From: Egibacter rhizosphaerae
Lineage (GTDB): Bacteria > Actinomycetota > Nitriliruptoria > Euzebyales > Egibacteraceae
Direction: 5' to 3'
Assembly (NCBI RefSeq): GCF_004322855.1
Contig: NZ_CP036402.1
Coordinates: 2,914,001-2,978,000 of the forward strand
Length of the DNA stretch: 64,000 nt
In this document: piece after piece, positions 1-64,000 of the stretch
Numbering within the stretch: the stretch's first letter is position 1
Layout of the letters: every line of letters begins with the position of its first letter
Translations under genes and position numbers: made by a program
The notes under the pieces: model-generated
Databases searched by the model: none
Seen by the model: the letters and a program-made list of their open reading frames with translations, nothing else
What the model was told of the DNA's origin: nothing

Positions 1-880
1 TGAGGTACGCGACGAAGTCGTCGACGTCGCGTTCGAAGGCTCCCTGATCGCGGAAGGCGTCGACCGCGAAGGCGGCGATGAACACGCCGTCGTTGTGGAT
101 GCCGTCGGGATCGGTCCCGAACCCGATGCCGGTGAGCAGCCCCGACAGCACCTCGATCATGAAGGAGAGCCCGAAGCCCTTGTACGCCTGGTCGGCGCCG
201 AGCGGCAGGAGCGCCCCGCCCTCGTCGTAGGCGCCGGGATCGGTGGTGGGTCGCCCGTCGGCGTCGACGAGCCACCCCTCGGGCACGGTGTCCCCCCGGT
301 CGCGGGCCACCGTGAGTTTCCCCTTGGCCGCGGTGGCGGTCGCCATGTCCAGCACGATGGGGCCGTGGCTGCCCGACGGCACGGCGATCGACAGCGGGTT
401 GGTGCCCAGCCGTCGGCCGCGACCGCCGTACGGCGCGACCGACTTCGGCGCCCGGCCCGAGTCGGCCGTCACCAGCCCGATAAGTCCTCGCTGGGCGGCG
501 CGCGAGCTGTAGGCACCGAGGCGCCCGATGTGGCCCTGCTGGCGCACCGTCACCGCCGCGACGCCGTGGCGCTCGGCCTTGTCGCCCGCCAGGTCGACGG
601 CCTGCTGAGTGGCGACGAAGCCGAGGGCCCAGTGCGCGTCGATCACCGCGCTGTTCGGCCGGTCGTCGACGAGCTCGATCTCCGCGTCGGGGACGAGGTG
701 GCCGCGCTCGATGAGCGCGACGTAGTCGGCGGTCTTCATCACCCCGTGCGACGCGTGGCCGGCAAGGTCGGCCTCGACCTGGGCGTTCGCGACGACCTCG
801 GCGGCATCGGGCGGCACGCCGACCGCCACGTACACCTCGCGCAGCACGCCGGCGAGCGCGTCGGCGGACAGGTAGGGCAT
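1..880 (-). CDS. Ldh2-family malate/lactate-type dehydrogenase, 3' end outside window
   Basis: NAD(P)-dependent oxidoreductase of the Ldh2/YbiC family, which interconverts 2-hydroxy acids (malate, lactate, ureidoglycolate, sulfolactate) and 2-oxo acids in the cytoplasm. The visible 293 residues from the ATG at 880 read without a stop to the window edge. They carry the family motifs in order: ASHGV near residue 45, QQGHIGRLGAY with the catalytic His near residue 115, GTNPLSIAVP near 160, and AYKGFGLSFMIEVLSG near 235. Family members are about 330-350 residues, so roughly 40-50 are missing. It is the third gene of a leftward operon, 49 bp after the PrpB-like gene. The context suggests oxidation of a hydroxy acid made by, or feeding, the lyase. 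The exact substrate cannot be read from the sequence. Confidence 0.85.
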   Translation of the reverse strand, partial: MPYLSADALAGVLREVYVAVGVPPDAAEVVANAQVEADLAGHASHGVMKTADYVALIERGHLVPDAEIELVDDRPNSAVIDAHWALGFVATQQAVDLAGDKAERHGVAAVTVRQQGHIGRLGAYSSRAAQRGLIGLVTADSGRAPKSVAPYGGRGRRLGTNPLSIAVPSGSHGPIVLDMATATAAKGKLTVARDRGDTVPEGWLVDADGRPTTDPGAYDEGGALLPLGADQAYKGFGLSFMIEVLSGLLTGIGFGTDPDGIHNDGVFIAAFAVDAFRDQGAFERDVDDFVAYL

Positions 881-929
881 GCGGTCCTCTCGTGGCTCGG
901 GTAGGGCGAGAGCAGGCGGCCGGTCGCGC

Positions 930-1826
930 CTAGCCGCCGAGGTCCACCTCTCGCACGAAGCGGCGCTCGTGCTCGTCGTAGGAGGGGTAGTCGACGAGCT
1001 CGTACAGCTCCTCGCGGGTCTTCATGCGGTCGAGGATGTCCGCTTGCGTGCCGTGCGCGCGCAGGTGACTGAGCGCGTCGTCGACGGCCTTCAGCATCGA
1101 GCGGAACGCCAGCATCGGGAAGATCACGACGTCGTAGCCGATGGCCTCGAACTCGCTGGCCGAGAGGTAGGGGGTCCTACCGAACTCGGTCATGTTGGCG
1201 AGCAACGGGGCCCCGATCCCGGCCTCCGCGAACGTGCGGAAGTCGGCCTCGGTCGTGAGGGCCTCCGAGAAGATCACGTCCGCACCCGCGGCCGCGTATG
1301 CACGGCAGCGCTCGACCGAGGCCTCGACACCCTCGACCGCGGCGGCGTCGCTGCGGGCGATCACGACGAAGTCGTCGTCCCGGCGGGCCTCGCAGGCCGC
1401 GCGAATCTTGCCGACCATCTCGCCGGTGTCGACGATCTCCTTGCCCTCGAGGTGCCCGCAACGCTTGGGGGTCACCTGGTCCTCGAGGTGGATCCCGGCG
1501 ACGCCGGCCTGCTCGAACTCGCGGACGGTGCGCATCACATTGACGGCGTTGCCGTAGCCGGTGTCGGCATCGCAGAAGACCGGCACCGAGACCCCCTGCG
1601 CGATCCGCCGCGCGTTGTCGACGATCTCCGTCATGGTCCCGAGGCTGATGTCGGGCAGGCCGAGCTGCGCGTTCACCGTGCCGGCTCCCGTCACGTAGAC
1701 CGCGTCGAAGCCGTGCGCCTCGATCGCTCGTGCGGTGATCGCGTCGTAGGCGCCGGGCGCGACGAGGATGCCGTCGGAGGCGATGCGTTCGCGCAGCACG
1801 CGGCCGGGGCTCGGCGGGGGGCTCAT
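930..1826 (-). CDS. Isocitrate lyase/PEP mutase superfamily lyase, PrpB-like
   Basis: A 298-residue cytoplasmic carbon-carbon lyase of the methylisocitrate lyase / 2,3-dimethylmalate lyase group. Visible signatures are the metal-binding stretch FCDADTGYG (residues 84-92), GIHLEDQ (111-117) and KRCGH (121-125) with the catalytic Cys123. Length matches PrpB (about 295). The ATG at 1826 is chosen because it overlaps the upstream PrpF-family stop as ATGA and the protein then starts directly at the family N-terminus; an open frame continues upstream but only as antisense of prpF. No methylcitrate synthase or dehydratase lies nearby, so the substrate may be another 2-methyl- or 2,3-dialkyl-malate-type acid rather than methylisocitrate. 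Confidence 0.88.
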   Translation of the reverse strand: MSPPPSPGRVLRERIASDGILVAPGAYDAITARAIEAHGFDAVYVTGAGTVNAQLGLPDISLGTMTEIVDNARRIAQGVSVPVFCDADTGYGNAVNVMRTVREFEQAGVAGIHLEDQVTPKRCGHLEGKEIVDTGEMVGKIRAACEARRDDDFVVIARSDAAAVEGVEASVERCRAYAAAGADVIFSEALTTEADFRTFAEAGIGAPLLANMTEFGRTPYLSASEFEAIGYDVVIFPMLAFRSMLKAVDDALSHLRAHGTQADILDRMKTREELYELVDYPSYDEHERRFVREVDLGG

Positions 1827-3001
1827 TCGCGGACCTCCTGCGCTGCGGGGGTGGCGTTCGTGGCGTCGGGGACGGGCAGGCGGTAGTAGACCTCGCCGGC
1901 CATCAGCCGCCGGGCGGTGCGGGTCACGGCGACGGAGGTCACGTGCGGGCCGGCGGGATCCACGTCGGGGTGGGCGTCGGCGACGCCCTTGGGGTGGCCG
2001 ACGCGCACGGTGCGCGCCTCGGCCGGCCGGCAGACCTCGTGGACGATCGTGTCCGGGACGTGCGCGGCGGCGGCGGTGCACAGCAGGGCGGTCATCGGGT
2101 ACGCGTGGTGCAGCTTCTGTACCGACAGGGCGCGCACGAGGACGTCGATGTCGTCGCGGGCGATCGGCTCATCGCTCACGGTGCGGTAGGAGGCCGGGGG
2201 CGCGACGAGTGCCAACAACGGCAGCTGCGCCGACGTGCGCGCGGCCTCGTCGGGGTGCTCCGCCAGCCCGAGGCGGACCGCGGCGCTGCCGCGAACGCGC
2301 TCGAGGCGCGCGACGAGCTCGGGCCGGGCGTTGACGTCCGCCGGCAGCTCGTCGCCGCGCAGGCCGACGTCCGCAGCGCGCACGAACACGACCGGGTTGC
2401 CGACGTCGACGATCGAGGCATCGACCGGTCCTGCGTCGGTATCGAGCCGGTCGAGGGCCGCTCCGGTCGGCAGGAGAGTCCCGAACACCGAGCCGGCCGG
2501 CTCGAGGTACTCGTTCGTGATGCACGCCCCCGGGCGCGGGACCCCGGCGATCCGGTGCTCGCCCTGGACGGCGGCACGGCCGTCGCGCACGGGCACGCGC
2601 GCGCGGACCCGGACCCCGGTGTTCGTGTTGTGCAGCACGACCGGTGTGACGGGCTCCTGCGCGTGGACGAGCCCTTCGTCGATCGCGTAGGCGCCCACCG
2701 CCGACGTCAGGTTCCCGCAATTGCCCCGGTAGTCCACGGCGGCGTGCTCGATGGAGGCCTGGGCGAAGAGGTAGTCCACGTCGCAACCGGGCTCCGTGCT
2801 GGGCGCGACCGCCATGAGCTTACTGGTGGAGGAGATGCCGCCACCCAGCCCGTCGATCTGCATGGGGTCCGGGCTGCCGAGCAGCTCGAGGACGAGCGCG
2901 TCTCGCTCGGGCCCGGCGGGCGGCAGGTCCGGCGCGCGGACGAACACGCCCTTGCTGGTCCCCCCGCGCATGAAGACCGCGGGGATCGAGGCCTGCGGCA
3001 T
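1823..3001 (-). CDS. PrpF-family isomerase
   Basis: A 392-residue member of the PrpF family (diaminopimelate-epimerase fold), which includes 2-methylaconitate isomerase, aconitate isomerase and 4-oxalomesaconate tautomerase (GalD). The N-terminal family motif FMRGGTSKGVF starts near residue 9, followed by MQIDGLGGGISSTSK near 46 and RGNCGNLTSAVG near 85. The in-frame ATG at 3001 is preferred over the GTG/ATG options at 3046 because it gives the family N-terminus. It is first in the leftward operon and its stop overlaps the PrpB-like start by 4 bp, so translational coupling is likely. It probably shifts or isomerises a double bond in an unsaturated di- or tricarboxylate that is then cleaved by the next gene product. 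Confidence 0.87.
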   Translation of the reverse strand: MPQASIPAVFMRGGTSKGVFVRAPDLPPAGPERDALVLELLGSPDPMQIDGLGGGISSTSKLMAVAPSTEPGCDVDYLFAQASIEHAAVDYRGNCGNLTSAVGAYAIDEGLVHAQEPVTPVVLHNTNTGVRVRARVPVRDGRAAVQGEHRIAGVPRPGACITNEYLEPAGSVFGTLLPTGAALDRLDTDAGPVDASIVDVGNPVVFVRAADVGLRGDELPADVNARPELVARLERVRGSAAVRLGLAEHPDEAARTSAQLPLLALVAPPASYRTVSDEPIARDDIDVLVRALSVQKLHHAYPMTALLCTAAAAHVPDTIVHEVCRPAEARTVRVGHPKGVADAHPDVDPAGPHVTSVAVTRTARRLMAGEVYYRLPVPDATNATPAAQEVRE

Positions 3002-3093
3002 CTGCGGTCCTGCCTTTCTCGCGGCTGCGGTTGACAGCGGGCGCAACTGCCCGGCAGCATGCCATTCACAATCTCCTATAGGTTACAGGGTCG

Positions 3094-3136
3094 TTGCAGG
3101 GTTGGTGTTGCAGGGTCGGCCTTGCAGGGTTGCAGG
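3094..3136. repeat. Degenerate TTGCAGGG repeats upstream of the prpF-family gene
   Basis: TTGCAGGG occurs at 3094, 3108 and 3122 (14-bp spacing) and a last TTGCAGG at 3130; a related TTACAGGG lies at 3083. The array sits about 90 bp upstream of the PrpF-family start inside the divergent intergenic region. It may be a binding-site cluster or a simple tandem expansion. No function is established. Confidence 0.5.
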
Positions 3137-3465
3137 CTCGGCTTTGCCGACTGGGCGGTCGGGCCGCCCCGAACCGGCGGTGTTGGAGCGGGTTCCGCCG
3201 CGCTAGGCCCGACGCGCCGGCCCCGGCTGTTGCGCGGACGGCAACGCCTCATCCGACGCTGCGGCCGTCGACCGTGAGCCAGACCGAGGGAGGACGGGTG
3301 CGCGTCGACGAAGGCCTCGCCCTCGCGGGTCGGTGGCAGGGTGCCCGCATGGCGCGCGGGTTCACCGGCGCGCACCGCCTCGAGTTGGCTGCCGCCGGCC
3401 TCCTGATCGTGAAGCAGGGCCTTGCGAACCAGGCATATGCGGGGCTTCGCTTCCGACCCCAGCGG

Positions 3466-3523
3466 TTGACACGGCTGGTCGCGCCTATGCAATATCGTCG
3501 ATACACGCGATCGTACGATCGCG
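3466..3523 (+). promoter_or_regulatory. Promoter with overlapping 18-bp palindromic operator for the tctCAB genes
   Basis: A perfect -35 TTGACA (3466-3471) is followed after 18 bp by CAATAT (3490-3495). Just downstream, where transcription should begin, lies the perfect palindrome CGCGATCGTACGATCGCG (3506-3523). A repressor bound there would block initiation. The rest of the 646-bp divergent region (3002-3647) holds the TTGCAGGG repeats and nothing else that could be recognised. The regulator gene is not in the window. Confidence 0.55.
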
Positions 3524-3647
3524 GTAGGTCGTCAGCCGGGGCCCGTTGCCGGCCCGACGCGGTTCGCGGTCCGCGCGGGTCGGCCGCGGCGGCACGATCC
3601 TTGAACCAGGCGGGGCCCGCGGACCTCGCGGAGCCCTTGGGAACACG

Positions 3648-4961
3648 ATGAAAGGTGCACGTCGCATGCGAGTCGACCACACAACGTCCCGCAAGCCCTC
3701 GCTTCGGGTCATCCTCGCGGCGATCTTCGCTCTCGCGCTGCTGCTCGCGGCATGCGAGACCGACGACGCGGAGGACATCGCCGATCCCGACGAGGAGCCG
3801 GACGAGGAACCGGACGACGATGAGCCGGACGACGACGAGCCGGACGACGACGAGCCGGACGACGAGGACGACGAAGAGCCCGAGGAGGCCGAGGCCGACG
3901 TCGACGAGGAGGACGTCGACGAGGGCGCCTTCTATCACGACCAGGAAGTCGAGATCATCATGCCGTTCGGCGCCGGCGGCGGCACCGACACGCAGGGCCG
4001 CTTCATGGCGCCCTTCCTCGCCGAGAACGTCCCGGGCAACCCCACGGTTCAGCCGGTGAACATCGCCGGAGCCGGCGGGACCATCGGGAACAACCAGTTC
4101 GCGCTCGAGCGCGATCACGAGGAGGCCACCTCGGTGCTGTTCAGCTCCGGGTCGTCCTTCTTCCCCTGGGTGTTCATGGAGGAGGCGCTCGAGCTCGACT
4201 ACGAGGAGCTCGTTGGCGTGTTCGGTGTCCAGACCGGCGGCCTGGTGTATGCCGACGCCGAGCTGGTGGACGACACCGACGACTTCATCGAGCGTTACGA
4301 CGAGATCACCTTCGAGGCCGGCGAGCAGACGCCGGACAGCCTCGCCGCACCGTTCCTGCTGGCCTACGACATGCTCGACATGGACGTCAACGTCGTGATG
4401 GGCTACGAGGGCCGCGGCCCGGCCCGCTCGGCGTTCGAAGGCGGCGAGATCGACCTCAACTGGGACACGACCGCGAGCGTGCCCGACAACGTGGATCCGC
4501 TCATCGAGGCCGGTGATGCGGTGCCGCTCTTCAGCGTCGGGCAGTTCGAGGACGGCGAGCTCGTGGACGACCCCGTGTTCTCCGAGGAGTACGGCGTGCC
4601 GCCGTTCCACGAGGTGTACGAGGAGATCCACGGGCAGCCCCTCGAGGAGGAGGGCCCGATGGCGGATGCTTACGCGCAGCTCGTCAACGCGGGGTTCAGC
4701 CTCCAGAAGGTGATGTGGCTGCACCAGGACGCGCCCGACGAGGCCGTCGAGGACCTCACCGAGGGCTTCCATGCCATGACCGAGGACCCCGAGTTCCAGG
4801 AGGAGGCCGAGGAGGTTCTCGACACCGACCAGTACGACCTCACCACCGGCGACGACGTGGCGCCGGCGGTCGAGGACCTGATCACCTGGGAGGACGAGGT
4901 CGTCAACACGGTCCTCGACTTCCTGGTCGAGAACTACGACCACCCGGACCCGCGCGAGTAG
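3648..4961 (+). CDS. tctC: TctC-type solute-binding lipoprotein of a tripartite tricarboxylate transporter
   Basis: Extracytoplasmic receptor that captures a carboxylate and hands it to the TctAB membrane permease. The 437-residue product starts with a basic stretch and hydrophobic segment ending in the lipobox LLAAC (lipidated Cys36), then an unusually long acidic linker (about residues 38-90) with three EPDDD-like repeats. The binding domain starts near residue 100 with the family motif PFGAGGGTDTQGR and GAGGTIGNN. The ATG at 3648 is used; the in-frame ATG at 3666, with AAAGG 10 bp upstream, is an equally good start and gives the same signal peptide. A hairpin after the stop separates it from tctA, which would let the receptor be made in excess of the permease. 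Confidence 0.9.
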   Translation: MKGARRMRVDHTTSRKPSLRVILAAIFALALLLAACETDDAEDIADPDEEPDEEPDDDEPDDDEPDDDEPDDEDDEEPEEAEADVDEEDVDEGAFYHDQEVEIIMPFGAGGGTDTQGRFMAPFLAENVPGNPTVQPVNIAGAGGTIGNNQFALERDHEEATSVLFSSGSSFFPWVFMEEALELDYEELVGVFGVQTGGLVYADAELVDDTDDFIERYDEITFEAGEQTPDSLAAPFLLAYDMLDMDVNVVMGYEGRGPARSAFEGGEIDLNWDTTASVPDNVDPLIEAGDAVPLFSVGQFEDGELVDDPVFSEEYGVPPFHEVYEEIHGQPLEEEGPMADAYAQLVNAGFSLQKVMWLHQDAPDEAVEDLTEGFHAMTEDPEFQEEAEEVLDTDQYDLTTGDDVAPAVEDLITWEDEVVNTVLDFLVENYDHPDPRE

Positions 4962-4974
4962 CGAGCGGGGCCAC

Positions 4975-5003
4975 GGGGCCGGGCGACTTGCGCGCCCGGC
5001 CCC
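4975..5003 (+). terminator. Hairpin between tctC and tctA
   Basis: An uninterrupted 11-bp GC-rich stem (4975-4985 paired with 4993-5003) with a 7-base loop lies 14 bp after the tctC stop. No T-run follows. It probably acts as a partial terminator or mRNA stabiliser giving more receptor than permease. Confidence 0.6.
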
Positions 5004-5167
5004 ACTCCGTTCGGGCCGTGGTCGCCTCGGGGGTCCGCGGTCCGGGCGGGGCCGATGCCTCGGCAACGGAAATTCGAATCGCCAGCCCGCGACATCGCCC
5101 CCCGGGGTTACGCTGCTGGTCATCGGGGCGCTGATCCTTACCAGCCACTGCCCGAAAGGCGCCGACG

Positions 5168-6673
5168 ATGTTCGAAGCAGGCTACGACGCGCTGCTCGTC
5201 GCGCTCCATCCCGAACGGCTCCTCTGGCTGAGCGTCGGCGCGGCCGTCGGCCTCTGCGTGGGCGTCCTGCCCGGCCTGGGTGGCACCGTCGGCATGGCCA
5301 TCCTCCTGCCGTTCGTCTTCGGCATGGACCCGTTCAGCGGTGTCGCGATGCTCATGGGGATGGCCGCGGTGGTGCACACCGGCGACACGTTCCCGTCCGT
5401 GCTGCTCGGTGTGCCCGGGTCGTCCGGATCGCAGGCGACGATCATGGACGGCTATCCGTTAGCCCGACAAGGTGAGGCGGCCCGAGCCCTCGGTGCCGCC
5501 TTCTTCTGCTCCATGGTCGGCGGGATCATCGGCGCCGTCATGCTGTTCGCGATCATCGGCGTGGCGCGGCCCATCGTGCTCGCGCTCGGCTCGCCCGAGC
5601 TCTTCATGTTCGCGGTGCTCGGTCTCAGCATGGTCGGGGTGCTCGCCAAGGGTGCGCCCGCAGCGGGACTGGCTGCGGGCTTCCTGGGGCTGTGGATCGG
5701 CATCATCGGTCTCGCGCCGCAGGTGGGGCAGTACCGCTTCACCTTCGACATGCTCTACCTGAACGACGGCATCCCGATCGCCGTGATGGCGTTGGGGCTG
5801 TTCGCGCTGCCCGAGATGGTCGACCTCGTGTCGTCCAACCGCAGCATCTCCAAGACCCAACAGCTCGGCGGGAGTCGCCTCAGCGGGGTCCGGGACGCCG
5901 TGCGCCACAAGTGGCTCGTCCTGCGCAGTTCCGTCATCGGGACCGCGATGGGGATCGTGCCCGGGATCGGGGGCAGCGTCGTCGACTGGTTCATCTACGG
6001 GCTGACCCGCCAGACGTCACGGGAGAACTCGCAGTTCGGCCATGGCGACATCCGGGGGGTCATCGGCCCCGAGAGCGCGAACAACGCGAAGGAGGGCGGC
6101 GCGCTCGTCCCCACGTTGCTCTTCGGTATCCCGGGCAGCGGGACCACGGCCATGCTCCTCGGGGGGCTGATCCTGCTCGGCACGGCGGATCCGGGACCCG
6201 GGATGGTGGACGGCGCCGGCCTGCCCGTGACCCTCTCGATCATCTGGAGCCTTGCACTGGCGAACATCCTCGGCACCGCGGCGAGCCTGTCGCTGTCCGG
6301 GCAGGTCGCCAAGCTCAGCCTCATCCCCGCGAAGAAGCTGACTCCGTTCCTGCTGGTCATCATGACGGTGGCCGCGTATCAGGCGACCCAGAACTGGGGC
6401 GACATCCTGGCCTTCCTGGTGATCGGGGTGGTCGGCTGGATCATGAAGCAGGTCGGCTGGCCCCGGGCCCCGATGCTCATCGGCTACGTGCTCGCCCAAC
6501 CGGCCGAGCGGTATCTGCACCTCTCGATGAGCCGCTACGACTACGAGTGGATGACCCGCCCGATCGTCATCATCGTCGCGGCGCTCACACTGTTCGTCAT
6601 CTTCGGGTCACAGATCTTCCGCCAGCGGAAGGTGAAGCAACAGGTCGAGGAGGCGGAGGCCACCGACACCTGA
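5168..6673 (+). CDS. tctA: TctA-type large permease subunit
   Basis: Integral membrane subunit of the tripartite tricarboxylate transporter, moving the carboxylate through the inner membrane with TctB. The 501-residue length matches TctA (about 500) and the sequence is a run of hydrophobic helices. The family signatures VLPGLGGTVGMAI (residue 35 on) and HTGDTFPSVLLGVPGSSGSQ (near 75) with GYPLARQGEAARALGAAF after them are clear. The second internal repeat has LLFGIPGSGTTAMLLGG near residue 320. It lies 206 bp after tctC and 49 bp before tctB, in one direction, and is probably cotranscribed with both. The gene tail is charged and acidic. Confidence 0.93.
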   Translation: MFEAGYDALLVALHPERLLWLSVGAAVGLCVGVLPGLGGTVGMAILLPFVFGMDPFSGVAMLMGMAAVVHTGDTFPSVLLGVPGSSGSQATIMDGYPLARQGEAARALGAAFFCSMVGGIIGAVMLFAIIGVARPIVLALGSPELFMFAVLGLSMVGVLAKGAPAAGLAAGFLGLWIGIIGLAPQVGQYRFTFDMLYLNDGIPIAVMALGLFALPEMVDLVSSNRSISKTQQLGGSRLSGVRDAVRHKWLVLRSSVIGTAMGIVPGIGGSVVDWFIYGLTRQTSRENSQFGHGDIRGVIGPESANNAKEGGALVPTLLFGIPGSGTTAMLLGGLILLGTADPGPGMVDGAGLPVTLSIIWSLALANILGTAASLSLSGQVAKLSLIPAKKLTPFLLVIMTVAAYQATQNWGDILAFLVIGVVGWIMKQVGWPRAPMLIGYVLAQPAERYLHLSMSRYDYEWMTRPIVIIVAALTLFVIFGSQIFRQRKVKQQVEEAEATDT

Positions 6674-6722
6674 GCATCGGTCCGCCGATCCCGGGACCGC
6701 GAGCCAGCCCAAGGAGCCCCCC

Positions 6723-7427
6723 ATGCCGATGCCGACCAAGCTCCGCTTCGCGTTCGACGTCTTTCTCATCGTCTTCTTCGCGTGGGTGGCTTGGGAGGCC
6801 TGGGAGTTCGCGACGCTGGCCCGGTACATGCCTCTGTTCATCGCGGGGATGGGTATGGCCCTGGGCCTTGCCGCACTGGTCACGGACATCCAGACCTATC
6901 GCCGGACGGGTACGGCCGTGGGGGAGGACGCGCAGGAGACCGCCGCGCTGGGGGCGGTGGAGCAACAGTGGAACGAGGATGAGGCGGACGCTCGGGAAGC
7001 GAGCCAGGCAGGCGCCGACGGGGCGCCGGCGGGCGAGGTCGAGCGCAACCCGGGGGCGACGAGCACCGCCGACGCCGATCCCATGAGCGAGCGCGATCCG
7101 GCCGAGGAGTCCCCGGAGGAGCCGCCATTCCCGGTGATCGACGACGAGACCCGTCGCCGGATGGAGCGGGCCGCGCTGAAGCGCGCGCTGGGCTACCTGT
7201 CGGTGATCGTGGGCTACGTGGCCTTGATCTGGATCACGGGGGTCTTCGTCGCCAGCGCGGTGTTCCTCGTGTTCTTCCTACGGGTGCTCGCGAAGACGAG
7301 CTGGTTCGTGCCGATCGTTGGCGTAGTGGTCGTCATGGCCGGCTTGCTGTTGCTCGAGAACCTCGTGAACGTGTTGTGGCCCCCTTACCTGCTGGAGGAT
7401 CTGCTCGGGGACTTCCTGCCTGGCTAG
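6723..7427 (+). CDS. tctB: TctB-type small permease subunit with a long acidic loop
   Basis: Small membrane subunit of the tripartite tricarboxylate transporter. It has 234 residues, longer than the usual 150-170. Two hydrophobic helices (about residues 9-55) are followed by a hydrophilic, acidic and alanine-rich loop of about 90 residues, then the remaining helices from about residue 155 (LGYLSVIVGYVALIWITGVF) to the end. The extra loop accounts for the added length. The stop codon TAG at 7425-7427 lies inside the first copy of a 28-bp tandem repeat, so the last codons and the repeat overlap. Confidence 0.85.
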   Translation: MPMPTKLRFAFDVFLIVFFAWVAWEAWEFATLARYMPLFIAGMGMALGLAALVTDIQTYRRTGTAVGEDAQETAALGAVEQQWNEDEADAREASQAGADGAPAGEVERNPGATSTADADPMSERDPAEESPEEPPFPVIDDETRRRMERAALKRALGYLSVIVGYVALIWITGVFVASAVFLVFFLRVLAKTSWFVPIVGVVVVMAGLLLLENLVNVLWPPYLLEDLLGDFLPG

Positions 7428-7525
7428 GGTCGGCTCGGGGGCCCGGGCTGGCTAGGGTCGGCTCGGGGGCCCGGGCTGGCTAGGGTCGGCTCGGGGGCCC
7501 GGGCTGGCTAGGGTCGGCTCGGTGG
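7422..7525. repeat. 28-bp tandem repeat over the tctB stop
   Basis: Three complete head-to-tail 28-bp units start at 7422, 7450 and 7478, each beginning GGCTAGGGTCGGCTCGGGGG; a fourth partial copy starts at 7506 and decays after about 20 bp. There are no spacers, so it is not a CRISPR array. Each unit carries GGGGGCCCGGG, which is partly self-complementary. The rest of the 265-bp gap to the next gene shows nothing recognisable. Confidence 0.9.
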
Positions 7526-7692
7526 CCTGCTCCCTGGCTCGGGCCGTCGCTCCTCGGACGAGCCGGGTCCCCACCCCGCCCACGGGTCCCGGTTCGGGAC
7601 TGAGCCGGCGAAGAAGCTTCGGACCCTTGTGTATATGATGTCCCTTCCGTGGCTGCATGGCGACGGCAGGGTCGAAAGGGACGCAGGGCCAC

Positions 7693-8913
7693 ATGTCCGA
7701 TCGCACGTCCGAGGGGCGCTCGCGCGCCTGGAGGGTCGCCTTCGGGGTGACGCTCGTCTACGTGATGGCGATCAGCGCGTACACGCAGTTCGCCCTGGGG
7801 GTGCTGGGGCCGCTCATCACCGATGACCTCGGGCTCACGCGGACGCAGTTCGGCTCGCTGACCACGGCCATCTTCGTGGTCGGGGGACTGGGCGCGCCGC
7901 TCGCGGGGCCCTTGGTGGACTGGCTCGGGGGCAGGCGCGTGCTCGTCCTGTTGTTCCTCGTCGGGGGGCTGTCGTGGGCGGGCATGGCGGCGGCCCCGGG
8001 GTACGTCTGGTTGCTCGTCGCTGCCGCCCTGGCCGGCTTCGTGCGCGGATCGTCGAACCCGGTCGGCAACCAGCTCATCCAGCTGCACGGCCCCGCGCAG
8101 CGCCAAGGGATCATCATGGGCATCAGCAAGTCCGGTGCCCAGATCGGCGCGTTCCTCGTCGGGGTCGTCGTCCCGTTCGCGGCCGTGACGTTCGGGTGGC
8201 GCAGCGTGCTCGGTGCCAGCGTGGCGCTCGCGGTGCTCGGGCTCGCCGCCACGTTCCTCGTCATCCCGCCGGACCGCACCCGCGCCCAGCTGCGTGAGGG
8301 CGCGGACGAGGTGGCGGGCGGGGTCCGCTCGCTGGTCGGCTGGCTGGCCCCGCACGCGTTCCTGATCGGGTTCGGCACCGGATCGGTCAGCGCCTACGTA
8401 CCGCTCTTCGCCACCGAGCGCACCGGCATGTCCGTCGCCGCGGCGGGGGCCGTCATCAGCGGCATGGCCATCACCGGGATCGCGGGCCGGATCCTGTGGG
8501 GCCAGCAGGGCGACCGGTTCCCCTCCCCGCAGTTGCCGTTGGTGCTGATCGCTTCCTTCGGCGTGGTATCGCACGGCCTCCTCGCGACCGCCGAGCTGGG
8601 CAGCCAGACGCTCGTGTGGGCCGGGACGCTGCTGTTCGGGGCGACCGCGGGCTCCTGGATCACGGTCGGGATGCTCGCGATCATCCGCGAGACCCACGTG
8701 TCCAAGACCGGGCGCGCCTCGGGCCTCGTGCTCGCGATGTTCTACGGCGGCTTCTCCTTCAGCCCGCTCACGTTCGGGTTCCTGGTGGACACGACCGACC
8801 TGTACGCGGTCGGCTGGTCCTCGGGCGCCGTGTCGTTCGCGCTCGCGGCGCTGATCGCGTGGCGCTGGCACGTCGCGCGCCGCCGGCAGCCGACCCCGGC
8901 CGCCGCGACATGA
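7693..8913 (+). CDS. MFS transporter
   Basis: A 406-residue major facilitator permease with about twelve hydrophobic segments. The signature between helices 2 and 3 reads LVDWLGGRRVLV near residue 80, and helix 4 has the GISKSGAQIGAF stretch common in organic-acid/proton symporters. The ATG at 7693 is preferred because it starts just before the basic cytoplasmic tail; an in-frame ATG at 7657 would add 12 residues. It is first in a rightward run of six genes. A role in carboxylate uptake is inferred from the neighbours. Confidence 0.85.
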   Translation: MSDRTSEGRSRAWRVAFGVTLVYVMAISAYTQFALGVLGPLITDDLGLTRTQFGSLTTAIFVVGGLGAPLAGPLVDWLGGRRVLVLLFLVGGLSWAGMAAAPGYVWLLVAAALAGFVRGSSNPVGNQLIQLHGPAQRQGIIMGISKSGAQIGAFLVGVVVPFAAVTFGWRSVLGASVALAVLGLAATFLVIPPDRTRAQLREGADEVAGGVRSLVGWLAPHAFLIGFGTGSVSAYVPLFATERTGMSVAAAGAVISGMAITGIAGRILWGQQGDRFPSPQLPLVLIASFGVVSHGLLATAELGSQTLVWAGTLLFGATAGSWITVGMLAIIRETHVSKTGRASGLVLAMFYGGFSFSPLTFGFLVDTTDLYAVGWSSGAVSFALAALIAWRWHVARRRQPTPAAAT

Positions 8914-8926
8914 CTGGGAGGGAGCC

Positions 8927-9592
8927 ATGGGCCGCACCATCGGCGTGATCCACGCCACCACGCTCTCGCTCGAACCGATGTCGGCCGCGCTCGAGCGCGC
9001 CCTGCCGGACGCGGGGGTCCGCAATGTGCTCGACGACTCCCTTCTCACCGACCTGCAGGCGGCCGGGGAGCTCACCGATGCGTTGCGCGCGCGCATCGAG
9101 CGCTTGATCGAGCACCTGCTGCACGACGGCGTCGACGCGGTCCAGCTCGCCTGCTCGGGCTTCGCGCCCGTCGTCGACGCGGCCCGGGACCGGCACGCGG
9201 TCCCGATCCACAAGCCCGACGACGCGATGTACCGGGAGGTGGTGGCCGCCGGCTACGGACACGTCGGGATCCTTGGCACCGTGCCCGCGGCGCTCGAGCT
9301 CGCGGCCGGACAGGTGGCGGCGTTCGGGCGCGAGGCCGGTCGGGAGGTCACGGTCACCACCGTGTGCCGACCGGAGGGCATGGCGGCCGCGCAGGCCGGC
9401 GACGACGAGCGCCTCGAGCAGGCGATGACCGACGCGGCCCGCGAGGCGATCGCGGAGGGCGCGGACGGCTTGGCGCTCGCGCAGTACTCGCTCGCGCGCG
9501 CGGCGGGGCCGGTCACCGGCGCGGCCGAGGGCCGGCCGGTGCACACGGGGCCCGACGCTGCCGCGGCACGGCTTGAGCGCGCGCTGCGATGA
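8927..9592 (+). CDS. Asp/Glu racemase superfamily protein lacking the second catalytic Cys
   Basis: A 221-residue protein with the fold of the Asp/Glu/hydantoin racemase and maleate isomerase superfamily. The first catalytic cysteine is present in LACSGFAP (Cys76). At the place of the second, the sequence reads LALAQYSLARAA with Tyr187 where the family normally has Cys. The only other cysteine is Cys147, away from the usual site. Either this is a divergent isomerase using one cysteine (decarboxylase-like members also use one) or it has lost racemase activity. The good ribosome site GGGAGG precedes the ATG, and its stop overlaps the next MFS start by 4 bp. Confidence 0.78.
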   Translation: MGRTIGVIHATTLSLEPMSAALERALPDAGVRNVLDDSLLTDLQAAGELTDALRARIERLIEHLLHDGVDAVQLACSGFAPVVDAARDRHAVPIHKPDDAMYREVVAAGYGHVGILGTVPAALELAAGQVAAFGREAGREVTVTTVCRPEGMAAAQAGDDERLEQAMTDAAREAIAEGADGLALAQYSLARAAGPVTGAAEGRPVHTGPDAAAARLERALR

Positions 9593-10833
9593 GCGATCCC
9601 GACGGCGACCAGCCCGCCGGCCCGGGCACATCGGAACAGATGCGGCTCGCCCCCGGGCAGCTCGTCGCGCTCGGGTTGGCGATCGCGGTGTGCGCCTCCC
9701 TGCCGATGCTGCTCACCGGCGCCCTGGCCGTGCAGATCCGCGCCGATCTCGGCTTCGGCGCCACCGGCATCGGTGCGGGGGTCGCGGCGTTCTTCGTCGC
9801 CGGGTCCCTGGGATCGGTGGCGCTCGGCCGCGTCGTCGAGCGGGTCGGTGGCCGCCGTGGGCTGCAGCTCGCTGCCACGCTGGCCGCCACGAGCCTGTTG
9901 GGCGTCGCGGCGTTCGGGCAGGGCATCGTCCCCCTGCTGGCGTTCCTCGCCTTCGGGGGGCTCGCGAACGCGGCGGCCCATCCGGCGACCAACCTCGTCC
10001 TGATGCGCGGGGTGCGGGAGCGTCGCCGCGGGCTGGTGTTCGGGATCAAGCAGTCCGCGATCCCCGTCGCGTCCCTGCTCGGCGGCCTCGCGGTCCCGGC
10101 CATCGGGCTCACGGTCGGGTGGCGTTGGGCGTTCGCCGGCGCGGGTGTGGTGGCGCTGCTCCTCGCGGCGACCGTGCCGCACGACATCGCGCGGATCGCA
10201 CCGCGCCGTGTGCCCGACGGCTCGCAGCTGGTCGACCGCTTGGGGCCTGCGAGGGCGCCTTTGCTCGTGGTCACGGTCGCGGCCGCGTTCGCGGCGCTCG
10301 CCGCCAACCCGCTCGCGGGGTTCCTCACCATCACGTACGTCGACGCCGACGTCTCGGAAGCGGCGGCAGGCTGGCTGCTGGCGCTCAGCAGCGCGATCGG
10401 GGTGTCCGCTCGCGTGACGGTGGGCTGGCTCGCGGACCGGTTCACGCGCCTGCGCCTGGGTGCGGTGGGAGCGCTCCTGCTCGGCGGTGCGGGTTCGTTC
10501 GGGCTGCTCGCGACCGGGCAGACGCTGCCGGTCGTCCTCGGCGCCTTCCTCGGCTACGCCCTCGGTTGGGGGTGGCCCGGTCTGCTGAACTTCTCCGTCT
10601 CGTCCGCGCGGGCGCAGGCACCGGCCGCCGCGACCGGCATCGTGCAGACCGGCATCTACTTCGGCGCCGCGGTCGGGCCGCTCGGGTTCGGGCTCGTGGT
10701 CGACTGGGTGTCCCTCGGGTTCGCCTGGTGGCTGACCGCCTGTTCCGCGGTGATCGGCGGTCTGCTGATGCTCGTCGGGCACTACTGGCTGCGGCGGCGC
10801 ACTCAGCCGGAAAGGGGCGGCCATGTGGCCTGA
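9589..10833 (+). CDS. MFS transporter
   Basis: A 414-residue major facilitator permease with about twelve hydrophobic helices, a helix 2-3 loop containing RVVERVGGRRGLQ near residue 85 and HPATNLVLMRGVRERRRG near 135, typical of the cyanate/organic-anion MFS group. It begins within the ATGA overlap with the racemase-like gene and its own end overlaps the LLM gene by 11 bp. The tight packing indicates one polycistronic message. It is the second MFS of the cluster and could export or import a related acid. Confidence 0.85.
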   Translation: MSDPDGDQPAGPGTSEQMRLAPGQLVALGLAIAVCASLPMLLTGALAVQIRADLGFGATGIGAGVAAFFVAGSLGSVALGRVVERVGGRRGLQLAATLAATSLLGVAAFGQGIVPLLAFLAFGGLANAAAHPATNLVLMRGVRERRRGLVFGIKQSAIPVASLLGGLAVPAIGLTVGWRWAFAGAGVVALLLAATVPHDIARIAPRRVPDGSQLVDRLGPARAPLLVVTVAAAFAALAANPLAGFLTITYVDADVSEAAAGWLLALSSAIGVSARVTVGWLADRFTRLRLGAVGALLLGGAGSFGLLATGQTLPVVLGAFLGYALGWGWPGLLNFSVSSARAQAPAAATGIVQTGIYFGAAVGPLGFGLVVDWVSLGFAWWLTACSAVIGGLLMLVGHYWLRRRTQPERGGHVA

Positions 10834-11908
10834 TGCCGCCGGGCACGCCGATGGCGCCGGCAATGCGGACCGCGCCACGTTCTCGCTGTTCCTGTCGCAC
10901 CAGCAGCCGCCGGACCGGGACCCGCAGGCGGCCCTGGCCGAGCAGCTGGAGATGGTCGCGCACGTACGCGACCGCGGGTGGGACGGCGTGTTCACCGGTC
11001 ACCACTACCTGCTCGAGGGGGTCCGCAAGCTCCAGCCCGCCCCGTTCCTCGCGCGCCTGAGCGCCGAGACCGGCGATCTGTGCGTCGGGACCGCCGTGCT
11101 GCTGCTCGCCCTGGAGAACCCGGTCGAGGTCGCGGAGACCGTCGCCTCCCTCGACGTGCTCACGGGTGGCCGGTTCATCTTCGGCGCCGCTCTCGGCTAC
11201 CGCGAGGCCGAGTACGACGCGTTCGGCATCCCGCCCGGTGAGCGGGCGTGGCGCTTCGAGGCGAACCTCGATCTCGTGCGCCGCCTCCTGGAGGGCGAGG
11301 AGGTCACGGCCGACCTGCCCTGGTGCCGGCTCGACCGCGCCCGCCTGGCGAACCGGCCCGTCCAGCGGCCACGCCCGCCGATCTGGCTCGGCGCGAACGC
11401 GGACCGTGCGGTCGCCCGAGCCGGCCGCGCGGCGGACGCCTGGATCGTCAACCCGCACGCACGTCGGGACACGGTGGCCGGGCAGGTGCAGGTGTTCCGC
11501 TCGGCTCGGGCGGAGGCGGGCAAGCCCGACGAGCCGTTGCGGTTGCCCGCGCTCAAGGAGGTCTACTGCGCGGAGACCCGCGAGGAGGCCTGGCGAGCCT
11601 GCGCGCCCTACCTCGGGCAGAAGTACCGCGCGTACCTGTCGTGGGGGCAGGACCGGGCCATGCCCGACGGCGACACGCTCGACCTTCCCGTGGAGGAGCT
11701 CGTCGACCAGCGCTTCGTCGTCGGTTCGCCCGAGGACTGCCGCGCCGAGCTGCGGCGCTGGCGCGACGAGGCCGGCGTGGCCGCCTTCGTCCTGCGCACG
11801 GAGTGGAGCGGGATGCCGGCCGAGCTGGCCCAACGGTCCCTCGCGCTGTTGAGCGAGGAGGTTCTGCCACCGCTCAGGGCGGAGTCGCTGCCGGGGGCTC
11901 GCCAGTGA
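10823..11908 (+). CDS. LLM-class flavin-dependent oxidoreductase
   Basis: Luciferase-like monooxygenase family protein of 361 residues, using FMN or F420 as cofactor in a TIM barrel. Visible family stretches are GWDGVFTGHHYL near residue 53, VGTAVLLLALENPVEVAE near 90, DVLTGGRFIFGAALGYREAEYDAFGI near 112, and PIWLGANADRAVARAGR near 188. Which flavin it uses cannot be told. It overlaps the preceding MFS gene by 11 bp. A 111-bp gap follows it, with a short inverted repeat GTCCAGTTGGAC at 11920-11931, before the enolase-superfamily gene. Confidence 0.85.
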   Translation: MWPDAAGHADGAGNADRATFSLFLSHQQPPDRDPQAALAEQLEMVAHVRDRGWDGVFTGHHYLLEGVRKLQPAPFLARLSAETGDLCVGTAVLLLALENPVEVAETVASLDVLTGGRFIFGAALGYREAEYDAFGIPPGERAWRFEANLDLVRRLLEGEEVTADLPWCRLDRARLANRPVQRPRPPIWLGANADRAVARAGRAADAWIVNPHARRDTVAGQVQVFRSARAEAGKPDEPLRLPALKEVYCAETREEAWRACAPYLGQKYRAYLSWGQDRAMPDGDTLDLPVEELVDQRFVVGSPEDCRAELRRWRDEAGVAAFVLRTEWSGMPAELAQRSLALLSEEVLPPLRAESLPGARQ

Positions 11909-12019
11909 GGGTCGTGTCAGTCCAGTTGGACCGCGCTGCCCGACCGCTCGTTCCTTCCCCGGAGACCCATCGGTCGTCGACCCTCGACCAGCCCACCCGA
12001 CCACGAGACAGGAGCCGCC

Positions 12020-13183
12020 ATGGTTGCGATCACCCGCCTGGAGACCCACATCGTGGACGTCCCGCTGAAGCGCGTGTTCCTCGTCGCGCAGCGCCCGATC
12101 GCCCGCGCGACCGAGGTCGTCGTGAAGGTCCACACCGACGAGGGCGTGACCGGCGTCGGGCACGCGCACGGCACCCCGCTGGAGCGTGTCGCCGAGATCA
12201 TCCAGACCCAGCTGGGTCCGTTGCTCGTCGGTGAGGACCCCCGCGACATCGAGCGCCACTGGCAGCGCATGTTCGCGACCACGACGAGCCGCAGCGCCGT
12301 CCTGGCGGCGAACTCGGGATCGAGCTACCCGAAGGGCGCCGGGCGTCCCCAGGTGATGTCGGCGATCGGTGGCATCGACATCGCGCTGTGGGACCTGCTG
12401 GGCAAGCTCACCGGGCTGCCGACGTGGCGGTTGCTGGGAGGCTGCAGGTCGCGGGTGCCAGCCTACGCGACCGCGGGGTACTACCGGGAGGAGGGCGAGT
12501 CCTACGCTGAGCTGGCCAAGGAGTTCGAGGGCCTCGCCGCCGACGGCTTCCGTCGCGTGAAGCTGAAGGTCGGCGGGGTCGAACCCGAGGAGGACGTGAA
12601 GCGCGCGCAGGTCGTGCGCGACGCGATCGGCCCCGACGTCGCCCTCGCGGTCGATGCGAGCCAGGGCTGGGACGTGCAGGAGGCCGTGCGGGCCGGCAAG
12701 GGCTTCGCCGGGCTCGGCGTCGATTGGTACGAGGAGCCGGTCAGCTGGTACGACGACATCGCCGGGATCGCCGACATGGCGCGGTACGTGCCGATCCCCG
12801 TCTGCTCCGGCGAGAGCGAGTACACCAAGCAGGGCGTGCGCGACCTCATCATTCGCGCGGGGATCGCGATCGCGAACTTCGACTGCACGAAGGCGGGCGG
12901 CTTCACCGAGGGCCGCAAGATCGCCGGCATGTGCGAGGCCCACAACGTGGCGTTCGCCCCGCACCACGCGGCGCAGGCCCACGCGCACCTCACCGCCGGG
13001 GTGCCGAACGGCATGACGGTCGAGCTGCACCCGGACCCGGACCGCGATCCCCTGTGGGACGCGCTCTACCCGGGGCGTCCCGAGCTGTACGACGGCGACC
13101 TCGTGCTGTCGGACCGCCCGGGGCTCGGCTACGAGATCGACGAGGAGGCGCTCGCGCGCTTCGGCACCCCCTACGACGGTTAG
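12020..13183 (+). CDS. Mandelate racemase/muconate lactonizing enzyme family protein
   Basis: Enolase-superfamily enzyme of 387 residues that abstracts a proton alpha to a carboxylate with a divalent metal. Catalytic and metal sites are visible: KLK (181-183), Asp212 in AVDASQGW, Glu238 in WYEEP, Glu265 in SGES, an Asp288 region before KAGG, and His315-His316 in FAPHHAAQAHAH. Members include acid-sugar dehydratases and racemases. The start has a strong ribosome site (ACAGGAG, 6 bp before the ATG). It is followed after 9 bp by a 2-hydroxyacid dehydrogenase. The pair could dehydrate and then reduce or oxidise the same acid. Confidence 0.88.
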   Translation: MVAITRLETHIVDVPLKRVFLVAQRPIARATEVVVKVHTDEGVTGVGHAHGTPLERVAEIIQTQLGPLLVGEDPRDIERHWQRMFATTTSRSAVLAANSGSSYPKGAGRPQVMSAIGGIDIALWDLLGKLTGLPTWRLLGGCRSRVPAYATAGYYREEGESYAELAKEFEGLAADGFRRVKLKVGGVEPEEDVKRAQVVRDAIGPDVALAVDASQGWDVQEAVRAGKGFAGLGVDWYEEPVSWYDDIAGIADMARYVPIPVCSGESEYTKQGVRDLIIRAGIAIANFDCTKAGGFTEGRKIAGMCEAHNVAFAPHHAAQAHAHLTAGVPNGMTVELHPDPDRDPLWDALYPGRPELYDGDLVLSDRPGLGYEIDEEALARFGTPYDG

Positions 13184-13192
13184 GAGTTCCGC

Positions 13193-14230
13193 ATGGCCCG
13201 ACCCCGTGTCGCTGTCCTCGACGACTACGAGGGGGTGTTCGCTGCCTCGGAACCCGTGCGGCGGCTCGCCGGACGCGTCGACCTCGACGTGTTCGACGCG
13301 CCGTTGCCCGCTGGTCGCGAGGCCGAGGCGCTCACTCCGTACGAGATCGTCGTCGCGCTCCGCGAGCGCACGCCGTTCCCGGCCGAGCTCATCACCTCGC
13401 TGCCGAGGCTGGAGTTCGTCGCGCAGTCCGGCGGTCACGCATATCACGCGGACATGGAGGCCTTGTCCCGCCACGGGATCGTGATGGCCACGGGTCGTCC
13501 GAAGCTCGGTGGGGAGACCGCGCCCCAGCCCTCGCTGATGCCCGAGCTGGTGTTCGGGCTGTTGTTCGCGCTCGAGCGGGAGATCCCGACCCTCGACGCG
13601 GCCATGCGACGCGGCGAGTGGCCTCGTTCGCTGGGCCGCAGCGTCCACGGGCGCACGCTCGGGATCCTCGGCCTCGGCCGCCACGGCTCCGCGGTCGCCC
13701 GCGCCGCCGCCGGGTTCGGCCTGCACGTGGCGGCGTGGGGACCGACGCTCACGACGGAGCGCGCCGAGGCCGCGGGGGTCGAGCTCGTCCCCGACCTCGA
13801 CGCCCTGCTGGACCGGGCCGACATCGTGTCGATGCACCTGAAGTTGTCGGACGAGTCGCGAGGCCTGCTGGGCGAGGACCGGCTCCGGCGGATCGGTCCG
13901 CGCGGGGTACTCATCAACACCGCGCGCGGTGCGATCGTCGACGAGCGTGCGCTGGCGTCCCTGTTGCGCGCCGGCGACCTCGGCGGTGCCGCGCTGGACG
14001 TCTACGCGCACGAGCCGCTCGCGACGGACAGCCCGCTGCGCGCGCTCGACAACGTCGTGCTCACCCCGCACGTGGGATGGACGACCGACCGCAACCTCGC
14101 CGAGTTCGCCGAGGACACCGTGGCCCACGTGGAGGCCTACCTGGACGGGCGTTTGCCCGCGTCCGGCGTGGCCAACCCCGCTGCCCTGGAAGTCTCGCGT
14201 GACCGACACGGCACGCTCACCTCCGGCTGA
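13193..14230 (+). CDS. D-2-hydroxyacid dehydrogenase family protein
   Basis: NAD(P)-dependent dehydrogenase of 345 residues in the phosphoglycerate/hydroxypyruvate reductase family. The Rossmann motif is GLGRHG (160-165). The catalytic triad of the family is present: Arg245 in NTARGAIVD, Glu274 in AHEPL and His293 in TPHVGWTT. It reads 9 bp after the enolase-superfamily gene and is the last gene of the rightward acid cluster. Its 3' end overlaps the convergent DUF222-HNH gene by 14 bp. Confidence 0.9.
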   Translation: MARPRVAVLDDYEGVFAASEPVRRLAGRVDLDVFDAPLPAGREAEALTPYEIVVALRERTPFPAELITSLPRLEFVAQSGGHAYHADMEALSRHGIVMATGRPKLGGETAPQPSLMPELVFGLLFALEREIPTLDAAMRRGEWPRSLGRSVHGRTLGILGLGRHGSAVARAAAGFGLHVAAWGPTLTTERAEAAGVELVPDLDALLDRADIVSMHLKLSDESRGLLGEDRLRRIGPRGVLINTARGAIVDERALASLLRAGDLGGAALDVYAHEPLATDSPLRALDNVVLTPHVGWTTDRNLAEFAEDTVAHVEAYLDGRLPASGVANPAALEVSRDRHGTLTSG

Positions 14231-16199
14231 CGCCCGGGCCGGCACCGCCGGCCGAGCGATCACCGGTCGGCGGCCGGGCGGGACGCGCCAGGGTGTAGGT
14301 ACCGCCGGGTCGGCGGCTGACCTCCCAGCCGTGGTGGTGGATGTGCCAATGGCACTCGAAGCACACCACCACGAGGTTGTCCACGTTGGTCGGTCCGCGG
14401 TCGCGGTACCACCACGCTACGTGGTGCAGCTGGCACAGCGCGAGTCGGGCACCGCACCCGATGCAGGCCTGATCGCGGGCGATGACCGCGTCACGTTGGC
14501 GGCCGGTGGGCTGTCGACGGGTTCGGCCGGCGTCGAGGACCTCGCCGTTGCGCGTGGTGACGGCGGCGAACTCGGCGTCGCAGCAGATGAGCTGAGCGGT
14601 CTCGGAGGAGATCTCTCCGGCGCCGTCCAGCCGGCTGGGTTGCGCATCGGGGTGCCCGTGCAGCGCCTCGGGGCTGGTCAGCAGCAGGACCCGGGTGCTG
14701 GCGTGGAGGAGGTCGGGTAGGCCACCCGCTTCGATCGTGCGGCGGGCGAGGGCGATGAGCGCGTCGTACTGCCGCTGGTTGCGTGAGCGTCCACCGCCGG
14801 TCGCGTGTCCCCGGTCGTCGGGATCCCCTCGCCGGGGACCGCCACCGCGATGCTGGGGGCCGCGGCCGTCGCGGGTGCTGCCACGCGAGTCCCGGGACTC
14901 GCGACCGTCACGGGTGCTGCCACGCGAGCCCTGGGATGCGCGACCGTCGCGAGTGGCCTCGCCGTGCTGATCCGGTTGCCCCTGCTCGTCGCCTGGTGAG
15001 CCTCCCGCCCCCTGTTCCTCGTGCTGCGCGTTCTGCACCGCCGGATCGGTGCTCCCGGCTGTCGCCGGCCGCGCGAGCGCGTCCAGCACGGTCCGGAGCT
15101 GGGCGACACCGTGCGGGTCGGCCCGACCGCCGAAGCGGTAGGTGCCGTCCGCGTCGGGACGTTGCGAGATCCACAGCTCGCGGTTGGCGAAGGCGCGGCG
15201 GTCACGGTCGCCGAGCCGATCCGGGTCGAGCTGCTGTCGCCACTGTTCGAGCCGCCGACGTAGCTCGGCGCGATCGCCGTTGGCCGCGTTCTCGCCGGCG
15301 AGACGGTCGAGCTCGGCGCGGGCCCGCTCGCGTTCGTGCTCCCGGTCCTGCTCGTCGTCGGGCTGCTCCGACTGGCCGTTGTGGCCCGCAGGGTCCGCCG
15401 CGCCAGCGTCGTGTTCACCCGAGTCGCTCGCGCCGTGCTCCTGCGTGGAAGCGCCGTCATCGCCCGCCGTGCGGTCGTCGCTACGCCCGTCATCGCCCGC
15501 CGTGCCGCCGTCGCCACGCCCGTCACCGCCCCCACCCTGGTCACCACCGCCGCGTTCACCGGCGCCATCGTGGTCGTCGTCATCGCCGGCGGTGTGCGGG
15601 CGGGTCCCGCCGTCCCCACCTTGTCCGGCGGTGCCCGCGCCGCTGCCCTGGTCACCATCGGCGGGCGTCGGCTGGTTTCGCAGCTCGCGCCAGGCCTCGA
15701 CCGCGACCGTCGCGTGCCCCTCGGAGCAGTCCCCGGCGGCCAGGAGCGCGCGCGTCTCGGGAAGCTCCTGCAGCCCGAGCGCCGTACGGACCTCCTTCAG
15801 GGCTTCCGGGCGCGTGCGGCCCAGTCGGTCGGCGAGCCACCGCACCGTCGATCCGGCGCCGCCGGCGAGGTAGGCGCTGCGGTGGTCGATCTCGGCGACG
15901 CGGCGGAGGCGCTCGGCAGCGAGCTGGCGCTCCAGCTGCACGAGCTCCTCCACGCTGGCGAGGAGCTCGGCATCGCTGATCGCGCCCGACAACGGGTCCC
16001 GGGCCAGCTCGGCGATCGCAGCGCGGATGCGCCCGAGCGGAGAGGGCGCCGCGTCCCGATCCTCGGTGTCGTCCCGAGCGTCCCCCGTCGCGCGCGCACG
16101 AGCATCACCGGCAGGCGCATCGTGGCCCACGCCCCGCGCGTGGGCATCGAAGGGAGGCGCCGCCTCGCTCGCCAGGACTGCTGAACTCATGTTCGACAT
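14217..16199 (-). CDS. DUF222-HNH endonuclease-like protein with repetitive acidic linker
   Basis: A 660-residue protein of the actinobacterial DUF222 plus HNH family (the type found in mycobacterial REP13E12 elements). The N-terminal half holds the DUF222 helical region (AELLASVEELVQLERQLAAER near residue 70). A long low-complexity linker rich in Gly, Asp, Arg and Ser lies in the middle. The C-terminal HNH/zinc-finger region has DQACIGCG, LHHVAWWYRDRG and VVCFECHWHIHHH with two Cys pairs. The linker includes 13-residue repeats. The ATG at 16199 is used; GTG at 16211 and ATG at 16190 are alternatives with no clear ribosome site. Such genes are multicopy in actinobacteria and may be mobile or recombinogenic; function is unknown. 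Confidence 0.85.
   Translation of the reverse strand: MSNMSSAVLASEAAPPFDAHARGVGHDAPAGDARARATGDARDDTEDRDAAPSPLGRIRAAIAELARDPLSGAISDAELLASVEELVQLERQLAAERLRRVAEIDHRSAYLAGGAGSTVRWLADRLGRTRPEALKEVRTALGLQELPETRALLAAGDCSEGHATVAVEAWRELRNQPTPADGDQGSGAGTAGQGGDGGTRPHTAGDDDDHDGAGERGGGDQGGGGDGRGDGGTAGDDGRSDDRTAGDDGASTQEHGASDSGEHDAGAADPAGHNGQSEQPDDEQDREHERERARAELDRLAGENAANGDRAELRRRLEQWRQQLDPDRLGDRDRRAFANRELWISQRPDADGTYRFGGRADPHGVAQLRTVLDALARPATAGSTDPAVQNAQHEEQGAGGSPGDEQGQPDQHGEATRDGRASQGSRGSTRDGRESRDSRGSTRDGRGPQHRGGGPRRGDPDDRGHATGGGRSRNQRQYDALIALARRTIEAGGLPDLLHASTRVLLLTSPEALHGHPDAQPSRLDGAGEISSETAQLICCDAEFAAVTTRNGEVLDAGRTRRQPTGRQRDAVIARDQACIGCGARLALCQLHHVAWWYRDRGPTNVDNLVVVCFECHWHIHHHGWEVSRRPGGTYTLARPARPPTGDRSAGGAGPGVSRR
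14866..14960. repeat. 39-bp in-frame tandem repeat inside the HNH gene
   Basis: Units start at 14866 and 14905, with a partial third at 14944. On the minus strand they encode the 13-residue repeat STRDGRESRDSRG. The repeat lies in the flexible linker between the DUF222 and HNH parts and keeps the frame, so copy-number change would only alter linker length. Confidence 0.8.
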
Positions 16200-16342
16200 G
16201 ATACGTACCACATCGCATCATGTCAACCATCCACACAGGTTCATGTGGATGTTGGCTTGGAATCTTCTTGCAATGCCTCTGCATACCAACTCGATGCGGC
16301 GTGGATCACGCGCGCGCCGCGCGTCGGTTAGGGTCCGGGGCC

Positions 16343-17674
16343 ATGACGACACCCGCATGGCGCATCGAGCCGGGCGATCCGCTACGCGGAGAGGTGCGGG
16401 TGCGGGGCTCGAAGAACGCGGTGACCAAGCACATGGTCGCGGCCCTCATGGCCGACGGACCGAGCACCGTCGAGAACGCTCCCGACGTGGGGGACGTCGG
16501 GATCACCCGGGACATCCTGCGCTCGCTGGGTGCCGAGGTCGAGACCGACGAGGACCGGATCACCGTGGCTCCCGGGCCGATTCCCGAGCCGTCGGTCGGG
16601 ATGTCGTTCTCGGGGCTCAACCGCATCCCGATCCTGCTGATCGGCCCGCTGCTGCACCGCGCGGGGGAGGCGTTCGTCCCCTTCGTCGGCGGCGACCGGA
16701 TCGGTGCCCGGCCCGTCGATTTCCACATCTCGGCGCTGCGGTCGATGGGTGCCGAGGTCGACGTGCTCGAGGACGGCATCCGCGCCCGTACCACGGGCTT
16801 GCGAGGGGCCTCGATCGCGTTGCCCTACCCGAGCGTCGGGGCGACGGAGACCGTGCTGTTGGCGGGTGCGCTCGCTCGGGGTCGGACGGTGGTCAGGGGC
16901 GCGGCGACCGAGCCCGAGGTGGTCGAGCTCGCGCTGTTGTTGCAGCGCATGGGCGCACGGATCTCGTTCATGCCCGATCGGCGCGTGATCATCGAGGGTG
17001 TGGACCGGCTGAGTGGGGCACACGCCACTCTGGCCGGGGACCGCAACGAGGCGTTCAGCTACCTCGTGGCCGGTCTACTGACCGGTGGCTCGGTCAAGGT
17101 CGCGGGTTGTGCCCAGGATCGCCTCGTGACGGCCATCACGACCCTCTCGAGGATGGGGGCGGACCTCGAGATCACCGATGACTGGATCATGGCGTCCGCG
17201 CCGCACGGGCTCGGTCCTGCGGCGGTGGAGACGGACACGCATCCCGGGTTCATGACCGATTGGCAGACCCCGCTGATGGTGCTATTCACCCAGGCCGAGG
17301 GTCTCTCGGTGCTCCACGAGACCGTCTACGAGAACCGGTTCGTCTACGTGCCCGCGCTCCAGGAGATGGGTTGCGAGATCGAGCTGTTCGACACCTGCCT
17401 CGGCGGTCCGGGATGCCGGTTCCATGACACGGGATCGGTGCACTCCGCGGTCGTGCGGGGGCCCTCGAAGCTCCGGGGCGCGGAGGTGGAGGTGCCCGAC
17501 GTCCGCGCGGGGTTCTCGTCGGTCATCGCCGCGGCCGCTGCTGACGGAGCGAGCGTGCTGCGTGGCATCCACCACCTGGAGCGCGGCTACCACCGTCCGG
17601 CCGAGCAGCTCGCGAGCATCGGGCTGCGGCTCGAACGCCAGGAGCGGGACGAGGCCGGACAAAGCGGGCGGTGA
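16343..17674 (+). CDS. murA: UDP-N-acetylglucosamine 1-carboxyvinyltransferase with Asp at the fosfomycin site
   Basis: Cytoplasmic EPSP-synthase-fold enzyme that transfers enolpyruvyl from PEP to UDP-GlcNAc, the first committed step of peptidoglycan synthesis. The 443 residues carry the SKNAVTK motif (23-29; Lys24, Asn25 bind substrate) and the loop VGGDRIGARPVDFH. In most bacteria that loop has Cys (Cys115 in E. coli), the residue alkylated by fosfomycin; here it is Asp118, as in mycobacteria and Chlamydia, which gives intrinsic resistance. The ATG at 16343 follows GGGGCC and starts the domain directly; upstream in-frame codons lie over the promoter side. It stands alone, followed by a terminator shared with the convergent glpK. 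It could be a MurA paralogue if another copy exists elsewhere. Confidence 0.88.
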   Translation: MTTPAWRIEPGDPLRGEVRVRGSKNAVTKHMVAALMADGPSTVENAPDVGDVGITRDILRSLGAEVETDEDRITVAPGPIPEPSVGMSFSGLNRIPILLIGPLLHRAGEAFVPFVGGDRIGARPVDFHISALRSMGAEVDVLEDGIRARTTGLRGASIALPYPSVGATETVLLAGALARGRTVVRGAATEPEVVELALLLQRMGARISFMPDRRVIIEGVDRLSGAHATLAGDRNEAFSYLVAGLLTGGSVKVAGCAQDRLVTAITTLSRMGADLEITDDWIMASAPHGLGPAAVETDTHPGFMTDWQTPLMVLFTQAEGLSVLHETVYENRFVYVPALQEMGCEIELFDTCLGGPGCRFHDTGSVHSAVVRGPSKLRGAEVEVPDVRAGFSSVIAAAAADGASVLRGIHHLERGYHRPAEQLASIGLRLERQERDEAGQSGR

Positions 17675-17733
17675 CCCGGCGTCGAGGTCGCCAGCGACGC
17701 ACCGAGCGGCGCACGGCCGAGCACGGCGCACGC

Positions 17734-17760
17734 AGGGGCCGCCCCGATGAGGCGGCCCCT
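17734..17760. terminator. Hairpin between convergent murA and glpK
   Basis: A perfect 10-bp stem (AGGGGCCGCC at 17734-17743 with its complement at 17751-17760) and 7-base loop lies between the stops of murA and glpK. Being symmetric, it could terminate from both sides. Confidence 0.7.
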
Positions 17761-17801
17761 GGTCGTGTGGGCGCGGGCCGAACCGTCCCGCTCGACACGG
17801 C

Positions 17802-19313
17802 TCAGCCGACGTCGACCCAGTCGAAGGTGCGCTCGACGGCCTTCTTCCAGCCGGCGTAACCGGCCTCGCGCTGGTCCGCGCTCCATTGGGGCTGCCAGCG
17901 CTTGTCCTCCTGCCAGTTCTCGCGGAGCTCGTCGAGGTTGTTCCAGAAGCCGGTCGCGAGCCCCGCGGCGTAGGCGGAGCCGAGGGCCGTGGTCTCGGCG
18001 ACCTGCGGCCGGGCGACCGGCGTGCCGAGGATGTCGGCCTGCATCTGCATCAGCGTGTCGTTGACCACGGCGCCGCCGTCGACCTTGAGGAACTCGAGCT
18101 CGACTCCCGAGTCCTTGGCCATCGCCTCGGCGACGTCCTTGGTCTGGTAGCAGATCGACTCCAGAACTGCGCGGGCGACGTGCTCCTTGGTGTGGAAGCG
18201 CGACAGCCCGACCATGACCCCCCGGGCATCGGAGCGCCAGTAGGGGGCGAACAGGCCGCTGAACGCCGGCACGAAGTACATGTTGCCGGTGTCGTCGACC
18301 TGCTTGGCCAGGGTCTCGGACTCCTCGGCGCTGCGGATCAGCCCGAGTTGGTCGCGCAGCCACTGCACCGCCGACCCGGTGACGGCGATCGCGCCCTCGA
18401 GGCAGTAGATCGCCTCCCCGCCGGCGAACTGATACCCCATTGTCGTGAGCAGGCCGGACTCCGACGGCACCGCCTCCGTGCCGGTGTTGAGCAGGAAGAA
18501 GTTGCCGGTCCCGTAGGTGTTCTTGCCCTCGCCGGGGCTGAAGCAGACCTGGCCCACCGTCGCGCCCTGCTGGTCGCCGAGCATCCCGGCGATCGGCACC
18601 TCGGCGCCCATCGGCCCGCCGGCGACGGTGTCGGCGTAGTGGTAGCCGCTGGGGCGGATCTGCGGGAGCATCCGGCGCGGGATGCCGAAGAAGCCGAGCA
18701 GCTCGTCGTCCCAGTCGAGGGTCTCGAGGTTCATCAGCATGGTGCGGCTGGCGTTGGTGACGTCGGTGGCGTGGACCCCGCCGTTGGTCCCGCCCGAGAG
18801 ATTCCACAGCACCCAGGTGTCCATGGTCCCGAAGACGGCCTCGCCACTCTCGGCCGCCTCCCGTGCGCCGTCGACGTTGTCGAGGATCCACTGGATCTTG
18901 CCGCCGGAGAAGTACGTCGCGGGCGGAAGGCCCGCCTTGCGGCGGATGACCTCGCCCTTGCCCTCGCGCTCCAGCGCGCTGGCGATCCGGTCGGTGCGGG
19001 TGTCCTGCCACACGATCGCGTTGCCGAACGGACGGCCGGTTCGGGGATCCCACACGACCGTGGTCTCGCGCTGGTTGGTGATCCCGAGCGCCGCGACGTC
19101 GCGCCCGGTCAATCCCGCGCGCTGCAGCGCCTGCTCGATCACGGTGCGGGTGCGCTCCCAGACCTCGATCGGGTCGTGCTCGACCCATCCCGCCTGCGGC
19201 AGGATCTGCTCGTGCTCGAGCTGGGCCTTGGCGACCTCCTCGCCCGAGTGGTTGAACAACATGAACCGCGTGCTGGTCGTGCCCTGGTCGATCGCTCCTA
19301 CGAACTCAGCCAC
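17802..19313 (-). CDS. glpK: Glycerol kinase (copy 1)
   Basis: FGGY-family kinase that phosphorylates glycerol to sn-glycerol 3-phosphate using ATP, trapping it in the cytoplasm. The 503-residue product has the GlpK N-terminus [10 protein letters not shown] (phosphate-binding), [19 protein letters not shown], the substrate loop [13 protein letters not shown], and the C-terminal [11 protein letters not shown] and AAGLATGFW stretches. The GTG start at 19313 is chosen for the very good ribosome site (GAGGAGG, 5 bp upstream); an open frame runs further upstream into glpF antisense sequence but lacks homology. It follows glpF by 113 bp in the same direction, forming a glycerol uptake operon. Confidence 0.95.
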
Positions 19314-19426
19314 GTTCGCCTCCTCGTCGTCTCGTCCACCGTTTCGGGTGGCAGCGATCACACGGCCTCTGGTGCCGGGGGACGTCGCTGCCCGGTCATC
19401 CCCCGGCGGCCAGTGGGACGCTGGGT

Positions 19427-20188
19427 CTAGATGAAGAGGGGTTCGACGGCCAGGAAGGCCAGGCCGGCGATGACCGCGCCGAGCAGGGGGCCGACCACGG
19501 GCACCCAGCTGTAGGCCCAGTCGCTGGTGCCTTTGCCGGGGATGGGCAGCAGGGCGTGCATGATGCGGGGGCCGAGGTCGCGGGCGGGGTTGATGGCGTA
19601 GCCGGTGGGCCCGCCCAGTGACAGGCCGATGGAGAACACCAGGAAGCCCACGATCAGCGGCCAGGTGCCCAGGGTCCATTGTTGGGCGAGTTGGTCGCCG
19701 GCTTGGCCGGTGAGGAACTCGCCGCCGGAGACCACGATCATGAGGATGCCGAACACCAGCATGAACGTGCCGATGACCTCGGTGACGGTGTTCCAGGCGT
19801 AGTTGCGGATCTCGGGGCCGGTGCAGAACACCGCGAGCTTGAGGCCGGGGTCCTCGGTGGCGTCGAAGTGTTTCTGGTAGGCCAGCCACACCAGCAGCGC
19901 GCCGATCATGGCGCCGATGAGTTGGGCGATGAGGTAGGGGGCGACGTCGACCCAGGGGAACACGCCGGCCACGGCTTGGCCGACGGTGACCGCGGGGTTG
20001 ATGTGGGCGCCGGAGATCCAGCCCACCGAGTACACGGCCATGGCCACGGCGAATCCCCAGCCGGCGGTGATGACGATCCAGCCGCCGCCTTCGCCTTTGT
20101 TCTTGCGGAGCACGACGTTGGCCACGACGCCGTCACCCAACAGGATGAGGATCGCCGTGCCGATGATCTCTGCGACGTATACCTCCAT
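19427..20188 (-). CDS. glpF: Glycerol facilitator, MIP/aquaporin family
   Basis: A 253-residue membrane channel with six helices and two half-helices. Both channel motifs are intact: HINPAVT (NPA at 64-66) and [12 protein letters not shown] (NPA at 200-202). The Asp after the second motif (Asp204) marks aquaglyceroporins, and the selectivity-filter residues correspond to Trp44, Tyr197 and Arg203 (Trp, Phe, Arg in E. coli GlpF). The ATG has GAGGAGG 10 bp upstream. It is first in the leftward glpF-glpK operon and diverges from iclR. Confidence 0.93.
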
Positions 20189-20745
20189 GAACGACCCGCC
20201 TCCTCGACTCGAGCGAGCGTCGTGCGTCGACGCCTCGCATTCCGACGAACACTTCGTTGGGCTCGGGACGCGGTCGCGTCCCGCGGTCGTGCCGGCCGGG
20301 CGTGCTCGGCGCAGCCGCCGCGGACGCGCAGGGGGGCTTCGGGACCTTCACGCGAAGGGTCGTTGGCCCGCGCTGCCCCGACGGCCCGGCATCGGCGGTA
20401 TGGGGCGCCGAGAAGCTACGGAGGACCGCCACCGACAGGCAATGGCTGGGGTCGACATCGTCGAACGGTCCTCGGGATCACGATGGCTGGTCCAACGACG
20501 CGGAGCTGCTCCCCGTGGATCGCTCCCCCTCGCGCTTGCGGGGCGCACGTTTCCATCGGCTTGCCCGGACGTGTCGGGTGCGTGACACCGGGTGGTGACG
20601 TCCAGCCGATCCGGTCGTTCGACACTGTCGAATCACGATCTACGGAGGGGTCCGTCTGGTGTACGGCCAACGCACGATCGGGCGGTCAGCGCATCCCGCG
20701 AACGTGCCCACGCGAGCTCGCCGGGAATGTGCGAGCTTGTGACGC
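20189..20745. promoter_or_regulatory. Divergent glpF-iclR intergenic region with 15-bp palindrome
   Basis: This 557-bp gap contains no convincing gene. It holds the perfect 7-1-7 inverted repeat TTCGACACTGTCGAA at 20618-20632, 114 bp before iclR, and a weaker related half-site, GTCGACATCGTCGAAC, at about 20450. IclR-type repressors bind palindromes of this size near their own genes, so this is a candidate operator for both glycerol transcription units. Confidence 0.5.
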
Positions 20746-21510
20746 ATGCCGGGCCGGATCCAGTCGATCGAACGCGCCGTGGCGGTCCTACGGGTCCTCG
20801 CCGCCAGCCCGACGCGCCTGGGCCTGGGCGAGGTCGCGGGTGCCCTCGACCTGCCGAAGCCCACGGCCCACGGCCTCCTGCGCACGCTGTGCGACGTCGG
20901 CTTCGTCGAACAGGAGTCGACGAGCGGTAAGTACGAGCTCGGTCGGGGCCTCTTCGAGCTCGACTCGGCGCCGCTCGACGTCAACGAACTGCGGTCGAGG
21001 GCGATCAACTGGTGCGACTCGCTGGCGGCGCGGAGCAAGGCGTCGGTGCGCATCGGCACCCACGAGCGCGGGCAGGTCCTCGTCGTCCACCACGTCTTCC
21101 GCCCCGACGACAGCGTCCAGGTGCTCGAGGTGGGCTCCCGCCTGCCCCTCCACGCTTGTGCGCTGGGGAAAGTGCTGCTGGCTTACGATCCCGGCGCGCG
21201 AGCGAAGCTGTCGGACGACGATCTTGAAGCCCGCACGTGGCGAACGATCATCAGCCCGACCCGTGTCGCGAGGACGCTCGAGCTGGTCCGGGAGCGGGGT
21301 TGGGCGGGCGAGGTCGAGGAGCTGGCCACCGGCCACGCAGGGATCGCCGCCCCCATTCGCGGCAACGGAGGCCTCGTGGTGGGCGCGGTCGGGATCTCGG
21401 GACCCCTCTCCCTGCTCTGCAACGGTGCACAACGACCGGACCCGGCGCTGGCGGTGCAGGTGCACGACGCGGCACGGGCGATCTCCCAGGAACTGGCCAG
21501 TGCGCGATGA
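20746..21510 (+). CDS. IclR-family transcriptional regulator
   Basis: A 254-residue regulator with an N-terminal winged helix ([17 protein letters not shown] and the recognition region [15 protein letters not shown], residues 5-50) and a C-terminal effector-binding domain with GKVLLAY near 143 and [25 protein letters not shown] near 205. It lies between glpF-glpK and a second glpK. The overlap-level spacing to glpK2 (16 bp) suggests it is cotranscribed with it and controls glycerol use, repressing when glycerol or its phosphate is absent. The ATG at 20746 has no strong ribosome site. Confidence 0.9.
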
Positions 21511-21526
21511 CCGGAGGTGGGCCCCA

Positions 21527-23038
21527 GTGGCAGAGCACTACGTCGTCGCGATCGACCAGGGAACGTCCTCGACCCGGTGCATCCTCTTCGATCACGACGG
21601 ACGGTTGGTGTCCGTGGCGCAACGCGAGCACGAGCAGCACTTCCCCCGGCCCGGATGGGTGGAGCACGACGCCAGTGAGATCTGGCGGATCGTGCAGCGG
21701 ATCCTTCCCCAGGCCGTGGCGGACGTGGGTGCGAGCGCCAGCGAGATCGCCGCGATCGGCATCGCCACCCAGCGCGAGACCACGGTGCTGTGGGGGCGGC
21801 GGGACGGCGTACCGGTCGGGCCGGCGATCAACTGGCAGGACACGCGGACCGATGAGCTCGTCGAGGAGCTCGGAGGCGACGAGGGACCGGGGCGGTTCCG
21901 GGACCGCTGCGGGCTTCCCCTGGCCACCTACTTCTCGGCACCGAAGGTGCGCTGGCTCCTCGATCACGATCCGGTGCTGCGCGAACAGGCCGAGGCCGGG
22001 GAGGTCCTCTTCGGCACGATGGAGAGCTGGCTGATCTGGAACCTGACGGGGGGACCCGACGGCGGGATCCACATCACCGACGTGACGAACGCCAGCCGCA
22101 CGATGCTGATGAACCTCGAGACGCTCGAGTGGGACGACGTCCTGCTCGAGGCGTTCGGGGTCCCGCGAGCGATGCTGCCCGAGATCCGCTCCAACGCGGA
22201 GGTCTACGGCACCACCCGTGAGGCGCTGCCCGGTGTGCCGATCGCCGGCGCGTTCGGTGACCAGCAGGCCGCGCTCTTCGGGCAGTGCTGCTTCACACCG
22301 GGGGAGGCCAAGTGCACGTACGGCACGGGCAGCTTCCTCATGCTCAACACTGGTGGTGCGCCGGTCGGCTCGACGCACGGCCTCCTGACGACGGTGGGCT
22401 ACCGCATCGGGGACCTCCCGCCCGTCTACGCGCTCGAGGGCTCGATCGCGATCACCGGGTCGCTGGTGCAGTGGTTCCGCGACCGCCTCGACATCATCCG
22501 CAGCGCCCCCGAGATCGAGACGCTGGCCCGGAGTGTCGAGGACAACGGCGGGTGCTACATCGTCCCCGCGTTCTCAGGGCTGTTCGCGCCGCACTGGCGC
22601 AGCGAGGCGCGGGGCCTCATCATCGGGCTCACGTCGTACATCACGAAGGGGCACCTCGCCCGCGCCATCCTCGAGGCGACCGGTTGGCAGACGCGCGACG
22701 TCGTGGACGCGATGGACGCCGACTCGGGTATCGCGCTCAAGGCCCTGAAGGTCGACGGCGGCATGACCGCCAACAACCTGCTCATGCAGTTCCTCGCCGA
22801 CGTCCTCGACGTGCCCGTCGAGCGGCCGATGATGTCGGAGACCGTGTCGCTGGGTGCCGCCTACGCGGCCGGACTCGCGGTCGGGTACTGGCCCGAGCTC
22901 GGGCGGCTCCGCGACAATTGGCATCGGGCTGCCCGCTGGACTCCCGACATGGACCCCGAGCGGCGAGCGCGTGAGTACCGCGATTGGCGTCGCGCCGTGG
23001 AACGAACCTTCGACTGGGTCCAGCCGGTCGAGCTCTAG
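21527..23038 (+). CDS. glpK: Glycerol kinase (copy 2)
   Basis: Second FGGY-family glycerol kinase, again 503 residues, with [49 protein letters not shown] and [14 protein letters not shown] in the family order. It resembles copy 1 along its length but is clearly diverged, so it is an old paralogue and not a recent duplication. The GTG start at 21527 follows GGAGG by 10 bp, 16 bp after iclR. Its stop TAG is part of the CTAG target into which an IS1182-type element inserted (CTAG at 23035-23038), so the island begins immediately after the gene yet leaves it intact. Confidence 0.93.
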
Positions 23039-24810
23039 GGCGCTGCTGAAGAATTTGTTGAGGTTCCGCGGTTCTGGTGGTGGGGTGCGCGAGAATGCGC
23101 TTCATGCTGGGATCAAGCGTGGCGGACCGGGAGTTGTTGGACACGGCGGCGTTGTGCGGGCATTTGGTGCCGGCGGGGTCGGTGTATGCGTTCCTCGCTG
23201 AGCATCGGCGGCGGGTGTTTCCCGATGAGATGTTCGCTGACTTGTTCCCGTCGGGGCGGGGCCGCCCGTCGGTGCCGGCGGACGTGATCGCGGCGGCGTT
23301 TGTGCTCAAGGAGCTCGAGGGATTGTCGGACCGCCAGGCCGCGGCGGCGCTGTCGCGCGACATCGCCTGGAAGGCCGCCTGCGGCATGGGGCTGGACGAG
23401 GACAGCTTCGACGCGTCGGTGTTTGTGTACTGGCGGCGTCGGCTGAACGACTCCGAGCGCCCGCACCGCATCGACGAGGCGGTCAAGACTGTCGCTGCGC
23501 AGACTGGGGTGTTGGCCGGCAAGGCGCGGCGGGCGTTGGATTCCACGGTGCTCGACGATGCGGTGGCCACTCAGGACACTGTCACCCAGCTGGTGGCCGC
23601 GATCCGCAAGGTCAGAAGGCTGGTGCCCGAGGCCCGCCAGGTCGTGGTCGGCGCGCATGACTACGATCATGGCGGCAAGCCTGACATCGCGTGGGACGAC
23701 GAGGTCGCTTGTGACGCGCTGGTGTCGGCGCTGGTGGCGGATGCGATCGCGATCATCGACTGTCTGCCCGTGACCGGTTTGGACGAGGAGGCCGAGCGGG
23801 CGGTGGCGTTGCTGGCGCTGATCGCCGGCCAGGACGTCGAACCTGGCGAGCAGCCCGGCACGTGGCGCATCGCCCGAGCGGTGGCCAAGGACCGCGTGGT
23901 GTCGGTGGTCGATGACGAGTCGCGGCACGCGCACAAGTCGCGGGCCTCGTATCGCGACGGCTACAAGGGCCACATCGCCTGCGAGCCCGAGACCGGGCTG
24001 GTGACCGCCAACACCGTCACGCCCGGCAACACCGGCGACGGCGACGTCGCGGTCGAACTGCTCGAGGGTGAGGACGAGCCCGTCGAGGTGCTGGCCGACT
24101 CCGCCTACGGCGGCGGGGCCACCCGCTCCGACCTCGACGAGGCCGGGCACACCGCGGTCATCAAGCCGCTGCCGCTGCGTCCCGCAGTGCCCGGCGGCTT
24201 CGACCGCGACGACTTCGCCGTCTGCCACGACGCGGGCACGGTCACCTGCCCGGCCGGCCACACCGTGGCGATCAGCGCCAAGGGCCACGCGACTTTCGGG
24301 CGCCGCTGCGACGGCTGTCCGCTGCGGGACCGCTGCACCACCAGCCGATCCGGACGCAGCCTGCGCATCGGCCGCCACGACCGCGAGCTGGTCGCCGCCC
24401 GCGCTCAAGCGGCCACCCCCGAGTTCGCCGCCACCTACCCGCGACGGTCGTTGGCCGAGCGGTCAATCTCCTGGCTCATGAAAGACGGACACCGACGCTG
24501 CCGCTACCGCGGCGTCAAACGCAACCAGCTCGGCTTGAGCCTCCGCGTCGCGGCGGTCAACCTCACACGCCTGCTCAACCTCGGCATGCACTACGACCAC
24601 GGCTGGCAGATGCCCGCCACCACCTGATGAGGACCCCAATACCCCTCGAGAACGCCTACAAGCCGACGCCGCCGGGCCGACGGCGCCTCCCATCGGCCGT
24701 CAAGCGCACCGACGGCCGCAACGACCGCCACCGAAACCACACCAGAGCGGTCGCGGACCCAACCACGACCACTGACCAACGATGTTCAAAGCGACTACTT
24801 CAGCAGCGCC
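23039..24810 (+). mobile_element. IS1182-type insertion sequence, complete copy
   Basis: A 1772-bp element bounded by perfect 13-bp inverted repeats GGCGCTGCTGAAG (left 23039-23051, right complement ending 24810). The 4-bp CTAG is present on both sides (23035-23038; and C at 24811 continuing TAG), consistent with a target duplication. It carries a single transposase gene. Confidence 0.88.
23095..24627 (+). CDS. IS1182-family transposase
   Basis: A 510-residue DDE transposase. The N-terminal region (DRELLDTAALCGHLVPAG, then FPSGRGRPSVPADVIAAAFVLKELEGLSDR) is the DUF772-like part typical of IS1182; the central catalytic region begins near ALDSTVLDDA, with later YRDGYKGHIACEPETG and LADSAYGGGATR, and a zinc-like C-terminal CPAGH, RCDGCPLRDRC cluster precedes the conserved SISWLMKDGHRRCRYRG. 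It appears intact. The in-frame ATG at 23104 or GTG at 23077 are alternatives. Confidence 0.88.
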   Translation: MRFMLGSSVADRELLDTAALCGHLVPAGSVYAFLAEHRRRVFPDEMFADLFPSGRGRPSVPADVIAAAFVLKELEGLSDRQAAAALSRDIAWKAACGMGLDEDSFDASVFVYWRRRLNDSERPHRIDEAVKTVAAQTGVLAGKARRALDSTVLDDAVATQDTVTQLVAAIRKVRRLVPEARQVVVGAHDYDHGGKPDIAWDDEVACDALVSALVADAIAIIDCLPVTGLDEEAERAVALLALIAGQDVEPGEQPGTWRIARAVAKDRVVSVVDDESRHAHKSRASYRDGYKGHIACEPETGLVTANTVTPGNTGDGDVAVELLEGEDEPVEVLADSAYGGGATRSDLDEAGHTAVIKPLPLRPAVPGGFDRDDFAVCHDAGTVTCPAGHTVAISAKGHATFGRRCDGCPLRDRCTTSRSGRSLRIGRHDRELVAARAQAATPEFAATYPRRSLAERSISWLMKDGHRRCRYRGVKRNQLGLSLRVAAVNLTRLLNLGMHYDHGWQMPATT

Positions 24811-24813
24811 CTA

Positions 24814-25968
24814 GTGTCCTGAATCGTAAGTTCGTTGCATAATGTGGTACGATCCCTTCCTCCGATGAGAGGATGGGCGATGGCGGCTCGTGGCAGGCCA
24901 AAGGCCACGTTGGAGCTGTCCGATGAGGACCGGGCGACGCTCGAGCGGTGGGCGCGCCGTCCCAAGACGTCGCAGCGGTTGGCGCAGCGCTCGCGGATCG
25001 TGCTGGCGTGCGCGAGGGGCGCGTCGAACCGGGAGGTCGCCGCCGAGCTGGGCGTCAGCGAGGCGACGGTGGGCAAGTGGCGGCGACGGTTCGTCGCTGG
25101 CGGTGTGGACGCGTTGGCGGATGCGCCGCGGCCGGGCGCGCCCCGCCAGATCACCGACGCCGACGTCGAGCGGGTGATCACCAAGACCTTGGAGGAGGCC
25201 CCGCCGGATGCCACGCACTGGTCGACGCGGTCGATGGCCGCCGCGGCGGGCATGTCGCAGACGGCAGTCAGCCGCATCTGGCGCGCGTTCGGCCTCAAGC
25301 CGCACCTGACCGAGACGTTCAAGGTCTCCACCGACCCCGACTTCATCGACAAGGTCAGAGACATCGTCGGGCTCTACCTCGACCCGCCCGAGCGCGCGGT
25401 CGTGCTGTGCGTGGACGAGAAGTCCCAGACCCAGGCGCTCGACCGCACCCAGCCGGTGTTCCCGCTGCTGCCGGGCACCCCCCAGCGGGCCACCCACGAC
25501 TACGTCCGCCACGGCACCACCAGCCTGTTCGCCGCCTTGGACCTGGCCACCGGCAAGGTCATCGGCCAGCACCGCCGCCGCCACCGCGCCGCCGAGTTCA
25601 AGACGTTCCTCAACCAGATCGACGCCGAGGTGCCCGACCACCTCGACGTGCACCTGGTGCTGGACAACTACGCCACCCACAAGACCCCAGAGATCCAACG
25701 CTGGCTGCTGCGCCACCCGCGCTTCCACCTGCACTTCACGCCCACCGGCGCCAGCTGGCTCAACCTCGTCGAGCGCTGGTTCGCCGAGCTGACCACCAAA
25801 CTGCTGCAGCGCAGCACCCACACCTCGGTGCAAGCCCTCGAATCCGACATCCGCGACTGGATCGCCACGTGGAACGAGAACCCCCGCCCGTACGCGTGGC
25901 ACAAGACCGCCGACGAGATCCTCCACGCCCTCTCCGAATATTGCCAACGAATCTCCGACTCAGGACAC
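24814..25968 (+). mobile_element. IS630-type insertion sequence
   Basis: An 1155-bp element starting GTGTCCTGAATCG and ending CGACTCAGGACAC, flanked by TA on both sides (24812-24813 and 25969-25970), the target used by IS630/Tc1-like elements. The TA belongs to the CTAG that joined two IS1182 copies. Confidence 0.88.
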
Positions 25969-25971
25969 TAG
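24865..25971 (+). CDS. IS630-family transposase
   Basis: A transposase of 368 residues from the ATG at 24865 (353 from 24910 if a later start is used; the ATG at 24880 begins [14 protein letters not shown]). The N-terminal helix-turn-helix region contains [20 protein letters not shown]. The DDE domain has [19 protein letters not shown] and [14 protein letters not shown], the three acidic positions of IS630. The stop codon TAG is made from the duplicated TA plus the following G of the target, so the reading frame closes only after insertion in a TAG context. Confidence 0.88.
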
Positions 25972-26481
25972 GGCGCTGCTGAAGAATCCGTCGAGGTTCC
26001 GTGGTTGCGGTGGTGGGGTGCGCGAGAATGCGGGTCATGCTGGGATCAAGCGTGGCGGACCGGGAGTTGTTGGACACGGCGGCGTTGTGCGGGCATCTGG
26101 TGCCGGCGGGGTCGGTGTATGCGTTCCTCGCTGAGCATCGGCGGCGGGTGTTTCCCGATGAGATGTTCGCTGACTTGTTCCCGTCGGGGCGGGGCCGCCC
26201 GTCGGTGCCGGCGGACGTGATCGCGGCGGCGTTTGTGCTCAAGGAGCTCGAGGGATTGTCGGACCGCCAGGCTGCGGCGGCGCTGTCGCGCGACATTGCG
26301 TGGAAGGCCGCCTGCGGCATGGGGCTGGACGAGGACAGCTTCGACGCGTCGGTGTTTGTGTACTGGCGGCGTCGGCTGAACGACTCCGAGCGCCCGCACC
26401 GCATCGACGAGGCGGTCAAGGACGTCGCCGCGCAGACCGGGGTGTTGGCCGGCAAGGCGCGGCGGGCGCTGGACTCCACGG
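25972..26481 (+). pseudogene. IS1182-type element, second copy, 3' truncated
   Basis: The left 510 bp of a second IS1182 copy, beginning with the same inverted repeat GGCGCTGCTGAAG at 25972. Its transposase starts at 26028 (or 26037) and follows copy 1 almost residue for residue for about 150 codons up to RRALDST, then breaks at CCACGG (26481) where unrelated IS1634-like sequence begins. Right end and catalytic region are lost. Confidence 0.88.
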
Positions 26482-27538
26482 GAGCCTGTCAGGCTCGGGC
26501 GCGGATGCGGTCCTCGAGGCGGTGGTAGATCGGGCGCAGGTCGAGGGTGTGGGTCATGTCGCGCCAGCCGGCTTCGACTTCGGCGAGCTGCTTGTAGCCC
26601 AGCGCGACGTCCTCAGGCGTGAGGCTGGGATCTGAGGTGCGCAGCAGGAACTTGCCGTCGAGCTTGGCCTCAGCGTTGATGGCGGTCTGGTCGACGCGCA
26701 GCCGCCCGCCCTTGGTGACCCGCAGGAAGCGGTGCAGCCCCGGCTTGGTGCGCAGCTCGCCGCGCAGCTCGGTGCGCCGCGTCGCAGTGAGCGCATCGGA
26801 GCCTGAGATCCGCTCGGACAGCTGTGCGACGAGGCGGTCGCGGATGGCTTGGTCGCGGTCGGCTTGCTCGGGGTTGTGGCAGATCACGAACCGGTCCGAG
26901 GTGTCCTCGAGGGTGACTTCCTTGACGCGCAGGTTGCCCGCGACCTGGCGGTAGCGGCCCTGCCGGGACAGTGCCGCCTGCGCTTCGGGCGAGTGTGAGC
27001 GGAGCTTCTCGCCGAGGATGTAGTGCCCCCCGGCGCGCTGCAGATACCGGCGGTTCTCGGCGCTTGCGAACCCGCGGTCGCCGACCCACACCACCCGCGA
27101 GAGCTGCCAGGCGCGCAGGTCGTCCTTGGCCTGGCGGATCAGCGCTTGATCGGCGGTGTTGCCCGGCCACACCCAGCAGCGGATCGGGATCCCCTCCCGG
27201 GTGACCGCCAGACCGACCACGACCTGCGGCAGATCGCCGCGGTGGTCCTTGCTGTTGCCGTGACTGCGAAACCCCGCCTGCTCGGCTCCCTCGCCGTCGA
27301 CGGCGACGTCGGCCTCTTCGAGCTCGAAGTACGTCGAGGTCGTGTCGAACAGGAGCAGATCGGTCTCCAGGTTCAAAAGGTTGGCCACGCTGGCATACAC
27401 CCGCTCGGCGAGCTCGTCCTCGACCTCGAGCAGGAAGTCCATCGCCCGGTAGTGGGCCTCCCCCGTAGGGCTGGACACCGTGCCTATGCGGCGATGGGGG
27501 TCGCCACGCTATCGGGGGTGGGTGTGACAGCCTGAAGT
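26482..27538 (-). mobile_element. IS1634-like element remnant
   Basis: About 1.05 kb between the broken IS1182 copy and an IS30 element. Weakly matching ends (AGCCTGTCAGG at 26483, AGGCTGTCACA on the other strand near 27534) may be its inverted repeats. It contains only a shortened transposase. Confidence 0.6.
26489..27478 (-). pseudogene. IS1634-like transposase, truncated at both ends
   Basis: A 329-residue open frame from the middle of an IS1634-type (IS4 superfamily) DDE transposase: LLLFDTTSTYFE carries the first catalytic Asp, followed by GFRSHGNSKDHRGDLPQ, VWVGDRGFASAENRRYL with the second Asp, and LDLRPIYHRLEDRIRA with the late Glu region. Complete members run about 500-600 residues and continue well past HRLEDRIRA; here the frame ends two residues later. 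The N-terminal DNA-binding part is missing as well. Confidence 0.75.
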
Positions 27539-28870
27539 GGCCCCGGCGTGACGGCGCGGGTTCCAGTGGACGACGCAACACCCGGAGGTGTTGGAGGTCG
27601 TCATGGGACGAGCAGGACGTGGGAGCAAGCGGCCGGGCCGGGCGCCGCTGCTGGAGCAGCGGCGCCGGTACGCCGAGCTGATCGCCAGGGGGGTCAGCAA
27701 CAGTGAGGCGTGCCGCATCGTGGGTGTGAACCGGCGGACCGGGAGTCGGTGGCGCTACGGGCGGCACCTGCGCGGGTCCGACGGGATCGACCGGCAGTAT
27801 GCGCCGATGATCCCCGAGCCTGCGCCCAGACCCTGCTCTGCCCGGTATCTGTCCGACGACGAGCGCGATGTCATCGCCGAGCGGCTGCGCGGCGGGGCGA
27901 GCCTGCGGGCGATCGCCGGCGAGCTCGGCCGTGCGCCCTCGACGGTCAGCCGCGAGGTGCGCCGCAACCGCCATGACACCGGCAGCTATCGCCCCGCCCA
28001 CGCCCACCGGCTGGCCACGGCCCGACGCGCCCGGCCACGTCCGCGGCGCGTCACCGCCGACGCGGTGTTGCGCGAAGCGGTGACCGGCATGCTGGATCGC
28101 AAGTGCAGCCCCGAGCAGATCAGCCACACGCTGCGCCAGCGCTTCGCCTGGGACCCGTCCCGGCAGCTGACCCACGAGAGCCTCTACCAGGCCCTGTATG
28201 ACCGCGACCGTCCCCTCGGTGACCGCTGTCGGGCGTTGCGCACCCAACGACGACGGCGCCGTCCCCGGCCGCGCGGTGATGCCCGCCGACCCCACCGCGT
28301 GCGCGACATGACCCCGATCGCCCAGCGCCCCGCCGAGGTCGCCGACCGCGCCGAGGCCGGCCACTGGGAAGGCGACCTGATCACCGGGGCGGCCAACCGC
28401 TCGGCGATCGCCACGCTGGTCGAGCGCACCACCCGCTACACCGTCCTGGCGCACCTGCCCGCCGCCCACACCGCCGCAGCCGTCCGCGACGCCGTCACCG
28501 CCGCGCTGGCCGTCGTGCCCGCACACCTGCGGCGGTCGCTCACGTGGGACCAGGGCCGCGAGATGGCCTGCCACGCTCAGATCGCCGCAGCCACGGGAAT
28601 GACCGTCTACGTCTGCGATCCCCACGCCCCGTGGCAGCGCCCGACCAACGAGAACGCCAACGGGCTGCTGCGCCAGTACTTCCCCAAAGGCACCAACCTC
28701 GCCCGCCACTGCCCCGAGGACCTCGCCGCCGTCCAAGCCGAACTCAACGACCGACCCCGCAAGACACTCGGCTGGCAATCGCCCGCCGCCACATTCGACC
28801 AGCTACAGTCCACCTGTCAGTGAGTCGCTGTTGCGACGTTCACTGGAATCCGCCCCGTCACGGTGGGGCC
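27539..28870 (+). mobile_element. IS30-type insertion sequence
   Basis: A 1332-bp element with long imperfect inverted repeats: left GGCCCCGGCGTGACGGCG (27539 on) and right GGCCCCACCGTGACGGGG read from 28870 on the other strand, with matching continuing through TTCCAGTG and CGCAACA. It contains one intact transposase. Confidence 0.88.
27603..28823 (+). CDS. IS30-family transposase
   Basis: A 406-residue transposase. It has an N-terminal helix-turn-helix (GVSNSEACRIVGVNRRTGSRW, split by one residue over 20 in total), a second HTH with LRAIAGELGRAPSTVSREVRRN, and a DDE core: AGHWEGDLITG (first Asp), LTWDQGREMA (second Asp) and [20 protein letters not shown] (Glu), ending in [15 protein letters not shown]. 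All family motifs are present and in frame, so it may be active. GTG at 27588 is an alternative start. Confidence 0.88.
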   Translation: MGRAGRGSKRPGRAPLLEQRRRYAELIARGVSNSEACRIVGVNRRTGSRWRYGRHLRGSDGIDRQYAPMIPEPAPRPCSARYLSDDERDVIAERLRGGASLRAIAGELGRAPSTVSREVRRNRHDTGSYRPAHAHRLATARRARPRPRRVTADAVLREAVTGMLDRKCSPEQISHTLRQRFAWDPSRQLTHESLYQALYDRDRPLGDRCRALRTQRRRRRPRPRGDARRPHRVRDMTPIAQRPAEVADRAEAGHWEGDLITGAANRSAIATLVERTTRYTVLAHLPAAHTAAAVRDAVTAALAVVPAHLRRSLTWDQGREMACHAQIAAATGMTVYVCDPHAPWQRPTNENANGLLRQYFPKGTNLARHCPEDLAAVQAELNDRPRKTLGWQSPAATFDQLQSTCQ

Positions 28871-28873
28871 AAA

Positions 28874-29776
28874 TCAAGTTGACATTCTCACGGGGGCGCG
28901 GCAGCTGTGTGCTTGTTCCCACTCGGTCGGCGGCAAGTAGTTCAGCGTCGAGTGCAGCCTCCTGTCGTTGTACCGGGCGATCCACCGGAAGATCGATGTG
29001 CGCGCTTCGCGTCGGGTCTGGTAGCGGCAGCGGTTGACGAGCTCGACCTTCAACGTCGCGAAGAAGCTCTCGGCCACGGCGTTGTCCAGGCACGAGCCGG
29101 TGCGGCTCGCCGACTGGGTCACGCCCAGCCGCCAGCAGGCTTGCGCGAACGCCGCGCTCATGTATTGGGTGCCGCGGTCGTGATGGAAGATCACACCGTT
29201 CATGCGGGCCACCCCGCGCTCGGCGACCGCATGGTCGAGCGCGGCGATCATCAGCTGCGCGTCGGGCGTGTCGCTCATCGACCAGCCGATCAGTCGGCGA
29301 CTGGCCAGATCGATGACGGTGGCCACGTACAGCCAGCCCTCGCCGGTGGGCACGTACGTCAGGTCGCCGCACCACACGTGACCGGGCCAGGCCGGGTCGA
29401 AGTGGCGGCCGACCAGGTCGGGCATCGGCGGCTCGCCGGTGTCGCGCTGGGTCGTCGAGGCGCGCTTGACCGGCCGGTAGCCGACCAGGCCGTGCTCGCG
29501 CATCAACCGGGCCACGCGTTTCTCGTTTGCCTGCCAGCCGCGCCGGGTCAGCTCGAACTTCATGCGCGGCGACCCGTAGGTCTCATCCATGTGGGCGTGA
29601 ATGTCGCGGATCTCGGCCAGCAGGGCAGCGTCGGCGCGCTCCTTGTCGCCGGGCTCGTGGGTCTCGCCGGCGACCCACTGGTAGTAGGCCGTGGTGGAGA
29701 CCTCGACGGCCTCACAGGCCGCGGTGGCGGCGAACCCGGCTGCCTTCTGGGCGTCCACGCAGCGGTAGCGCGTCAC
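28874..29776 (-). CDS. IS3-family transposase OrfB (a)
   Basis: A 300-residue integrase-like catalytic subunit. It has the HTH_21-like N-terminal part and rve domain with VWCGDLTYVPTGEGWLYVATVIDL (first Asp), FHHDRGTQYMS (second Asp) and SCLDNAVAESFFATLKVELV (Glu). The GTG start at 29776 overlaps the orfA stop by one base. The stop codon lies at the extreme end of the element next to the IS30 repeat. Confidence 0.85.
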   Translation of the reverse strand: MTRYRCVDAQKAAGFAATAACEAVEVSTTAYYQWVAGETHEPGDKERADAALLAEIRDIHAHMDETYGSPRMKFELTRRGWQANEKRVARLMREHGLVGYRPVKRASTTQRDTGEPPMPDLVGRHFDPAWPGHVWCGDLTYVPTGEGWLYVATVIDLASRRLIGWSMSDTPDAQLMIAALDHAVAERGVARMNGVIFHHDRGTQYMSAAFAQACWRLGVTQSASRTGSCLDNAVAESFFATLKVELVNRCRYQTRREARTSIFRWIARYNDRRLHSTLNYLPPTEWEQAHSCRAPVRMST

Positions 29777-30096
29777 TACGTCGATTCCTTGACCCAGAAG
29801 GCGACTGTTCGTTTGAGCAGATCACGCTCCATGCGCAGGTGCGCGTTCTCCTGCTCGAGCGTCCGCAGCCGCTCGCGCTCGTCGCTGGAGACACCGTCAC
29901 GCTCACCATCATCGACCCGGGCCTGACGAACCCAGTTGCCCAGCGAAGTGTCGGAAATGCCGAGCTCGGCGGCCACGTCGGCGATCGACTTCCCGCTGGT
30001 ACGCACCAGCTCCACGGCCTCACGCTTGAACTCGGCAGAGAACTTTCGTCGGGTGCGTTGCGCCCCGTGCTGTTGCTCGTCTGACATGTGGACCAT
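29776..30096 (-). CDS. IS3-family transposase OrfA (a)
   Basis: A 106-residue helix-turn-helix subunit: RRKFSAEFKREAVELVR and IADVAAELGISDTSLGNWVRQ followed by a leucine-zipper-like coiled coil (ERLRTLEQENAHLRMERDLL). Starts possible at 30096 or 30087. OrfB is in a different frame directly after it, as usual for IS3, where a frameshift makes the fused transposase. Confidence 0.85.
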   Translation of the reverse strand: MVHMSDEQQHGAQRTRRKFSAEFKREAVELVRTSGKSIADVAAELGISDTSLGNWVRQARVDDGERDGVSSDERERLRTLEQENAHLRMERDLLKRTVAFWVKEST

Positions 30097-30133
30097 CCTC
30101 TCTATCGAGGTGTCCAGCTGCACGGGGGAAGTC

Positions 30134-31014
<881 letters not shown>

Positions 31015-31016
31015 CT

Positions 31017-31252
31017 ACGACTGCGATGATCCTCTTGCTGCCGCTCCGGCGGTCTGACCCTTGCTTACGACTGACCGAGTGTCCTGGCGTTGACTTGTCG
31101 ATCGCGCGGGGCGGCAGCACCGAGATGGCTCACCGGCCGAGCGGGCAGTGACCTCATAGGAGCCTGACCACACCAGGTCCCCTCGCAGTCCTGTCCGCCC
31201 GCCCGACCGGCGAGTGTGACCGTCGACCGTGCGAGCGAGAGGATCAACGGCC
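31017..31252 (+). ncRNA. Candidate IS110 bridge RNA, copy 1
   Basis: The 236-base non-coding leader between the left edge and the transposase start. It contains ATAGGAGC (31156-31163), identical to the last bases before the right core (32348-32355), and TCGCAGTC (31183-31190), the reverse complement of the first bases after the left core (31019-31026). Those are the two matches expected of a donor-binding loop. Further upstream, GCGTTGA (31087-31093) is the reverse complement of the target just right of the core, and CGACTG (31068-31073) resembles the target to its left (CGACAG). Bridge RNAs with this layout are established for IS110-family elements (IS621); the assignment here is by inference and the RNA ends are not known. 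Confidence 0.6.
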
Positions 31253-32332
31253 ATGACCAGCATCGCGCTTGAGCGCTCCGATGTCATCGTCGGAGTCGAC
31301 ACCCACAAGGACCAGCACGTGGCCGTGACCCTCGACGGGCTCGGCGGACGACTCGAGCAACGCTGCGTCCCAGCCACCAACGACGGCTACGCCGAGCTGC
31401 TGGCCTGGGCCGATGCTCAGGGACGCGTGGTCGCCTTCGGCGTCGAGGGCACCGGCAGCTACGGCATCGGGCTCGCGCGGTTCTTGCGCCGCCACGCTCG
31501 CTGTGTGATCGAGGTCAGCCGTCCCCCGCGCAAGGACCAGCGGCGCGCCGCGGGCAAGAGCGACCCCGTCGACGCCGAGCACGCCGCCCGCCAAGTGCTG
31601 GCCGGCACGGCCACGGTCGCGCCCAAGGCCAGCGACGGCGACATCGAGACACTGCGACTGCTCAAGGTCGCCCGCGATACCGCCGTCAAGGCGCAGAGCC
31701 AGACCATGGTCACGCTCAAGGCGACCCTGGTGACCGCCAGCGACGACCTGCGCGCCGAACTCGAGGCGCTGTCGAACTTCAAGCTGGTCACCGCCTGCGC
31801 CGCGTTCGACTCCGACGACGAGCTCGCCTGCCCCGACACCGCGATGCGCCACGTGCTCGGCGTGCTCGCGCGCCGCTGGCTCGCCCTTCACGCCGAGGCC
31901 AAGACGCTGGCGCGCCAGCTCACCCAGCGCACCCAGGCCGCAGCACCCCAGCTGCTCGACGCCTTCGGCGTCGGCCCCGACATCGCTGCCGAACTGCTCA
32001 TCGCCGTCGGCGACAACGGCGACCGCATCCGCTCCGAAGCCGCGTTCGCCAAGCTCTGCGGCGTCTGCCCCATCCCCGCCTCATCGGGCAAGACCACCCG
32101 CCACCGGCTCAACCGTGGCGGCAACCGACAAGCGAACTCCGCGCTGTTCCGCGCCGTCGTCGTGCGCATGCGCTGGCACGAACCCACGCGCACCTACGTC
32201 GCGCGCCGCACCGCCGAAGGCAAGTCCAAGCGCGAGATCATCCGCTGCCTCAAGCGCTACCTCGCCCGCGAACTCTACCACCTGCTCCCACCCACCCAGA
32301 CCACCGACGAACGGCTTCACTTGGCCGCATAG
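31253..32332 (+). CDS. IS110-family transposase (DEDD), copy 1
   Basis: A 359-residue recombinase with an N-terminal RuvC-like DEDD domain (VIVGVDTHKDQH with the first Asp; FGVEGTGSYG with Glu; GKSDPVDAEHAAR with the two late Asp) and a C-terminal Tnp2 domain containing GVGPDIAAELLIAVGD, AFAKLCGVCPIPASSGKTTRHRLNRGGNRQANSAL in overlapping stretches, and the conserved Ser region (ASSGK). The ATG at 31253 is preceded by AGAGG. It appears intact and differs from copy 2 in only a few residues (for example Cys instead of Arg in the HARCVIE region). Confidence 0.9.
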   Translation: MTSIALERSDVIVGVDTHKDQHVAVTLDGLGGRLEQRCVPATNDGYAELLAWADAQGRVVAFGVEGTGSYGIGLARFLRRHARCVIEVSRPPRKDQRRAAGKSDPVDAEHAARQVLAGTATVAPKASDGDIETLRLLKVARDTAVKAQSQTMVTLKATLVTASDDLRAELEALSNFKLVTACAAFDSDDELACPDTAMRHVLGVLARRWLALHAEAKTLARQLTQRTQAAAPQLLDAFGVGPDIAAELLIAVGDNGDRIRSEAAFAKLCGVCPIPASSGKTTRHRLNRGGNRQANSALFRAVVVRMRWHEPTRTYVARRTAEGKSKREIIRCLKRYLARELYHLLPPTQTTDERLHLAA

Positions 32333-32356
32333 ACGCCCTTGACATCTATAGGAGCT

Positions 32357-32583
32357 TCAACGCGCTCATCGAGTCCGCGATCGGGCTGCACAAGACCGAG
32401 CTCATCGGCCGTCACGGCCCCTGGCCCGCCGCCCCCGACGTCGAACTCGCCACGCTGGAGTACATCAACTGGTTCAACCACAAACGCATCCACACCGCCA
32501 TCGGCGACCGACCCCCCGCCGAACACGAAGCCGCCCACTGCAACGCGCACAACGACCTGAATCACACCCCCGCAATCCAATAA
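32357..32583 (+). pseudogene. IS3 orfB (b), 3' part, copy 1
   Basis: The C-terminal 75 codons of the OrfB split by IS110: NALIESAIGLHKTELIG, then LEYINWFNHKRIHTAIGD with the last catalytic region, ending HTPAIQ. In frame with the 5' part if IS110 is removed. Confidence 0.85.
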
Positions 32584-32614
32584 CCACGCCCTCTACAAAA
32601 TCCGGGGGGTTTCA

Positions 32615-33512
32615 CCCACAGTCGCAACACTTCTCGGATCTCGGTCACCGATACCTCCCGGCACGCCATGCGCCCTCCCACCGCTCGACAGCGACGTAGG
32701 ACGCGAACTGAACCGCTCAGGCGACCGAAACCCCCGCAACCACCCCCGGTCCCATAACTGGCGACGGGGTGGTCCCATCCTCGTGGCGAAACCCCCTCAC
32801 AGGTGGTCCCATGCTCGTGGCGGACGACAGCGACCGACGATTTCGCCTTCCGCCCAGTTGTACGGCGTCGGCACCCCGAACTGACTGATTTCGCGGCTCA
32901 ATAGCCCCGCCTACGCGTACCCCTGCCAACGCTTCGCCGACGCCCTCACGAACGCCAACGCATGACTCGGGGCCACCGTGGATCGCTACTCCTTCGATGT
33001 AGAGCTCTCTCATCTCCTTCTCCATGCCGGTTTATCCCGGCGCTCACAACCACCGGCGCCGACACACCGCACTGGACATGCGCAGCCCCGCCCGCTACGA
33101 ACACGAGGAGGTGCACGCCGAACCCACCCTGGCACTGTTCACCCAACCCTGAACGTGTCCACGGGAGCGGGCAAGGTTCAGACCCGCTGGTGTGCTACCA
33201 CCCGACGTCGTGGTATCGACAGCACCCAGCAGACCCGCCGCCCCAAGCTGCTGGGGGCCCTCGGAGGCGCCGCCCGCACCGACCGGGTCGTCCTCCACGA
33301 CCACCGCGGTTTGGTAACGCGCCACAGCGCCACCACCGCCGGGGCGACCCGCTACACCACCGCGTCCTATGCCAAACGACGCAACCTGATCCGCCACATC
33401 ACCAACATGTAGTGGTTCCATCCCCACAATCACCTTGCGCCAAGGGGACTACCCCCTAAACTAAATCATGCGCCCTAAAGGACCCATAATTGCCGGGCGA
33501 ACGGGGCACCAT
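32615..33512. other. Gene-poor stretch with IS-end-like repeats
   Basis: No convincing gene in 898 bp. Two near-identical 21-bp repeats, GGTGGTCCCATCCTCGTGG (32768 on) and GGTGGTCCCATGCTCGTGG (32802 on), resemble the repeated ends of IS21-type elements. Short open frames at 32962-33459 show no recognisable domain and look like decayed transposon sequence. Confidence 0.4.
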
Positions 33513-34223
33513 TCAATTTACTGATAGTACCTCCGACTCAAGGTACCTCAGAAAGCCGGGGAGATCGATCACTGGAAGGGCGGACGCGCGTCGCACCTCG
33601 GCGCTAAGCGGTAGTACCGCTGCACACTCGACGAGAATTGCGCTCGCGCCAGAGGCTCGTAGTCGTTTGCAACTCTCTGCCAGAGAAATGGTAGCCTGGT
33701 ACCAATCGGGGTCCACTTCCTGTGATCCACCCAGCCAATCCCACCCTGGCAGGGTACGGATTTCCTCGATCAGGAAGGCAGTTTCGAAATCATCCGACGG
33801 GTTTAGCCTTTGAAGGTGACGTCGGACGATGGGCTCATCAAACGCCAAGATTCCCAATGGAGGGCCGAAAATCTCCAGTGCAACCGACGACAATATAAGA
33901 GATGATAAGATTGTCGGTCGATCAGTCGAATCTCTTACGTCATCCTGGTAAGGGTCAGCCAGACCACAATTTGAGGCGATAATTCGGCTACCTCCAGCGA
34001 CCAACCTATTGGCGGCGTGTAAGAATGCATCTTTGGCATCACCGTGAGCGATATCGACCAAAGATACTCCACTGAGGCGCTCAAGTCCTAAAGTTTGCCG
34101 GTATTCGGATGGATCGATAATTGACCCCTCTCCCGTCACCTTAGTGTCCGGCAACAGGACCATGCCAATGCCTGATCCTGAGTGTGGCTGTTGATGCGGA
34201 ACTTGGTCATCTGAATGGCACAC
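33513..34223 (-). CDS. Asp/Glu racemase superfamily protein
   Basis: A 236-residue protein matching the Asp/Glu racemase-like family in which both catalytic cysteines are kept: Cys86 in IIASNCGLADPYQDD and Cys200 in AILVECAAVLP. Between them are RPTILSSLILSS and PPLGILAFDE, typical of the group that includes hydantoin and arylmalonate-type enzymes. In-frame ATG at 34163 would drop a 20-residue polar N-terminal extension and may be the true start. Base composition is low for this genome (29 of 60 GC in 33841-33900), like the ABC operon at 42765-48309 and unlike the adjacent amidohydrolase operon. Confidence 0.75.
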   Translation of the reverse strand: MCHSDDQVPHQQPHSGSGIGMVLLPDTKVTGEGSIIDPSEYRQTLGLERLSGVSLVDIAHGDAKDAFLHAANRLVAGGSRIIASNCGLADPYQDDVRDSTDRPTILSSLILSSVALEIFGPPLGILAFDEPIVRRHLQRLNPSDDFETAFLIEEIRTLPGWDWLGGSQEVDPDWYQATISLAESCKRLRASGASAILVECAAVLPLSAEVRRASALPVIDLPGFLRYLESEVLSVN

Positions 34224-34455
34224 CTACGACTCCCCCTGTTTATAGCTGCTATCCAACTGCTAGGTGTTCAGTGCGTCCTGTTCGTGCGCCCTCACCGGCT
34301 CTCCATCGCTCCGCTCGTCGGATTTGGGGAGGCCGGGGAGAGAACGTGGTCCCCTCCAGCAGCAGGACCCGTATCGACTGCCCTTGCATTCTGACTGTCC
34401 GCCCTCCACGGTGGCTGTCTACTGCTGGCTTGCCCCACGCTTGGGATGCCTGCGC

Positions 34456-36123
34456 TCAGGTCGTGACGGGCAGGCCTTCTTTGAGGACGCCGGCGACGGA
34501 GACATCGGCGATCTTTGTGGCGTCGACGCCCCGCGGGTCGATGTCGAGCGCGACAAGGTCGGCGCGCTTGCCGACTTCGATGCTGCCCCGATCGTCACCG
34601 ACTCCGAGCGCGTTAGCCGCGTGGCGGGTGTGGGCGCGGAGCCCGTCCATGACCGACAGCGCCTCGCCGGGGTCGAGGATCTCCCCGATGCAGGACTCGC
34701 GTGTCGTGGCGCACTGCACTCCGAAGAGCGGGTTGAACTGTCGGAGCTCCGCCCCGGCGACATCCGAGCTCGGGCCGAACTCGACCCCGCGCTGACGCAG
34801 CGATTCGAACGGGAAGAGGCCGGCGCGCGCGTAGTCGCCGAGGTAGTCGGGGATGAAGCTGCCGAGCGTCCACACAAAGCCGGCTTGGGGCACGAGCGAG
34901 ACTCCTGCCCGCTGCCACCAGTCGATGGTCTCCTCCGAGGTCACGAGGTTGCCGGCATGCTCGAGTCGGACGGGCAGCGCGTTGCCGGCGTCAGCGGCCT
35001 CGGCCGCGATGGCCGCCTCGCACATGAGCCGCTGTGCCCACTCGCCGTTGACGTGCGCCGCGACTTGCAGGTCGCGCTCGCGGCAGCCACGGATGATCTC
35101 GGTGAGTTCGTCCTTGTCGTAAGCGAGCCGCCCGAACCACCCGGAGGTCCCACGGTATGGGCGCAGCACGGCCGCGCCGGCCGCGGAGAATCCGCCGTCG
35201 ACGAAGATCTTTACGCCTGCGACGTCGAAACGGTCGTTGGCTAGCGCGGCGTGTTCCCCGTCATGGGCGTGATCCCAGCTGCTGCGCATCGACGCGGTCC
35301 CTGGCGCCCACACGTAGGCGCGGACGCCGAGCGGCAGCCGGCCTGCGCCTGTCTCGCCGCTGAGGATGCTCACGCCCTGCATCGTGTCGGTGATCTCGCC
35401 GATGCTCGTCACGCCTTGTTCGAGCAGGTAGCCCCGAGCGGTGGTGAGCATGGCCTCGGTCAGCTCGTCGGTGGACAGCTCCGGGATGGGGAGCGCGTAG
35501 AAGAGCTCTTGGATGACGCCGCTGTACCGGTCGTTGTCGTCGACGCGCAGGTGGGCGTCGCCGGTCGGCGAGGGCAGGCGCTCGAGCTGTTCGACAAGGC
35601 GTTCGAGACCCACGCCGTTCAGCACGGTGATGTGCGCGCCGAACCGGACAGCGATCGGGTGCGCGGTCGAAACGGTGTCTAGGTCGTCGCGGGTCGGCAA
35701 CCGCTGGTCGCTGAACCGCCGGTCGGCAAACAAGCCGCCCTGCCCGACGAGCCAGCCGCCGCGCGCGTCGCGCAAATGTCTGGACTGGCTCAACGCGTCG
35801 AGCATGTCGGCGATGCTCGCGCACGGCGGCGTGCGACAGTCGACGGTGCCCCACATCGCGGAGCTGGTCATCTCTAGGTGCACGTGGGGATCGACGAAGC
35901 CGGGCATGAGGGGTCGCTCGTCCAGCTCGACCCGGGTGAGGTCAGCGAGGCTGGGATCGTCGGCGGTGGCGTCCCGTTCGACGATGCGCGCGATGCGTCC
36001 GCGATCGACGTGGACGTAGCCGTCGAGGGTGCGCCCGTCGGTGTCCATCGTGAGAACCCGAGACGAGCCGACGAGGAACTCGGCGTCGCCTTGGAGCGCG
36101 TCGAATCCCGCCCTAGCTGACAC
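34456..36123 (-). CDS. Amidohydrolase family 3 (YtcJ-like)
   Basis: A 555-residue metal-dependent hydrolase. The metal site HxH appears in GFVDPHVHLEM near residue 80; later stretches GVKIFVDGGFSAAGA (about 305), VAAHVNGEWAQ (about 355) and RLEHAGN (about 385) supply the remaining ligands, and the C-terminal GSIEVGKRADLVALDIDP is the family closing strand. It likely cleaves an amide, cyclic amide or N-formyl bond in the cytoplasm. It is the last gene of a leftward five-gene operon and overlaps the aldehyde dehydrogenase gene by 11 bp. Confidence 0.85.
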   Translation of the reverse strand: MSARAGFDALQGDAEFLVGSSRVLTMDTDGRTLDGYVHVDRGRIARIVERDATADDPSLADLTRVELDERPLMPGFVDPHVHLEMTSSAMWGTVDCRTPPCASIADMLDALSQSRHLRDARGGWLVGQGGLFADRRFSDQRLPTRDDLDTVSTAHPIAVRFGAHITVLNGVGLERLVEQLERLPSPTGDAHLRVDDNDRYSGVIQELFYALPIPELSTDELTEAMLTTARGYLLEQGVTSIGEITDTMQGVSILSGETGAGRLPLGVRAYVWAPGTASMRSSWDHAHDGEHAALANDRFDVAGVKIFVDGGFSAAGAAVLRPYRGTSGWFGRLAYDKDELTEIIRGCRERDLQVAAHVNGEWAQRLMCEAAIAAEAADAGNALPVRLEHAGNLVTSEETIDWWQRAGVSLVPQAGFVWTLGSFIPDYLGDYARAGLFPFESLRQRGVEFGPSSDVAGAELRQFNPLFGVQCATTRESCIGEILDPGEALSVMDGLRAHTRHAANALGVGDDRGSIEVGKRADLVALDIDPRGVDATKIADVSVAGVLKEGLPVTT

Positions 36124-37609
36124 GGAAGCCCCTCCCGATACGACTGCGCGGGGTCATGAACTCGCGGATTCCGTCGATGCCGTTCTCGCGTCCATATCCT
36201 GAATGCTTGATGCCGCCGAACGGGATCCGCGGGTCCGAGACGCTCGGGCGGTTCACCCCGACCATGCCGGCCTCAAGGAGGCTTGAGAGGTTGTCGGCTT
36301 CCCTGGGGTCGTCGCTGTAGATGTAGTGGGCCAGCCCGTAGTCGGTCCGGTTCGCCGCAGCGACCGCCTCGTCGACCCGGTCGTAGGGTAGGAGCGGCAG
36401 TACCGGGCCAAAGATCTCCTCCTCGACCACCGGCCAGCTCTCGTCGGCGTTGGTGACGATCGCCGGGAGCACATAGTTCTCACCGAGCTCGCTGGAGCCA
36501 GCAGGCTGCAGCACCGACGCGCCAGCGGCTCTCGCGTGACCGAGCAGGTCCTGGATCTTCTTCGCGGCGGCGAGGTTGATCAGGGGGCCGACCTGGAAGC
36601 GGTCGTCGCGCAGGTCCCAGCCGACCGCGACCTCGTCGAGCTTCCCGCGCAGGATGTCGATCGCGTCGGACATCTGATCACGGACGATGTAGAGCCGGTT
36701 CGGGGAGATGCACGCCTGTCCTGAGTTGGCGAGCTTGCCGGCGAGCACGTCGGTGAGGCACTGCTCCAAGTCGTCGATTCTGCCGATGACGACTGCGGCG
36801 TTGCCGCCCAGCTCCAGCGAGACGCGCTGGAAGTGCTCGGCGGAGTTGCGCACCATTACGCGGCCGACCTCAACCGACCCGGTGAAGCTCACCTTCCGCA
36901 GAGACGGCCGCGCCATGAGGGACTCGACGACGGCGGCTGGCTGCGCGGTCGGGAGCACCGCGCCGACGCCCGCGGGCATCCCGGCGGCGTCAAGGTCCTG
37001 ACCGATCAGCGCCGCAGTCATCGGCGTCTCCTCTGCTGGCTTCAGGATGAACGGGCATCCAGCGAGCAGGCTCGAGGCGACCTTGCGAATCGGCAGGGAG
37101 AGAGGGAAGTTCCAAGGGGTGATGAGCAGCGACGGCCCGACGGGCGCAAGGCCGACCTCAAGGTCTGGGTCGGAGCGGTACCTGCCCTCCTCTGGCCGTA
37201 CAGCCTGCTCGTGCACTTCAAGCAGCTCGGCGAGCGTCGCGAGCGCGACATCGACTTCCTTGTCCGCGTTGCCACGCACCTTCCCGCTCTCAAGCGCGAT
37301 CGCGGCTGCGTAGAGTCCGCGTCGCGCAGCGATGCGGTCGCGCAGGCCAGCCACGAGCGCGGCTCGGGCTTGGACTGACTCGGCCTCCCACCCGGGTTGG
37401 GCCCCTACTGCCGCCGATAGCGCTCGACCTGCCTGGTCCGGCTCGCAGTCAGGCACTTCGGCGACGGTCTTGCTCAGCCCCGGCGCATCGACCGGGAAGG
37501 TGCCCGCGTACATGGGCCGCTCGAGCCGTCCGTCGATGAGCGCCCCCGCCTCAGCGACGCCGACGAGCTCCCCTACCGTCTCGTCCGCATGATCGGGCAC
37601 TGTCACCAT
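36113..37609 (-). CDS. NAD(P)-dependent aldehyde dehydrogenase, succinate-semialdehyde type
   Basis: A 498-residue aldehyde dehydrogenase. Catalytic residues are visible: Asn167 in TPWNFPLSLP, Glu266 in SLELGGNAAVV and nucleophile Cys300 in ANSGQACISPNRLYI. The pattern PWNFPLSLPIRKVASSLLAGC is close to the succinate-semialdehyde/short-chain group. It oxidises an aldehyde to a carboxylic acid, probably one released by the monooxygenase or the hydrolase in the same operon. It overlaps the upstream carboxymuconolactone decarboxylase-like gene by 7 bp and the downstream amidohydrolase by 11 bp. Confidence 0.88.
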   Translation of the reverse strand: MVTVPDHADETVGELVGVAEAGALIDGRLERPMYAGTFPVDAPGLSKTVAEVPDCEPDQAGRALSAAVGAQPGWEAESVQARAALVAGLRDRIAARRGLYAAAIALESGKVRGNADKEVDVALATLAELLEVHEQAVRPEEGRYRSDPDLEVGLAPVGPSLLITPWNFPLSLPIRKVASSLLAGCPFILKPAEETPMTAALIGQDLDAAGMPAGVGAVLPTAQPAAVVESLMARPSLRKVSFTGSVEVGRVMVRNSAEHFQRVSLELGGNAAVVIGRIDDLEQCLTDVLAGKLANSGQACISPNRLYIVRDQMSDAIDILRGKLDEVAVGWDLRDDRFQVGPLINLAAAKKIQDLLGHARAAGASVLQPAGSSELGENYVLPAIVTNADESWPVVEEEIFGPVLPLLPYDRVDEAVAAANRTDYGLAHYIYSDDPREADNLSSLLEAGMVGVNRPSVSDPRIPFGGIKHSGYGRENGIDGIREFMTPRSRIGRGFRVS

Positions 37610-37944
37610 CCTCCCTCCCTGTTGCTCAGAGCACGGCGCTCTGCCGCGAGCTCGGCGCAGACTTGCATGGCGAACCCGCCTTTCGGCCAGCCCGCGTAGA
37701 TGGCGGTGTGCAAGATGGTCTCGAACAGATCGTCGGTGTCGATGCCCTCGTCAAGAGCGGCGCGCAGGTGGTGCTTCGCCGCTCCTTCGGACTGGCCGCT
37801 GACGACCAGACCGATCGTGAGTAGTCGCCTCTCCCGTGAGGAGAGGCCCTCTCGGGCCCAGACCCCGTCGAAGACCATCGACTGGGTGAGGTCGCGCCAC
37901 TGCTCGCGCCATGCCTCGACGTCGATCTCTTGTCGGTCAGCCAT
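37603..37944 (-). CDS. Carboxymuconolactone decarboxylase family protein
   Basis: A 113-residue all-helical protein of the PcaC type. It matches the family pattern LSSRERRLLTIGLVVSGQ, KHHLRAALDEGIDTDDLFETILHTAIYAGWPKG; the final HTAIYAGWP is the PcaC-like active-site region. There is no CxxC pair, so it is not an AhpD-type peroxidase. In ring-cleavage pathways the family decarboxylates a lactone, but many small members have other or unknown roles. Confidence 0.83.
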   Translation of the reverse strand: MADRQEIDVEAWREQWRDLTQSMVFDGVWAREGLSSRERRLLTIGLVVSGQSEGAAKHHLRAALDEGIDTDDLFETILHTAIYAGWPKGGFAMQVCAELAAERRALSNREGGW

Positions 37945-37959
37945 CGTGGGCTCCTTGGG

Positions 37960-38535
37960 TCAGGAAGCTGGAGCGCCAGTACCCGAGGGGGGGCGGTCGG
38001 CGGTGTCGCTATCGACGACCCGGCCCACCACGATTTCGTGGTCGCCACCAGGGTAGGTTTCCCAGAGTTCCAGCCGGGCCCACGCGAGCCACGAGGCCGG
38101 GATCGCCAGCCCCCCCTCGGTGCGTTGCACCTCGACGTCGGCGAACGGATGGGCACCCGGCTGGGCGAACTTCTGGGCGGTGAGGCGGCTGTGGTCGCTG
38201 TCGTCGAGGATAGCCACGGCGAAGGCGGCGTGGTGGTGGATCGCCTCCAGCGTCGCGGAGTGAGGGGTGAGGCAGGTGAGCAGCAGCGGGGGATCGAGGC
38301 TGAGGCTCGCGAAGGAGCTCACCGTGCAGCCGTAGTCGTGCCGTCCCTGTCGCGCGCTGACGACGGCGACACCGGTGAGGAACGAGCCGGCGAGGCCCTT
38401 GAACGCGTCGGCGTGGACGCCCTGCGGGCGGGCTCGGCGCGCCATCGCTTCGTGCTGGGTACTGACGGACTTCATCGTCATCGCGGCCTCACTGTCGTCT
38501 GCCACCGGGCCTTGCGAACTCCGAGGCATCGCCAA
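37960..38535 (-). CDS. Flavin reductase (HpaC/RutF-like) domain protein
   Basis: A 191-residue flavin reductase with the FMN-binding split barrel: FKGLAGSFLTGVAVVSA, YGCTVSSFASLSLDPPLLLTCL and the late HEIVVGRVVD strand. It reduces FMN or FAD with NAD(P)H and supplies it to a partner monooxygenase. The neighbouring LLM gene starts just upstream (one base between), so the two probably form a two-component monooxygenase. In-frame starts at 38535, 38481 and 38472 are possible; the domain begins near the third. Confidence 0.85.
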   Translation of the reverse strand: MAMPRSSQGPVADDSEAAMTMKSVSTQHEAMARRARPQGVHADAFKGLAGSFLTGVAVVSARQGRHDYGCTVSSFASLSLDPPLLLTCLTPHSATLEAIHHHAAFAVAILDDSDHSRLTAQKFAQPGAHPFADVEVQRTEGGLAIPASWLAWARLELWETYPGGDHEIVVGRVVDSDTADRPPSGTGAPAS

Positions 38536-38536
38536 C

Positions 38537-39556
38537 TCACGCGAGGAGGTCGTCGCGGAGTTTGCCGAACTGCTGGATCGCGCGGATCGTCTGCTCTTGG
38601 TCTGCTCCGAACGTCACGTTGAGGTTGAGGATGTCAACGCCGGCGTCACGATAGAGGCGCGTCTTGTCGAGGACCTCCTCGTAGGTCCCAACAAGTAGGC
38701 GCTCCCTCATCGCCTCAAGGGTCGGCTCTTCTGCTTGGACCTGTGGCCTGACGATGCCGCACTCGTCGGCATTCTGCGAGAAGTCGTGGAGTTGCTGATG
38801 AATCCGCCAACCTTCGCGCAGCTCCTCGAGGTTGCGCCACACCGCCGCGTCGTCGGGGCAAATGAACGCGTACCGGGTGATGCCGATGTGGTTGGCGGTC
38901 GCTCCGCCTCGTCGCTGCCCTTCGCGGAACGAGGCGACGACATTGCGCATGTGCTCGACGTCCCAGAGGAACAGCGAGTTCAGGACGTGGTACCCGCGCG
39001 CCGCGGCGTCCTCAACCGCAGGCGGGGACTGCGCCGCGACCCACACCGGGGGGCCGGGCTGCTGGCGCGGTCGCGGCCAGACGTAGGCGCGGTTGAAGCT
39101 GATGTGCTCGCCGTGCTGCTCGGCGGGCTCGTCGGGGTTATGCCAGATCGCCTCGAGCCCGGTGAGCGTCTCGATAAAACGGTCCCGGCTCTCCCCGAAG
39201 GGGATGCCGAAGCCCTCGAACTCGTACTTGTAGGCGCCGCGCGCCACGCCGAGGTCCAGCCGCCCGTCCATCAGCTGGTCGGTCGCTGCGATCTCCCCGG
39301 CGAGGCGCAACGGCTCGTGAAAGGGCAGCACAACCGCGGCGGTGCCGACGCGGCAGCTGACGTGCTGAGCGAGGTTGGAGGCGAGCAGCAACGCGGAGGG
39401 GGCGGGCAGGAACTGGACTAGGTGGTGCTCGGGCGCCCAGACGCGAGTGAAGCCGCTCTCGTCCGCGGCGATCGCCGCATCGATCATCCGCTCATAGATG
39501 CCGTCAATATCTGCGGGACGGTTCACCTGGTACGACAGGAACAAACCCAGCTGCAT
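38537..39556 (-). CDS. LLM-class flavin-dependent monooxygenase
   Basis: A 339-residue luciferase-like monooxygenase resembling LuxA-type and two-component oxygenases: MQLGLFLSYQ, GFTRVWAPEHHL near residue 36, VGTAAVVLPFHEPLRLAGE near 71, and DGRLDLGVARGAYKYEFEGFGI near 95. It is first in the leftward operon LLM, flavin reductase, CMD-like, aldehyde dehydrogenase, amidohydrolase. The ATG is preceded by purine-rich GGAAGGGAAGGGG. It would insert one oxygen atom into a substrate using flavin supplied by the next gene. The substrate is unknown. Confidence 0.86.
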   Translation of the reverse strand: MQLGLFLSYQVNRPADIDGIYERMIDAAIAADESGFTRVWAPEHHLVQFLPAPSALLLASNLAQHVSCRVGTAAVVLPFHEPLRLAGEIAATDQLMDGRLDLGVARGAYKYEFEGFGIPFGESRDRFIETLTGLEAIWHNPDEPAEQHGEHISFNRAYVWPRPRQQPGPPVWVAAQSPPAVEDAAARGYHVLNSLFLWDVEHMRNVVASFREGQRRGGATANHIGITRYAFICPDDAAVWRNLEELREGWRIHQQLHDFSQNADECGIVRPQVQAEEPTLEAMRERLLVGTYEEVLDKTRLYRDAGVDILNLNVTFGADQEQTIRAIQQFGKLRDDLLA

Positions 39557-39743
39557 GCGGTAACCCCTTCCCTTCCGCTTCGGCGCACCGCGCTTGATTG
39601 CCTACAGCGAAGGTTAGGGACGGCAACCGCGATTGGCTTCCTACACTTTCGGGGAATCTGTCTCCCGCCGCTGCTTCCCATCGTTCAACCCGTGGCCCAG
39701 CGGCACCGCTCCGCCGCTCCAGTGTCTTGGCGCTGACGCTAGC

Positions 39744-40208
39744 CCTGGCTATTCGCGTCGGTTAGGCGTGGGGTGGGTGCCTGGAATGAGATGACCCCTT
39801 GGCCTGCGAGGATGCGGTTTGTCGAGAACACGCACCCGAGACCAAGGGGTTCATCGTGCGGGTGAAGGCTAACAGCACCGCAGGGCGTTTCGACGTTACC
39901 GATGACGGCGTCGGCGTGGAGGGTCGTGCGGGCTTGTCGCTGCCGGCACAGGTCGCCAACCGCACGGGGCTGACTCGGGCGCTGTCGGGCGCGCTGTCGA
40001 GGTGCGGTCGTGGCGCGAGCATGACCCTGGGGTGGTGGCCCGCGATCTGGCGGTGATGCTCATCGACGGCGGCGAGGCCACCGCTGATCTCGCGCGCCGC
40101 GATCCCGACTTGTTCGGTGAGCACGCCGGGCAGCACACCGCGTCGCAGCCCACGGCGTGGCGCACCATCGAGGCGATCGCCGCCGACGAGCTCGTCCTGA
40201 CTCGCTGC
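39744..40208 (+). pseudogene. IS1380-type element, 5' fragment
   Basis: Begins with CCTGGCTATTCGCGTC, similar to the IS1380 end at 55726, and codes for the N-terminal part of an IS1380 transposase (GLSLPAQVANRTGLTRALSGAL). A one-base shift near 40010 moves the frame to DLAVMLIDGGEATADLARRDPDLFG. It breaks at the left end of an IS30 element near 40209. Confidence 0.7.
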
Positions 40209-41651
40209 TTGGGTTCAAGGGGTGGTCGCAACACTTCGGCAGGGAGGGGTTGCGATGGGAGAGCGCAAGCGTCGACAGGCTGACCGTGCGGGGCGTCCGG
40301 CGATGCGGTCGCCGGGACGTCCGTCGGTTGGCGGGCGTGAGCATCGTCAGCGGTTCTGGGTGGCGGTGGCCGCGGGCGCGTCGAGCGATGATGCCGCTAC
40401 GACGGCCGGCGTGTCGCCAGCCGTCGGGACCCGTTGGTTCCGAGAGGGTGGTGGTATGCCAACAGTTAGTCTTGCGCCGCGGTCGGGGCGCTACCTGTCG
40501 TTCGCCGAGCGCGAGAGATCGCGATCCTGCGCGCCCAGAAGGTAGGGATTCGCGAGATCGCCGGTCGCGTCGGGCGCGCCGCTTCGACGGTCTCGCGGGA
40601 GCTGCGCCGCAACGCCGCGACCCGCGGCGGCGCGCTCGAGTATCGGGCGAGCACCGCGCAGTGGCACGCCGACCGGCGCGCCGCCCGCCCGAAGGTCGCC
40701 AAGCTCGCCGCGCACGAGGGGCTGCGCGACTACGTGCAGCAGCGCCTGGCGGGCACGCTCACCAGGCCCGACGGGGCCGCGGTGCCCGGCCCGCAGGTGC
40801 CGTGGAAGGGCCGTGGTCGCGGGCCACGACAGCCACGCCGGTGGGCCAGCGCGTGGAGTCCCGAGCAGATCAGCAACCGACTGGCCGTTGACTTCCCCGC
40901 AGACGCGATGATGCGGATCAGCCACGAGGCCATCTACCAGTCCCTCTACGTGCAAGGCCGCGGCGCGTTGCGCCGCGAACTGACCGCGTGCCTGCGCACC
41001 GGCCGGGCACTGCGCGTGCCCCGCGCCCGCGCCCACCGCCGGCGAAAGACCTTCGTCACCCCAGAGATCATGATCAGCCAACGCCCCGCTGAGGCCACCG
41101 ACCGGGCCGTGGCCGGCCACTGGGAGGGCGACCTCATCCTCGGGCTCGAGAGCTCGGCGATCGGCACGCTGGTCGAGCGCACCACCCGGTTCACCATGCT
41201 GCTGCATCTGCCCCGCCTCGACGGCCACGGCCAGCCTCGCGTCAACAACGGGCCGCCGTTAGCCGGCCACGGCGCCGAGGCCGTCCGCGACGCCACCGCC
41301 ACCGCGCTCGCCGGGCTGCCCGAGAAGCTGCGCCGCTCGCTGACGTGGGACCAAGGCGCCGAGATGGCCCAACACGCCCAGCTGCGCCTCGACACCGGCC
41401 TGGCGATCTACTTCTGCGACCCCACAGCCCCTGGCAGCGCGGCACCAACGAGAACACCAACGGGCTGCTGCGCCAGTACTTCCCAAAGGCACCGACCTCT
41501 CCAAGCACGGCCCCGACGAGTTCACCGCCGTCGCGTACACACTCAACGCCCGACCGCGCAAGACCCTCGGCTGGCAAACCCCCGCCGAAGCCCTCAACGA
41601 CCACCTACACTCACCTCCACAAGGCCGTGTTGCGACGAGCCCTTGAATCCG
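40209..41651 (+). mobile_element. IS30-type element, degenerate
   Basis: About 1.44 kb bounded by matching ends: GGTTCAAGGGGTGGTCGCAA near 40212 and TGTTGCGACGAGCCCTTGAA (41628 on), which are imperfect inverted repeats. The transposase inside is broken by three single-base losses. Confidence 0.78.
40255..41623 (+). pseudogene. IS30-family transposase with three frameshifts
   Basis: Starting at MGERKRRQADRAGR, the reading breaks near 40518 (after YLSFAERE), resumes as REIAGRVGRAASTVSRELRRN through HWEGDLILG and [13 protein letters not shown], breaks again near 41428 (before [20 protein letters not shown]), and a third time near 41490. Each is explained by loss of one base. The DDE core motifs survive in different frames. 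Confidence 0.85.
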
Positions 41652-42005
41652 CCCAGCACACCTCGCTGGCGTTCACCGACGCGCTCGTCGACGCTGGCAT
41701 CGCCGGATCCATCGGCAGCGTCGGCGACGCCCTCGACAACGCGCTGATGGAATCCGCGATCGGGCTGTACAAGACCGAGTGCGTCCGCGCCGACTCGCCG
41801 TTCCGCCGCGGGCCACTGCGCACCCTGGCCGACGTCGAGCTGATCACCGCCGAGTACGTCCACTGGTTCAACCACCAGCGCCTCATGCACCGCCTCGGCC
41901 GCATCCCGCCGGCTGAAGCCGAGGCCCGCTACGATGCCGAGCACGTGACCGACCAGCAGGCCGGTTCACAGACACCCGAGGGTGCATGAAACCCGGGACG
42001 CTTCA
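41652..42005 (+). pseudogene. IS3 orfB C-terminal fragment (c)
   Basis: Encodes GSVGDALDNALMESAIGLYK, then AEYVHWFNHQRLMHRLGRIPP, the last third of an IS3 OrfB with its catalytic Glu region. It starts right after the IS30 right end and finishes with an IS3-like terminus (GGGACGCTTCA). Only this part of the element remains. Confidence 0.78.
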
Positions 42006-42116
42006 GCTGCGCATGCCCAGGGATCCGTGGAGGCGTCTTTCGTTGTACCAGTCCACCCAGCCGGAGGTCGCGTACTCGACGTCGGCGATGGTGCGGTATG
42101 GCGGCTCTTCGTCTCG
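42003..42116 (-). pseudogene. IS3 orfB C-terminal fragment (d), opposite strand
   Basis: Thirty-seven codons reading DEEPPYRTIADVEYATSG and WVDWYNERRLHGSLGMRS, the C-terminus of a different IS3 OrfB, oriented leftward and abutting fragment (c) tail to tail. Confidence 0.7.
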
Positions 42117-42256
42117 AAGCGTGGAGCTGGGGCTGATGGTTGGCCCGCTGGAGGCTCCTTCGTGAACGCCTAACGCCTCCTGAGAAATCGCGGGTGTCCA
42201 AGCTCGCGAACCAGGAGGCGTCAGGTGGGTGTCGAGGTAGTGCAGCCGATGCTGTC

Positions 42257-42427
42257 ATGCTCGGATTGCCCGAGTTCCGGGTGTTGGCCTCGGTTGAGGT
42301 CGACGGGGAGCTCGAGCTGCTCGTCGAGACGACCGCCGATCGGGACTGGTGCCGGGACTGCGGGGTCAGGGCCCGGTCGCACGACCGTCGGGAAGTGCCC
42401 GTCCGCGACGTGGCGGCGTTCGCCCGG
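42257..42427 (+). pseudogene. ISL3-family transposase N-terminal fragment
   Basis: Fifty-seven codons matching the ISL3 N-terminal zinc-finger region: LGLPEFRVLASVEVDGELEL, then DWCRDCGVRARSHDRREVPVRD. It is fused in mid-domain to another IS3 end near 42428. Confidence 0.7.
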
Positions 42428-42429
42428 CC

Positions 42430-42607
42430 GACGACGTCGAACTCGCCACCCTCGAGTACATCAACTGGTTCAACCACAAACGCATCCACACCGCCATCGG
42501 CAGACCCCCCGCCGAACACGCAGCCGCCTACTGGAACGCCCACAACGACCTGCATCACACCCCGGCAATCCAATAACTACACTCTCTACAAAACCCGGGG
42601 AGTTTCA
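42430..42607 (+). pseudogene. IS3 (b)-type right-end fragment
   Basis: Encodes DDVELATLEYINWFNHKRIH to HTPAIQ and ends GGGGAGTTTCA, matching the 3' end of the IS3 (b) elements at 32583 and 49311 with several differences. It is a third, older copy of that end. Confidence 0.8.
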
Positions 42608-42764
42608 GCTGGCTAATCAAACGCCGAACTGTGTCACAAACTCAGACACAGGTCACCTCCGAGGCCCGACCTCTGGCCGTAATGCGGATGGCACGATGTC
42701 AGCCTCTCACACTGTTATAACGACAGTCCCAGCTCTCGCGTCACTTCTCCGGGAGGCGCCCCAA

Positions 42765-43928
42765 TCAGAGTCCGGCATCCGGCACAAACCCAAGGCACTG
42801 GCTACCGTCAACCCTCACCGTTACCTGTTGCCCAACCTCTGCACGTCTCCGCACATCCTCACAGTCAACAGTCACACCCCTATAAAGCTCCACAATCGCT
42901 ATTTGCTTCAAACCGCGGAAAACAACGCCACGAACAACACCAGGCCAGCCACCCGGAGGCTCCGGACTGAGCCCTTCATGCATAACCATATTCTCGGGAC
43001 GAACTCCAACCGCCATTCCATCTCCCTGGGCTAGCCCAAGGGGACGAACAGGCGACTCAACCAGGACTTGCATACCCGAACCTACATCAACGGCGTAACC
43101 GTCCTCAAAGCAATCGACAACCGTACCGGAGAACGTGTTTAACTCTCCAACGAAGTTCGCGACAAACCAAGTACGCGGCTCATGATAGACCTCCTTCGGG
43201 CCCTCAACCTGCTCTACCCGACCCTCATTCATCACCGCGACGCGATCCGACATCGTCAAAGCCTCTTCCTGATCATGCGTAACATAAAGCGTCGTAATCC
43301 CAGCCTCTTGCTGAATTCGCCGGATCTCCAACTGCATGGACTGTCGAAGTTGGGCATCCAAAGACGACAACGGTTCATCAAATAACAAGAGACGCGGCTC
43401 AATTGCCAGCGCCCTAGCGAGCGCAACTCGCTGCTGTTGTCCACCACTCAACTCACCCGCACGGCGTGACTCGAATCCCGTCAACTGCACCACATCCAAC
43501 ATCCTCCTCACGCTAGCCCGGATGGCGGGTTTCGACCATTTGCGCATCTGAAGGCCAAACGCAACGTTGCCCTCAACGGTCTTATGGGGAAACAAGGCAA
43601 AGTTCTGAAACACCATACCGATATCTCGTTTACGGGGTGGAACGATTGTGATGTCATCGCCTAGCACGATCCGGCCGGCTCCGGGAAACAAGTGTCCGGC
43701 CACAAGGCGCAAAGCCGTAGTCTTGCCTGACCCAGACGGGCCCAAGAGGGTCAGGAACTCTCCCGGCTCAACCGTTAGACTAAAGTCTGACAGAGCCCTT
43801 GGCTGATGGTGAGGGCCCGACCTGCCGTTGGAGTAAGAGAACGACACTCCATCTAACCGCAACTCATAGGCTTCCGGCTTGCTAGACGCGCGGCCAGCGA
43901 TCCCTCGTTCCGCCATACTTGTGCTCAT
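42765..43928 (-). CDS. ABC transporter ATPase, polyamine type (PotA-like)
   Basis: A 387-residue ATPase energising the importer encoded just upstream. Motifs: Walker A GPSGSGKTT (63-71), Q-loop Gln108 in MVFQNFALFP, signature LSGGQQQR (160-167), Walker B LLLFDEP (180-186), H-loop in YVTHDQEEALTMSDR. A C-terminal TOBE-type domain (about residues 290-387) is typical of PotA/FbpC. Last gene of a leftward six-gene operon. The DNA is much less GC-rich than the backbone (30 of 60 GC in 43261-43320). Confidence 0.88.
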   Translation of the reverse strand: MSTSMAERGIAGRASSKPEAYELRLDGVSFSYSNGRSGPHHQPRALSDFSLTVEPGEFLTLLGPSGSGKTTALRLVAGHLFPGAGRIVLGDDITIVPPRKRDIGMVFQNFALFPHKTVEGNVAFGLQMRKWSKPAIRASVRRMLDVVQLTGFESRRAGELSGGQQQRVALARALAIEPRLLLFDEPLSSLDAQLRQSMQLEIRRIQQEAGITTLYVTHDQEEALTMSDRVAVMNEGRVEQVEGPKEVYHEPRTWFVANFVGELNTFSGTVVDCFEDGYAVDVGSGMQVLVESPVRPLGLAQGDGMAVGVRPENMVMHEGLSPEPPGGWPGVVRGVVFRGLKQIAIVELYRGVTVDCEDVRRRAEVGQQVTVRVDGSQCLGFVPDAGL

Positions 43929-43956
43929 AATGCTACACTCCTAGCTAGCTCGCAAG

Positions 43957-44835
43957 CTATAAGGACGAGCTCCGGAGGCCGCCAGTGCGATACCATATCA
44001 AGGTAGCAAACCCCGCCACGACGATCAAAACACTGGCTGCCGCGAAGAGTTGCGGTGAGAGCGAAAACTGGGCAGCGAAGAATAGCTCTACTGGCAGGGT
44101 ACTGGCGCCCGCACCCCCAAGGAACAGAGACACTGGCACATTTTGAAATGATATGAGGAAGGCGAAGAACGCTGCAGCGAGGATGGAAGGTCGCAACATC
44201 GGCAATGTAATGCGCCAGAAGGCCTGTACCGGCGTGGCACCAAGGCCCTCGGCGGCCTCCACTATTCGTGGATCTGTCTTCAAAAGGCCTGCGACAACGG
44301 TAGTGATCACAAAGGGCGTTGCAATCACCACATGCCCCACCAGTAGTCCCGGCAAAGTACCCACAAGGTTAAAGCCTGCGCCCTGGACTAGTATGTACGC
44401 TTGGAATATCGCTACCCCCGTAACTACCTGCGGCATCGTCAGGGGGGTCCGCAAACCGGTCTCAAGCAACGACTTCCCGCGAAAGTTAGCGCGGTACATC
44501 CCCAGGGCCGCTGGTACACCCAGGAGGACGGCTGCGGAGGCAGTCATTCCCGCAAGTAACATGCTTCGCAGGCCCGCTGCCCAGAGACTCCCAGGGATCG
44601 TCCTATACCACTGAAAAGTGAATCCGTCGGGAGGGAACGACACCCTTCCCGCAGCATTCAAGGAGGTCAAAACTACCATTACCACTGGGGCAACGACGAA
44701 AACGAGGACGATGACGCTAAACATGTACAATACGCACTTCCCGGGAGGGGGAATCAGCAGTCGGAAATCTCGCGCTTTGCCACCTACGCCCGGTGCGGGT
44801 CGATGGCTCATCGCTTTCCTGCGTGCAATCATCAT
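43957..44835 (-). CDS. ABC transporter permease, PotC-like
   Basis: A 292-residue inner-membrane permease with about six helices and the ABC permease loop EAAEGLGATPVQAFWRITLPMLRPS written across two stretches (EGLGATPVQAFWRITLP). It matches the second permease of spermidine/putrescine-type importers. It lies 2 bp after the other permease and 28 bp before the ATPase. Confidence 0.86.
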   Translation of the reverse strand: MMIARRKAMSHRPAPGVGGKARDFRLLIPPPGKCVLYMFSVIVLVFVVAPVVMVVLTSLNAAGRVSFPPDGFTFQWYRTIPGSLWAAGLRSMLLAGMTASAAVLLGVPAALGMYRANFRGKSLLETGLRTPLTMPQVVTGVAIFQAYILVQGAGFNLVGTLPGLLVGHVVIATPFVITTVVAGLLKTDPRIVEAAEGLGATPVQAFWRITLPMLRPSILAAAFFAFLISFQNVPVSLFLGGAGASTLPVELFFAAQFSLSPQLFAAASVLIVVAGFATLIWYRTGGLRSSSL

Positions 44836-44837
44836 TC

Positions 44838-45728
44838 CTACCGGCTCCGTGCAACAAGTCGACGGGTGGCCAGAGTGGCAGCAACCGACGCCAAGCCAAT
44901 AATCAGCACGAGGGCAACCGAGGCCGTCGCTGCAGCAGGATAGTTAAGCGCCGTCTGCATTTGGTTATATATATAGACTGGAATCCATGGCACTAGGCCA
45001 CCGCCGAGGATGGCCGGTGTGGTGAACGACCCGGCTGCGGTCGCCATGACCAACAGAGACCCTGCGACTATTCCCGGCCAGCTCAAGGGAACAACTACAC
45101 GGCGCATGACCTTGGACCAAGACGCACCGAGCCCAGCTGCAGCGTCCTCGAGTTCACGAGGTATGGACATAATCGCTGGGGTGCAAACCAGTACCATGTA
45201 GTGAAGCTCAACGTGAATCATGGCAGCGATCACTGCGGCCCTCGTCTGCAGCAAGTCCAATCCGTCTGCGCTCAGCCCAGCGCCTCTTAAGGCTACATTG
45301 ATCGGACCTTCGCCCCCTAACAACATCAGCCATCCCAGTGTCTGAACCACCGCACTTAAGAACGACGACGCAATCACACCAAATAGCAAGACGGTACCCC
45401 ACCGTGCTGACCGTGCAATCACGTAGGAAATAGGAAAACCCACCGCCGCAGTGAATATGACGATCGCCACGACCAACGCTAGCGATTCGACGAACAGCGT
45501 TCTAAGTTGCGGATCCGTTATTAACGCTTCCCAGTTCTGTGTGGTGAGCCCGCTGTCAAACTCAGCGGGCCCGCCATAAGGCCTGACACTTCCTAACCCA
45601 AACACAGTCAATGGTAGCGCGAAGGCGGCGAGATTGAAAACCAAGACCGGCGCGATCAACCACCAGCTGCGCCGACGGCTCCTTGTCTCCAACTCTTGCC
45701 CCCCACCCGCCGCCGTAGGGCCTGTCAC
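44838..45728 (-). CDS. ABC transporter permease, PotB-like
   Basis: A 296-residue permease with about six helices, including LIAPVLVFNLAAFALPLTVF at the N-terminus and the EAA-type loop EDAAAGLGASWSKVMRRVVVP that contacts the ATPase. The GTG start directly follows the binding-protein stop (TAA then GTG), so translation is probably coupled. Confidence 0.86.
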   Translation of the reverse strand: MTGPTAAGGGQELETRSRRRSWWLIAPVLVFNLAAFALPLTVFGLGSVRPYGGPAEFDSGLTTQNWEALITDPQLRTLFVESLALVVAIVIFTAAVGFPISYVIARSARWGTVLLFGVIASSFLSAVVQTLGWLMLLGGEGPINVALRGAGLSADGLDLLQTRAAVIAAMIHVELHYMVLVCTPAIMSIPRELEDAAAGLGASWSKVMRRVVVPLSWPGIVAGSLLVMATAAGSFTTPAILGGGLVPWIPVYIYNQMQTALNYPAAATASVALVLIIGLASVAATLATRRLVARSR

Positions 45729-46892
45729 TTAGTTACCGAACAGCCCGGGCCACCGGTCTGCAATTTCGTCAGTTTGGGGGACCAGGTCATCTACCGGCAT
45801 GGTGTAGAGGTCATCAACATCTTCTTCGGTTAAGAAACGGTCTTCCTCAACAGCGTCCGCATCCAACGATTCCGACGCCTCTACTACGGTCGGTTCCGTC
45901 TCGGTTTCCTCCATCATCGGGACTAAGGCATCCGGATCGAAATGCATGTCAATCAATCGATGGGCCAAAGCTCTTGTCTCGCCGTCAAGGTCCGCCATTA
46001 CCTGCATCGCAGTGCTGCGAACCAGAATACCCTCGTATCCTTCAACCGTAGGGAACACAAGCTCCACGGGTTCCCCTTGCTCTTGCAACTGGTACACCCG
46101 TCCAGGCGTTGTGGTCCACGCCCACACATCGCCACTCACGATCTGCGTGTCCACTGCGGCCGATGAGCTGTACACTTGATTGACCTCAAGCTCGGACAAC
46201 CTGTCGTAACCGGGCTCAAGATTGCTCATATCCTCTCGTCCTGCCAACAGGTTAGCCATAACAAGCGTGGGCAGCGCCATCTCGACACTACTATCGGGTA
46301 CGGCGACGCGGCCGGCTAGGTCCTCGTGCCAAAGCGCCTCCCAGCTATCCGGCGGCGTGTCCACGCCAGCATCCTCAAGTGCCGCCTCATTGTAACCAAA
46401 GGCCAACCTGTACCACGTCAGGGCTGGAGTATATCCAGGCTCAATGACCGCTTCGTCAAACACTCCTTCCACATTTGGAGCAGAGCTGGCATCTATTTCG
46501 TCGATCAACTCCCGATCGATCAATTCGGCTATTTGGGTCTCATCGAAGATCGCGACATCGAAGCCGGGATCGCCCCCGCCCGCCGCCAGCAGCCGAGCGA
46601 AGTTGTCGCCGGGGTTGCCTTCCACATATTCAATCGTTGCGCCAGTTTCGCTTTCGAACTCGTCACCTACATGTTCGTTGAAGGCGTCATGCCATGTGCC
46701 ACCGAAGGACGCGAGCCGGATAGTCTCGCCCTCGAAGTCATCCGACGCTTCTTCCGAAGAGTCGTCTGTTCCATCCGCTCCGTCAACATCACTCCCGTTG
46801 CCGCACCCTACCAAAACAGCCGATCCAAGGAGCGCCAGCGGAATCAGACAACGCCAGCCGGTAGACACAACGCCCAAACTCGTCGAAAACAT
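45729..46892 (-). CDS. Polyamine-type extracellular solute-binding lipoprotein
   Basis: A 387-residue receptor with lipobox AVLVGC (Cys30), an acidic linker (GSDVDGADGTDDSSEEASDD) and a PotD/PotF-like binding domain: RLASFGGTWHDAFNEHV near residue 56, FDVAIFDETQIAEL near 108 and PDSWEALWHEDLAGRVAVPD near 180. It delivers a small cationic or amino-acid-like solute to the two permeases that follow. The true ligand could be a polyamine, opine or other organic nitrogen compound. Confidence 0.87.
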   Translation of the reverse strand: MFSTSLGVVSTGWRCLIPLALLGSAVLVGCGNGSDVDGADGTDDSSEEASDDFEGETIRLASFGGTWHDAFNEHVGDEFESETGATIEYVEGNPGDNFARLLAAGGGDPGFDVAIFDETQIAELIDRELIDEIDASSAPNVEGVFDEAVIEPGYTPALTWYRLAFGYNEAALEDAGVDTPPDSWEALWHEDLAGRVAVPDSSVEMALPTLVMANLLAGREDMSNLEPGYDRLSELEVNQVYSSSAAVDTQIVSGDVWAWTTTPGRVYQLQEQGEPVELVFPTVEGYEGILVRSTAMQVMADLDGETRALAHRLIDMHFDPDALVPMMEETETEPTVVEASESLDADAVEEDRFLTEEDVDDLYTMPVDDLVPQTDEIADRWPGLFGN

Positions 46893-46945
46893 TATGCACT
46901 CCCTTTCGGGTATAAGTCATCCTGTCTCCGCCGGCCCCCACGCCA

Positions 46946-47248
46946 CTAGAGGTTTTCGTCCGTTTCCACGAGTTCGTACACTACTCGATCTGGCCCCTCT
47001 GTTGTGATCTCCTGAAAGGCGGTGATGGTTGCCTGGGCCTTCGAATTGGCCAAGGCCGCGCGCAACTGTTCCTCGCTGTCCCAGAGTCCATAGATCATGT
47101 ATTGCGTCTCGTCCTCTGTGGACCGCAACAGATGACGGAAATGGTGTCCGGTATTAGCTTTCATTATCGGTGCATTGCGCTTCCAGTTGCTCTCCCATTC
47201 CTCTGTCTTGTCCGCCGCCACCCGGGCGGTAACTACGAAGGCAATCAT
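46946..47248 (-). CDS. Small ABM-domain monooxygenase-like protein
   Basis: A 100-residue ferredoxin-like protein of the antibiotic-biosynthesis-monooxygenase (quinol monooxygenase) type: MIAFVVTARVAADKTEEWE, HHFRHLLRSTEDETQYMIY and LWDSEEQLRAALANSKAQA are the family stretches. The ATG at 47248 with GAAAG upstream starts the domain directly; an upstream in-frame start at 47323 adds non-conserved residues. It lies between an LLM gene and the transporter operon. Such proteins act as cofactor-free oxygenases or dimeric accessory proteins. Confidence 0.8.
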   Translation of the reverse strand: MIAFVVTARVAADKTEEWESNWKRNAPIMKANTGHHFRHLLRSTEDETQYMIYGLWDSEEQLRAALANSKAQATITAFQEITTEGPDRVVYELVETDENL

Positions 47249-47334
47249 CACTTTCACCCTTTCCCTGCACGGGGTCGGAGAGTCCTGCGGTGGTTTGAAT
47301 CCTGACGTCTCCAACCTTGTCAACTTGGGGTTAG

Positions 47335-48309
47335 TTAACCAACAAAGGCGGGGACGACCTCCTTGGATAATAGCTCCATCGAGCGTATTAGTTCAGAAAC
47401 GGTCCGCGCTTGCACTATCGTCCCGACTTCGATCGCGCCGGCTTGTTTGAACGGCCGGAGTTTGGACGCGACCTTGTCAGGCGTACCCACCGCAAGGGTC
47501 GCTACATCGAGTGTGCCAAAGCGCCTGAATTCGCCAGATGCGTGGGCAATCGTTTCGGCTTGGCCTTGGGTCTCGCCGATCGCCACCCATATCTGCGGAC
47601 ATATCTCGACATCCCTGGGCTGGCGAGATGATCGATCGGCTGCGCTATAAAGGATCTCTCGCTTCCGCTGGATCTCATCATAGGAAAGGCCCACAAATGT
47701 CCATCCGTCCGCCAGTCTACCGGCTCGGTCGACTCCTGCGTCCGAATTCGCCATGTAGTGTATGGGCAGGTGAGGCTGCACTGGTTTGGGCGTTAGCTGC
47801 AGGTTTTCTATACTATAGTGGTCTCCGGCAAATGTAGTGGTTTTTTCCTGCAACAGTTTGTGGGTTAAGGTGATAAATTCGTCGAGTGCGCGACCCCTTC
47901 CTCTTGGTTGCGTGCTTCCGAAGTTTTGACTGTATTCTTCTGGGTACCCCCCGATGCACAGCCCGAGGGTATGTCTTCCTTGACAGAGCACATCTAGAGT
48001 CGCGGCCTGTCGAGCGGCTAGCACTGGTGTGCCACGCACCGGAGCGACCAATGCCCCGTGTTTGAGCCTTATGGTACTTGTGTATGCAGCAAGGTAGGGC
48101 AGTGTGGTCGCGGGCTCGTAGAAGGTGGGCGCCGGTTCATCATCCGTGCGGAGGCGATTTGGTATGGTAGAGTGGTCGTTAGTCCACAAGGCGGAGAATC
48201 CCAAACCTTCCGCGGCCTGCGCTATATCGATGAATGCTTGAGGCCCTGCGAAGCCGGGCGGATAAGTTACCCCTTCCCGGCAAGTCGGCAGTCCGATGCC
48301 AAAGCGCAT
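47335..48309 (-). CDS. LLM-class flavin-dependent oxidoreductase
   Basis: A 324-residue luciferase-like protein starting MRFGIGLPTCREG, with GFSALWTNDHS near residue 37, LKHGALVAPVRGTPVLAARQ near 82 and GRHTLGLCIGGYPEEY near 112. The N-terminus resembles the F420-type LLM group, but FMN use is equally possible. It is first in the leftward low-GC operon that continues with the ABM-domain protein and the ABC importer, so it probably acts on the imported compound. Confidence 0.85.
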   Translation of the reverse strand: MRFGIGLPTCREGVTYPPGFAGPQAFIDIAQAAEGLGFSALWTNDHSTIPNRLRTDDEPAPTFYEPATTLPYLAAYTSTIRLKHGALVAPVRGTPVLAARQAATLDVLCQGRHTLGLCIGGYPEEYSQNFGSTQPRGRGRALDEFITLTHKLLQEKTTTFAGDHYSIENLQLTPKPVQPHLPIHYMANSDAGVDRAGRLADGWTFVGLSYDEIQRKREILYSAADRSSRQPRDVEICPQIWVAIGETQGQAETIAHASGEFRRFGTLDVATLAVGTPDKVASKLRPFKQAGAIEVGTIVQARTVSELIRSMELLSKEVVPAFVG

Positions 48310-49279
48310 ACTTTGAGACCCTCCCGCTGTTGATGTTGGTCATTTGGATAGAGTGTTTACGAGGAGTGGCTCGTCGGAGCTGACGACAGGCTGGCAGCGT
48401 TGCGGATTGAAGTTTGCCCCGCCCCTTGCAGGCCCGGCAGCCGCCCAGCGCCCAGCCGATTGGTCTTGTAGTCGCGCATCGTCGCGTGTTCGCGGCGGGC
48501 GGGTCGCACCTGTGGGTGGCCGCCGCCGCGGAGGTGAGCGAGCGAGCTGACGCTGGGCCAGTAGAGGTCGCCCGCGTCGGCTGCCGGACCGGAGGTGGCG
48601 GTATTGGCCGGTGGGCCATACCAGGAGCGCCGGCACAGCGGCGCTGCAGACCGGGGTGACTATTGTCGTCAGTAGGCTGGACGACAGCAAACCTACGCTC
48701 CGCAGCTGGCGCTTTCTGCGGATCGCCACTGAGGCGATCAATGGCAGTCGCGGATGAGACGTATCTCGCGTGCCGTCGAGTCAATGGGTCCACCTGAATC
48801 GAGGGGTCCACCTGATCGAAGGTTTCAGGTGACCCGTCGTTCGCGACTCTGGGCGGAGGACGCCCCGTCCTGCCTCAAGCGCGGCACCCACACCTTCGAG
48901 TTGCATGCCCTTCCCTATCCGCGGCCCCGTGAGGAACGCATCGAGCAGCCTAGGCCGCGTCTGGCCGGTAAGCTTCCTACGGTTCCTAGGAATCTGTGGG
49001 GGGCCGGTTCCTCCGGTGCCCGGGACGGAAGGAATCTGGCTCTACGCCACCAATCGTTGAGTCCGTCTCCTGAGTCTCGCTGCGGGTTGATCTTGCCATG
49101 CGACGCCGCCGCAGTGCGGCAGGGGCCGTAGCCGGTAGTTCTCGAAGCGGCGGAAGCCTCTGCCGACGCGCTTGATGTGCTTAGAGGCCGCGCCAATAGG
49201 GGGTGGTCGGTGGGGCCCGACCGCACCGCTGACCGCACAACTGCGCAGCGCCGCCGCACAAGAGGCGCGATCCCGAGAC
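48310..49279. other. Gene-poor stretch before the second IS3/IS110 block
   Basis: No gene can be supported in 970 bp. GC content rises abruptly again after about 48400. Two direct repeats GGGTCCACCTGAATCGA (48786-48802) and GGGTCCACCTGATCGAA (48804-48820) resemble transposon-end repeats. Antisense and sense open frames here show no recognisable domain. Confidence 0.4.
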
Positions 49280-49310
49280 TGAAACCCCCCGGATTTTGTA
49301 GAGGGCGTGG

Positions 49311-49537
49311 TTATTGGATTGCGGGGGTGTGATTCAGGTCGTTGTGCGCGTTGCAGTGGGCGGCTTCGTGTTCGGCGGGGGGTCGGTCGCCGATGGCGGT
49401 GTGGATGCGTTTGTGGTTGAACCAGTTGATGTACTCCAGCGTGGCGAGTTCGACGTCGAGGGCGGCGGGCCAGGGGCCGTGACGGCCGATGAGCTCGGTC
49501 TTGTACAGCCCGATCGCGGACTCGATGAGCGCGTTGA
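49311..49537 (-). pseudogene. IS3 orfB (b), 3' part, copy 2
   Basis: C-terminal 75 codons of OrfB, identical in layout to 32357-32583 with one or two base differences. Separated from the 5' part by IS110. Confidence 0.85.
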
Positions 49538-49561
49538 AGCTCCTATAGATGTCAAGGGCGT

Positions 49562-50641
49562 CTATGCGGCCAAGTGAAGCCGTTCGTCGGTGGTCTGGGT
49601 GGGTGGGAGCAGGTGGTAGAGCTCGCGGGCGAGGTAGCGCTTGAGGCAGCGGATGATCTCGCGCTTGGACTTGCCTTCGGCGGTGCGGCGCGCGACGTAG
49701 GTGCGCGTGGGTTCGTGCCAGCGCATGCGCACGACGACGGCGCGGAACAGCGCGGAGTTCGCTTGTCGGTTGCCGCCACGGTTGAGCCGGTGGCGGGTGG
49801 TCTTGCCCGATGAGGCGGGGATGGGGCAGACGCCGCAGAGCTTGGCGAACGCGGCTTCGGAGCGGATGCGGTCGCCGTTGTCGCCGACGGCGATGAGCAG
49901 TTCGGCAGCGATGTCGGGGCCGACGCCGAAGGCGTCGAGCAGCTGGGGTGCTGCGGCCTGGGTGCGCTGGGTGAGCTGGCGCGCCAGCGTCTTGGCCTCG
50001 GCGTGAAGGGCGAGCCAGCGGCGCGCGAGCACGCCGAGCACGTGGCGCATCGCGGTGTCGGGGCAGGCGAGCTCGTCGTCGGAGTCGAACGCGGCGCAGG
50101 CGGTGACCAGCTTGAAGTTCGACAGCGCCTCGAGTTCGGCGCGCAGGTCGTCGCTGGCGGTCACCAGGGTCGCCTTGAGCGTGACCATGGTCTGGCTCTG
50201 CGCCTTGACGGCGGTATCGCGGGCGACCTTGAGCAGTCGCAGTGTCTCGATGTCGCCGTCGCTGGCCTTGGGCGCGACCGTGGCCGTGCCGGCCAGCACT
50301 TGGCGGGCGGCGTGCTCGGCGTCGACGGGGTCGCTCTTGCCCGCGGCGCGCCGCTGGTCCTTGCGCGGGGGACGGCTGACCTCGATCACGCGGCGAGCGT
50401 GGCGGCGCAAGAACCGCGCGAGCCCGATGCCGTAGCTGCCGGTGCCCTCGACGCCGAAGGCGACCACGCGTCCCTGAGCATCGGCCCAGGCCAGCAGCTC
50501 GGCGTAGCCGTCGTTGGTGGCTGGGACGCAGCGTTGCTCGAGTCGTCCGCCGAGCCCGTCGAGGGTCACGGCCACGTGCTGGTCCTTGTGGGTGTCGACT
50601 CCGACGATGACATCGGAGCGCTCAAGCGCGATGCTGGTCAT
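49562..50641 (-). CDS. IS110-family transposase (DEDD), copy 2
   Basis: A 359-residue recombinase with the same DEDD motifs as copy 1 (VGVDTHKDQH, VEGTGSYG, GKSDPVDAEHAAR) and the conserved Ser region ASSGKTTRH. It keeps Arg in HARRVIE where copy 1 has Cys. Intact; could act in trans on both copies. Confidence 0.9.
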   Translation of the reverse strand: MTSIALERSDVIVGVDTHKDQHVAVTLDGLGGRLEQRCVPATNDGYAELLAWADAQGRVVAFGVEGTGSYGIGLARFLRRHARRVIEVSRPPRKDQRRAAGKSDPVDAEHAARQVLAGTATVAPKASDGDIETLRLLKVARDTAVKAQSQTMVTLKATLVTASDDLRAELEALSNFKLVTACAAFDSDDELACPDTAMRHVLGVLARRWLALHAEAKTLARQLTQRTQAAAPQLLDAFGVGPDIAAELLIAVGDNGDRIRSEAAFAKLCGVCPIPASSGKTTRHRLNRGGNRQANSALFRAVVVRMRWHEPTRTYVARRTAEGKSKREIIRCLKRYLARELYHLLPPTQTTDERLHLAA

Positions 50642-50877
50642 GGCCGTTGATCCTCTCGCTCGCACGGTCGACGGTCACACTCGCCGGTCGGGCGGGCGGA
50701 CAGGACTGCGAGGGGACCTGGTGTGGTCAGGCTCCTATGAGGTCACTGCCCGCTCGGCCGGTGAGCCATCTCGGTGCTGCCGCCCCGCGCGATCGACAAG
50801 TCAACGCCAGGACACTCGGTCAGTCGTAAGCAAGGGTCAGACCGCCGGAGCGGCAGCAAGAGGATCATCGCAGTCGT
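50642..50877 (-). ncRNA. Candidate IS110 bridge RNA, copy 2
   Basis: Mirror copy of the leader described at 31017-31252, with the same donor-matching octamers and the target-matching heptamer as far as can be read. No differences in the guide segments were noticed. Confidence 0.55.
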
Positions 50878-50879
50878 AG

Positions 50880-51556
50880 CTGTCGCCGACCGAGCCCATT
50901 GAGGCGGTGATGCGTTCGAGGTCGAGACGGTCGGCGTAGCGCACGCTGGTGTATTGACAGCCCCTATCGGAGTGGTGGATGAGCCCGTCGAGGGCGCCGC
51001 CGCGGCGGTGCAGCGCCTGCTCGAGCGCGGCCAGCGGCAGGTCGGCGGCCAGGCTGGTGCCCACTGCCCAGCCCACGATCCCGCGGGTGTACACGTCGGT
51101 GATCAGCGCGGCGTAGCAGAATCCGCCGCGCTCGAGCGGCACGTAGGTCAGATCCGCGCACCACACCTGATCGGGGCGCGCGGCGGTGAACTCGCGGTCG
51201 ACCAGGTCAGGCAGCGTCTGCGCGGCGGCACGGTCGGGGCTGGTGGTCGTGGGCGCCGTGTTGCCGCGACGCACTCCTTGCAGGCCCATGGCGCGCATGA
51301 GCCGCTCGACGGTGCAGCGCGCCACGGCGATGCCCTCGCGGCCCAGCTCGATCCACACCTTGCGGGCGCCGTACACCTGGAAGTTGGCGTCGTAGACCCG
51401 CTGGATCTGCTCGCGTAGGTACTCGTCGCGCAGCGCCCGATCCGACGGCGGGCGGCGCTTGTAGGCGTAGTAGGTCGACGGGGCGATCGGCAACTGCGCG
51501 CAGATCGGCTCGACCCCGAGCTCGACCTTGTGATCGTCGATGAAGGCAACCATCAC
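50880..51556 (-). pseudogene. IS3 orfB (b), 5' part, copy 2
   Basis: Uninterrupted frame for the first 226 codons of OrfB ([62 protein letters not shown]) until the IS110 core. Unlike copy 1 it has no frameshift, so its only lesion is the IS110 insertion. Confidence 0.87.
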
Positions 51557-51858
51557 CGGCGTGGGCGGTCGAGCTCCGCCGACGCAAAATACGCCGACGC
51601 TTTGCGAAGGATCTCGTTCGCGCGTCGCAGCTCGGCGTTCTCCGCGCGCAGCCGCTTGTTCTCCTCATGCTCAGCGCTGCTGGTGCCCGCGCGCTCGCCG
51701 TCGTCGATCTCGGCCTGCCGGGTCCAGTTACGCAACGTCTCAGGGTTGATGTCCAACTGATCGGCGACGCGCTTGATCGCGCCGCGCTCGTCGATGTCGC
51801 GGACCATACGCACAGCCCGCGCCTTCAGTTCCTCGGGGTACTTACGTGGTGCAGCCAT
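51553..51858 (-). CDS. IS3-family OrfA (b), complete
   Basis: A 101-residue helix-turn-helix subunit: MAAPRKYPEELKARAVRMVR, AIKRVADQLDINPETLRNW and a C-terminal coiled coil ([19 protein letters not shown]). It is intact and overlaps the start of orfB. The ATG has GGAGAGTGG upstream. Without an intact OrfB in cis it cannot move this copy. Confidence 0.85.
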   Translation of the reverse strand: MAAPRKYPEELKARAVRMVRDIDERGAIKRVADQLDINPETLRNWTRQAEIDDGERAGTSSAEHEENKRLRAENAELRRANEILRKASAYFASAELDRPRR

Positions 51859-51912
51859 GGAGCCACTCTCCTTCCCAAACTCCACGCTCTCCACCATCCC
51901 CGGGGCGTCCCA

Positions 51913-52364
51913 CCAGCCCTTGGGACACCGTGGACCGCCGCGTCCAGCGCTGCAGCACCGCCCGGTCCGCCTCGGGCAACACCACCGGCGCCACCTTGGG
52001 CCCCCGCCGCGCCATCGCCTGCGACTGGCTTCGCGCATCGGCCAGACCAGCCATCCCCTGCTCAGCGAACCGCCGCCGCCACGTCGACACGGTCGGCTCA
52101 CTGCAGCCGAGCTCGTCCGTCAGCTCCCGGTTGGAGCGGCCCTCGGCCGCGCCCAGCACAATCCGGGCCCGCACCCGCTCACGCTCACCCCCCTGCAGGA
52201 CCAGCCCCTCGAGCTCCTCGCATTGCCGGCCGGTCAGCACCACCGGCACAGCCTTGCGGCCCGGACGTCCCATCTGCTCAGCATGCACGCTCATACCGGC
52301 AGGCTGCCACACCAACCAGCAAAACCTAGTACCTAACCCACAGTAAACTTTAGCTACAGGACAC
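51913..52364 (-). pseudogene. IS630-type element (second), 5' fragment
   Basis: Reads from GTGTCCTGTAGC at the 52364 edge into the first 130 or so residues of an IS630 transposase (GRPGRKAVPVVLTGRQ, RSNRELTDELGCSEPTVSTW, RRFAEQGMAGLADA) and is cut by the IS3 (b) end at 51912. The TA and G after the edge (52365-52367) match IS630 target use. It differs from the IS630 at 24814 along its length. Confidence 0.78.
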
Positions 52365-52372
52365 TAGGAGCC

Positions 52373-54130
52373 TCATCGCTCACCGAACAGTCGCCGCAGC
52401 CTGCAGGCCAGAAGGAGCGCGAACCGCGCGTCGGGGTCCTCGAGATCCATCCCAAGCAGGCCCGCGGCCCGGTCGAGGCGGTATCGAAGCGTGCTCACAT
52501 GGATGTGCAACTCGCGGGCGACAGCTTGGAGCTTTCCCGTCGACGACAGGAGCACCTCGACGGTGTGCACGAGGTCCGAACCTGACGCCTCGTCGTACTC
52601 GAGCAGCGGCCCGATGGTGTCGTCGATGAACGTGGCGGCGCGCCCGTCAGCGCCGGCGCCGAGAAGGAACCCGAGGGTGCCGTACTCCTCGTAGGCCGTC
52701 GCCCCGCCAGCGCCGAACAGCGAGGCGAGCTGTCCGCACTCGTCCCACATGCGCTTGCCGTCCCGGGGCAGCACTCCCGGGGAGCTGATGAGCACGGCAA
52801 CCGCGTCCCGGTCGATGCGGGCGCTGTCGAGCAGGGCGGTGACGCGCGCCTTGACGTCGTCGGTGGTGGCGGCGGGTCGGGCAATGAGAGCGAGCCCGTC
52901 GCCGACCCAGCCGCCGGAGACGAGCCCGCTGTGCTCGCTGCGCCAACGGGGCTCCAGCAGCGGCAACGAGTCGATGAGTCGGGAGGCGTCCTGACCGGCG
53001 GCGGGCAGGATCTTGACTAGACGCTCGCCGCCGGCGGTGCTGACGCCGAGCTTGGTGAGGCGGACGCGGAGTACAACGGGCTCGTCCTCGCAGGCGACGA
53101 GTTCGGCGATGATCTCGTCGCTGAGCTCTTCGAGGTCGTGTGCGAGCATGAGGCTGCGCGATACGGCGAGCTGGGCGCCGACGCTGGCGAGCAGGTCGAG
53201 GGCGCGTTCGACGCCGTGCTCGTTGCTATCGCGGACGACGTGGACGCGGATCGCGTGCCGCGGCCACTGCCCGAGCGTGAACGAGCGTGCGGTCACAGTC
53301 CCGTACGTCTCGCCGGCGTGGTCCTGCAATCCGATCTCCGCGCTCGGGGCAGGATGGCCGGCGTCGTGGTCGTGACGGGTGGGGTGCACGGCCACACTCT
53401 CGGCGCGGGCGATGGCGGCGCTGGCAGGCGCGCAAACATGGACCACCGCGCCGCTGTCGTCGCTGAGGATGATCGACGCGTCGTAGCTGTCGGCGACGCT
53501 CTCGAGCAACTCTTCGAGGCTGTCCCCCCGTTGAACCGCATCGACGAGCTTGCTGGTCGCCGACACCGAGTTGGTGAGCCGGGCGATGTTGCGGCGGTCC
53601 TCAGCGACTTTGCGCGCGTTGACGAGCGCGATCGAGGCGAGGTCAGCGACGGTCTCAAGAAACTCAACCGCCTCCCCTGAGATGGGCCCGGGGGCGCGAG
53701 ACTGCACCGACAGTTGCAACGGCGCGCCGTGGGGGTGCATCTCCCGCAGCGGTAGCAGGGCGCCGCTGCGGTAGCCCCGCTCGCGGGCGTCCTCAGCGTA
53801 GAGCCGATATTCGCTATTCTGCGCATCGTCGATGATTATGGGCTCGAGGCTGTGCAGTGCGTCCCGGATCGGGATCTCGGCGATCGGCCAGACCCGCAGC
53901 CGGCTGGCGTCCGACCACGTTAGCTTATCTTCGCGGGCGATGACCTCGGCTGTCCCGTTGGCAGCGTCGAGTGCGGTGATCCAGCACAGGTCCCATTCGG
54001 TGTTGGCGGCCACGGAGGATACGATGGAGTTCAACAACGAGTCGAGGTCCAGGTTCGAGCTCACCGCCGACGCGATGTTGCGCAGGGCGTTGAGCTCGCT
54101 GCGCGTCTCGGGCTGAGCCATCCGGGGCAC
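52373..54130 (-). CDS. PucR/CdaR-type transcriptional regulator with GAF domain
   Basis: A 585-residue regulator. The N-terminal GAF-like domain spans about residues 12-175 (LRNIASAVSSNLDLDSLLNS, SGALLPLR). A middle region follows, and the C-terminal PucR helix-turn-helix lies at about 525-575 (VEVLLSSTGKLQAVARELHIHVSTLRYRLDRAAGLLG in pieces). Such proteins activate catabolic or uptake operons in response to small metabolites. The GTG at 54130 overlaps the ATPase stop; ATG at 54121 is an alternative. Only 8 bp separate its stop from an IS630 end, so it lies at the edge of an insertion but is complete. It was probably cotranscribed with the broken ABC transporter upstream. Confidence 0.83.
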   Translation of the reverse strand: MPRMAQPETRSELNALRNIASAVSSNLDLDSLLNSIVSSVAANTEWDLCWITALDAANGTAEVIAREDKLTWSDASRLRVWPIAEIPIRDALHSLEPIIIDDAQNSEYRLYAEDARERGYRSGALLPLREMHPHGAPLQLSVQSRAPGPISGEAVEFLETVADLASIALVNARKVAEDRRNIARLTNSVSATSKLVDAVQRGDSLEELLESVADSYDASIILSDDSGAVVHVCAPASAAIARAESVAVHPTRHDHDAGHPAPSAEIGLQDHAGETYGTVTARSFTLGQWPRHAIRVHVVRDSNEHGVERALDLLASVGAQLAVSRSLMLAHDLEELSDEIIAELVACEDEPVVLRVRLTKLGVSTAGGERLVKILPAAGQDASRLIDSLPLLEPRWRSEHSGLVSGGWVGDGLALIARPAATTDDVKARVTALLDSARIDRDAVAVLISSPGVLPRDGKRMWDECGQLASLFGAGGATAYEEYGTLGFLLGAGADGRAATFIDDTIGPLLEYDEASGSDLVHTVEVLLSSTGKLQAVARELHIHVSTLRYRLDRAAGLLGMDLEDPDARFALLLACRLRRLFGER

Positions 54131-54899
54131 TAGAAGGTCTCGCCTTGCTGGACTGCTTGTAGGAACCGCCGGGTGGTGGCGTGCGCCGGCTCGCTGAAGA
54201 ACTTGCTGGGTGGCGCGACTTCGACGATGCGGCCGCTATCCATCTTCACGGCGGTGCTGGCGGCCTCGCGGGCGAAGCGCATCTCGTGGGTCACGGCGAG
54301 CATCGTCATGCCGGTGCCCGCGAGTTCCTTCATGATAGCGAGCACTTCGCCGACCATCTCGGGGTCATGCGCGGAGGTCGGCTCGTCGAACAGCAGGACG
54401 TCGGGGTCCATCGCGAGCGCGCGGGCGATGGCGACGCGCTGCTGCTGCCCTCCGGATAGCGTGGGGGCTTCTTGTCAGCGAAGCTGGCGAGCCCGACGCG
54501 CTCCAGGAGGCTGTAGGCGCGCTCCTTGGCGGCGTGCTGCGCGACGCCTCTCACCTTCTGGGGCGCGAGCGCGACGTTGTCGAGCGCGGTGAGGTGCGGG
54601 AAGGTCTCGAAGCTCTGGAAGACTATCGCGGTTCGGGTCCGCAGCTCGATCGTGAGGTTGTGGTTTTGCTTTGCGATCTGGGGGAAGAACTGCCTTCCAC
54701 CGATGTGGAGCTGGCCGGCGTCGGGTTCTTCTAGGAGGTTGGAGCAGCGCAGCAGCGTCGACTTGCCGGAGCCGCTGGGGCCCATGATGCAGACCGTCTC
54801 GCCGCTGCGGACTGCGAGGTCGACCTCGTCGAGGGCTACGAACTGACCGTACCGTTTCGACAGGTCCTTCCATTCGGGCGCGAGCCCGAGATCTGTCAT
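54130..54899 (-). pseudogene. Amino-acid ABC transporter ATPase (GlnQ-like), frameshifted
   Basis: Starts MTDLGLAPEWKDLSKRYG and reads Walker A GPSGSGKSTLLRC and Q-loop VFQSFETFPH, then loses frame at a GGGGG run near 54467-54471, where one missing base separates the N-terminal part from LSGGQQQR, Walker [21 protein letters not shown] and [14 protein letters not shown] in the next frame. Restoring one base would give a normal 257-residue GlnQ-type protein. It is either a recent pseudogene or a sequencing error in a homopolymer. Confidence 0.85.
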
Positions 54900-54974
54900 C
54901 GGCCGGTTCCTCTCTGTCGACTGGCGGGCGATTATCTCCCCGGAGCCTGTGCTGGGTGCCACGGTCGTTCCCCC

Positions 54975-55528
54975 TTAAATATTGCTTCGCCTGGCGGTGC
55001 CACGGAGTCGGCGCTCGGCAACGGCGACGAGCTTGGTCAACGGCAGGGTGAGCATGAGGTACAGGACCACGAGCAGCGCGGAGATCTCGAGCAGGTTGCC
55101 GGTGCGTGTCATCTCGTTCCGCCCGACGTAGAGCATCTCGGTCGCTCTGACCGCAGCGGCGAGCGTCGCCACTTTGGTGAGGGTTGCGAAGGAGTTCATG
55201 AGCGGCGGCACGGAACTCGATATCAAGGTCGTACACCTCGGCGAAGGAGTCAAACTGCTCTCCTTCGATGCCGCCGAGGCTCCCGTCCGGCTCGATGACC
55301 ACCGCGGGGGGCTTGCCCCCAGACCGCGATCGTGAGCACCCCGTCCTCGACGAGGTCCATTTCGTCGGACGGATCATCGCCCCCGCCGCAGGCCGTGAGG
55401 AGCATTGCCAGCGTGGCGAGCACGACTGCCGAAATTGCGTACCGTCTGTACCGCGGGGGAGAGTCATTAAGAGGACTCCCATTAAGAGGACTCCTTGTCC
55501 GCGTCTCCGTCCGCCCTTGCAGGCTCAT
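54975..55528 (-). pseudogene. Deletion fusion of amino-acid binding protein and permease
   Basis: The first part is a lipoprotein N-terminus (AVVLATLAMLLTAC, then GVLTIAVWG) that loses frame in another GGGGG run near 55318 and continues as KPPAVVIEPDGSLGG and AEVYDLDIEFR, the beginning of a periplasmic amino-acid-binding protein. At about 55215 it joins directly to the last 75 residues of an amino-acid permease (SSVPPLMNSFATLTKVATLA, LPLTKLVAVAERRL). An internal deletion has therefore removed most of the receptor and most of the permease. Confidence 0.75.
55465..55494. repeat. Direct duplication of 15 bp
   Basis: CATTAAGAGGACTCC occurs twice without a gap (55465-55479, 55480-55494) in the leader part of the broken binding-protein gene; in the reading frame it repeats five residues. 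Confidence 0.85.
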
Positions 55529-55737
55529 AAAGATGGTCCTCGTGGACCGTAGTAGCCACAAGCTAATGGCTCCACCGTTTGGGGGACACCAACGGTTTGA
55601 ACGAGATCGGGGGCGGCCGTTCTCCACTTCTTGGGACGGCTGACCCGGGTCCGGACCCGGCGGGTAACTCCGAGTGGGGAGCTGCCCGCCACCTGCTCCC
55701 AACCCCGGCATAGATCGCCCTCAAGCCTCGATTATTC

Positions 55738-55946
55738 GTGCGCCCAGCACAGCGGAGGTGATGTGTAGTTGACCATCGCGACAGGCTCGTCGTCGCCTGC
55801 CGGTGGGAGTCCGGTCCGGGTAGCTGCCAGGAGGCCCGGTAGCAGGCTGCCGGCGTCGGGGGGAGACGCTCGGCGTCGAAGCGCAGTGTCGAAAGCCACG
55901 TGGGTGGGAGCGACTGGGCGGTCCGTAGCATGAAGCGAAGCCTGCG
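55738..55946 (+). ncRNA. Possible group II intron 5' fragment
   Basis: The 209 bases begin GTGCGCCCAGC, like many bacterial group II introns (5' GUGCG), and contain stretches such as GGTGGGAGTCC and GCCAGGAGGCCCGGTAGCAGG that recall domain I of such introns. No maturase and no domain V can be seen; the fragment runs directly into the IS1380 transposase at 55947. The resemblance is from memory only. Confidence 0.35.
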
Positions 55947-56819
55947 GCGTCGTTAGAGGCCGGCGACGGCACCGGCGAGGCGCTGGCCGGCCTGTTGCGC
56001 CCCGGCAACGCCGGCAGCAACACCGCCGCCGCTCACATCTGCCTGCTCGACGCCGCGCTGGCCGGCCTGCCCGAGCAGTGCGACGACCGCGAGGTCGTGG
56101 TGCGCGGCGACGCGGGCTACGCGACCAAGGCCTTGCTCGCCCACGCGCGCGAGCAGGGCTGCGGGTTCTCGGTGACCTTCGAGGTCACCGAAGCGGTCAA
56201 GCACGCCATCCGCGGCCTCGACGAGCACGCGTGGGAGCCCGCCATCCGCCAAGACCACACACTGCGCGAAGGCGCCGCGGTCACCGAGCTCACCGACACC
56301 GTCGACCTGCCCGAAGGGTGGCCCACCGCCTCGCGGCTGATCATCCGCCGCGAACCCTTGCACCCCGGCGCGCAGCAGACCATCTCAGACCTCGACGGGT
56401 GCCGGTTCACCGCCCTGCTCACCGACCAACCCGACAGCGACATCGCCGTGCTCGAGCAGCGCCACCGCGCCCGCGCTCGCGCCGAGGACCGCATCCGCAC
56501 GCTGAAAGATCTCGGCATGGGCAACCTGCCCTGCGACGACTACCAGCGCAACGCCGTGTGGCTACAGCTGGCGCTGCTCGCGCTCAACCTCACCACCTGG
56601 ACCCAAGCACTCACGCTCGACGGCGAGCTCGCCCGCGCCGAACCCAAACGCCTGCGCTACCAGCTGCTGCACGTCGCCGCTCGCCTCGTCCGCAGCGGTC
56701 GGCGCACCACCCTGCGCCTGGCCGCCGACTGGCCCTGGACCCCCCAGCTCGTCGCCGCGTTCCAGCGACTACGCCCTACCTCCCGCACCCGTCTGACCCC
56801 CCGGCCCCGCGACCTTTGA
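55947..56819 (+). pseudogene. IS1380-family transposase, C-terminal part
   Basis: About 290 codons from the IS1380 transposase: LEAGDGTGEALAGLLRPGNAG, VVVRGDAGYATKALLAHARE with a catalytic Asp, and the late DYQRNAVWLQLALLALNL. The N-terminal third, of the kind seen at 39744-40208, is missing. An in-frame ATG at 55995 could be used but gives only a partial protein. Confidence 0.78.
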
Positions 56820-56991
56820 CAACCCACCCCGACACGACGACGCGGTCACCGACCGCGACCTCGTGCTGCCCCCGAACGCAACGGCCCGGCCGCTCCACAC
56901 CTGCCGACACCGCTCCAGAGACGAGAGAGCACCACCGCAGCGCTCACCGACCCGACTCACTCCCTCGCGGAAGCGGCACGAATAATCGAGG

Positions 56992-57297
56992 CTAGTGCGT
57001 GAACTCCTCGACGAGCCCCTGCAGCATGTGCTCGCCTCCCTCGGGAACGGAGATCTCGAGCACGGTCGACTCGTCGTTGAGCCCGACGTCGAAGCCGAAG
57101 AACGAGCAGCACTGGGACTCGTCGCGCACGAACGTCCGCACCGCCGGTTCGGCCTCACGCGTGAATTCCAGGACCGCTCGACGCGGCTGGTGCTCCTGTA
57201 GCTGCCGGAACTGCTCGCGCGCCTCGCGATCGGTCTCCCGGCGGGAGGCGACCTCCTCGGGGGTGAGGGCGCACGTGAACCGTCCGTTGTCGCTCAT
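56992..57297 (-). CDS. Small conserved protein next to merR
   Basis: A 101-residue soluble protein: FTCALTPEEVASRRETD, then QFRQLQEHQPRRAVLEFTRE and the Cys-pair stretch RDESQCCSFFGFDV followed by an acidic end. Similar short proteins with a QCC motif are found beside MerR-type metal or redox regulators in actinobacteria (recalled, not checked). Function is unknown; metal or thiol binding by Cys-Cys is plausible. It is transcribed from a MerR-type promoter shared with the divergent regulator. The IS1380 end touches its stop codon, but the coding sequence looks complete. Confidence 0.75.
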   Translation of the reverse strand: MSDNGRFTCALTPEEVASRRETDREAREQFRQLQEHQPRRAVLEFTREAEPAVRTFVRDESQCCSFFGFDVGLNDESTVLEISVPEGGEHMLQGLVEEFTH

Positions 57298-57336
57298 CGC
57301 GGGCTCCTTTGCTCGTCGGGTGCGATGGCGATCGAT

Positions 57337-57367
57337 ACGCTAGGATTTGAAGTTGACTTCAAGTCAA
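57337..57367 (-). promoter_or_regulatory. MerR-type promoter and operator for the small protein gene
   Basis: On the minus strand, -35 TTGACT (57367-57362) and -10 TAGCGT (57342-57337) are separated by 19 bp, longer than the normal 17, as in MerR-controlled promoters. The spacer holds the perfect 7-2-7 palindrome TTGAAGTTGACTTCAA (57347-57362, plus-strand reading). MerR would untwist this spacer when its ligand binds. Confidence 0.7.
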
Positions 57368-57378
57368 GGAGGTCGGTG

Positions 57379-57756
57379 ATGACCGACACGCTGTCCATCG
57401 GGGAGGTCGCCCGGCGGGCGGGCGTGGCGACCTCGACCGTGCGCTACTACGACCGGCTCGGGCTCGTCCCCGTCGTGGACCGGGACGGCACCGGCCGCCG
57501 CTACGACGACTCCGCCCTCCGGCGCCTCACGGTGATCAGGAGCTTTCAGCACGCGGGGTTCAGCCTCGACGAGATCAAGGAGTTGCTCGACGGCGCCGGC
57601 CGGTGGCAGCACCTCGCCCGCGAGAAGCGCGAACAACTGTCCGCGCGCATTCAGGAGCTCGTCACGGCCCAGGAGCTGATCGACGCCGCGCTCGCGTGCG
57701 GCTGCGAGGACCTCGAGGGGTGTCCCGCCCACGAGGAGCGGTCCAGCTGCCCGTAA
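57379..57756 (+). CDS. MerR-family transcriptional regulator
   Basis: A 125-residue regulator. The N-terminal winged helix reads LSIGEVARRAGVATSTVRYY (residues 5-24) and then RRYDDSALRRLTVIRSFQHAGFSLDEIKELL in pieces, followed by the dimer coiled coil. The C-terminal tail ALACGCEDLEGCPAHEERSSC has four cysteines, resembling metal- or redox-sensing members such as ZntR/CueR/SoxR relatives. The ATG is 6 bp after a perfect AAGGAGG. The adjoining promoter on the other strand has the 19-bp spacer that MerR proteins act on. Which metal or oxidant it senses cannot be told. Confidence 0.88.
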   Translation: MTDTLSIGEVARRAGVATSTVRYYDRLGLVPVVDRDGTGRRYDDSALRRLTVIRSFQHAGFSLDEIKELLDGAGRWQHLAREKREQLSARIQELVTAQELIDAALACGCEDLEGCPAHEERSSCP

Positions 57757-57884
57757 GGGGGCACCGCCCGCGGGATAAGGGGGCGTATCGCGCGATCTTG
57801 GGCGGTTCCCGGACGAGCCCGCCGCCCTCGCGTTCCTACCGTCACGACCGTTGACCGACGGCCGACGACACGACGGAGGACGCG

Positions 57885-58160
57885 ATGGCCATGTCACACG
57901 ACCCTGGCCGGGGACGACGCCGGGGGCTCGCCCTGGTGATGGCGGGTGGGCTGGCGCTGCTGGCCGCGGCCTGCGAGCCGGTGGCCCAGGGGTACAGCCC
58001 GTCCGACCCGCCGCCCGACACGATCGAGATCGAGGCAGGGACCGAGGAGGCGGCAGGGACGCATCCGCGGGCAGGGGTCCCTCCCCAGTACGTCAGCGAG
58101 CCGCGTTCGCCGGCTGACTGCCGCCCCCTGTCGGCCGAACAGCCGATCACCCCGTGCTGA
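57885..58160 (+). CDS. Small lipoprotein of unknown function
   Basis: A 91-residue protein with a basic N-terminus, a hydrophobic segment and lipobox LLAAAC, giving a short exported chain of about 60 residues rich in Pro, Glu and Ala with two more cysteines near the end. GGAGG lies 6 bp before the ATG. No domain is recognised. It is followed by 235 bp without a gene before the sigma factor. Confidence 0.65.
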   Translation: MAMSHDPGRGRRRGLALVMAGGLALLAAACEPVAQGYSPSDPPPDTIEIEAGTEEAAGTHPRAGVPPQYVSEPRSPADCRPLSAEQPITPC

Positions 58161-58395
58161 CGCACCCCGAGGTCCGGCGGAACGATGCCGGCGTGGACGC
58201 TCGAGGCTGATCCGAGGCGGGGAGAGGCCCACGGGGGTGCCCGAGGCCCATCTAAGAAGGGAGGTCATCCGATCTAAGGGACCTGCCGATGCGGGTGTTT
58301 CCGATGTCCCCGTAGGTTCGTCGCGATGGCGATGCGAGCCGGTGGCTCCGGCCGCACGAGCGCCAGAGGCGCGGATCCGACGATGGGGGGACGAG

Positions 58396-59079
58396 GTGGC
58401 AGCGACCACGGGAACCATCCACCGATCCGAGCTCGAGCGCTTGGCCCGGGACGAGTTGGCCGGCCTGCGTGCGCTCGCGCGTCGGCTCACCCGCGCCGAG
58501 GCCGAGGACCTCGTGCAGGAGAGCCTGTTGCGTGCGTGCCGCTCGTTCCACTCGCTGCGCGACCCCGTGGCGGCGCCGGCATGGTTGCGCAGCATCCTCA
58601 TCAACGTCTGGCGCGACCGGGTGCGCACGATCCACGCCCGGCCGCGCGAGATCCCCACCGACGGGGACGACGCATCGGCGCCGCGAGACGTCGCGGACCT
58701 GTCGACGCCGCCTCCCTTCGCAGAGACCCTGCACGTGGACAGCGTCGACGCGTTCAGCGCTCACGACGTGCGGGTCCTCTTGGACCAGCTGCCGGACCGG
58801 TACCGGCTGCCGCTCGTGTTGCGCTACCTCCACGGGTGGTCGACGCACGAGATCGCCGGCCACCTCGACCTGCCGCTGGGGACCGTGCTGTCGCAACTGC
58901 ATCGCGGACGGGAGCGCCTCGCCCGAGCCCTGCGGCGCTATGCCGAGGAGGCGGACGTGGGCGATCTGGGGGAGCGCGAGGGGATGGTCGCGTCCGAGGG
59001 GCGGGCACCGGTCCGCCATCGTGTCGACCGCGACAGCTTCGTAGACTCCGCTGTGTCGCAACCTGGCCGAGGGGAGTGA
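58396..59079 (+). CDS. ECF-type RNA polymerase sigma factor
   Basis: A 227-residue sigma factor. Region 2 includes LARRLTRAEAEDLVQESLLR and ACRSFHSLRDPVAAPAWLR (core and -10 binding); region 4 is LPDRYRLPLVLRYLHGWSTH, EIAGHLDLPLGTVLSQLHRG (-35 binding). The GTG at 58396 is used, following a GGGGGGA stretch; the frame is open further upstream without homology. The last bases overlap the GTG of the LuxR-type ATPase gene (GTGA). No anti-sigma gene with membrane helix follows, so the large regulator next door may be the partner. Confidence 0.85.
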   Translation: MAATTGTIHRSELERLARDELAGLRALARRLTRAEAEDLVQESLLRACRSFHSLRDPVAAPAWLRSILINVWRDRVRTIHARPREIPTDGDDASAPRDVADLSTPPPFAETLHVDSVDAFSAHDVRVLLDQLPDRYRLPLVLRYLHGWSTHEIAGHLDLPLGTVLSQLHRGRERLARALRRYAEEADVGDLGEREGMVASEGRAPVRHRVDRDSFVDSAVSQPGRGE

Positions 59080-62075
59080 ATCGCGTGGCGGCCGGACGGT
59101 TCGTGGGTCGCGACGAGGAGCTCGTGCGCCTGCGCGACGCCTGGCGGCGTGCGGGCGAGGAGCGGCCCTGCACCGTGCTCATCGGCGGGGAGGCGGGGAT
59201 CGGGAAGAGCCGCCTCGTCGGCGAGTTCGTGCAAGGCCTCGACCCGGTGCGGGCGCGGGTGCTCACGAGTGCGTGCGTCTCGCTCGGAACCGGTGGTCTC
59301 AGCTACGCGCCGGTGGTCGAGGCGCTGCGGCCGCTCGCCGTCGCGTTCAGCGGTCCGGCTCTCGATTGGCTCGTCGGCGAGGGGGGACACGAACTCGAGC
59401 CGCTGCTGCCCGAGCTGACCGGACGGAGCGAAAGCGAGCGGGTCGAGGCGCCCCCCGTCGAGGCCGCCGCCCAGCATCGGTTGTTCCTCCGCCTGCTCCA
59501 GCTCCTCGAGCGGCTGTCCACCGACCGTCCGGTGGTGCTGGTGATCGAGGACCTGCACTGGGCGGACCATTCCACGCGCGAGCTACTGGCCTTCCTCGCA
59601 CGCAACCTCCGCGACGTGCCGGTGCTGCTGGTCGGCACGTACCGCACCGAGCACCTGCAGCCCGGGGATCCCCTGCGCGCCCTCCTGCTGGAACTCGACC
59701 ACGGCCGCGTCGGCGAGCGTCTCGAGCTCGCGCGGTTCGATCGGGAACGGGTGGCCGAACTCGTCGAGAGACTCGTCGGCGTGCCGGTGGCCGACGAGGT
59801 GACCGGGGAGGTGCTGCGCCGGTCGGACGGCAATCCGCTGTTCGCCGAGGAGCTGCTCGAGTGCATGCGCCGAGGTGACGAGCGCGCGCTCCCGCCCACG
59901 TTGCGGGACCTGCTGTCCGACCGGGTCGAGCGGCTCGACCCGGCCGGTCGGGCCGTGGTCGAGGCGGCTGCCGTCGTCGGTCACGACGTCGACCACCGGT
60001 TGCTTGCCGCCGTCGCCGGCCTGGACGAGGAGGCGCTGGCCGTCGGTGTCCGCGAGGCAGCCACCCACCAGATCCTGGAGTCCATGCCCGACGGCCGCAC
60101 CTACCGGTTCCGGCATGCCCTGATCGCCGAGGTCGTGCAAGCCGAGCTGACGGTGGCCGAGCGCCAGCGGCTCCACGGGGCCATCGCCGAGGCGGTGAGC
60201 GCCCGGCCGGGCCCGATCGGGAGCGACACGGACGGGGTCGTGGCGCACCACTGGGATGCCGCGGGCATCGCCGAGCGTGCGCTGCCGGCGCGGCTGGCCG
60301 CCGGATTCACGGCCGAGCGGACGTACGGCTTCGGTGAGGCGCACCGGCACTTCGCGCGTGCCGCCGAGCTGTGGGAGGAGGCCGGCGACCCGCCGTCGTG
60401 TGCCGGGGTCGACCGCGTCGACGTGCTGGAACGCGCGGCGACCGCCGCTGACTTCAGCGGCGAGCACGCCTCGGCGACCCGGCTCGCCACGGACGCCCTC
60501 GAGCACGCGGATCCCCAGCGGACCGGGAGGTTGCGCCAGATCGTCGGCCGCAGCCGCTTGCTCGCCGGTGACAGCTCGACCGGGGTCGAGGAGGCTGGCA
60601 CGGCCGTCGAGCAGCTCCCCGACACCGCGCCGTCACGACTGCGCGCCGAGCTGCTGGCGACCTACGGGCTGATGCTGGCCGTGACGGGCCGTTCCCCCGA
60701 CCGAGCCGATGCGTGCTGCCAGGAGGCGCGGGAGCTGGCTTCGGGGCTCGGCCTCCCCGACGTCGAGGCGCGGGCACGCAACGGTCTCGCCCTGCTGGGG
60801 GGGAGCGACGTCCACGGCGCCATCGAGCACTTGCACGCGGCGCGAGCACTTGCCGATGCGGCGGGCAACGTCGAGGAGCTGCTGCGCACGGAACTGAATC
60901 TCGCGTTCGTGCTCGCCAGCGCTGGGCGGATCGCCGACGCCGCCAGGGTCACGGGCGACGGAGCCGCCCGAGCGCGCGAGTTCGGTGCGGGCCGATGGCA
61001 GGGCGTCTTGCTGGAGACGGGGCGCGCGTCGGCGTGCTTCGCGCTCGGCCGCTGGGATGAGGCCGAGGAGGTGCTCGCTCGGGTCCTGCGCAACGTGCCC
61101 ACGGGGCGGGCCGCTCGTATCGCCGGCGCGCTGTGCGCCGACCTGGAGACCGCTCGGGGCCGCTTCGACCGTGCCGAGCGCGCACTGGGCGCCTGCCGGC
61201 AGGGCGATCTGGACGAGGAGGACGTCGCCGCGGCGGCCGCTGAACTCGCGCTGTGGCGTGGGTGCCCCGACGACGCCATCGGCACGGTGGGTCCCGCCCT
61301 GGAGCGGGCGGACGAGCCCACCACCGGCCTCGGGAGCGGGGCGGCACGCCTGCGGTGGCTCGCGATCCGGGCCCACACCGACCGGATCGCGATCGCCGCG
61401 CCGTTGCGTCGGGAGCGTGTGGTCGCGGAGGGGCGCCGGAGCGTCGCCGCGCTGGCCGAGGACGCGGCACGCGACGAAGGCGGCCTCCCTCCACAGCGGG
61501 CCTACGCCGCCCTGAGCGTTGCCGAGACCAGCCGCGCGCGCCAGGAGCCGGCCCCCGAGCAGTGGGAGATCGCCGCGCGCCGCTGGGAGGCCTTGCCCCA
61601 CCTCCATCACGCGGCGTACGCGAGGTGGCGGCAGGCCGAGGCGCTCGCGGCCGGCCAGGCCCCCGAGGGCGCGATCGGCCAGCCCCTGCGGCAGGCGCTG
61701 GCCTCCGCCGGTGAGCTCGGGGCCGAGCCATTGCGCGAGGCCGTCGAGGCCCTCGCTCTCCGCGCGCGGATCGCGGTGGACGTGGACCGCGAGGACGGGG
61801 GGCAGGACCCCGAGACGCCCGACCCCGCCGCGGAACTGGGCCTCACCCACCGTGAGGTTGACGTGCTCGAGCTCCTCGCCGAGGGGTGGACGAACCCGAG
61901 GATCGGGCGGGCCCTGTACATCACGGACAAGACCGCGAGCGTCCACGTGACCAACATCCTGCGCAAGCTCGGATGCCGCAACCGCACGGAGGCCGCGGCC
62001 GTCGCCCACCGGCTCGGCTTGGCCACGCCCTCGGACCCGGCCACGCGCGCGGACTCGGCCACACCCACGGACTGA
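59076..62075 (+). CDS. LuxR-family ATPase regulator (LAL type)
   Basis: A 999-residue regulator with an N-terminal AAA-type ATPase domain, a long helical repeat region and a C-terminal LuxR helix-turn-helix. Walker A is GEAGIGKS (38-45); Walker B is VVLVIEDLHWAD near residue 155; TPR-like helices span roughly 420-900; the DNA-binding end is LTHREVDVLELLAEGWTNPR near 925 then VHVTNILRKLGCRNRTEAA. LAL proteins activate large operons when ATP and an inducer bind. The GTG at 59076 overlaps the sigma factor stop; GTG at 59085 is an alternative. Targets are not visible here. Confidence 0.88.
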   Translation: MNRVAAGRFVGRDEELVRLRDAWRRAGEERPCTVLIGGEAGIGKSRLVGEFVQGLDPVRARVLTSACVSLGTGGLSYAPVVEALRPLAVAFSGPALDWLVGEGGHELEPLLPELTGRSESERVEAPPVEAAAQHRLFLRLLQLLERLSTDRPVVLVIEDLHWADHSTRELLAFLARNLRDVPVLLVGTYRTEHLQPGDPLRALLLELDHGRVGERLELARFDRERVAELVERLVGVPVADEVTGEVLRRSDGNPLFAEELLECMRRGDERALPPTLRDLLSDRVERLDPAGRAVVEAAAVVGHDVDHRLLAAVAGLDEEALAVGVREAATHQILESMPDGRTYRFRHALIAEVVQAELTVAERQRLHGAIAEAVSARPGPIGSDTDGVVAHHWDAAGIAERALPARLAAGFTAERTYGFGEAHRHFARAAELWEEAGDPPSCAGVDRVDVLERAATAADFSGEHASATRLATDALEHADPQRTGRLRQIVGRSRLLAGDSSTGVEEAGTAVEQLPDTAPSRLRAELLATYGLMLAVTGRSPDRADACCQEARELASGLGLPDVEARARNGLALLGGSDVHGAIEHLHAARALADAAGNVEELLRTELNLAFVLASAGRIADAARVTGDGAARAREFGAGRWQGVLLETGRASACFALGRWDEAEEVLARVLRNVPTGRAARIAGALCADLETARGRFDRAERALGACRQGDLDEEDVAAAAAELALWRGCPDDAIGTVGPALERADEPTTGLGSGAARLRWLAIRAHTDRIAIAAPLRRERVVAEGRRSVAALAEDAARDEGGLPPQRAYAALSVAETSRARQEPAPEQWEIAARRWEALPHLHHAAYARWRQAEALAAGQAPEGAIGQPLRQALASAGELGAEPLREAVEALALRARIAVDVDREDGGQDPETPDPAAELGLTHREVDVLELLAEGWTNPRIGRALYITDKTASVHVTNILRKLGCRNRTEAAAVAHRLGLATPSDPATRADSATPTD

Positions 62076-62093
62076 CGTGCCGGACCGGGCACG
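62076..62093. terminator. Hairpin between LAL regulator and DUF1015 gene
   Basis: CGTGCC (62076-62081) pairs with GGCACG (62088-62093) across a 6-base loop, immediately after the LAL stop and 16 bp before the convergent stop. Short but placed as a shared terminator. Confidence 0.5.
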
Positions 62094-62108
62094 CTCCGCC
62101 CGGGACGT

Positions 62109-63206
62109 CTACACGGGATGGAGTAGGAGGCCCGACGTGAGCTTGGGATAGAAGTACGTGCTCTTCTGCGGCATGACCTCGCCCCGCCGCGCGACGGCGA
62201 ACACGTCCTCGATGCGCAGCGCCCGGATCAGGAACGCGACGTCGGCCTCGCCCCGGTCGACGCTGGCGGTGGCCTCCTCGGCCCTCGGGGTGTAGGAGAT
62301 CCCGTCGTGGCCGAGCCGGTCGACGAGCTGGACATCGAGCTCTCCCGGGGGTCCGACGAGCAGCTCCGCCTTGTCCGCGGCGTAGCGAATCGCTGCGGGC
62401 CGCTCGTAGTCGAGGTCCGCGAGGCTCGCGAGCGCCTCGTGCGCGTCGTCGTGCGACGACACCACATCGACCGGCAGCGATCCCGCCGCCTCCGGTGCGC
62501 GCTCGAAGACCCGGTGGGTCGGGAAGATCGCCAGCCCGTCGTCCCGGCTGGAGACCAACACTGCCAGTGTGCGACCGCTCTCCGGCGTGCCCATCTCCTC
62601 GTGGAAGGCGAGCGCGGTCTCGTAGCGGTGATGCCCGTCCGCGATCAGCAGCTCACGGTCGGCGAAGCCGTCGGAGACGGCACCGTCGTCCTCGACGCGC
62701 CACACCCGCGTGCCCTCGATCTCGAGGTCCGGTGGGCGGTCCGGCCGGTCCAGCGGCGGGGGTCCGTGGTAGAGGCAGAAGATCGGCTCGAGCTGGGTGT
62801 GGACCTCCCGCAGCAACCGCAGGCGATCCTCCTTCGGGCCCCGGTGGGTGCGCTCGTGGGGCAGGATCGTGCCCGCCTCGTACGGTTCGACCTCCAGCGA
62901 CGCGGCGAGGCCGGTCCGGGTACGGGCGATGCCGTCGGGGCCGACGAAGTCCTGCTCGATGACGTACGCGGCCGGCCGCTCGTCCCGGACGAGCACGCCC
63001 CGCTGACGCCAGTCGGCGAGGGTGCGCGCGGCCCCGTCCGCGGAGTCGGGCAGCGTGAGGTGCGTGATGTTGTGCGGGCTCGAGGCCTGCAACTCGTCGC
63101 GCTGGGCCGACGAGATCACGTCGTAGGGCGGCGCGACGAGCGTCTCCAAGGGGCCCGCCGCCGCAGGGTCGAAGCGCAGTGCCTGGAATGGTCGGACGCT
63201 GGCCAT
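62109..63206 (-). CDS. DUF1015 family protein
   Basis: A 365-residue cytoplasmic protein of the DUF1015 family: VRPFQALRFDPAAAG, APPYDVISSAQRDEL near residue 26, NITHLTLPDS near 46, IADGHHRYETALAF near 189 and MPQKSTYFYPKLTSGLLL at the end. Length fits the family (about 400). Conserved His-Asp-Gly stretches suggest an enzyme; distant relatives were reported as serine kinases, but the function here is not established. It is read toward the LAL gene and lies downstream of aconitase in the same direction. Confidence 0.9.
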   Translation of the reverse strand: MASVRPFQALRFDPAAAGPLETLVAPPYDVISSAQRDELQASSPHNITHLTLPDSADGAARTLADWRQRGVLVRDERPAAYVIEQDFVGPDGIARTRTGLAASLEVEPYEAGTILPHERTHRGPKEDRLRLLREVHTQLEPIFCLYHGPPPLDRPDRPPDLEIEGTRVWRVEDDGAVSDGFADRELLIADGHHRYETALAFHEEMGTPESGRTLAVLVSSRDDGLAIFPTHRVFERAPEAAGSLPVDVVSSHDDAHEALASLADLDYERPAAIRYAADKAELLVGPPGELDVQLVDRLGHDGISYTPRAEEATASVDRGEADVAFLIRALRIEDVFAVARRGEVMPQKSTYFYPKLTSGLLLHPV

Positions 63207-63247
63207 GGCTACACGCTAGACCATGGTGCCGACGCCCCGCCAGGGTC

Positions 63248-63265
63248 CCCTGGCGCGAGCCAGGG
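63248..63265 (-). terminator. Hairpin after aconitase
   Basis: CCCTGGC (63248-63254) pairs with GCCAGGG (63259-63265) over a GCGA loop, about 35 bp after the aconitase stop in the direction of transcription. A plausible terminator before the DUF1015 gene. Confidence 0.55.
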
Positions 63266-63300
63266 ACAGGACGCCGGCCGACGCGCCTGGCTCGTCGCCG

Positions 63301-64000
63301 CTACTGCTTGGCCCGCAGCCGTCGCAGCACGTAGTGCAGGATGCCGCCGTGGCGGTAGTAGGCGGCCTCGAGTGCGGTGTCGATCCGCACGGTGGCCTCG
63401 AACTCCTTGCCGTCCGCGCGGACGGTCACGGTGCGCGGGATCTCGTGGTGGCCCTCGAGGCCCGTGATCTCGAACGTCTCCTCGCCGGTGAGCCCCAGGG
63501 TCACGGCGGACTCGCCCTCGGGGAACTCGAGCGGCAGGACCCCCATGCCGATCAGGTTCGACCGGTGGATCCGCTCAAAGGTCTCGACGAGGACGGCACG
63601 CACACCCAGGAGCATCGGGCCCTTGGCCGCCCAGTCGCGCGAGGAGCCGGAGCCGTACTCCTTGCCGCCGAGGACGACCAGCGGCGTGCCCTCCCTCTGG
63701 TAGCGCATGGCGGCGTCGTAGATCGTCGTCTGCTCCCGCTCGGGGAACTTGAGGGTGACGCCGCCCTCGGTGCCGGGCGCGATCTGGTTGCGCAGCCGCA
63801 CGTTCGCGAACGTGCCGCGCATCATGACCTCGTGGTTGCCGCGGCGGGCGCCGTAGGAGTTGAAGTCGTGCTTCTCGACGCCCCGCTCGAGCAGGTACTG
63901 CCCCGCGGGCGTGTTCTCGACGATCGCGCCGGCCGGGGAGATGTGGTCGGTGGTCACGCTGTCGCCCAGCTTCGCGAGCACCCGCGCGCCGCTGATGTCG
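63301..64000 (-). CDS. acnA: Aconitate hydratase, C-terminal part (5' end outside window)
   Basis: The last 233 codons of a TCA-cycle aconitase interconverting citrate and isocitrate. The swivel domain is visible: [45 protein letters not shown] in pieces, [17 protein letters not shown] with the active-site Ser pair, and [22 protein letters not shown]. The iron-sulfur cysteines belong to the missing N-terminal part. Motif order matches AcnA-type proteins of about 900 residues. Confidence 0.93.

What the first reader, a model, noticed from the sequence alone, without database searches (positions are those of the whole stretch)
31017..31252. IS110 leader carries guide-like matches to its own ends and to its insertion site
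Removing the IS110 unit at a CT core restores the IS3 orfB frame (GDS then FNALIES), so the boundaries are fixed by reading frame. The leader then shows ATAGGAGC (31156) equal to the 8 bases ending at the right core, TCGCAGTC (31183) complementary to bases just inside the left core, and GCGTTGA (31087) complementary to the target right of the core. These are in the order expected for target-binding loop then donor-binding loop of an IS110 bridge RNA. A left-target match (CGACTG versus CGACAG) is weaker.
Basis: partly seen in the sequence, partly recalled or inferred. Interest (0 to 1): 0.75.

Follow-up and report, generated by a model that had tools for sequence, protein, structure and literature searches.

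The report
RNA-guided element homing into IS3 genes
This is a small mobile element of the IS110 family whose upstream leader carries short RNA guides for its own ends and for its landing site; its relatives in two bacterial phyla sit at the same codons of another mobile element's (IS3) transposase gene, so it is a known kind of system with an unusually clear natural record of RNA-guided targeting.

Summary
The three matches reported are exact, and they are guides of an IS110-group bridge RNA (seekRNA). The proposed boundaries are wrong. The element is 31022-32358 (1337 bp): joining its true flanks restores GSVGDSYDNALIESAIG, and intact IS3 elements read TACGA(C/T)|AACGC there. With the right boundary the 'weak' left-target guide is strong: GCTTACGAC (31063-31071) against flank AGCTACGAC. 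Across 43 elements, guides read by a fixed rule match each element's own flanks far better than permuted flanks (left 296/387 vs 168 +/- 9; right 133/165 vs 69 +/- 7; 0 of 50,000 permutations each), also in the 25 elements outside the IS3 YDN site. The target-binding loop is supported by covariation; the donor loop less so. In the element's clade 20 of 22 members sit in the same YDN codons of diverse IS3 orfB genes; L014 is a natural retargeting. The rule also recovers the published target of ISEc21, an IS110 element aimed at other IS3 transposase codons, so the concept has precedent. RNA expression and activity could not be tested. Verdict: real, a new member of a known kind, with a notable clade-wide preference for IS3 transposase codons.

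The parts
31022..32358 (+). IS110-group element, copy 1 (1337 bp)
   Evidence: Joined flanks restore the IS3 orfB frame and agree with intact IS3 elements; second copy of identical extent with 3 mismatches
31022..31252 (+). left end with the bridge RNA leader
31041..31058 (+). 5' arm of the target-binding-loop stem (3' arm 31097-31114; inner hairpin 31073-31075 with 31081-31083)
   Evidence: Covariation in 18 leaders: score 0.532 vs 0.222 shuffled, 0 of 500 as high; coordinates read off alignment A1
31063..31071 (+). left target guide (LTG) GCTTACGAC, matches flank AGCTACGAC 31013-31021
31087..31093 (+). right target guide (RTG) GCGTTGA, complementary to TCAACGC 32357-32363
31141..31146 (+). 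5' arm of the likely donor-binding-loop outer stem GCGGGC (3' arm 31197-31202 GCCCGC)
   Evidence: Moderate support: 112 pairs vs 87.7 for shuffled arms (maximum 102) and 102.1 for swapped arms (25 of 1000 as high)
31156..31163 (+). left donor guide (LDG) ATAGGAGC, equal to the right end at 32348-32355
31183..31190 (+). right donor guide (RDG) TCGCAGTC, complementary to the left junction GACTGCGA 31019-31026
   Evidence: conserved in alignment A1
31253..32332 (+). IS110 recombinase gene (359 aa)
   Evidence: DEDD_Tnp_IS110 and Transposase_20; matches IS621 and ISCro4 chains
32333..32358 (+). right end, with TTGACA at 32339-32344 and ATAGGAGCTTC at the edge
   Evidence: TTGAC-type box 14 bp from the right edge in 29 of 34 elements; across a circle junction it would lie 17 bp from GATGAT (31025-31030)
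30304..31021 (+). target gene: 5' part of IS3 orfB, ending GSVGDSYD; frameshifted near 30583-30589
   Evidence: tblastn with two intact IS3 OrfB proteins; rve domain
32359..32559 (+). target gene: 3' part of IS3 orfB, beginning NALIESAIG
   Evidence: tblastn
49536..50872 (-). second copy of the IS110 element, in the same site of a second IS3 copy (shared 2481-bp block 49280-51759)

Best explanation
The leader encodes a bridge RNA (seekRNA) of the IS110 group. Its first loop pairs with the IS3 target: the left guide with the bottom strand of TACGAC, the right guide with the top strand of AACGC. Its second loop pairs with the element's own joined ends: ATAGGAGC at the right end, TGCGA at the left end. 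The DEDD recombinase joins a circular form of the element to the target between the D and N codons of the conserved Y-D-N just before the catalytic E of IS3 transposases. Shown here by sequence: boundaries, guides, co-variation of guides and flanks across the family, covariation of the target loop, the clade's shared target. Inferred from published work on IS621 and ISEc21: transcription of the leader, binding to the recombinase, the steps of strand exchange, and a promoter at the circle junction.
For: Guide words at the stated positions, rare in shuffles. Own-flank matches against 50,000 permutations: LTG 296/387 vs 167.7 +/- 8.9, RTG 133/165 vs 69.4 +/- 6.9, none as high; in the 25 elements outside the IS3 YDN site 181/225 vs 87.3 +/- 7.6 and 60/85 (17 elements) vs 23.1 +/- 4.8, none as high. 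Covariation of the target loop. In-frame rejoining and empty sites. Natural retargeting: L014 and L015 are near neighbours on the tree, with RTG GGATTGA vs GCGTTGA and right flanks AATCCG vs AATGCA. L060 sits in a W-D-N variant; LTG and flank both end CTGGGAT. L043: its RTG predicts AACCC to the right of TCCAACGAC, and intact relatives of that IS3-family gene read GACAACCC. The same rule applied to ISEc21 gives its published target. Domains and homology to IS621.
Against: No RNA data. The donor-loop stem has only moderate support. Within the IS3 YDN group the own-flank advantage is small because all flanks are alike (LTG 115 vs 104.1 +/- 4.2, 416 of 50,000 permutations as high; RTG not distinguishable). 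Left junctions were curated by hand with the leader in view. Three exact TACGACAACGC sites in ordinary genes of this genome are unoccupied, so an 11-bp match alone does not make an insertion likely.
Confidence: 0.93

Rival explanations
1. The leader is an ordinary untranslated region and the matches are chance or compositional.
For: The sequence is GC-rich and each match is only 6-9 bases.
Against: Four words in the expected order, each rare in shuffles; own-flank matching across 43 elements with 0 of 50,000 permutations as high, also outside the IS3 site.
Confidence: 0.01
2. The recombinase protein, not RNA, recognises the IS3 site; the leader words are vestiges or binding sites copied from the target.
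For: No RNA was observed here; the clade shares both protein lineage and target.
Against: L014 and L015/L019 have closely related recombinases but different guides and targets that change together; the words lie in a covarying RNA stem-loop; ISEc21 and IS621 were shown experimentally to use the RNA (PMC11187229, PMC11208160).
Confidence: 0.03
3. The IS3-site copies share one ancient insertion inherited with the IS3 elements, so the shared target says nothing about guidance.
For: The two window copies are one duplicated IS3::IS110 unit.
Against: The host IS3 proteins are diverse (36-81% identity to the two query OrfBs, motifs GDSYDNALIES, GDCYDNAVTES, GNCWDNAPMES, RSACYDNALAES), and nearly identical IS110s (L057/L108; L054/L104/L055) lie in clearly different IS3s.
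Confidence: 0.03

Closest known systems
ISEc21 (IS110 family, E. coli), seekRNA demonstrated; Siddiquee et al. 2024, PMC11187229
   Same: IS110-type element with an upstream non-coding region, guides for both target strands, target inside IS3-family transposase genes at catalytic-domain codons; the same guide-reading rule recovers its target; its left flank also ends in GAC and its right edge in GTC
   Different: 44% protein identity and a separate branch; its target is the codons around the second D (HSDQG), the window clade's is the YDN codons just before the E
IS621 (IS110 family, E. coli), bridge RNA and structures; Durrant et al. and Hiraizumi et al. 2024, PMC11208160 and PMC11208158
   Same: Leader RNA in the left end, target loop before donor loop, LTG and LDG equal to top-strand left halves, RTG and RDG complementary to right halves
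   Different: IS621 targets REP elements and has a CT core at both ends; here the dinucleotide before the cut is mostly AC on the target side and TC on the element side. Sequence similarity is weak (phmmer E 4e-07)
IS4321/IS5075 (IS1111 group), which target the ends of Tn21-family transposons (cited in PMC11187229)
   Same: IS110/IS1111-type elements that home into another mobile element
   Different: IS1111 group, RNA downstream of the gene, target is a transposon terminal inverted repeat and not a transposase gene (from the cited titles and abstract; not examined here)

Membership tests
IS110 family (IS110 group) | DEDD_Tnp_IS110 and Transposase_20 domains in one recombinase | tested here: met
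   both above Pfam's cut-offs; IS621 and ISCro4 chains matched
IS110 family (IS110 group) | Non-coding region of substantial length upstream of the gene (left end), short right end | tested here: met
   231 bases before the ATG, 26 after the stop codon
IS110 family (IS110 group) | Leader RNA with two internal loops | tested here: met
   Target loop: strong covariation. Donor loop: outer stem with moderate support, inner hairpin in the consensus fold
IS110 family (IS110 group) | Target-loop guides match both halves of the insertion site | tested here: met
IS110 family (IS110 group) | Donor-loop guides match the element's own two ends | tested here: met
   LDG equals 32348-32355, RDG complements 31019-31026
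IS110 family (IS110 group) | Promoter formed at the circle junction | tested here: inconclusive
   TTGACA, 17 bp, GATGAT in the window; -35 box conserved, -10 weak and variable in relatives; no circle or transcript observed
IS110 family (IS110 group) | RNA bound to the recombinase and required for transposition | not testable with these tools
   Needs an experiment
IS621-type CT core | Same CT dinucleotide at target and donor | tested here: not met
   Left flank ends AC, right edge ends TC in the window; similar in relatives
ISEc21 subgroup | Recombinase groups with ISEc21 and the target is the HSDQG codons | tested here: not met
   ISEc21 and two relatives form a 100% branch apart from the window's clade; the window's target is YDN

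The most novel reading that the evidence does not exclude
A whole clade of bridge-RNA elements in Actinomycetota and Alphaproteobacteria is specialised on one conserved protein motif of a rival mobile element, the Y-D-N codons before the catalytic Glu of IS3 transposases. Its guides follow changes of that motif (TACGAC, TATGAC, TGGGAT; right guide GGGTTGA for the SNDNP version). An IS110 outside the clade (L099) and the ISEc21 branch reached IS3 catalytic codons separately. IS3 transposase genes would then be a recurrent RNA-guided homing target, perhaps because the site is conserved, multicopy and harmless to the host cell. These elements may also work without a shared core dinucleotide.
Probability: 0.5. 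Interest if true: 0.62.

Novelty: new member of a known kind. Interest (0 to 1): 0.5.

Why it matters
The loci are a natural experiment on RNA-guided target choice: relatives with changed guides sit in correspondingly changed sites. They show a clade-wide preference for one conserved codon block of IS3 transposases, parallel to but distinct from ISEc21, which suggests that RNA-guided elements repeatedly use conserved transposase motifs as homing sites. The different dinucleotide on the target and element sides (AC against TC) is a simple point to test against the shared CT core of IS621.

Tried and rejected
Also rejected: my own first idea of a CT core at 31021-31022 and 32355-32356, which would give GDSYDFNALIES, one residue too many. 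The Rfam search found no family for the leader (only a group II intron and an IS3 frameshift pseudoknot nearby). Locating left junctions automatically by donor-guide complementarity misplaced several, so junctions were curated by hand. A first IS3 classification used the short OrfA by mistake and gave no hits; it was redone with OrfB. RNAalifold paired LDG with bases near RDG; I treat this as the fold of RNA without DNA, in competition with the outer stem, but did not settle it. A first donor-stem count used a wrong anchor in three sequences and was redone. Literature searches found ISEc21 as the one precedent for IS3 codons; supplements and ISfinder were not available, so an already named relative with the YDN target may exist.

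Full report
What was checked. The three matches in the finding are exact and at the stated places (positions re-found). In 20,000 dinucleotide shuffles of the leader, ATAGGAGC occurs in 0.075%, TCGCAGTC in 0.48%, GCGTTGA in 2.1% and TACGACTG in 0.25%.

Boundaries. The gene is an IS110 recombinase (DEDD_Tnp_IS110 and Transposase_20) inserted in an IS3 orfB (rve domain). Intact IS3 elements from Iamia and Azospirillum (ISAli4) read TCCTACGACAACGCC and TCCTACGATAACGCG at this point, GDSYDNALAE in both. Cutting the window after 31021 and resuming at 32359 gives TASMGSVGDSYDNALIESAIGLHKTEL. The element is thus 31022-32358, 1337 bp. Its second copy, 49536-50872 on the minus strand, differs at 3 positions and lies in the same IS3 site within a shared 2481-bp block, so it is most simply a duplication of the IS3::IS110 unit and not a second independent insertion.

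Guides. With these edges the layout is: LTG GCTTACGAC 31063-31071 (flank AGCTACGAC); RTG GCGTTGA 31087-31093 (right flank AACGC, preceded by the element's TC); LDG ATAGGAGC 31156-31163 (right end ATAGGAGCTTC); RDG TCGCAGTC 31183-31190 (left junction GAC|TGCGA). The order and sense are those described for IS621: LTG and LDG pair with bottom strands, RTG and RDG with top strands, target loop before donor loop (PMC11208160 and PMC11208158).

Family test. Related loci came from genome contigs, genomes of the phylum and plasmids. Left junctions were placed by complementarity to the donor guide, by hand where the automatic search failed. LTG and RTG were read by a rule that does not look at the flanks: 12 or 13 bases after a TGNC word, and the 7 bases before GA-NNN-G. 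Own-flank matches over 43 elements: LTG 296 of 387 against 167.7 +/- 8.9 under permutation of elements; RTG (33 elements, 5 bases) 133 of 165 against 69.4 +/- 6.9; 0 of 50,000 permutations as high in either. In the 25 elements outside the IS3 YDN site: LTG 181 of 225 against 87.3 +/- 7.6; RTG (17 elements) 60 of 85 against 23.1 +/- 4.8; again none. Within the 18 YDN elements the flanks are so alike that the test has little power (LTG 416 of 50,000 as high; RTG not distinguishable).

Single cases that are hard to explain otherwise. L014 and L015 are close relatives; L015 is in an IS3 YDN site with RTG GCGTTGA, L014 is elsewhere with RTG GGATTGA and right flank AATCCG. L060 is in an IS3 whose motif is W-D-N, and its LTG ends CTGGGAT as does its flank. 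L043 has LTG TCTAACGAC and flank TCCAACGAC in an IS3-family gene with the motif SND; its RTG predicts AACCC, and intact relatives of that gene read AACGACAACCC and AATGACAACCC. The partial copy L003 in the window's own genome has LTG and flank both TCCAACGAC, in a site without IS3 similarity.

Positive control. Siddiquee et al. (PMC11187229) showed that ISEc21 uses a seekRNA and targets codons around the second D of IS3 transposases. The same rule applied to an annotated ISEc21 (L096) gives LTG CACAGCGAT against flank CATAGCGAC, and RTG reverse complement CAGGGCA against CAGGGAA; the joined flanks read FHSDQGSQYTG. A Marinobacter relative matches 8 of 9 and 7 of 7. For a Neorhizobium relative the rule chose a different anchor and the match is poor (3+1 of 9; 4 of 7), so the rule is not infallible.

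Structure. In 18 aligned leaders the target loop is a 17-pair stem with an inner 3-pair hairpin between LTG and RTG. 91.3% of cells pair; the covariation score is 0.532 against 0.222 in shuffles (0 of 500 as high) and at most 0.201 in slid controls. The donor loop has an outer stem in most relatives, but its support is moderate: 112 pairs against 87.7 for shuffled arms (maximum 102 in 1000) and 102.1 for arms swapped between relatives (25 of 1000 as high).

Core. In all but one element (L060, T) the left flank ends in C, mostly AC; the right edges read as element sequence end in TC (the search required NTC or NAC there). RTG carries GA, which pairs with TC, and RDG carries GT, which pairs with AC. 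RTG is therefore complementary to the right junction as found, and RDG to the left junction, which is the pairing described for IS621 after top-strand exchange (PMC11208158). No shared CT is present. Whether this means a mismatched dinucleotide core or a one-base core cannot be told from sequence alone.

Promoter. The right end carries TTGACA 14 bp from its edge; a TTGAC-type box lies at that distance in 29 of 34 elements. Across a circle junction in the window it would be 17 bp from GATGAT. This fits the junction promoter reported for IS621, but the -10 boxes are weak and spacing varies among relatives.

Evolution. On a tree of 47 recombinases, 20 of 22 members of the clade holding the window element (SH-aLRT 99) are in IS3 YDN codons; one further YDN element (L099) lies outside; ISEc21 and two relatives form another branch with the HSDQG target. 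The plasmid loci were found mostly with a query that contained IS3, so the overall fraction is biased. In the genome-contig set, found with the recombinase alone, the loci at 59% identity or more are in IS3-family transposase genes in seven of eight cases (L011, L012, L013, L015, L019, L021, L023; not L014), and none of the five at 47-55% (L016, L017, L018, L020, L022) showed an IS3 flank (L019 and L021 judged from the right flank only, L018, L020 and L022 not on both sides).

Conclusion. The element is a new member of a known kind, with a clade-wide choice of IS3 transposase codons as its most interesting feature. Transcription, protein binding and activity are inferred from IS621 and ISEc21.

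Noticed in passing
window 41726-41743: A partial IS3 orfB carries the same type of site (GCCCTCGAC|AACGCG, GDALDNALMES) unoccupied, in the same window as the two occupied copies.
   Followed up: partly
window 32805-33010, minus strand: Strong Rfam match to a group II intron (RF02005, 123.7 bits) shortly downstream of the IS3; no reverse transcriptase was looked for.
   Followed up: no
window 30298-30414: Rfam ALIL pseudoknot (RF01497, 93.6 bits), a frameshift signal in the host IS3.
   Followed up: no
window 30304-31021 versus 50873-51613: The IS3 orfB of copy 1 is frameshifted near 30583-30589 whereas copy 2 is open across the same stretch; the shared block begins at 30134, so copy 1 lacks the IS3 part upstream that copy 2 has.
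   Followed up: partly
own genome, L112-L114 (G000:C1:1013491, 2654864, 3032605): Three exact TACGACAACGC sites in genes without IS3 similarity are unoccupied.
   Followed up: partly
L033, L035, L039, L067, L068, L105: Relatives outside IS3 have left ends beginning TGCCACG or AGTGA instead of TGCGA, and long left-guide matches (L039: CACAGCTTGACTG, 13 bases).
   Followed up: partly
L057, L108: A second IS110 gene lies next to the IS110 element in these plasmids.
   Followed up: no
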